Notes under the pieces: generated by a model
Databases searched by the model: none
Told to the model about the DNA's origin: nothing
Seen by the model: only the letters and a program-made list of their open reading frames with translations
Shown: in pieces, positions 1 through 27,057 of the stretch
How the letters are laid out: each line of letters starts with the position of its first letter
Numbering within the stretch: the first letter of the stretch is position 1
Origin: a virus
Length of the DNA: 27,057 bases
Direction: 5' to 3' (one strand)
Virus record (IMG/VR): IMGVR_UViG_3300028374_000485
Location: 1-27,057 of that record
Made by a program: the position numbers and the translations under genes

Positions 1-19
1 CCGCCTTTTTTTATGCGTG

Positions 20-1156
20 TCAGCCCTCGTCGTTCGCTGTCTGTCCCGACTCTCCACTGTCCGGCGCTCGAAAATTCACGGCAGAGCGCAGGTGGTCCGG
101 GTGGTGGTGCAGGTAGTTGTTCTGGACGGTCGCCATCGTGTCGCCCAGGACACCGGCCAGCTTCCATATATCCACACCGGCCCTCGCCATCAGCGTCGCC
201 GCCGTATGTCGCAGCGCGTGGCGGTTCAACTTCCGGAATCGCGGATTGCCTAGCTCGTCCGCTGCCTCGTTGCATAGCTTATCCATCTGTCGCCTGATCT
301 GGATATTGCTGTCCAGGACAAACTCGCTGGTCTTCTCCTGGTACGCACGTTTCAGGTCCGGCATCAGCCAGTCGGCTATCGGCACCGGCACTCGCCGTTT
401 CTTGGTATCGCCGCCGGTCCGTCGTCCGCTCGCGTCCAGGTCGTATCGAATGAGCCTAGCCTGTAGGTCTACCCGGTGCCAGGTCAGATTCAATATCGAG
501 TTCATCCGAGCCGCCGTGCCCAGGCCCAGTGCCAGGTAACGGTAGGTCCGTGACAGCCTGCCTTTCTCGTCCGTCCGCTTGCGGGCGTAGCGCAGCAGGT
601 CGTCTACTTCCTGCTCGACTAGAAAGAAGTTCGCGGCAGGGGACGACTGCGGCAGGTCCACATACGGCACCTGATCTTTGGTGATGCGATGCCGAGCGTG
701 GGCGTAGTTGCAAGCCGCCTTGAAGCAGGACAACTCCCGGCGCAGGGTGGCCTCGCTGGTACACCGCCGACGTTTGCCGCAAATAGAGCCGTCCATCCGG
801 CGCTTCTTATAGCGCGCCAGTGCCAGGTCGTCTACTTCGTCCAGTGCCAGGTTGCCCAGGCCCATTGCGATCATGCGGGCCGCGTCAGTCTGTCGCTCCA
901 GGTCGGCCATTTTGTGACCGCGCTCGTCCAGGTATTGCTCCAGGATGGTTTGCACCGTCGGCGCCGTCTTGCCCTCGTCGCGCTGGTACTCGGTTAGCCA
1001 TCCAGCGAAAACCTTTTGCGCTTCTTGTATAGATGCCGTCCCTGTTGATAGCCGTTTGCTGCGGGACTGGCCGCGTTGGTCCTTCTCTGTCCACCGGATT
1101 TCGTACAGGCCCCGTGGGTTCCTGTCGAGCCGTGGTCCGTTGTTGGGTCGTGCCAT
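20..1156 (-). CDS. int: Tyrosine-type phage integrase (site-specific recombinase)
   Basis: This 378-aa protein is expected to integrate and excise the phage genome at an attachment site. The N-terminal part (residues about 1-60) is basic and looks like an arm-binding domain. Residues about 65-165 form a core-binding domain, and 175-360 the catalytic domain. Visible catalytic residues are R217 (in GTAARMNSILNLTW), K252/K253, H313 and R316 (HALRHT), H317 and Y348 (VQNNYLHHHPDH). The position that is usually His or Trp two residues after the LG of the last helix is Asp (D339, LGDT). The ATG at 1156 is preceded by AGAGGA at suitable spacing. The gene points away from the replication operon and is the only leftward gene on this side. 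Its stop lies 20 bases from the window edge, so attP/attL is probably just outside or at the edge. Family assignment is firm; the target site is unknown. Confidence 0.93.
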   Translation of the reverse strand: MARPNNGPRLDRNPRGLYEIRWTEKDQRGQSRSKRLSTGTASIQEAQKVFAGWLTEYQRDEGKTAPTVQTILEQYLDERGHKMADLERQTDAARMIAMGLGNLALDEVDDLALARYKKRRMDGSICGKRRRCTSEATLRRELSCFKAACNYAHARHRITKDQVPYVDLPQSSPAANFFLVEQEVDDLLRYARKRTDEKGRLSRTYRYLALGLGTAARMNSILNLTWHRVDLQARLIRYDLDASGRRTGGDTKKRRVPVPIADWLMPDLKRAYQEKTSEFVLDSNIQIRRQMDKLCNEAADELGNPRFRKLNRHALRHTAATLMARAGVDIWKLAGVLGDTMATVQNNYLHHHPDHLRSAVNFRAPDSGESGQTANDEG

Positions 1157-1311
1157 CGTTCGGTCCTCTTGAGTGCGTACCGCTGTAGATCCGCACAGGT
1201 CGCCCAGGAATAAACGGCAGGTCTCCAGACCGGCGCAGCCGATGCTTGAACCGCTTCGCCGCTTCTTCCTGTTGTCGGTGCCTGCTACTCACTACTATCC
1301 GTAGTATTTAA

Positions 1312-1338
1312 ACTATACACTTTGTCTGGTTCCGTCAA
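1312..1338 (-). promoter_or_regulatory. Candidate leftward promoter for integrase
   Basis: Read leftward there is a -35 like TTGACG (1338-1333), a 15-base spacer and a -10 like TATAGT (1317-1312). The boxes are good but the spacer is short of the preferred 17. Transcription would start near 1305, leaving a leader of about 150 bases before the integrase ATG. An inverted repeat TACTA-TCCG-TAGTA (1293-1306) lies over the predicted start and could be an operator. Confidence 0.4.
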
Positions 1339-1368
1339 CGTTTCATATAATTCAATGCAATCAGTCCC

Positions 1369-1397
1369 TTGACACCCTACAAAACCGGCCCTACAGT
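1369..1397 (+). promoter_or_regulatory. Strong sigma70-like early promoter (rightward)
   Basis: A perfect -35 TTGACA (1369-1374) is followed by a 17-base spacer and a -10 TACAGT (1392-1397, 4 of 6 to consensus). Transcription would start near 1404, giving a leader of about 48 bases to the first gene at 1452. This is the only strong promoter seen for the rightward operon. Confidence 0.7.
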
Positions 1398-1409
1398 GTA
1401 TGGTGTCAA
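1369..1409. promoter_or_regulatory. Inverted repeat bracketing the early promoter (candidate operator)
   Basis: TTGACACC (1369-1376) and GGTGTCAA (1402-1409) form perfect 8-bp arms 25 bases apart. The left arm covers the -35 box and the right arm covers the predicted transcription start. Related GTCAAC words recur at 1334-1339, 1405-1410 and 1431-1436. This layout fits a repressor or autoregulator site, possibly for the regulator encoded at 1452. Binding is inferred. Confidence 0.45.
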
Positions 1410-1451
1410 CTGTCCCAATTCCGGACAATAGTCAACACATGAGGTACTGGC

Positions 1452-1943
1452 ATGGCAGAGACAACCCGGCGTAAGGGCCGACCGCCGAAGCCCAAAGAGT
1501 CCCCCGGCTTGCTCCCTCAGTCGCACCACAACGAAGAAGATTTCAAAGACTTCTTAGGTGCCGACTTGAAGGCGCGCCGAGAATTGACGGGTGCCCTGGC
1601 GGGTGGCCGTCCCCTGAACGTGCGGAAACTGGTCGCCCGGTTTGGCGGTCCGACCATGCTGCATCAACGGCTGATCGCTCGCGGTTTCAGTGTGACCATC
1701 AAGGCCATTGAGAAGTGGCGCGAACGTGGACGCATGAGTACCGACTGGCTGAACGAGTTGTTTGTCATGTCGGCAGAAGAAGGACGGCCCTTGTTGCTGG
1801 AGAACTACATCATCGGATTTCCGAAGGAGACAATGGCCGACCTGGCGAAGTTCTACCGCAACGGTAATTCCAGTGCGACCAATAAACTTCGCGCGCAAGC
1901 TATTGATTCTGCGGACTTGGAGGGTGAGTCATTACTTGGATAG
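1452..1943 (+). CDS. Putative DNA-binding regulator (AT-hook-like N-terminus, HTH-like core)
   Basis: This 163-aa protein is the first product of the rightward operon. Residues 7-15 are very basic and contain a GRPPKP core like an AT-hook. The middle holds a stretch (VTIKAIEKWRERGRMSTDWL) resembling the recognition-helix region of Cro/YdaS-type helix-turn-helix regulators, where an aligned KW.ERGR..TD segment is typical. The C-terminal third is unremarkable. GAGG at 1441-1444 is a good ribosome site seven bases before the ATG. No classical CI repressor is visible in the window, so this protein may be the early autoregulator or the lysogeny switch. I do not recognise a named family, and the HTH call rests on pattern only. 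Confidence 0.6.
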   Translation: MAETTRRKGRPPKPKESPGLLPQSHHNEEDFKDFLGADLKARRELTGALAGGRPLNVRKLVARFGGPTMLHQRLIARGFSVTIKAIEKWRERGRMSTDWLNELFVMSAEEGRPLLLENYIIGFPKETMADLAKFYRNGNSSATNKLRAQAIDSADLEGESLLG

Positions 1944-2063
1944 CCATTCAGTTTTGCCAAACACCTTTTGGTTGGTTAGAGTGTTGCCCTAATTCGACAG
2001 CGTGTAGGGTAAAGATACACGTAAGAAGTTGATATACCACACAATAAAACATGGAGTAGTATC

Positions 2064-2321
2064 ATGAGTAATCGCTCGGCGAAGCAGCATACCGTTGAAG
2101 GTACTATCGACAAAATGCTTCAGGACGTAACCATTCCCCATGCGGACAAGCTGCTATTGGCGTTTCTGGTGGAAGGTTTTGAGTTCCGGGGCCAGTCTCG
2201 GGAGTTTGACCAAGCGGCTAAGGCCGCGATGCGCCATTTGTTCGACCGCTATCCAGACATTGCCGCCCTGGCAGCAGACGAGGGTGTATCTGCCAACGAC
2301 GCAACCGGCGCCACGCACTGA
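2064..2321 (+). CDS. Hypothetical small phage protein (85 aa)
   Basis: I do not recognise this protein. It is 85 aa, mixed-charge and predicted mostly helical, with no membrane segment or signal peptide. GGAG at 2053-2056 sits seven bases before the ATG. Its TGA shares one base with the ATG of the SNF2-type ATPase (TGATG), so the two are almost certainly translationally coupled, and it may be a partner or regulator of that enzyme. The 120-base gap before it is AT-richer than its surroundings and includes a small possible hairpin (CCAAA/TTTGG); I see no convincing promoter there. Confidence 0.7.
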   Translation: MSNRSAKQHTVEGTIDKMLQDVTIPHADKLLLAFLVEGFEFRGQSREFDQAAKAAMRHLFDRYPDIAALAADEGVSANDATGATH

Positions 2322-3730
2322 TGACTGGCTACGGACCCGAACGCTTCCCGTTCCAGGTAGAGGGCTCGCAATTCCTGGCGCTCCGGGACCGGGCATTATT
2401 GGCAGACCAGCAGGGCTTGGGTAAAACCATCCAGGCTGTTGATGCGGCGGACAATGCGATGGCCGTCCGTATCCTGGTGGTCTGCAAGCGAGTCGGTCGG
2501 CACCACTGGGCGAGAGAGTTCCAGAAGTTCTCCCCGGTCCGTCGCCGTGTCCAGTTGCCGGTTGTCGGCGACACCATCGACCCGGAGGTAGAGCTAACCG
2601 TCATTCACTTCGACATTCTGCACCGCCCTAAGATTCTGCGGCAGTTGGTGAAGCAGACCTGGGACTTGCTGATCGTGGACGAAATGCACCACCTGAAAGG
2701 CGGGGCCGACTCACTGCGGGGCCAAGTAATCCTGGGTGACGGTGGCCGGAAGCGGCACCACCTGGCGATGTGCAATCGCAGTGGCGCGACCTGGGGGTTG
2801 TCCGGTACGCCGATGCCGAACCACGCGGGCGATCTGTACCCGTGGCTCAAGGCAATGCACCCGGACCTGCTACCAGCCGGTGCGTCTGACTATGACACGT
2901 TCATGCGGACGTTCACCCACTGCACAGAAAGCCCCTACGGCGGTTATCGAGTGCGCGGGAACCGGTCGGTCAAGCTCCTGGGCGCTATCTTGAATGACGT
3001 GATGCTGCGGCGGACCCGGAAACAAGTGCTGCCGCAACTGCCGGACCTGATCGTTGATCACCTGCCGCTGTCCGGCTCGGACGTGAAGGCGGTCCAGGTG
3101 TGGGAGTCGGCCCCGGAAGCCGAGCAGATCAGGAACGTCCTGCTGTCTATGGACCCGGACGAGAACCCTGCCGAGGCGGCACAAGCCTGGGAGGAAGACC
3201 TGTCCACGCTGCGCCGGTTGACCGGCATGGCGAAAGTAGCGGACGCGGTGGAAGTCGTGGCCGAAGAACTGGAGTCCGGCGACCATGAAAAGGTGGTCGT
3301 GTTTGGCTGGCATCCGGACGTACTGAACGCGATGGCGGCACGGCTGGAAGATAAAGGCTATAAGCCGATCACGCTCCACGGGCGCTCGTCGGACGAGGTA
3401 AAAGACAACGCGGAGACCTGGTTCCAGACGGACCCTTCCCGGCGGGTACTACTGGGTAATATCCTGACCGCCGGGACGACCATCACCCTGACAGCGGCCC
3501 ATCGGTTGTTCTTTGTGGAGCCGTCCTGGGTGCCAGGCGAGAATGAACAGGCCATGCTCAGGATACTGCGCATAGGCCAGACAGAGGTTTGCCACGTCAC
3601 CTTTTTGGGGCTGGCGAATACACTGGACGACCTGATAACCGCCGTGTTCTCGCGGAAGGCTCAGATGCTATCTGAAATTTATTTGGCGTCCGGTGTCGAC
3701 AATGACGACAATACAACCCGACAGGAGTAG
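2321..3730 (+). CDS. SNF2-family (superfamily 2) DNA-dependent ATPase/helicase
   Basis: This 469-aa protein has the two RecA-like lobes of SNF2/Rad54-type translocases. Motif I is ADQQGLGKT (residues 28-36, K35 binding ATP phosphate). Motif II is DEMH (120-123), a variant of DEAH. Motif III is SGTP (161-164). MLRRTRKQVL (228-237) is the typical SNF2 linker segment. Motif V lies around TAGTTITLTAAHR (383-395), and motif VI is RILRIGQ (414-420), with Leu where eukaryotic and most bacterial members have His. The length fits compact phage SNF2 proteins without accessory domains. Such enzymes move along duplex DNA and remodel protein-DNA or branched structures; they are not replicative helicases. 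The neighbouring nuclease, ssDNA-binding and resolvase genes suggest a role in recombination-dependent replication. The start overlaps the previous stop by one base. Confidence 0.93.
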   Translation: MTGYGPERFPFQVEGSQFLALRDRALLADQQGLGKTIQAVDAADNAMAVRILVVCKRVGRHHWAREFQKFSPVRRRVQLPVVGDTIDPEVELTVIHFDILHRPKILRQLVKQTWDLLIVDEMHHLKGGADSLRGQVILGDGGRKRHHLAMCNRSGATWGLSGTPMPNHAGDLYPWLKAMHPDLLPAGASDYDTFMRTFTHCTESPYGGYRVRGNRSVKLLGAILNDVMLRRTRKQVLPQLPDLIVDHLPLSGSDVKAVQVWESAPEAEQIRNVLLSMDPDENPAEAAQAWEEDLSTLRRLTGMAKVADAVEVVAEELESGDHEKVVVFGWHPDVLNAMAARLEDKGYKPITLHGRSSDEVKDNAETWFQTDPSRRVLLGNILTAGTTITLTAAHRLFFVEPSWVPGENEQAMLRILRIGQTEVCHVTFLGLANTLDDLITAVFSRKAQMLSEIYLASGVDNDDNTTRQE

Positions 3731-3737
3731 ACAACCC

Positions 3738-4214
3738 ATGACGATTACGATTGCCTTTGAAGGTGCGGACCAGGCCGAGTGTATCGAGAAGATGCAAGGT
3801 TTCTTGCGCACTTATCACGGCGCGGACGGTGTGAGGAAGGGCGAAACCCCGGCTACGGAAGCGGAACAGCCGAAAGAAAAGCCCGCGCCGAAGACCCGCA
3901 CCAAGGCCAAGCCGAAAGCGGACGAGGCCGAGAAAGAACCAGAGGAAGAAGTGCCGGACCCGGATGCCAAGTTTGAGAAAGGGACTGTGACCAAAGGCGG
4001 CAAGGGCAAGAGCAAGATCGACTTTGACGACGTAACCGCTGCCGCTGGCGAACTGATCAAAGCCTGCGGGGGCGACATGAAGCGCGCTCAGGAGTTGGTC
4101 TATTCAGAGTTCGGCGTCCGCAAGGTGAGCAAGCTGTCTGTTGAGCAGTACGGACACGCCCACAAGTGGATGCTCGAAATCGCCGAGCAGATGGACGAGT
4201 CCGACGGCGAGTAA
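3738..4214 (+). CDS. Hypothetical protein with charged linker and small C-terminal domain
   Basis: This 158-aa protein has a short N-terminal beta-like segment (residues 1-30) and a Lys/Glu/Pro-rich disordered linker (about 35-90). A compact C-terminal region (about 93-150) has the pattern FDDV...LIKACGGD..RAQELVYSEFGVRKVSKL. Small proteins with a similar C-terminal 'KFG..KVSDL' pattern are common in phage replication modules beside nuclease and ssDNA-binding genes (recalled from family experience, not searched). No catalytic motif is visible. I prefer the ATG at 3738, behind AGGAG at 3723-3726, over the GTG at 3693 and ATG at 3702, because those would overlap the SNF2 gene and lack a good ribosome site. 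Confidence 0.7.
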   Translation: MTITIAFEGADQAECIEKMQGFLRTYHGADGVRKGETPATEAEQPKEKPAPKTRTKAKPKADEAEKEPEEEVPDPDAKFEKGTVTKGGKGKSKIDFDDVTAAAGELIKACGGDMKRAQELVYSEFGVRKVSKLSVEQYGHAHKWMLEIAEQMDESDGE

Positions 4215-4246
4215 TACCTACACCCCCACGCAACAGGAGAAAAACG

Positions 4247-4537
4247 ATGGATACCTTGAAGCAGAAAGTAGACGAAATGCAGAACCAGACCGCCCAGGAC
4301 AACGCCGACGATTTTGTCCACTGGTGCATCGAACGAGGCATGAGCGAAGCCGATTTGATTAACGTCCTGGTGAAGGGCATGGCAATGGTCGGCCACCACC
4401 AGTTGAGTGCGGGCGGAGCGGGCAACTCGTTCGGCGCCCAGGTGAAAGGTCCGGAGTTCGCCATGAGGATAGAGGTTAAGCGCCTGTCCGACGAAGAATT
4501 TGCCGCCTCGCAAACTGAACAGGAAACGAGCCACTAA
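4247..4537 (+). CDS. Hypothetical small phage protein (96 aa)
   Basis: I do not recognise this 96-aa protein. It begins with an amphipathic helical stretch (residues 1-45, with DDFVHWCIERGMSEADLI), followed by a Gly-rich turn (HHQLSAGGAG) and a short C-terminal segment ending in a polar tail. No membrane segment or catalytic motif is visible. AGGAGA at 4235-4240 lies six bases before the ATG at 4247. The longer reading from 4166 would overlap the previous gene and has a low-complexity Arg-rich start, so I reject it. The gene ends two bases before the DUF2800 start, indicating one transcript. Confidence 0.7.
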   Translation: MDTLKQKVDEMQNQTAQDNADDFVHWCIERGMSEADLINVLVKGMAMVGHHQLSAGGAGNSFGAQVKGPEFAMRIEVKRLSDEEFAASQTEQETSH

Positions 4538-4539
4538 TC

Positions 4540-5862
4540 ATGGCGGCTCACGCGGTACTAGGAGCTTCCGGTTCGCACCGCTGGATGGTGTGTCCCGGGA
4601 GCATCCGGCTGTCCGAGGGCGCGCCGAACGGTTCGTCACCCCAGGCAATCGTCGGGACGGTGGCGCACACGTTGGGCGAGAACGCCCTGGCAGTAGTGCA
4701 GCAAAACCGAGACCCCTACTTTGGGGACTGGGCCGACTACCTGGAAAACGCTGTCGGATGGGCGGTGGACCCGGACTACCCGGACGTGATCGTAGACCGG
4801 GACATGGTAGACGCGGTGAAGCAGTACGCCCGGTTGACCGTGCCAATGATTCAGTCGGACCCGAACATGGCGCATATCGAGCTACAGGTGTCGCTCAAAG
4901 GGTATGGCCGGACCAAGCAGGGCCGCGCTATCGCCCTGGAAATGTTCGGCACGGCGGACTTTGTGTTCGTGGACCTGGCGACGGGCGCGCTGCACATCAT
5001 GGACTACAAGCACGGGGCCGGTATCACGGTCGAGCCTGCGGACAACCCACAGCTTAAATACTACGCGGCGGGTGTCCTGGCGAACCTGGCCGAGACCGCG
5101 CCGGAAATCTTATACGCGATTGAAACGGTTATCTCTACGGTGGTGCAGCCACGGGACGACCACCTGATTCCGATTCGCCACTACTGCTACACGGTGGAAG
5201 AAATCGAGGACTGGGTGGAGGACGACCTGCTGCCTGCGGCCCTGGCGACACAAGAGCCGGACGCACCCCTGGTGGCCGGTGACCACTGCCGGTTCTGTCC
5301 GGCCCAGGCCCGGTGCCCGGAACGTCGCACACAACAGATGGAGAAAGCGAAGATGAAATTCAGTGACACCGAAGACTGCTTTATCCCGGAGAAGTCCGTC
5401 CAGGAGCTTTCCATCGCGGAGCTACGGGCACTGCTGGATTCGGCAGAGGACATTATCGCTTACGTGAAGTCGGCACAGAAGTACGCCCATGAGTCGCTGG
5501 AGCAGAACAGCCTATCGGCAGAGGACGCGGACGAGCTTGGCTACAAGCTGGTGAAGAAGCGCGCCATGCGGAAGTTCAAGGGTGGTGACGAGCAGGTAGC
5601 GGACGCACTCTGCGAAGAATTTGGTTTGGGGGACGACGAGCTTTTCACTAAGAAGCTGCGGTCGCCCGCTCAAATCGAGAAAGAAATCGGCACCGCCAGG
5701 GCCAAGAAATCGGACGCCTGGAACGGGCTGATCGTGTCGGAATCGTCCGGCACTACCTTGGCACGGGACGACGACAACCGTCCGGCGGTTAAGGTCGCCA
5801 CGGCCAAGGACAAGTTCTCCAAAGTGGAGGACGAGGAAGAGGAGGAAGAATCCCTCTTTTAA
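4540..5862 (+). CDS. DUF2800 family nuclease (Cas4/RecB-like PD-(D/E)XK with Fe-S cluster)
   Basis: This 440-aa protein is predicted to be a DNA exonuclease. The N-terminus carries SGSHRWMVCPGS with C18, then GTVAHTLGE with H43. The PD-(D/E)XK core includes E114, D140 (GTADFVFVD) and D155-Y-K157 (HIMDYKHG), followed by QLKYY (171-175), which matches the QxxxY helix of RecB-type nucleases. Three further cysteines, C250, C253 and C259, complete the four-Cys pattern seen in Cas4/AddB-type 4Fe-4S nucleases. The C-terminal 180 residues are helical and end in an acidic tail (EDEEEEEESLF). It sits directly upstream of DUF2815, its usual partner in phages, which fits end resection and strand annealing. 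Domain family is firm; enzyme polarity is inferred. Confidence 0.88.
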   Translation: MAAHAVLGASGSHRWMVCPGSIRLSEGAPNGSSPQAIVGTVAHTLGENALAVVQQNRDPYFGDWADYLENAVGWAVDPDYPDVIVDRDMVDAVKQYARLTVPMIQSDPNMAHIELQVSLKGYGRTKQGRAIALEMFGTADFVFVDLATGALHIMDYKHGAGITVEPADNPQLKYYAAGVLANLAETAPEILYAIETVISTVVQPRDDHLIPIRHYCYTVEEIEDWVEDDLLPAALATQEPDAPLVAGDHCRFCPAQARCPERRTQQMEKAKMKFSDTEDCFIPEKSVQELSIAELRALLDSAEDIIAYVKSAQKYAHESLEQNSLSAEDADELGYKLVKKRAMRKFKGGDEQVADALCEEFGLGDDELFTKKLRSPAQIEKEIGTARAKKSDAWNGLIVSESSGTTLARDDDNRPAVKVATAKDKFSKVEDEEEEEESLF

Positions 5863-5880
5863 ACACTGAGTCTCAATAGT

Positions 5881-5910
5881 CTCAAATCTCTCAAAATCTC
5901 TCAAAATCTC
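5881..5910. repeat. Tandem 10-bp repeats in the leader of the ssDNA-binding gene
   Basis: TCAAAATCTC occurs twice in tandem (5891-5900, 5901-5910), with an imperfect third copy just before (CTCAAATCTC, 5881-5890) and related CTCAA words back to about 5868. The stretch is AT-rich in a GC-rich genome and lies 15-44 bases before the ATG at 5925. It probably keeps the leader unstructured and aids translation; a protein-binding role is possible. Confidence 0.75.
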
Positions 5911-5924
5911 AGAAGGTGAATAGC

Positions 5925-6503
5925 ATGGCTAAGACAGAGCGCATTGAACTGAACACCCCGGAAGGTCGCTTGATGTTTGTGAACCTGAAACAGGCCCGGA
6001 AGATCGACCCGAAAAACGCGGACGAGACCGCGAAGTTTCAGCTAACCATCAACTTCAGACCAGAAGTGCAGAAGACCAAACAGTTCAAGAAGCTGGAAAA
6101 GGCGGTCGAAGATACCATCGCAGCCAAGTACGGGGACAACCCGCCGCGCAAGCTGCGCCGTCCGTTCCTGACCGTTGACGACCTGGACGAAGTGCCGGAC
6201 GGCATCGAGGAAGGCGACGTGTTCCTGCGCCTGAACTCTACGTCCAGGCCGGAAGTGGTGAACCGCGACGTTGAGGAAATCCTGAACCTGGATGAAGTCT
6301 ACTCCGGTTGCTACGGCATCGTGAACGTCCAGTGCTACCCGTGGGAACACATCACTGGCGGCAAGGGTGTGAGCTTTGGCCTGGGTCCGGTGCAGAAGAC
6401 CCGCGACGGTGACCCGCTCGGCGGTCGTGCCAAGCCCGCCCGGAAAGCGTTTGACGCGCTCCCGGACGAGGACGACGACGAGGACGACGACGGCATCATC
6501 TAA
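5925..6503 (+). CDS. ssb: DUF2815 family single-stranded DNA-binding protein
   Basis: This 192-aa protein matches the DUF2815 phage proteins regarded as gp2.5-like ssDNA-binding proteins. It has an OB-like beta-rich body, with visible patterns NLKQARKID (residues 24-32), FQLTINFRPEV and the late WEHITGGKGVSFGLGPVQ, where the family has a conserved GVSFGL strand. It ends in a highly acidic tail (DEDDDEDDDGII), typical of SSBs that recruit polymerase and nuclease partners. I chose the ATG at 5925 over the GTG at 5916 because AAGG at 5913-5916 gives ideal spacing. A terminator follows immediately, and an AT-rich repeat leader precedes it; both fit high expression. The gene symbol is functional only. 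Confidence 0.85.
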   Translation: MAKTERIELNTPEGRLMFVNLKQARKIDPKNADETAKFQLTINFRPEVQKTKQFKKLEKAVEDTIAAKYGDNPPRKLRRPFLTVDDLDEVPDGIEEGDVFLRLNSTSRPEVVNRDVEEILNLDEVYSGCYGIVNVQCYPWEHITGGKGVSFGLGPVQKTRDGDPLGGRAKPARKAFDALPDEDDDEDDDGII

Positions 6504-6518
6504 ATCGTCGGCGGTATT

Positions 6519-6542
6519 GGGGGGCCTTCGGGCCTCCCTTTT
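6519..6542 (+). terminator. Intrinsic terminator after the ssDNA-binding gene
   Basis: An 8-bp G/C-rich stem (6519-6526 with 6531-6538, one G-U pair) is capped by a UUCG tetraloop closed by C-G and followed by TTTT (6539-6542). It lies 15 bases after the ssDNA-binding stop and 34 bases before the resolvase ATG, inside the operon. I find no good promoter after it (a TATAAG at 6547-6552 lacks a -35), so partial read-through is the likely mode for the polymerase genes. Confidence 0.88.
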
Positions 6543-6576
6543 CCGTTATAAGGACAGACATTCCGGAGAAACACCC

Positions 6577-7110
6577 ATGAGTAAACTTATATTAGGAATC
6601 GACCCCGGCGCGTCCGGCGCCCTGGCGCTGTATCGTCCGGCGGACGGCAAGCTGATCGACGTGTTTGATATGCCGACCCACGTTATCCGGATTAACAATT
6701 CGGACAAGAAGCGAGTAGACCCACACGCGCTGTCCGGCCTCGTCCGCATGTGGGCGGACCACATCGAGTTCGCCGTGATCGAGGAAGTATCGAGTCTTCC
6801 CAAGCAAGGCGTAGCGTCGACCTTCGCTTTCGGCCAGGCGTATATGGCGGTGGAAATGGCGTGTGCCGCAATGCAGGTTCCGTACTACACCGTCACCCCG
6901 GCAGTCTGGAAACGGGTAATGAAGTGCAGCGGCAACAAAGACGAGAGCCGACGAGCCGCCTCCAGGCTCATGCCGGTCTCCGCTGACAAGTGGGCGCGGG
7001 TGAAGGACGACGGACGGGCCGAGGCTGCGCTGCTGGCTATCTACGGCCTGCGGGTGTACGGCAAGAACCACGGCCTGAACCAGCACGAGATCGAGGGGCT
7101 GCTGTCGTGA
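6577..7110 (+). CDS. RuvC-like Holliday junction resolvase
   Basis: This 177-aa protein has the RNase H-like fold signature of phage RuvC relatives. ILGIDPGASGALAL gives D9, VIEEVSS gives E69/E70, and VKDDGRAEAALLAIYG supplies the C-terminal acidic set D144/D145 and E149. The FAFGQAYMAVE helix (residues 83-93) and TPAVWKR (107-113) are typical of this subgroup. It should cut four-way junctions or branched replication intermediates before packaging, working with the SNF2 ATPase, nuclease and ssDNA-binding protein upstream. GGAG at 6565-6568 precedes the ATG at 6577. An in-frame reading from 6376 would overlap the previous gene and the terminator, so it is rejected. Cleavage specificity cannot be judged. 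Confidence 0.88.
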   Translation: MSKLILGIDPGASGALALYRPADGKLIDVFDMPTHVIRINNSDKKRVDPHALSGLVRMWADHIEFAVIEEVSSLPKQGVASTFAFGQAYMAVEMACAAMQVPYYTVTPAVWKRVMKCSGNKDESRRAASRLMPVSADKWARVKDDGRAEAALLAIYGLRVYGKNHGLNQHEIEGLLS

Positions 7111-7298
7111 GAACCGGATACAAGAGCTTTTCCGTGGTCCAGTACAACAAAGACGACCGGCCAACTCTGCTGTACCCCGGCGGTGAGGTCATGCTTGGCA
7201 CCGACCGGGAGCAGGCCCAAGTGATCGCCGACCAGTTCAACGAGATGGCGGACCGGCTGGCGTTCTACGAGAACAAAGAGTGGGGGCGCCTCAAATGA
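7107..7298 (+). CDS. Hypothetical small protein, GTG start (63 aa)
   Basis: This 63-aa protein starts at a GTG overlapping the resolvase stop (GTGA) and ends in an ATGA overlap with the DNA polymerase, so it is locked between them by translational coupling. AGGGG at 7094-7098 is well placed for the GTG. The first half is beta-like (YKSFSVVQYNKDD...), with a PGGEVMLGT turn, and the second half is a helix (REQAQVIADQFNEMADRLAFYENK). I do not recognise it. Its position suggests an accessory role in polymerase or resolvase function, but nothing in the sequence proves that. Confidence 0.72.
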   Translation: MRTGYKSFSVVQYNKDDRPTLLYPGGEVMLGTDREQAQVIADQFNEMADRLAFYENKEWGRLK

Positions 7299-9376
7299 GT
7301 ACCCTTCACATCGACTTTGAAACCCGGTCCACGGTCGAACTGCCGGACGTGGGCATGTATATCTACGCCAACCATCCGGACACCGAGGTCCTGCTGGCCC
7401 GGTACTGCATAGACGACGGGCCGATCAACGGCTGGCGCATGGGCAACCCCTGTCCGGACGACCTGCGCCGCGCACTGGCCGATCCGGAAGTGACCGTCTG
7501 CGCCCACAACGCCGCTTTCGAGTGGCACATGATCGAGTTCAACCTGTCCATCTACCACTTCTGGCCGAGAGTTGACCGGACCCGGCTGGACTGCACCGCT
7601 GCCCGAGCGGCCATCATGTCACTGCCGAGGGCGCTGGCTGGTGCGGCCAAGGCTACTGGCCTGGACGTGGAGAAGGACGACGAGGGGCGGCGGCTGATGC
7701 TGCAAATGTGTAAGCCACGCAAACCCCGCAAGGACGAAGACCCGGACCTTATCTACTGGTTCGATGATGAAGCCCGAATGAATCGACTGGATAGATATTG
7801 CGAGCGGGACGTAGAGGTAGAGCGCGAGCTTGATAAAATCCTGGTGCCCATGTCCAAGCGCGAGAAGAAATACTGGCTCCTGGATTTCGTGATCAACCTG
7901 CGCGGGGTGGCCGTCGACAGTCTGCTGGTCCAGGAAGCGGACAAGATACTGCGCCGGTCGCTTCGGGATTACGGCAAAGACCTGTCCGAGATAACCGGCG
8001 GTGCCGTCTCCACCGTGAATCAGATCAAGAGGTTCAAGGAGTGGCTGCTGCCGAGACTGCCGGAAGACCTGGCTGAGATCGCGGACGAGTCGCTGGACAA
8101 GGACCGCCTGCCGCTGGTGACCGACGGGCTGCGCGAGCATATCAATACTATCGAAGTCACGGACCTGCAAACGCTGGCCTACGCGGACGAAACGCTGCTG
8201 GCCTTGGAAATTCGCAAGCAGGCAGCGAAGTCCAGCACGGCCAAGCTGGCCCAGTTTATGAAGCGGACCGGACCGGACGGACGGATGCGCGAGAACCATC
8301 TGTATCACGGCGCTGGCACGGGCCGCTGGTCCGGCAAAGGCGTCCAACTACAGAACATGCCGCGTCCGACGCTCAAGCAATCGCAGATCGACCACGCTAT
8401 CCGGATCATCTGCGACACCACGCGGACCGTCGCGGACCGGGCCGAGGAACTGGAGTTCCTGTTCGGGCCGATACCGTCTGTGATCAGTTCGTGTCTGCGG
8501 GCCTGCCTGGTGCCGCGAGACGAGAACCACCGGTTTGTTGTCGCGGACTACTCCAACATCGAGGGCCGAGTAAACGCCTGGGGCGCTGGTCAGGAAGACA
8601 AGGTCGAGATATTCCGCATGGACGGCCCGGTCTACGAGCGCATGGCTGAGAAGATTTACGGTATCTCGGCGGAAGACATAACGAAAGACATGGTCGAGCG
8701 CCACGTCGGCAAGACGGCGGAACTGGGGTGCGGCTACCAGATGGGCGGCAAGAAGTTCTTGAGGACTTGCCTGGATGCCGGTATCACCAACATCGACCTG
8801 GAAATGGCGGAACAGGTAGTCGCCACCTACCGCGAATTGAACTACATGATCAAAAAGTTCTGGTACGGCATGGAAGCGGCAGCGATAGACGCCATGAAAC
8901 AGCCAGGCACCGTGACCGAGTTCCGGGATTTCAAGTTCGCATGTACGCCGGACAAGTCGTTCCTGGTGATGGTCCTGCCGTGCAACCGGCGGCTGTACTA
9001 CCCGGCGCCCCGGCTCAAAAAGAAGAAGACACCCTGGGGTGACTGGAAAGACCAGGTAACTTACATGGGTACGGACCAGTACACGCGCCAGTGGGTGCGG
9101 CTATCCACCTATGGTGGCAAGCTGGTGGAGAACGCAGTTCAGGCGACAGCGAGAGACCTGCTGGCAGCGGCTATGCTGCGGGTAGAAGAACAACTGGGGT
9201 TCCCGGTCGTGTTGACCGTTCACGACGAGATTGTGTGTGACGTGAGCGCGGACGACGTGAGCAACTGGAACGACGCTCTGAAAGACCTGGAAGTAACGAT
9301 GTGTGAATTGCCGTCCTGGGCCGAGGGTTGCCCGGTTGCGGCAGAGGGGTATCACTACGGGAGGTTTAAGAAATGA
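7295..9376 (+). CDS. Family A DNA polymerase with 3'-5' exonuclease
   Basis: This 693-aa protein is the phage replicative polymerase. The N-terminal proofreading domain shows Exo I (D7 and E9 in HIDFETRST), Exo II (HNAAFEWHM, residues 71-79) and Exo III (YCERDVEVE, 168-176). The polymerase domain shows GTGRWSGKGVQLQN (341-354), motif A (VADYSNIEGR with D418), motif B around K473 to Y481 (KTAELGCGYQMGG) and motif C (TVHDEIVCD, H643-D644-E645). No 5'-3' exonuclease domain is present, as usual for phage polymerases. The subgroup resembles the polymerases found with DUF2800/DUF2815 rather than T7 gp5 itself (from memory). I start it at the ATG at 7295, overlapping the previous stop as ATGA, with GGGGG upstream. 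No primase or replicative helicase accompanies it in the window. Confidence 0.95.
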   Translation: MSTLHIDFETRSTVELPDVGMYIYANHPDTEVLLARYCIDDGPINGWRMGNPCPDDLRRALADPEVTVCAHNAAFEWHMIEFNLSIYHFWPRVDRTRLDCTAARAAIMSLPRALAGAAKATGLDVEKDDEGRRLMLQMCKPRKPRKDEDPDLIYWFDDEARMNRLDRYCERDVEVERELDKILVPMSKREKKYWLLDFVINLRGVAVDSLLVQEADKILRRSLRDYGKDLSEITGGAVSTVNQIKRFKEWLLPRLPEDLAEIADESLDKDRLPLVTDGLREHINTIEVTDLQTLAYADETLLALEIRKQAAKSSTAKLAQFMKRTGPDGRMRENHLYHGAGTGRWSGKGVQLQNMPRPTLKQSQIDHAIRIICDTTRTVADRAEELEFLFGPIPSVISSCLRACLVPRDENHRFVVADYSNIEGRVNAWGAGQEDKVEIFRMDGPVYERMAEKIYGISAEDITKDMVERHVGKTAELGCGYQMGGKKFLRTCLDAGITNIDLEMAEQVVATYRELNYMIKKFWYGMEAAAIDAMKQPGTVTEFRDFKFACTPDKSFLVMVLPCNRRLYYPAPRLKKKKTPWGDWKDQVTYMGTDQYTRQWVRLSTYGGKLVENAVQATARDLLAAAMLRVEEQLGFPVVLTVHDEIVCDVSADDVSNWNDALKDLEVTMCELPSWAEGCPVAAEGYHYGRFKK

Positions 9377-9666
9377 TCACCGAAGAACAAAAGGAAGCCG
9401 CCAGGGAGCGGTCACGGCAACGCCGACTGGCCGAGAAAAAACAGGAAGAAAAGGAACCGCCGACGCCGCAACAGATCGCCCGCCGACACATGCGTGGGCC
9501 GAAACCGAAAGCCCGTGGCTACCCGTTCACAATCATCTGCGTGGACGTGGATGGCACACAACGCCGGTACACCGTTGAGGGGTGGCGCTCCTGTGTGGAG
9601 AAGGTCAAGGCGCTCAGGATGGCGCACCCATTCGCCCGGGCACTCTATGCCGTGGCGACGTTTTAA
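9373..9666 (+). CDS. Hypothetical basic protein closing the replication operon
   Basis: This 97-aa protein overlaps the polymerase stop (ATGA) and has GGAGG at 9360-9364. Residues 3-30 form a highly charged Arg/Lys/Glu helix, followed by a Pro-rich linker and a basic patch (RGPKPKARG, 41-49). A short alpha/beta unit follows (FTIICVDVDGTQRRYTVEGW then a helix). The layout suggests a nucleic-acid-associated or polymerase accessory protein, but I recognise no family. It is the last rightward gene before the convergent junction. Confidence 0.7.
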   Translation: MITEEQKEAARERSRQRRLAEKKQEEKEPPTPQQIARRHMRGPKPKARGYPFTIICVDVDGTQRRYTVEGWRSCVEKVKALRMAHPFARALYAVATF

Positions 9667-9766
9667 CGTGGCGCAGAACGGAGCGGAATTGCGCGCAACC
9701 GGGGCAGAACTCTGTCCGACAAATTTGGTCCCGGTCCGCGCCAGCCCTTGTGTCGGTTGCGACAGA

Positions 9767-9799
9767 CAAAGAGGATTCAAAGAGGATTCAAAGAGGATT
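9767..9799. repeat. Perfect 3 x 11-bp tandem repeat at the convergent junction
   Basis: CAAAGAGGATT is repeated three times without mismatch (9767-9777, 9778-9788, 9789-9799). The last copy overlaps the TAA of the giant leftward gene. It is too short, and lacks spacers, to be CRISPR. Slippage, a protein-binding site or part of a transcription barrier are all possible. The 130-base junction otherwise holds only a weak hairpin (TGTCG/CGACA at 9751-9764) and no clear intrinsic terminator. Confidence 0.85.
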
Positions 9800-12700
9800 A
9801 CCGCCCCGCCTCTCTGCTCCCGCCTCGGCTTCCTCCCCGACTTGCGGCTCGATCTCGTCCACGACCATACCCGCCACTACCGCCAGAACCTTCCGGCTCC
9901 GTCATGCCTTTGAGCGGGTTGTTTACCCGGCGCTGCTGTAGCTTGCGGTCTTCCTCGCCAGCGGTTGCCCGGATGAACGGCTCTCTGGTGGCCCTCACAC
10001 CCGCAACCGAAGCACCCATGACCAACGCACGTCCGGCAGGGCCGAACAGCGGTGCGCTTGTCAGAGCGGCTTGCATGGCCGGGGTGATGATTACCTGGTG
10101 CAGCGACTTCATGGCCTGGCGCTCTGCCGTGTTCGTGTTGTCAGAGTTGGTTGTGTTGAGGCCGATCATGCGGTCTATGAAAGTGCCGATGGTGCCGACC
10201 GTTGGGCCGGACACGCTCTCGATGGCGCTGCGCTGATACCGCAAACCGGAGTACAGTTGCAGCCACGGGTCCAGTCGTCCGGTAAAGCCTGCATAGCTGA
10301 CGGCTTTCTCTGCCTTGCGCCAGTCGGTCTCAGGTGTCGGCGGTCGCCCGTTTACCAGGTCCGCCGTCTTATCGTCCAGTTCGTCCCGTGTCGTGTTGCC
10401 GATAGCCGCCAGGGCTGTCAGGGCCAGGCCACCACTCATAAAGCCCGCGCTCATTAGCGCCCGGTCCGTGTAGCTGAGTTCTTCGTTCATGGCGGTGCGG
10501 CCCGCTCGGCCAAGCACGTTTTTCTGGAAAGCCCACTGGAAGCTGAGTAGCTGAAAGACCATCGCGCCCAGGGGACCGTCCGCCCAACGAGGCCGGGTTG
10601 AACTGTCCGGACGCTGGATTGCCTGGTCCACGAAGGTATGTACGGCGCGGTCGTAGGCGTCGGCCATCTTCTTGTCCTGTCCGCCTTTCTGGCGCAGAGC
10701 TTCCAGCTTGCTCGCTGTCGGCGGGGTCTTGGCGAAGTGCTTGCCGTACCAGTCGGCAAACTCTTTCTCCTGTCCGCGAGGAACGCCCAGGTCACGGAGT
10801 TGTACTTCGGTCCGGTTCTTTGACCGGCCCCCGCGCTGGTGGTCCCGTGCCAGGTAGGCCATGAAACGGTTGGCCTGCTTGATCGAAATGACGCGGGTAA
10901 AGTCGTTCAACTGGGTCAGGCCGATGTTCCGGTAATACTTGTCCGCCATCTGCGTCATGGCTCGTCCGGTGGTTTCCTCACCCATCATCCGGGCCTGCAT
11001 GGAATAGCTGATCGCGTCTCCGGCGGTCGCCCCCAGGTATTCGGCCATATCGTACAGGTCGTTTAGGGCCTGGTCCTTGCCGACGGCTCCGCCGCTGATG
11101 GTCCGCAGTAGCTTCTTGATCGTGCTGTTAATCACCGTCACGGCGTTGTCGGCCTGTGTGCCCAGGTCTTGAAGCGGGTTGCCGGTCGTCGCGCGCATGG
11201 CAGGCATAGCCAACTCGACCATGCCGGTGATGGCTACTCGGTCGAGCAGCATCATCGAGCCAAGGGTGCGGACGGTAGACGACGCAATACGCGCCTTCCG
11301 GCTGTCGGACGATTGGGCCAAGCCGGTGTGGAACGCAACGTCGGTTTCGATGGCTTCCAGGTCGTCCCCGGTAATGCCTGGGTCTTCCTCCTGCATCTTG
11401 GCCCGAATGTCGGTCCAGTTCTCGGCGTTGTCTCCGAGCTTGGTTCCGGCAATTTCGGTGTCCGCCACTTCGCCACGGCTGATTGCCGCGTGAATGTAGC
11501 TCGATACCGCCTGGTCAATGTCGCGCTGCCAGAAGGCGTCCAGCTTTTTCGCGGCCTCCTTGCTCAACTTCCGGGGCTTGGTGCTGTCTACCCCTGCCGT
11601 GGTGCCCGCTTTATTCTGTCCGAGGGTGGCCTTGTCGCCATCCATCACAGCGTCGTAGAGGGCCGCTGCTTGCGCCCTGGCGGTCTCCCGGTCCGACCCC
11701 ATCTGTTGATAGGCTTCGGTGGCTCTGTTGACGAACGCGGTCTTGCTCTTGCCGACCAACGTCCGGTCCAGCCAGCGGGGGACGTACCCTTCCACGTAGC
11801 CTACGTCGATACCGCGCTCTAGCTGGTACTCACGCAGGTCTTTGAACAGCTTTTCGATCTCGGTCACGGCCTCGCCGATAGGCCCTTTGCGCGGCTTGTT
11901 CGGGTTCTCCAGCATGTCGTAAATCATGCTCTGTGCATCGCGGTCCCGGCGGCGTACCTTCTGCGCTTTCAGCTTTTTGCTGATCGCCTCAAACCGGGAG
12001 TTGAACTTGTTGACCCACTTGTTCCGGCGGGCGGACAGCGTTTGTTGGGTGAAGCCGTCCGACTTGCCCCCGGCCTGGTGGTGGAACGCATCGGCCACGG
12101 CTTTCAACGTCGGGCTGTCGTACCGGTCCGCAAGCGCACGGGTGGCACCGTCCAGGTCACCAATAGTGGCGTTGTAGAAGCGCCGGAAAGCCGTACTGGC
12201 GTTGCTGGTCTTCTCCTTCGCCGCGTCCCGGAAATCATCAATCATGTCTTTGGCGTTGGTCGTCCAGGCATCCAGTTCTGCCTTGCTGCCCATGAACATT
12301 GGGCCAAAGAACTTCTTGATCATGTCCCAGGTCGGGACGCCGGATAGCATCGTGGTTCCGCCCAGGTTCTCGGTGTTCCCGTCCGGCACCGCGTCCGGGT
12401 CCGTGCCGTTCGGCTCCACGTTCGGGTCGTCAAACAAGTTCGACTGGCCGCGCGCTTCGGCCTCGTCCACCTGCCGGTCACTGCCGGTCAAGGTGAAGTC
12501 GTCTCGCTGCGCGTCCGCTTCGGCGCGTTGTTCTTCTTCGCGGGCGGCGGCTTCGTCGGCCTGGCGGCCCAGTTCTTCGTCCGTCTCCCGCTGCCGGGTG
12601 GATTCCTCGGTCTGTTCTTCCAGGTCGAACTCCTGGTCCGCCTCGGCCTGGTTGGCCGACGATTCGCGCTCCATGCGCTCCTGCTCCAGGTAGTCCTCGC

Positions 12701-15700
12701 TCTGCTGCCATTCCTCATGCAGGGCCACTTTTTCGGCAGCGTCACCGCGCGTAGACCAAACCGGCTCGCCACGGAACTCGTCGGAAAGCCGGTCCGCCAG
12801 TTCGCGGTCGTCCCGATCTTCCTTGAGGTAACCCTGCTCGGTCATGGACTCCGCTGTCTTGGCACTGGTCCGGTCGGTTGTTTTGCGGAATGGCTGGCGC
12901 CCGGGACGTTCCCGGTTCGCCAGTTTCATGTCCGCCGCGTCCAGGCCCAGGCGCAGACCTTCCTCCCAGTTCATCCCGCCTTCACGGCCAATGGCGTCGA
13001 GCAAGCTGTCGTTGTTTACGTCAATCTCTTTCGACTTCGGACCGGCGGGTTTCGGCAGGGGCGGTTCTTCGTTTACTGGTCCGTCTGGTTCTGCTGCCGT
13101 TTGAGCCGCTTCTGTTTCTGCTTCCGTCTCTGGCGTTGCTTCTGGCGCACGGTCTGTCTCCTGCTGTTGGTCGGCATTACCGACATTCGACTGCGGCAAC
13201 TGCTCGCGCAGTTCGCTGACGGTTTCCTGCGCAGCCTTGGCAGTTTTGTCTCGCTGCTGGGGATTGGCTCGCTTGTACCCACGGGGTACGGCCACGCCCT
13301 GTTTGCTGAGACGGTTCATGGTGCCAGCCAGTCCGGTCAGGTCGTTCGCCATTTTGCGAAGCTCGGCGGGCATCTTTTCTTTGCGCTCCATCGAGTACCC
13401 CTGATCGTTCAGGTACTGGACCACGTCACTCGCAACGTCCTCGGCCTGCTGGTAGGTGTCCGCCAGTTCCGGCTGCTCTTTGGCTTCGGCGTAGTCTTTC
13501 TTTTCGCGGTCGGTCGTTGCGGCAGTGCCCTCGACCGTCCACGAATCCTGCTCCGGTGCAGCGGTTCCGTCCTTCTCGGCGCGGGCCTCGTCCAGTTTCT
13601 TCTGCTGGAACTGAACATTGGCGTCGTCCGGTCCGTTGCCCAGCTTGGCCCCGTTGCGGACAGCGTCGGCCATGCCTTTGTCGCCGATTTCGTTTTCCCA
13701 CTGGTCCGCAATGGCGTTGACCTTTGCCACGTTCGGGTTGGACGGCTGCTCGTTTTGGGAAACGTCTGCTTCCGGCTCCGCGTCTGGCTGCGTCTGCTGG
13801 CTTGCGTTCGCCCCGACTTCCCCGGTAACTTCCCCGGTAACTTCCCCGGTGGTCCGCGTTTCGGTGTCCGGACCGGGCAGGCGGTTCCGCATCGGGTTGT
13901 TCAGCGCACGGCCAAGCCCTTCCGGCTCCGGCGGTCGGTTCACTTCATCGAAGCCGCGTCTCTCTGGCGGTCGGTTCTGGTTGTAGGTCCGGCCCTCTCG
14001 CTCGTTGCTGGCCTGGCGCGGGTCGTTCTCCTGGTTGGGGTTCGGCCCTTGACCGCCGGGCGCCGGATTCGGGTTCGGTATCACGTCCTCGATGCCTGGC
14101 TCCACTTCACGGCCCGCGTTGGGGTCTGTCACCTGGCGAGTAGAGATACGGTCCGTCGACTGGCGGGCACCCGGCATGGACGTATTGACGCCATCCTGGG
14201 CCTGCATGGACGAGTCCTCAAACTCCTGCTCCATCCGAGGATTCTGCGGCTGTGACCGGGCTGTAACCCGACTCGCCGGTACGAGCATCGTCCGGCCATC
14301 CATCGTTTCGACTTGGATTTGCTGGTTGCCCTGTTCGTCCTGCACCAGGTCGCCAGTGGACTTCACCTGTTCACCAGCCACCAGCTTGCCTTGCCGGTCG
14401 AACTTGGCGTCCAGGATTAGCACCTGGTCTTCCTGGTTCTGCGGACGGTCGAACGTACCGGCACGGTAATCGCGGCCCTGGTTAAAGCCACCACGCTCGG
14501 CACCGTCCGGGGTTCTTTCCGGTTTGCCCTTGCCAGCAATGGCATCGTCGCGGCGTCTGCGGCGGGCTTCGGCTACTTTTATGGCGTTGCCCTGGACTTC
14601 CGGAGCATAGCTGCGGACGGCTTCTCGCGGGTCCAGACCGTTTGCAATGTCTCTGGCGGCAAGGTCCAGCCTGTCACCGGGCAGTGTAACGCCAAGGTCT
14701 CGGGCGATCTGGTCCGCTTGTCGCTGCGCGCCGAGAGTGTCGGTGTTCGCCTGGCGACCACGCGGGTCTTGAGCCGGACGAGCGCCGTCTTTAAGTACCG
14801 GAGTGCCATCATCTTCAAAATACTCAATGTCGTCACGACGGAGAATGTCGGTCTGGTTGTTCAGGGCGTCGGCCAGGCTGGCTTCCTCTTTGGCCCGTGC
14901 CTCGCGGTTCTCTTTCTTGCCCATGTCCGGCGGTTCCGGGCGGTCCGTGCCAGTCGCGGTAGCAATCTTCTCGTCCAGGCTGGTCTTGCCGGGGCCGTCG
15001 TTGTAGTAGCTCTGCTCCACTTCTTCCGGGGTGATGCCCAGGCGCTCGGCTTCGGCGACCACTTCTTCTGGCGTCATACGTAGACGGGCCGCGATACCGG
15101 ACAAGCCACCGCCGACCGGACCGCCAATCATCACACCGCCAACCGCGCGTTTGCCCGCTTCGCCAGGTTGCCAACCTTTCTCTGTGCCAACGCTGGCACC
15201 GCCGTACTCCAGACCGCCTTCCTGGACGCCTTCGGTGCCGCCCTCGCGGACGAGGCCCTTGCCAGTCTCTTTGGCTACATCGGTCATGTTGTTGACCGGG
15301 CCACCGCCGATGTTTCTCAGGAAAGCCGCGCGGTCCATCAGGATAGAGCCAAGCGTCCAGGGCGCGGACGCGCCGAACTCGCCGACGGTCGGCTGGTCAC
15401 CTTTGCGCCCATTGTTGCCCGCGCGTTCCTCGGCGACTTCCTGGTTACGAGTCAGGAAGTACCCCGCCGGGTTCGCGGCCAGGCCGACCATATCCGCGAC
15501 GGCGGCGGGGGCGTTCTCGCCAATGGCACCGGCAATGTTGGTCAGGGACGGGTCTTCAATCGCCCGGTCTACTGTGAAGGTCGGCTCAAAGCCAAAGTCG
15601 TACCCGCTGATCTTGTCGCCGATCTGCGTCAGAGCTTCGGACGGAGCCATCATGCCAATATCTTCGTTGGAAGGCAGCGGGATACCGGCAGCGTCGAAGC

Positions 15701-15938
15701 CTGCGTCTACCGCCTGTCCGCCGTAACGCATGAGCGAGCCGACACCCTGGACGAAGTTACCGCCCAGGTCGGTGAACCGGTCGTTCGCCATCGAGATAGC
15801 GTTGGTGAAGCCACCGCGTTCGGAGCCTGCGGACGGCGGTTCAACGCCGTGTTTGGCAAACAGGTCCGTTCCTCCGGAGTCCGGCTGCGTCGGCTTCTTT
15901 GGGGGTGCAACGCCGTGTTTCTCAAACAGGTCCGCCAT
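9798..15938 (-). CDS. Giant internal virion / DNA-ejection protein (2046 aa)
   Basis: This uninterrupted 2046-aa reading frame is at the end of the virion operon, the place of gene 16 in T7, and is taken as the large ejected protein. The N-terminus has two copies of a DLFxKHGVxPP unit (residues 3-13 and 25-35). A conserved-looking helical part follows to about 310, then a long Gln/Glu/Asp-rich low-complexity middle (about 330-1190) that contains TGEV x3 (697-708). Around 970-1070 is a segment like those in large polyvalent phage proteins (SLLDAIGREGG...). Residues about 1195-2000 are helical, with hydrophobic stretches near 1556-1585 and 1833-1850. The tail is RG-rich (RGGSRGGS). I see no convincing lytic transglycosylase or RNA polymerase motif. 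GGAG precedes the ATG. The role comes from position, size and composition. Confidence 0.82.
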   Translation of the reverse strand: MADLFEKHGVAPPKKPTQPDSGGTDLFAKHGVEPPSAGSERGGFTNAISMANDRFTDLGGNFVQGVGSLMRYGGQAVDAGFDAAGIPLPSNEDIGMMAPSEALTQIGDKISGYDFGFEPTFTVDRAIEDPSLTNIAGAIGENAPAAVADMVGLAANPAGYFLTRNQEVAEERAGNNGRKGDQPTVGEFGASAPWTLGSILMDRAAFLRNIGGGPVNNMTDVAKETGKGLVREGGTEGVQEGGLEYGGASVGTEKGWQPGEAGKRAVGGVMIGGPVGGGLSGIAARLRMTPEEVVAEAERLGITPEEVEQSYYNDGPGKTSLDEKIATATGTDRPEPPDMGKKENREARAKEEASLADALNNQTDILRRDDIEYFEDDGTPVLKDGARPAQDPRGRQANTDTLGAQRQADQIARDLGVTLPGDRLDLAARDIANGLDPREAVRSYAPEVQGNAIKVAEARRRRRDDAIAGKGKPERTPDGAERGGFNQGRDYRAGTFDRPQNQEDQVLILDAKFDRQGKLVAGEQVKSTGDLVQDEQGNQQIQVETMDGRTMLVPASRVTARSQPQNPRMEQEFEDSSMQAQDGVNTSMPGARQSTDRISTRQVTDPNAGREVEPGIEDVIPNPNPAPGGQGPNPNQENDPRQASNEREGRTYNQNRPPERRGFDEVNRPPEPEGLGRALNNPMRNRLPGPDTETRTTGEVTGEVTGEVGANASQQTQPDAEPEADVSQNEQPSNPNVAKVNAIADQWENEIGDKGMADAVRNGAKLGNGPDDANVQFQQKKLDEARAEKDGTAAPEQDSWTVEGTAATTDREKKDYAEAKEQPELADTYQQAEDVASDVVQYLNDQGYSMERKEKMPAELRKMANDLTGLAGTMNRLSKQGVAVPRGYKRANPQQRDKTAKAAQETVSELREQLPQSNVGNADQQQETDRAPEATPETEAETEAAQTAAEPDGPVNEEPPLPKPAGPKSKEIDVNNDSLLDAIGREGGMNWEEGLRLGLDAADMKLANRERPGRQPFRKTTDRTSAKTAESMTEQGYLKEDRDDRELADRLSDEFRGEPVWSTRGDAAEKVALHEEWQQSEDYLEQERMERESSANQAEADQEFDLEEQTEESTRQRETDEELGRQADEAAAREEEQRAEADAQRDDFTLTGSDRQVDEAEARGQSNLFDDPNVEPNGTDPDAVPDGNTENLGGTTMLSGVPTWDMIKKFFGPMFMGSKAELDAWTTNAKDMIDDFRDAAKEKTSNASTAFRRFYNATIGDLDGATRALADRYDSPTLKAVADAFHHQAGGKSDGFTQQTLSARRNKWVNKFNSRFEAISKKLKAQKVRRRDRDAQSMIYDMLENPNKPRKGPIGEAVTEIEKLFKDLREYQLERGIDVGYVEGYVPRWLDRTLVGKSKTAFVNRATEAYQQMGSDRETARAQAAALYDAVMDGDKATLGQNKAGTTAGVDSTKPRKLSKEAAKKLDAFWQRDIDQAVSSYIHAAISRGEVADTEIAGTKLGDNAENWTDIRAKMQEEDPGITGDDLEAIETDVAFHTGLAQSSDSRKARIASSTVRTLGSMMLLDRVAITGMVELAMPAMRATTGNPLQDLGTQADNAVTVINSTIKKLLRTISGGAVGKDQALNDLYDMAEYLGATAGDAISYSMQARMMGEETTGRAMTQMADKYYRNIGLTQLNDFTRVISIKQANRFMAYLARDHQRGGRSKNRTEVQLRDLGVPRGQEKEFADWYGKHFAKTPPTASKLEALRQKGGQDKKMADAYDRAVHTFVDQAIQRPDSSTRPRWADGPLGAMVFQLLSFQWAFQKNVLGRAGRTAMNEELSYTDRALMSAGFMSGGLALTALAAIGNTTRDELDDKTADLVNGRPPTPETDWRKAEKAVSYAGFTGRLDPWLQLYSGLRYQRSAIESVSGPTVGTIGTFIDRMIGLNTTNSDNTNTAERQAMKSLHQVIITPAMQAALTSAPLFGPAGRALVMGASVAGVRATREPFIRATAGEEDRKLQQRRVNNPLKGMTEPEGSGGSGGYGRGRDRAASRGGSRGGSREAGR
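13816..13850. repeat. 12-bp tandem repeat encoding TGEV x3
   Basis: ACTTCCCCGGTA is repeated nearly three times (13816-13827, 13828-13839, 13840-13850 partial). In the leftward frame it encodes three consecutive Thr-Gly-Glu-Val units, residues 697-708 of the giant ejection protein. It lies in the disordered middle, where copy number could vary without harm. Confidence 0.9.
15842..15934. repeat. Direct repeat encoding two DLFxKHGV units
   Basis: Two 27-bp copies (15842-15868 and 15908-15934) differ at two positions and encode the paired DLFEKHGV/DLFAKHGV motifs at the N-terminus of the giant ejection protein. Near-identity at DNA level suggests recent duplication or conversion. Short 'LFxKHG'-type N-terminal motifs occur in other phage internal proteins, as I recall. 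Confidence 0.85.
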
Positions 15939-15941
15939 AGA

Positions 15942-17291
15942 TTAGACTCCGGGTTTTGCGCCGAGGCGCTGCATGACTTCTTCGACAGAGATACCGTGCT
16001 TTTTGGCGGTCGCTTCCACTTCGCTCATTGGAGTGGCTTCGCCGTTGATGATCACGGTTTCGGCGCTACCAGTTTGTGCGGGCGGCTCGTCCTGGCCCTG
16101 GCCTTGGCCGTCCCAGGTAAGCGCGGCAGCTACGTCCGGCGAACCGTTGGGCAACCAGTTGTAGTTGTCTTCGGCCTGCTGCGCCTGGACGTTCATGTCT
16201 TTCAGGGCGGATTGCATGTACGCGGCCATCGGCAACGGCGCTCGGTTCGCTTCCCAATCGCTGATATACATATCGCGGGCGCGCTTTACGGCGGTCGGCA
16301 CCAGGTCTGCGGCCAGGCTGGTATCTACCCCGACGTTGCCGTCCGGGCCTTCCACGGTTGGTGCGCCCATGTCTTTCAGTTGAATAAGCGCCTGTTCTTC
16401 CAGGATGCCGTACAGTTCTTCGTTGCGCTTCACGTCCATTACGTCCATCGGCCCACCGTCGCCACCGCCGGAACCGGAGCCACCGCCACCCAGGTCGTTC
16501 GGCCAGCCGTGTCCGTAGCGGTACTTGCCGAGGTCTTGAATGGACAGGTTGCCCATTTGGTAGTCGTTCGCCAGCACTTCGCCAATGTCCAGGCTTTCAC
16601 CCAACCGGGCCGTCTCGTCCGCGCCCAAGCCTTCGTTACCGGCTTGCATAGCCGTGTACTCGTCGGTCGTGGGCCGGTCTTGAATCTGGTAGGCGTCCCC
16701 GATAGTCCGCTCGCCACCCTGCACCTGTCCGGCCAGCAAGCCTTCCAAGGTTCCGGCCAGTTCCGTTTCGGCAATGTCACGCGCGTTGGTGTTGTCCATT
16801 TGGGTCGTGCGGACGGCGTTCGTGTTCTTGCTGTCCTGGACCAGCAGGGCTTCGGCGATACTCTCCTGGGCGTCTCGCTCGCTGATCTGGTTGCCTTCAC
16901 CAAAGGTCAGGGCCGTATCGGCGTCCAGGTCACCGGCATTGGCACCGGAGATAAGAGCGCGCTGCTGGCCCGCGTCAATCCCACCGTCCATCATGCGGGC
17001 ACCACCCCATCCCTGAGCGAAGCCAGGCAGTGCGGACATAACGCCGTCGTCGCCGGTCCGCATGACTTGGGCGTAGGCGGCTGCGGGGTTGTCGTTTTCC
17101 AGGGCGCTCGCGGCGGAGTCGTTGAAGGCCCGGTTTTCGCGGTTGAAACGGTCCGCCTGTTGGGTCGATTTAATGTCCGTCAACGCGGCCTGGTACGCGG
17201 CTTTCTTCTCCGGGTTCCCGGCGATGATCTTCGCCAGGTTGCTGCTGGCCTGCGCCCATGCCGGGTCGCCGAAAGGATTGGAATGTCTCAT
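15942..17291 (-). CDS. Putative internal virion protein (449 aa)
   Basis: This 449-aa protein is Gln/Asn/Ala/Gly-rich and helical, without a signal peptide or membrane segment. Residues about 275-290 are a Gly/Ser-rich linker (GGGGSGSGGGDGG) between an N-terminal helical region and a second region (MDVMDVKRNEELYGILEEQALIQLKDM...). The C-terminal 30 residues (EVEATAKKHGISVEEVMQRLG) resemble a short helix-turn-helix pattern that recurs in the giant protein at residues about 287-312. It lies between the 253-aa and 2046-aa genes, in the place of T7 gene 15, which supports a DNA-ejection role. GAGG sits close to the ATG, and its stop is three bases before the giant gene's start. I recognise no named family. 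Confidence 0.75.
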   Translation of the reverse strand: MRHSNPFGDPAWAQASSNLAKIIAGNPEKKAAYQAALTDIKSTQQADRFNRENRAFNDSAASALENDNPAAAYAQVMRTGDDGVMSALPGFAQGWGGARMMDGGIDAGQQRALISGANAGDLDADTALTFGEGNQISERDAQESIAEALLVQDSKNTNAVRTTQMDNTNARDIAETELAGTLEGLLAGQVQGGERTIGDAYQIQDRPTTDEYTAMQAGNEGLGADETARLGESLDIGEVLANDYQMGNLSIQDLGKYRYGHGWPNDLGGGGSGSGGGDGGPMDVMDVKRNEELYGILEEQALIQLKDMGAPTVEGPDGNVGVDTSLAADLVPTAVKRARDMYISDWEANRAPLPMAAYMQSALKDMNVQAQQAEDNYNWLPNGSPDVAAALTWDGQGQGQDEPPAQTGSAETVIINGEATPMSEVEATAKKHGISVEEVMQRLGAKPGV

Positions 17292-17302
17292 AGTGGCCTC
17301 AC

Positions 17303-18064
17303 TTAATAGACAATCATCGGAGCGCGGGAAATCTTCGCGCCTGTGCTGGCCCCGGCCACACCGCCGCCTGCGCCGGACGCGGCAACGGTTGAGCCAGCAC
17401 CGGCACCGGCACCTGCGGACGGAGCAAAGAAGCTACCGCCCCCGGCGAGCATCCCGGAGCCGACGCCTTGCGCCATTTGCGCGGCAATCTCCAGCCCGCG
17501 TTTCTTACTCATGGCGTCTTCTGTCGCGGCCTGGATTGCCAGCGGCATCCGGGCTTCTTCGCCACGGGCGATCTGCTGGTTCGCCTGAATCTCCCCCTGG
17601 GCCGGACGGAATATGCGGTTGTTGCCATTCAGCACGTCCCCCAAGGAGTCCATTTCAGCGGCGGCTCTGCGGCGTCCGGCGGTTTCTTCATCGTTGGCCT
17701 GGCGCTCGCGGTCGACTGCCTTGCCGATCACACGTCCGGCTGGTCCGTCCATACCGGCACTGTTGGCGTCGTTGTCTGTGGGTTCCGGGCGGTTGGAGTT
17801 CGCTTCCATCCGGGCAACGCCTTTTTCGACTTCTTTGGCCTGGGCCGCTTCGACCTCGCCGCGCCCGACGGCGGCTTCCTCAAGGGCCTGACCCAACGTC
17901 TTCCGGCGCTGGTCGTCTAGCTCCGCTTGCTTCTGTTTGGCCTGGTCAAGAATGGTTCGGGTCTGGTTTGCCAGGTCGTCCGCGCGGGACTTTTGGACGT
18001 AGGTGTTCGCGCCGACACCACCGGCCAGCAAAAGCGCACCAATACCAAGGGTTCCGAGTGCCAT
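17303..18064 (-). CDS. Putative internal virion protein with N-terminal hydrophobic segment (253 aa)
   Basis: Residues about 3-22 (LGTLGIGALLLAGGVGANTY) form a single hydrophobic helix. A long charged coiled-coil-like region (about 25-170), an Ala-rich helix and a Gly/Ala/Ser low-complexity tail (about 205-240) follow. It resembles in plan the T7 gp14-type internal virion proteins that insert into the outer membrane during ejection. AAGGAGA is well placed before the ATG. The segment lacks a good AXA cleavage site, so a membrane-inserting helix is likelier than a signal peptide. The order of genes supports the call; sequence identity to T7 is not claimed. Confidence 0.72.
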   Translation of the reverse strand: MALGTLGIGALLLAGGVGANTYVQKSRADDLANQTRTILDQAKQKQAELDDQRRKTLGQALEEAAVGRGEVEAAQAKEVEKGVARMEANSNRPEPTDNDANSAGMDGPAGRVIGKAVDRERQANDEETAGRRRAAAEMDSLGDVLNGNNRIFRPAQGEIQANQQIARGEEARMPLAIQAATEDAMSKKRGLEIAAQMAQGVGSGMLAGGGSFFAPSAGAGAGAGSTVAASGAGGGVAGASTGAKISRAPMIVY

Positions 18065-18075
18065 GTCTGTTCTCC

Positions 18076-18732
18076 TTACCCAGTGATATTTTTGCCGCTG
18101 GACGAGCGGGATGGGTTAGATGCGTAGGCTTGTTCTACCTGCCGACGTGCCGCTGCCCGGTCCTGGCCCACCTGGTAGGCGCCGACTCCGCGCGTAGTCT
18201 GTTCAAACATATTGCCGAGCGGGCTGTAGCGGTCCGTCGTGTTGAGTACGTCCGCCACACTGCCAAGCTGTGACCGGATGGCCGTGGGGTCGGCGGTCGA
18301 CTGAATCAGGCTGGTCAGGTTCGCCCGTTGTCCGGCAACCGCCTCGCGGGCACCGTCCGCAAAGTTATCACCACGGCGGGCTACATCGTCGCGGGCCTGG
18401 GTTAGCTCCCTGTCCAGGGTGCCGAAATCATCCACGGCTGCGGACGAGTTGAGCAGGTTCGCGTCCGCGAGGCCGTAAAGCAGGCCCTCCTGCGCGTCCT
18501 TAAACTGGCGCGTCACCCGTGGGTTGGCGTAGTCCTCGTAAGCGTCCGCGCGCTTGTTGTAAAACCGGTCGTCAAACCCTTCGTAGTATTCGTCGTCTAC
18601 GTAGCCGCCGTCGAAGAATGACTCGACGTCCGACATGCCTTTCTTGATCCGGCGCTCGCGCTTGGCATCCTGTTCTTTCTGATACCGGAGCGAGTCTTCC
18701 GCTGCATCACTTCCGCCGCCGTCACCACACAT
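18076..18732 (-). CDS. Putative virion-associated protein (218 aa)
   Basis: This 218-aa protein starts MCGDGGGSDA and has an acidic Tyr/Asp-rich region (FFDGGYVDDEYYEGFDDRFYNK, about residues 39-60). A long polar helical body with many Ala, Arg and Gln residues follows. Proteins of this type commonly lie between the nozzle and ejection proteins of podoviruses. The ATG shares one base with the stop of the GNAT-like gene (TAATG), and GGAGG lies inside that gene's last codons. The N-terminal Cys is at position 2 without a hydrophobic signal, so it is not a lipoprotein. Exact function is unknown. Confidence 0.72.
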   Translation of the reverse strand: MCGDGGGSDAAEDSLRYQKEQDAKRERRIKKGMSDVESFFDGGYVDDEYYEGFDDRFYNKRADAYEDYANPRVTRQFKDAQEGLLYGLADANLLNSSAAVDDFGTLDRELTQARDDVARRGDNFADGAREAVAGQRANLTSLIQSTADPTAIRSQLGSVADVLNTTDRYSPLGNMFEQTTRGVGAYQVGQDRAAARRQVEQAYASNPSRSSSGKNITG

Positions 18733-19190
18733 TAGCCCACCTCCATAAACATCACGGACCCGGCACGTTTAAAGTTATAACTGCCGAGCTTGTGGACAAA
18801 CTGCTCGTCCGGCGCACCCGCGCTGTTGCAGATCGTGATTCGTCTCGCGCCATTCTCTGCTGCCCACATGCAGAACTTTCTCAGTAGCTGGTCTACCACG
18901 CCGAAAGACGCGCCCCGAAACTGGGGACGGACGAACACCGCTTTGTCTCCGGCCACGATCTCTTGCGAGAAAAACGCCCGCGACAGCTGTCCGCATATTG
19001 CCCCCATTGTATGCTGTTTGTCGTCGGCTAACCAGACAACGCCGGACCGGGACCGGATCAGCCCTCGCATGGTCTCTGTCGTGACCTTCTCGTCAAACGG
19101 CAGCGGACTGAAATTGCTTTCTTCGTGCATCACGCGGGCCATGCTGATCAATGTCGGCATGTCGCGTTCAGTTGCCATCCGGATTTCCAT
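18732..19190 (-). CDS. GNAT-like acetyltransferase at the T7 gp13 position
   Basis: This 152-aa protein reads as a GNAT domain. MEIRMATERDMPTLISMA is the usual first strand and helix, and AVFVRPQFRGASFG (residues 84-97) corresponds to motif A, the acetyl-CoA pyrophosphate loop. The helix GVVDQLLRKFCMWAAENGA follows, then RITICNSAG and the final F..AGSVMFMEV strand. The loop is RGASFG, with Ser where RGxGxG is standard, so binding may be weakened or lost. In T7 the short gene 13 product occupies this same place between nozzle and internal virion proteins and, as I recall, also looks GNAT-like. It could therefore be a structural or assembly protein built on a GNAT fold, not an active enzyme. 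TAATG overlaps join it to both neighbours. Confidence 0.75.
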   Translation of the reverse strand: MEIRMATERDMPTLISMARVMHEESNFSPLPFDEKVTTETMRGLIRSRSGVVWLADDKQHTMGAICGQLSRAFFSQEIVAGDKAVFVRPQFRGASFGVVDQLLRKFCMWAAENGARRITICNSAGAPDEQFVHKLGSYNFKRAGSVMFMEVG

Positions 19191-20914
19191 TAGCTCGCTT
19201 CCCCGTTCTGGTAGTGGACAATCACCTGACCCAGCTTGGCCGGGCCTTCGTTTTTCGACCGGAGCCGGAAACCGACGTGGGTGGTGCTGGCAATCGCGGC
19301 AAAGGTGGTGTCCATGCCGTAGGTCGCCCCTTCGATTTCGCCAAGGTATTCCTCAAAGTCAGGGAACGTGGGGTCCGGCCTGATCCAAATATCCCATGTG
19401 CCAATACAGCCGACGTCTACGGACGTGATCTGCTTGAGCGTCCCGGGAGAGCCAAGGTCCATGTGCGGCAAAACCACGTCCGTCGCTGTGTCGTCGTACT
19501 CACTCCCGGAGACGCCGCCGTACAGATACACCCGGTCGTTGACCCGGGCGTAGAAGCGGTCCGCCGTTACAGCAAAGTCTGACACCGGCCCGGGCAGTAC
19601 GTAGGACGACCACGCGCTGATCTTGCTGCCGGGGAACTGGCTGTAGACGTAGACCCGTAGACCGATGGACAGCAGGTAGCGCCCGAACTCTGGCTCCACA
19701 GCGGCGTTTGCGTCCCGCCGGGCGCTCGCTGGCAAGGCGGTCAGGTACTCGTTGACTTCGTCGTCTACCGGGGTGCCCACGTCCGCGCTCGCGGCTGAGT
19801 TGGAACTGTCCCGCGCCCGCAGCGACCGGATGCCGGACTGGCTGAGAAAGAAGACGTCCGACTCGCCGTAGCTGACGACCGACTGAGGTGAGGCTGTGCC
19901 GATGTTGCGCAGCAGTTGCAGCTGGCGCATCTGCTTAACGTCGAACGCCAAGGCCCGAATGTGGATGGCCTGCCGGGAGAACACAGCAAGGTCTCCCTGA
20001 TACGACGCCAGCGCCGTCAGCAGTTCCGACCCGGAATCCTGAGTCGCAAGGTTGATGAACCCGGCACCGATCCCGTCGTCCAGTGTCCACTGAGTAGCGT
20101 CCGGCTGGGGTATGTCCCCGCTGGTCCCCGGGTCCGTAAAGCCGGAGAACCGAAGCAGCGACTGGGCGGTTGAGTAGACCCGGTCCTGCAGCGTAAAGGC
20201 GGTCCGGCCAGTACCGGCGGCTCGGCCCAGCACGACGTATTCCGTGCCGTCGATAGTCAAGGTGAAAGAAACGTCCGGCAGGTATGTGGCCGTCAGGTCG
20301 ATCCGGGTGATCTGCGGGCTGTCCGCGTCCGTCACCTGAATCTCGGTGGCAGACATATTGCCGTCCGGCACGATGTTGTAAACCGTGTCGTTGAACCGTC
20401 CGGTGATGGTCAGGCTCGGTCCAGCGGCCACCACCAGCAGGCCGGTCTCGTCCTCGATCTTCTGCGCCAGCGACAGAGCCACGGCATCGAGGCCGGACAG
20501 GTCATTGGAGATCTCGGTCCAGTCGTTGATCAGAGCGCCGTCGTAGAAGTGCAGGACGTTCCCGTCCGCGTACTCGGCTATGGCGTAGATCACGCCGTTG
20601 AAATTCTGCGTAGACAACAGCCGCGTCATGGCCGACCCGTTGGGGGAGTTCAGCCGCTGGTACTGGATATTGCTGGACAGTGCAGCCGGGCGAAGACCGG
20701 AGCCGAATACGTACAGCTGGCCCCGGACGATGTGCAGGCCGAATGTGTTGGCGGTCGCGTTGCCCACGTCTACGAAAGCCTTGCGCTTCCCCACTTCACC
20801 GCCCCGGGTGATGTGTGCGTTCTGGCAGCGACGAAGCGATCCGGCAGGCGCGGAAAAGGCAGTCTTGCGGGTATCAAGCCCGGACTGGAAATCAGCTACA
20901 AGGTAGTAAGCCAC
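19190..20914 (-). CDS. Tail nozzle / tail tubular protein B-like (GTG start)
   Basis: This 574-aa beta-rich protein begins MAYYLVADFQSGLDTRKTAF, then CQNAHITRGGEVGKRKAF. That resembles the opening of podovirus nozzle or stabilisation proteins, where the chain states a list of 'nodes' and a Gly-rich turn. Multiple repeat-like beta segments follow (VYGS/LYGG, DRVY) consistent with a propeller-like body. It directly follows the adaptor gene, the position of T7 gene 12. The start is GTG at 20914 (GGGGA eight bases upstream); no alternative ATG fits. The stop overlaps the next ATG as TAATG. I rate the family by position and general pattern, so P22 gp10-like and T7 gp12-like alternatives both remain open. 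Confidence 0.68.
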   Translation of the reverse strand: MAYYLVADFQSGLDTRKTAFSAPAGSLRRCQNAHITRGGEVGKRKAFVDVGNATANTFGLHIVRGQLYVFGSGLRPAALSSNIQYQRLNSPNGSAMTRLLSTQNFNGVIYAIAEYADGNVLHFYDGALINDWTEISNDLSGLDAVALSLAQKIEDETGLLVVAAGPSLTITGRFNDTVYNIVPDGNMSATEIQVTDADSPQITRIDLTATYLPDVSFTLTIDGTEYVVLGRAAGTGRTAFTLQDRVYSTAQSLLRFSGFTDPGTSGDIPQPDATQWTLDDGIGAGFINLATQDSGSELLTALASYQGDLAVFSRQAIHIRALAFDVKQMRQLQLLRNIGTASPQSVVSYGESDVFFLSQSGIRSLRARDSSNSAASADVGTPVDDEVNEYLTALPASARRDANAAVEPEFGRYLLSIGLRVYVYSQFPGSKISAWSSYVLPGPVSDFAVTADRFYARVNDRVYLYGGVSGSEYDDTATDVVLPHMDLGSPGTLKQITSVDVGCIGTWDIWIRPDPTFPDFEEYLGEIEGATYGMDTTFAAIASTTHVGFRLRSKNEGPAKLGQVIVHYQNGEAS

Positions 20915-20917
20915 GGT

Positions 20918-21610
20918 TTAGGTCCCCGGTGCGCGGACCCGGATCGGCTGGTACGCGGACTGTCTGCGCGTCGTGTTCAGCCTAAGCATCGGGTCGGAGC
21001 GCATTTGGTTGGCCCGCAGACGGTCGTCAATCCGCTTGGCCTGTTGGAGTTTGAGTTCTGCGTCTCGCGCACCCTGTTTTGCCAACCACTCGCCAGCGGC
21101 ATACAAGGCAATCATGTTGGCGTCCAGGTCTACTACGTCGTTGTCACCCGCCAGAATCTTCGGGAACGGCATACCCTCAAAGCGAAGGATTTGTTCGCCG
21201 GTCTCCGGAGTCGGCCAGACCTCGATCAGCCCTTCGCCGGTTCTCTGCCAGCGGCGTACCGGGTCCGCGTACTCGCCGTCTTCGTGGCGGTAACGGTTCC
21301 ACTGTGCCGGACCAACGCCATATTCCACGTCACGCCAACGGTCGCCCTTGTCTTCCAGGACGTAGACCTCGCCGAGACGGTCCGGGTCTAGGTCGGACGG
21401 GAACGCAAAATAGCGCTTGCCGCGCTCCAGGGTAATGTCGTCGTGGCGGTACAGGTGCGGCCAGTTGAAGTCCTGGTGCAACCGTTCGTAGGTGCGGCGG
21501 ACGTACTGGCGGAACACGTCAATGACGTTGCGACCGACAGCGGCGTTGCCCGACTGACCGGCTTCCTCGCGGGCCATTGTTGCGATCTGTCCGAGAGTAC
21601 GTCCGCGCAT
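20918..21610 (-). CDS. Head-tail adaptor / tail tubular protein A-like
   Basis: This 230-aa protein fits the adaptor that joins portal to tail nozzle in podoviruses. It opens with a helix (MRGRTLGQIATMAREEAG), then a helical segment with VIDVFRQYVRRTYERLHQDFNWPHL (residues 29-53), where 'DF.WP.L' is a recurrent pattern of adaptor proteins. A beta-rich insertion (about 55-150, with FEGMPFPKIL near 144-153) follows, and then a long C-terminal helix (about 164-200). AGGAG lies nine bases before the ATG. It sits between a 150-aa protein and the nozzle, as expected for T7 gene 11 or P22 gene 4 equivalents. Confidence 0.74.
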   Translation of the reverse strand: MRGRTLGQIATMAREEAGQSGNAAVGRNVIDVFRQYVRRTYERLHQDFNWPHLYRHDDITLERGKRYFAFPSDLDPDRLGEVYVLEDKGDRWRDVEYGVGPAQWNRYRHEDGEYADPVRRWQRTGEGLIEVWPTPETGEQILRFEGMPFPKILAGDNDVVDLDANMIALYAAGEWLAKQGARDAELKLQQAKRIDDRLRANQMRSDPMLRLNTTRRQSAYQPIRVRAPGT

Positions 21611-21617
21611 GGTCTAC

Positions 21618-22070
21618 TTACTCCTGCTTGGCTGCTTCGGCTGCGGCCTGGGCTTCTTCTTCGGCCTGGGCCTGTTCAGTGGCTTCGGCTTCGGCCCGGG
21701 CTTTCGCCTCGGCATCGGCAGCGTCTTTGGCAGGAGACTTCTTCTTCGCCTTAGAGGCGGTCGGGTAGTCAACGCCAATGTCTTTCAGGGTCGCCGGTAG
21801 GTTCGGGCGCGGGCCTGGGTAGACAATATCAACGATGTTTTTGGAGCCTTTCGAGTCCGGTCCCGGCAACTTGCGCTTATAGGTTTTGCGCAGGCGGTCC
21901 AGTTCTTCGGCGTGTTTGCGGGTGTCCTGCTTCGTGGGGTTGATGTTCACCACGGAATCCTCGCCGTGCAGCACACGTAGGATTTCAATTTCGGCAACGG
22001 TCACGCCTGTTTTCGGCACCACATGGTTGCGGTCTCCGCCAAGGTGAACGTCACAATTGACGATTTGCAT
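21618..22070 (-). CDS. Hypothetical protein with Ala/Glu-rich C-terminal coiled coil (150 aa)
   Basis: The first 60 residues (MQIVNCDVHLGGDRNHVVPK..VTVAEIEILRVLHGEDSV) look like a small conserved domain of phage proteins encoded beside the capsid gene. A basic stretch (YKRKLPGPDSKGSK) follows. The last 45 residues are an Ala/Glu/Gln/Lys-rich helix, likely coiled coil. It follows the capsid gene and its hairpin and precedes the adaptor. A minor head protein or head-completion factor is possible. No catalytic motif is visible. GAGG precedes the ATG with good spacing. Confidence 0.68.
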   Translation of the reverse strand: MQIVNCDVHLGGDRNHVVPKTGVTVAEIEILRVLHGEDSVVNINPTKQDTRKHAEELDRLRKTYKRKLPGPDSKGSKNIVDIVYPGPRPNLPATLKDIGVDYPTASKAKKKSPAKDAADAEAKARAEAEATEQAQAEEEAQAAAEAAKQE

Positions 22071-22104
22071 GGGCTATGCCTCGATTATCGGGGGAAAGGT
22101 GAAA

Positions 22105-22124
22105 CGGTCCGCCGAAACGGACCG
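22105..22124 (-). terminator. Hairpin after the major capsid gene (weak terminator or attenuator)
   Basis: CGGTCCG (22105-22111) and CGGACCG (22118-22124) form a perfect 7-bp stem with a 6-base loop. It is followed leftward by TTTCACCTTTCCC, so the U-run is poor. It lies between the capsid stop (22138) and the next gene. T7 has a terminator at the same place, between capsid and adaptor genes. Partial termination or 3'-end protection of capsid mRNA is likely. Confidence 0.6.
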
Positions 22125-22137
22125 CTGCTGCTCCCGC

Positions 22138-23199
22138 TTAGTTAGCGGGGAAGACCTGTACGACCATAGACGTGTTCAACTGCCGTGCAGTCAGGCCACC
22201 AGCCCAAGTCATTGAGCGGTAGAGAACCATCTTGTCGTGCGGACGAGCGGGGTAGTGCTTCTTCATGTCTTCGCCTTCGATCGGACGAAGTTTGATGTTC
22301 TTCGTGTCGATGAAGTACATGAAGTCGTCACGGCCCAGGTCGTCCAGGGTCGGGTCATACTTGAAAGTGCCCAGTCCTTTCAGACTGATTTCACCCATGC
22401 TGATCTCCTGCTTTCCGCCGAAACCAGATTGGGTGTAGGTGCCTTTCGCGTCGACTTCTTCTTCCAGGCGCTCCAGTGCTTTTGAGCCACACAGGATAAG
22501 AAGGTTCGGGCTACCGTAGCGGCGAAGCTGACGGACCTGCTGACGCAAGAACCGAATCAGCGCGGACGTACCGGTGTTGATGCGGACGCCGTTGCCGGTG
22601 CCAGGTGTGCCGACGAAAGCGCGGTTGCGCCACAACGGCTGTGCGGCACGGTCGATACCGCCAACTACGCCCGTGGTCGGGTCGTCCGCGATAAGGTACT
22701 GGATGCCAGGTACTTCCTTGGAATCCTGGGCGCCGTCCTGCCAAAGCATTTCGTTCATCCCGGAAGACCAACCCTCGGTCATGTCTTCCAGCTTGGTTTC
22801 CAGGATATTCGCCAGCATGGTTAGCTCGCGCTGGTTGTGCATCTTCACGTTCTTGCCGTTGGTATCAACGACCGAAATACCGTCACGGAGCAATTCGTCC
22901 GTGGTCATGTTGATGCCCAGGTGCAGCATCTTCCAGGGGTACTTCGCCTCTTTGATCGGCGTCGGGTTGGTGAAGCTCAGGGTATCGTCGGAGTCGAAGC
23001 CTTCCAGATTGGATTGGGTCTCGAAAATCGGACGAACGGTTAGCTCACCCTTGCCGCCGGGGAACGTCTGTTGGGACGACCGCATAGCGTTAAGCAGTGG
23101 CTTTTCCTGAATGTGTTGGGCAAAGGTCTGACCTCTGTCCATGTGGTAGTCAATCGCAGCGTTAGCTACGTTGTCGATTACGGCTTGAGTCAATGGCAT
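22138..23199 (-). CDS. Major capsid protein
   Basis: This 353-aa protein fits a phage major capsid, presumably of the HK97 fold. It follows the scaffold by 12 bases and precedes the adaptor, as in other podoviruses. The N-terminal arm is helical (MPLTQAVIDNVANAAIDYHM). A region with FPGGKGELTVRPIF is E-loop-like. LRQQVRQLRRYGSPNLLILCG (about residues 213-233) is like the spine helix and P-domain segment. The C-terminal part carries DFMYFIDTKNIKLRPIEG, a common capsid pattern, then a beta ending (MVLYRSMTWAGGL...). GAGGG precedes the ATG. No protease gene is visible, so capsid cleavage is not expected from this window. Confidence 0.85.
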   Translation of the reverse strand: MPLTQAVIDNVANAAIDYHMDRGQTFAQHIQEKPLLNAMRSSQQTFPGGKGELTVRPIFETQSNLEGFDSDDTLSFTNPTPIKEAKYPWKMLHLGINMTTDELLRDGISVVDTNGKNVKMHNQRELTMLANILETKLEDMTEGWSSGMNEMLWQDGAQDSKEVPGIQYLIADDPTTGVVGGIDRAAQPLWRNRAFVGTPGTGNGVRINTGTSALIRFLRQQVRQLRRYGSPNLLILCGSKALERLEEEVDAKGTYTQSGFGGKQEISMGEISLKGLGTFKYDPTLDDLGRDDFMYFIDTKNIKLRPIEGEDMKKHYPARPHDKMVLYRSMTWAGGLTARQLNTSMVVQVFPAN

Positions 23200-23211
23200 G
23201 TCTGCACCCTC

Positions 23212-24300
23212 TTATGACTGATTCGCGGCCTGCTCAATCGCTTGCATGAACGATTCAGGTGGCTGGCCTTGCGCCGAGGAAGTGCTGGTGTCCTGGCTCC
23301 GCGCGCCTGGCTTCACGGCTGGACGAGTGGGCATAGCCGCCTTCAACTCGTCTTTCACTGTCTTGTAGGCTTTTTTCGCCAACTCGACAGCCTGCTCGTT
23401 TGTCCGGGGCGGCTCTTGTTGAACCAGCAACCGCAATTCCTTGGTAACGAAACGCTGAATCCGCTTGTAATCAGGGTCGGTCTTCTGAACGTCCGCCTCC
23501 CAGGAACGAAGCGCGGCCTGTTGGCCTTCGATGATCTGGCGAGCGTTTTCATGCTGCCGGGTTTCCTGATTCTCGCGCTCACGGCGACCGGCACGTTCCG
23601 AAACAAAGTCTTTCTCGTTTCGCAACCGGGCCAACTCTTGTGCGCGGTCCTCAGAAATTGCGCCTTCGTTGACTTCCGTTTGCAGGTCTTCCGGCAACCG
23701 GTAGCCAGCGAACTGATCTAAGCCCTCCATGCGCTTTGCGAGAACTTCCCTGGCTCGCGCCGGGTCATTCTTCATCATGGCTACGACTTGCAGACCGTCC
23801 GCTACTTCCTGAACCGAAAGCTCGTTCTGGTTCATAAACGTCGTGATCTTGTCGTACTCTTGCGCGCGTGGTTCCAGGTTCTCGGCCCGGTCTTTAAAGC
23901 TGTCACGTTCGCGGACCATTTCTTTCCAGCGGGGGTGTTTGTGGAAGGGTTCGGGCTTATCGTCCTTACCATCGGCGGTGTCCTCACCACCCTCGTCCAC
24001 AGCCTCGTCGGACTGGTCCTCGGCGTCTTCATCGTCTTCGTTCTGGTCGTCGTCCGAGTCAGAGTCTTCGCCGTCGGTGTCGTCAGCGTTCTCGTCACCA
24101 TCGGCGGCACGGGTGATGGCATCCAGCAAAGTGCCTGAATCCTCGTCCGCGCTCCCTTCTTCAAACGTGTCAGTGGTGGGCGATTCCGACTGTGTATTAG
24201 CGCCCTCAAGTGCCGTTGACGACTCGGCGGCTACGTCCGGGTTTTCGGTCTGGCTTGCTGATGACGAATCAGCATTATCGTCTCTGTACTCCGGTGGCAT
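23212..24300 (-). CDS. Scaffolding (capsid assembly) protein
   Basis: This 362-aa protein has an Asp/Glu/Ser-rich disordered N-terminus (residues 1-115). PFHKHPRWKEM (118-128), a motif frequent in phage scaffolds, comes next. A long charged helical region (about 130-310) and a basic, Pro/Ser-rich C-terminus follow, with a final short helix (ESFMQAIEQAANQ) of the kind that contacts the capsid. Position directly upstream of the capsid gene is diagnostic. GGAG precedes the ATG. The internal promoter just upstream suggests scaffold and capsid can be transcribed apart from terminase and portal, matching their high copy need. Confidence 0.88.
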   Translation of the reverse strand: MPPEYRDDNADSSSASQTENPDVAAESSTALEGANTQSESPTTDTFEEGSADEDSGTLLDAITRAADGDENADDTDGEDSDSDDDQNEDDEDAEDQSDEAVDEGGEDTADGKDDKPEPFHKHPRWKEMVRERDSFKDRAENLEPRAQEYDKITTFMNQNELSVQEVADGLQVVAMMKNDPARAREVLAKRMEGLDQFAGYRLPEDLQTEVNEGAISEDRAQELARLRNEKDFVSERAGRRERENQETRQHENARQIIEGQQAALRSWEADVQKTDPDYKRIQRFVTKELRLLVQQEPPRTNEQAVELAKKAYKTVKDELKAAMPTRPAVKPGARSQDTSTSSAQGQPPESFMQAIEQAANQS

Positions 24301-24328
24301 TGCTGCACTCCGTAGGTTGGTTTGTATG

Positions 24329-24358
24329 ATTGTAGGCTTTGTCTGTCCGCTTTATCAA
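24329..24358 (-). promoter_or_regulatory. Internal sigma70-like promoter before scaffold/capsid genes
   Basis: Read leftward: -35 TTGATA (24358-24353, 5 of 6), an 18-base spacer, and -10 TACAAT (24334-24329, 5 of 6). The start would be near 24322, leaving a short leader to the scaffold ATG at 24300. It would boost scaffold, capsid and downstream genes over terminase and portal. Confidence 0.62.
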
Positions 24359-24373
24359 CTTTTTGCGGACAGA
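24342..24373. promoter_or_regulatory. 9-bp inverted repeat overlapping the internal promoter
   Basis: TCTGTCCGC (24342-24350) and GCGGACAGA (24365-24373) are perfect arms with a 14-base AT-rich centre. The -35 box of the internal promoter lies in the centre. It could be an operator, a transcript hairpin ending the upstream Fn3 message, or both; the loop is long and the leftward tail has no U-run. Confidence 0.6.
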
Positions 24374-24766
24374 TCAATCAGGTCCGTAGAAAATAATCAG
24401 TTCCGTTGGGGCGGACGGTCCGGCAATCCACCCGACTTCGACCGGATCACTGGGCAGTGATCGCCGGTTCTCGGTGTCGATTGCGACCATCGAGCAGTCG
24501 TAATTTCCGTATCCGGGTAGCGCGTCCGCCTTGGCAACCGGATACCCATTGCCCTCAACGGTTGCCGGGATCGCGGTTACGACGCCCCCACAGGTCAGTT
24601 CATATCCGGACAGTTCGGTCGCCGGGTCCAGCGGGCTACCGTCCACCCGGGAAGTGGGGGCCTCCCACGACAGTTGGAACTCAGTGTCGGCGGCTTGGGC
24701 CAGTCCGGGGTGGTACAGCAGCCCGACCAGCAGCGCCACCAATGCGCCTTTAAGCAGAGTGATCAT
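24374..24766 (-). CDS. Secreted Fn3-like protein inside the head-assembly cluster
   Basis: This 130-aa protein begins with a Sec signal peptide: K6, a hydrophobic core (about residues 8-18), and AQA (23-25) before ADTEF, giving likely cleavage after A25. The mature part is one beta-sandwich domain of fibronectin type III style: FQLSWEAPTSRVDGSPL, then GYELTCGG, then the late Y..CSMVAIDTENRRSLPSDPVEV. The two Cys (C59, C91) could form a disulfide in the periplasm. Overlap with the portal stop is TGATG, and GGAGG lies in the last portal codons, so it is co-expressed with head genes. Virion proteins rarely carry signal peptides, so a periplasmic or surface role such as superinfection exclusion or cell-envelope binding is possible. 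Function is unproven. Confidence 0.8.
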   Translation of the reverse strand: MITLLKGALVALLVGLLYHPGLAQAADTEFQLSWEAPTSRVDGSPLDPATELSGYELTCGGVVTAIPATVEGNGYPVAKADALPGYGNYDCSMVAIDTENRRSLPSDPVEVGWIAGPSAPTELIIFYGPD

Positions 24767-26913
24767 CAGATTACGCCTCCTTGAACGGGTGAGGACGGCC
24801 CTGCCGGACCTGTTGCCTCGTTATTCGGACCCATGTTGGCGTCCGATTCTGGTGGGCGCTCGGCGTTGTCGCCGCCTTGTCCGCCCTGTGCGTTAGGGTC
24901 GTCCGTGACCGGCTCGACTGGCTTTCCGGCCAGAGAGTTCATGGCCGTGATAGACGGCATCCCGCCGACGTAGGCTTCGGCCAGGTCGATACGGTCGTCC
25001 AGGCGCTCGATTGCTTCGCGGGCCATCCAGTCCGGACTGATACCCGGAATCTGCATCAGCAGTGGCGCCATGCGCTCAAAGTTCTGAATCTCCTGGGCCT
25101 TGTTCGGCTTGCCGGACGAACCGGCGCGAACGGTCAGCCAAAGTTCCTGGGCGATTTCGGACGCGGACAGTTCCGGCCACACCGCACCAGGACCGGCAAT
25201 CTCTTTCACCGTGTCGCTGGATAGCTCAGTCAAAAGAACCTGGCTGGCCGCACGGGCCACGTCGGACAAGAAATCGTCCAGGTCGTCCACGTTGGAGCCG
25301 ATAGACGTGGCGCGGGCTTGCTCGGCGATGCTGCTCTCGGTAGCGGTCGCGCCGGACGTGCCGCCCATGTTCGCTTCCTGGGTGCCTTCGACCTTGAGTA
25401 TGTCGTCAAAGAAGCTGCCAACTTCGTACAGGTTCGGGTCGATGTTGATGAACTGTAGCGGCTGCACCAGGTCGGCAATCCGGTCCCCCGGCTGCATCCC
25501 ATCCAGTTCGACAACAACATGCGCGTCACCGTATTGGAGGTTGGTCTTGTCGTCGCTGGACAACCGTCCCTTGGGCGCTGCGTACTTGGGCCGGTTCGCG
25601 TCCCGATGCTCCCGTAGGCGCTGGCGCGAGACGTTATGCTCGACTTGCATGTGGCGCATAAGGGTTACGTCGGACGGCGGGAACAGGGAGTCCTCGTCCT
25701 CGATAGCGTTGAACACCAGCGGGAAGAACGGGAAGAATTGCTCCAGGCGAACGTAGGGGGCTTCCGGCTCTTGCAGGTAGTCCGGGTATCCGTCCGCGAA
25801 CACGTAGCAGCGGCCCGTGGTCCGGTCGTACAGTTCCCACACGCAGACCTTGTGGCACTCGCCGGGGTTGCCGTCCTCGTCTTTGCTGGCCTTGGCCTGG
25901 GTAGACCCTTCCAGGCGCTTACCCTTTTCGTCGTAGGCGTTAAACGTCGAGTTCTCCAGGTCCACCTTGTAGATGCGCTTCACCTGGTCAGGTGACAGCA
26001 AGAACTCTTGGGCCAACCAACGCGCGCCGATGAAGCCCTGTAGCTGTCGGCAGTCCGGGTCAATGATCAGCGACGTAGCCGGTGGGAAGTCCATGTCCAG
26101 GCCCTCGCGGACGATCATGTCCGGGTTCGCCTGTAGCTGCTCCATCGTCTGTTTCAGTTCTTCCATGCCCGCTTCGTAGTCCGCAATCTCGTCGTCGCGG
26201 GCGTCGGCCATCAACTGCTCCAGGGCCGCAAGCTGTTCGGACACGTCCGATACTCGGTCCGCGTGTTCCGGGCGCTGCTCGTACATGCGGTGGAAACCGA
26301 GCTTGAGGTAGCCGACACCCGTGGTCAGGGTCCGGCGGACCAGTTGCTTCATCTGCGTCTTAAACGTCGGTATCTGCTCGTTCAACTGGTACTCGTAGGT
26401 GACTTCCAGCGTCTTACCAACTTTCTCGATCATCTGCCGCTGCTGGACACCTTTTTGCGCGTCGTCCAGGATGGCGATTTGCTGTTCCAGTCCCGGCATT
26501 ACCAGGGCCAGTTGCTCCATCGGCACCCCTGGGTATTGCTGTTGAATCTGCGTAAGGGCCTGCACCGCCTGGGTCAGCTTGTCCGGGTTGCCGTCCCACA
26601 CCTGAAAGTCCAGGCGCTCCCGGCGCTTGGCAACGGCTTTCGGGTTCTTCGCGTACAGAGAGGCCGTCTTGTTGCTCAGGTGCCGTAGCGTCAGGTTGGC
26701 GACATAGCGTTCTTCAACCACGTCGTTCTGGTCTTCCCACTGAATACCCCGCGCAAACGCCATGTCCTTCCGCATCCCGGAGAAAGCGTTTTCCTCCCAG
26801 TGTGCCTTCGCGGCCTGGATTCGTTTGCACCAGCCGGAGACGTAAGCCGCGCGGGACGCCTTCGGCTTTGGCACCTCCCGTTTCATGTCCTGGTTCTCGG
26901 CGGGCTGGTTCAT
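24766..26913 (-). CDS. Portal (head-tail connector) protein
   Basis: This 715-aa protein is the dodecameric portal through which DNA is packaged and ejected. Its size matches podovirus portals of the P22/T7 kind. Visible patterns include AHWEENAFSGMRKDMAFARGIQWED (residues about 37-61), NLTLRHLSNKTASLYAKNPK (73-92), a long Gln/Glu-rich helical stretch (about 105-290), a central domain with FFPFFPLVFNAIEDEDSLFPPSDV, and VNQPLQFINID-type text near the wing/stem part (DLVQPLQFINIDPNLY). The C-terminus (about 665-715) is Pro/Gly/Asn-rich and disordered. It lies just behind the terminase, and AAGAGG in the preceding gap is a good ribosome site. Exact subfamily is not fixed here. Confidence 0.84.
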   Translation of the reverse strand: MNQPAENQDMKREVPKPKASRAAYVSGWCKRIQAAKAHWEENAFSGMRKDMAFARGIQWEDQNDVVEERYVANLTLRHLSNKTASLYAKNPKAVAKRRERLDFQVWDGNPDKLTQAVQALTQIQQQYPGVPMEQLALVMPGLEQQIAILDDAQKGVQQRQMIEKVGKTLEVTYEYQLNEQIPTFKTQMKQLVRRTLTTGVGYLKLGFHRMYEQRPEHADRVSDVSEQLAALEQLMADARDDEIADYEAGMEELKQTMEQLQANPDMIVREGLDMDFPPATSLIIDPDCRQLQGFIGARWLAQEFLLSPDQVKRIYKVDLENSTFNAYDEKGKRLEGSTQAKASKDEDGNPGECHKVCVWELYDRTTGRCYVFADGYPDYLQEPEAPYVRLEQFFPFFPLVFNAIEDEDSLFPPSDVTLMRHMQVEHNVSRQRLREHRDANRPKYAAPKGRLSSDDKTNLQYGDAHVVVELDGMQPGDRIADLVQPLQFINIDPNLYEVGSFFDDILKVEGTQEANMGGTSGATATESSIAEQARATSIGSNVDDLDDFLSDVARAASQVLLTELSSDTVKEIAGPGAVWPELSASEIAQELWLTVRAGSSGKPNKAQEIQNFERMAPLLMQIPGISPDWMAREAIERLDDRIDLAEAYVGGMPSITAMNSLAGKPVEPVTDDPNAQGGQGGDNAERPPESDANMGPNNEATGPAGPSSPVQGGVI

Positions 26914-26925
26914 TGCATGTACCTC

Positions 26926-27057
26926 TTAGCTGATTCCTGGTCCGGTTGGCGGCTTCGGATGCGTTCGGACGACTGCAAAATCCACTGGATAGAGCCGGTT
27001 TGGGGTGCGCGTTTCTTGGGGGAGATACTGTCCGCGCGGGTCTATAGCGCCAGGCCC
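26926..27057 (-). CDS. Terminase large subunit, C-terminal end (partial, cut by window edge)
   Basis: A leftward open frame enters from the right window edge and stops with TAA at 26928-26926, giving the last 43 residues. The end reads like a terminase tail (AIDPRGQYLPQ..., LYPVDFAVVRTHPKPPTGPG). It ends 12 bases before the portal ATG, the usual terminase-portal order. The two other leftward frames are stopped or lack a plausible start. The call is mainly positional because only a fragment is present. Confidence 0.5.
   Translation of the reverse strand, partial: GPGAIDPRGQYLPQETRTPNRLYPVDFAVVRTHPKPPTGPGIS

Follow-up and report, generated by a model that had tools for sequence, protein, structure and literature searches.

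Gene content of the locus

The window analyzed here is a 27,057-nt stretch of viral DNA, positions 1 to 27,057 of the IMG/VR record IMGVR_UViG_3300028374_000485. Between its portal gene and a probable scaffold gene lies a gene for a small protein with a predicted signal peptide and a single fibronectin type III (Fn3) domain (Table 1). A chance open reading frame is ruled out, as a leave-one-out family profile scores the window protein at E = 3e-27. Its ATG starts one base inside the portal stop codon, giving the overlap TGATG, and a Shine-Dalgarno sequence lies 9 nt upstream. The initial annotation described the gene as translationally coupled to the portal, and these signals agree; judging by the sequence, we consider it to be coupled.

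Table 1. Features at and around the Fn3 gene, in window coordinates
Feature	Position	Strand	Basis
Portal gene, coupled upstream neighbor of the Fn3 gene	24766..26913	-	phrog_12082 portal, E 1.7e-12
Shine-Dalgarno AAGGAGG within last portal codons	24776..24782	-	9 nt before Fn3 ATG; sequence
Signal-peptide single-Fn3 protein, 130 aa	24374..24766	-	ORF; 97-98% identical in L001 and L004
Predicted Sec/SPI signal peptide, residues 1-25, cleavage AQA/A	24692..24766	-	Sequence; rule-based scan; model helix
Fn3 domain, residues 25-116	24419..24694	-	AF2 model; VIA-align; profile search of PDB sequences
Cys59, possible disulfide partner of Cys91	24590..24592	-	Both kept in L103, L104, L108, L064, L107
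Cys91, possible disulfide partner of Cys59	24494..24496	-	Joint conservation with Cys59
Inverted repeat CTGTCCGC/GCGGACAG (24343-24372) and promoter	24329..24372	-	Spacer conserved in L005
Probable scaffold gene	23212..24300	-	Precedes major head protein; acidic composition
Major head protein	22138..23199	-	phrog_9953, E 1.8e-44

Directly upstream of its terminase and portal genes, the window's phage carries a holin-like gene, an M15 endolysin, a lipoprotein and an alpha/beta-hydrolase; in L004 the first two occupy positions 456-1359. On the other side, a sigma70-like promoter (TTGATA-18-TACAAT) precedes the scaffold gene, and this promoter-like site separates the Fn3 gene from the capsid genes. 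With lysis genes upstream of the terminase and portal and a promoter after the Fn3 gene, the Fn3 gene appears to belong to a lysis-terminase-portal unit and not to the capsid unit. The initial annotation had called a secreted product out of place among head genes; the product still looks secreted, and the apparent misplacement is largely accounted for by this operon layout.

The -35 box of the scaffold promoter lies inside a perfect 8-bp inverted repeat. The core of this repeat, GTCCGCAAAAAGTTGATA, occurs in only 3 IMG/VR contigs, all in the window's phage group, and the repeat is possibly an operator or an RNA processing hairpin. The probable scaffold gene itself matched none of the PHROGs or Pfam families. 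Further along, the structural module contains a GNAT acetyltransferase gene (18732-19190, minus strand, phrog_1249), and Microcystis phage Mae-Yong1326-1 has an annotated N-acetyltransferase in the equivalent position. At the contig end, a phage integrase-like open reading frame (20-1156, minus strand) was noted from sequence, suggesting that the window's phage is a temperate member of the group that contains Rhizobium phage RHph_N65 and Mae-Yong1326-1.

Export signal and fold

The N-terminus of the Fn3 protein has K6, followed by an uncharged hydrophobic core to L17, AQA at 23-25 and A26, so that the signal ends LLYHPGLAQA/A. In the AlphaFold2 model this region is a low-confidence helix (residues 3-17). 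Our rule-based signal scan accepts the window protein, and the Sec signal with an AQA site that had been described earlier is upheld as a prediction of export and cleavage. With any in-frame Met accepted as the start, the same scan passes 24/33 family members, compared with 42/374 other open reading frames on the same contigs; from the called starts the figures are 19/33 and 26/374. We looked for a lipobox in the signal and found none; the Y-C of the variants L001 and L004 is not a lipobox. A lipoprotein superinfection-exclusion factor of the Llp or Cor type was rejected on this ground.

The mature window protein is one Fn3 domain followed by a hydrophobic C-terminal tail. The structure prediction that the initial annotation had proposed gives this domain with a mean pLDDT of 85.1 (AlphaFold2, 25-sequence alignment). 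In VIA-align, all of the top rows shown are Fn3 domains (Z 7.0-7.9 over ~75-85 residues), and among PDB sequences a profile built from alignment A3 of the family hits Fn3 domains of solved structure, including FN3con (1.1e-5) and titin Fn3. Both the single Fn3-like domain and the two cysteines of the initial annotation are thus confirmed. Cys59 and Cys91 occur together in 7/25 aligned members, those nearest the window protein, and possibly form a disulfide.

Presence and absence among close relatives

Two further IMG/VR contigs, L001 and L004, have the Fn3 gene at the same place. A third, L005 (portal identity 77%), has no Fn3 gene between portal and scaffold and keeps the 73-nt portal-scaffold spacer, promoter included, almost unchanged, which indicates that the gene is accessory and, as read from the sequences, was cleanly inserted or lost. 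The gene is absent from portal relatives at 77% identity and below, and from RHph_N65 and Mae-Yong1326-1 at this position, and a profile search of the distant relatives' records, several of which are fragments, found no copy elsewhere. The location between portal and scaffold therefore holds for the window's phage and not for related phages, which carry no gene there. A conserved head gene of the phage group was rejected because of these relatives.

As in a phage moron in the strict sense, the extra gene is absent in close relatives (L005 and all others). It does not have a promoter and terminator of its own: its start is coupled to the portal, no promoter lies ahead of it, and the only one nearby is the downstream promoter for scaffold. 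A recently acquired passenger gene, without a fixed role and tolerated between the portal and the scaffold promoter, would explain why all relatives with portal identity of 77% or less do not have it, why the insertion is clean with the scaffold spacer left as is, and why the gene shows no synonymous-rich pattern. We nevertheless find this unlikely, since the reading frame is undamaged, as are the signal, the Fn3 core, both cysteines and the strong ribosome site, and the family is widespread in phages.

Among the three variants, the Fn3 gene has 4-5 nonsynonymous and 0 synonymous changes, compared with 1 and 19 in the portal and 4 and 1 in the neighboring scaffold gene. Given how few the changes are and that scaffold is similar, we do not claim diversifying selection. 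The pattern bears on another explanation, superinfection exclusion or receptor masking at the periplasm or cell surface, in which the exported protein would block the receptor or the route of DNA entry and so protect the infected cell or prevent released progeny from binding to debris. An exported accessory protein that varies in presence between close relatives and whose changes all alter amino acids, next to a portal with mostly silent ones, would suit this role, as would the related single-Fn3 lipoproteins in host-type bacteria such as Marinobacter. The amino-acid changes are not specific, however, as scaffold has them too; the protein has no lipobox and no membrane anchor besides the signal, and its position points to expression late in infection, while temperate phages as a rule express their exclusion genes in the prophage state. 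On balance we regard exclusion as somewhat improbable. Of the envelope role suggested in the initial annotation, export and a function outside the head fit our results, and nothing found points specifically to superinfection exclusion.

A family of putatively exported single-Fn3 proteins in phages

The window protein alone has no match in Pfam, even at E 10, and nothing below E 0.09 in PHROGs. Searching annotated phages by tblastn with it and its homologs gave no useful relative: L109 found one weak Fn3 protein in MW202510, and L114 found only minor tail proteins, mostly from actinophages. The family was recovered by combining a DNA motif scan for W[ED]xPTxxxDGxP with a profile. About 35 distinct phage contigs carry related single-Fn3 proteins, mostly of 100-170 aa, most with an N-terminal export signal by the rule-based scan, and often ending in P-x-x-P-x-hydrophobic. 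Because the core motif was derived from the window protein, it is not independent evidence for the family; full-length identity, which reaches 49% in the closest member, L103, is independent sequence evidence. The predicted fold and the family profile connect these proteins to the fibronectin type III domain (PF00041), in contrast to the window protein itself, which has no Pfam match; the member L114 scores 24.1 bits against PF00041, for which the cut-off is 25 bits.

That the Fn3 fold is common and that phages export proteins is already known. Within the set of papers that our literature search covered, we found no description of exported single-Fn3 phage proteins of this kind. Neither Pfam nor PHROGs names the family, yet dozens of phage contigs encode members, frequently next to lysis genes.

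A genome scan gave host-type lipoproteins and weak matches only. Single-Fn3 lipoproteins with the family motif are encoded on the chromosomes of Marinobacter confluentis (L120 6758-7252, beside a polA-like gene) and Hahella (L123 6550-6981). They share with the window protein a W-E/D-x-P-T-T-R-E-D-G core, export and a single Fn3 domain, and differ in having a lipobox-like signal and a chromosomal context, whereas the window protein has no lipobox and is found in a phage. We also observed three small Fn3 genes in tandem on one 74.6-kb phage contig (L116 5425-6678), whose products have export- or lipoprotein-like N-termini.

Association with lysis genes

In L103 the order is endolysin (phrog_315, 9.5e-48), holin-like gene, Rz1-like lipoprotein, Fn3 gene, where the endolysin has a family match and the holin-like and Rz1-like labels were read from sequence. 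In L104 the Fn3 gene sits between an M15 endolysin and an alpha/beta-hydrolase, both homologous to genes in the lysis region of the window's phage (41% identity, E 4e-28, and 28% identity, E 1e-17). An M15 endolysin is two genes away in L114, and in G030 an Amidase_2 gene lies 39 bp upstream.

We tested this association over 37 whole records, with the G027 record treated as circular on account of its 127-bp terminal repeat. Of the 11 records with a detected endolysin, 9 have it no more than 4.5 kb from the Fn3 gene, where random positions would give 3.0 (p ~1e-4); the test rests on these 11, as the other 26/37 yielded no endolysin. For three of the four models that made up the main endolysin set, the choice was made after the neighbors of four members had been seen. 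With generic Pfam models alone (PF00959, PF08291 and PF01510), the count is 6/8 (p ~0.006); PF11860 gave no matches, controls included. The nearby endolysins are on the same strand as the Fn3 gene in every case. Some members adjoin tail-appendage, terminase or head genes (L064, L091/L136 and L105 tail-appendage or head), so the lysis link is a tendency and not a rule.

That relatives in unrelated phages tend to adjoin lysis genes makes the Fn3 protein probably an envelope accessory and not a head protein. The initial annotation had also offered a virion decoration, which could keep its N-terminus or be attached as the mature protein after export. The gene does lie between the portal and the probable scaffold, and virions and tail proteins commonly carry Ig-like and Fn3 domains. 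Most family members have an export signal, however, related capsid modules lack such a gene, the reading unit ends ahead of the scaffold promoter, and relatives are near lysis genes. Decoration is without support here and very improbable, the weakest of the rival explanations; the chief ones are a passenger gene of neutral effect and superinfection exclusion.

Proposed role and comparison with known systems

Our best explanation, which we put forward tentatively from sequence, is that the Fn3 protein is an accessory product of the late phase that is exported to the envelope of the host and functionally grouped with the lysis genes. It would be translated by coupling to the portal in the lysis-terminase-portal unit, presumably co-transcribed with that unit and expressed late with it. 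Sec would export it and signal peptidase I is predicted to cut after AQA25, upon which the protein would fold in the periplasm as one predicted Fn3 sandwich, perhaps held by a Cys59-Cys91 bond. There it would most likely bind a periplasmic lysis component (holin, spanin or peptidoglycan) and, much like the T4 antiholin RI, adjust when lysis occurs or how complete it is. Points against a role in lysis, besides the members near tail-appendage or head genes, are that in the window's phage 4.5 kb, with the large terminase and portal genes, lie between the Fn3 gene and the endolysin, and that near relatives of the phage manage without it.

We are more doubtful about extending this to the Sec-exported single-Fn3 proteins of unrelated phages as a family of periplasmic lysis regulators or factors needed for complete lysis. 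If it is true, these proteins would be a component of lysis that has escaped notice, and T4 RI would have a counterpart open to testing; as regulators they may be a second solution to the task of RI, unrelated to it.

RI has a cleavable signal peptide and acts in the periplasm (PMC8385771), and the Fn3 protein resembles it as a small, putatively periplasmic phage protein with a predicted Sec signal and a proposed late role in lysis. The partner of RI, the holin T, is proven, whereas for the Fn3 protein both the partner and the direction in which it would act are inferred. The likeness would be one of manner of working and not of family membership, and we claim no sequence relationship; RI is not known to be an Fn3 protein.

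The spanins Rz/Rz1 and u-spanin are small exported products of lysis cassettes in Gram-negative phages (PMC6139136). The Fn3 protein is likewise small and predicted to be exported, but its mature part, one Fn3 domain, has no lipobox, transmembrane or coiled-coil segment, and L103 carries an Rz1-like lipoprotein gene in addition to the Fn3 gene. An o-, i- or u-spanin was rejected given the absence of a lipobox or transmembrane helix and the single-domain mature part.

Homologous alpha/beta-hydrolase genes are found downstream of an M15 endolysin in the unrelated phages L004 (1625-2182) and L104 (2760-3371), and possibly encode an envelope lipase for lysis.
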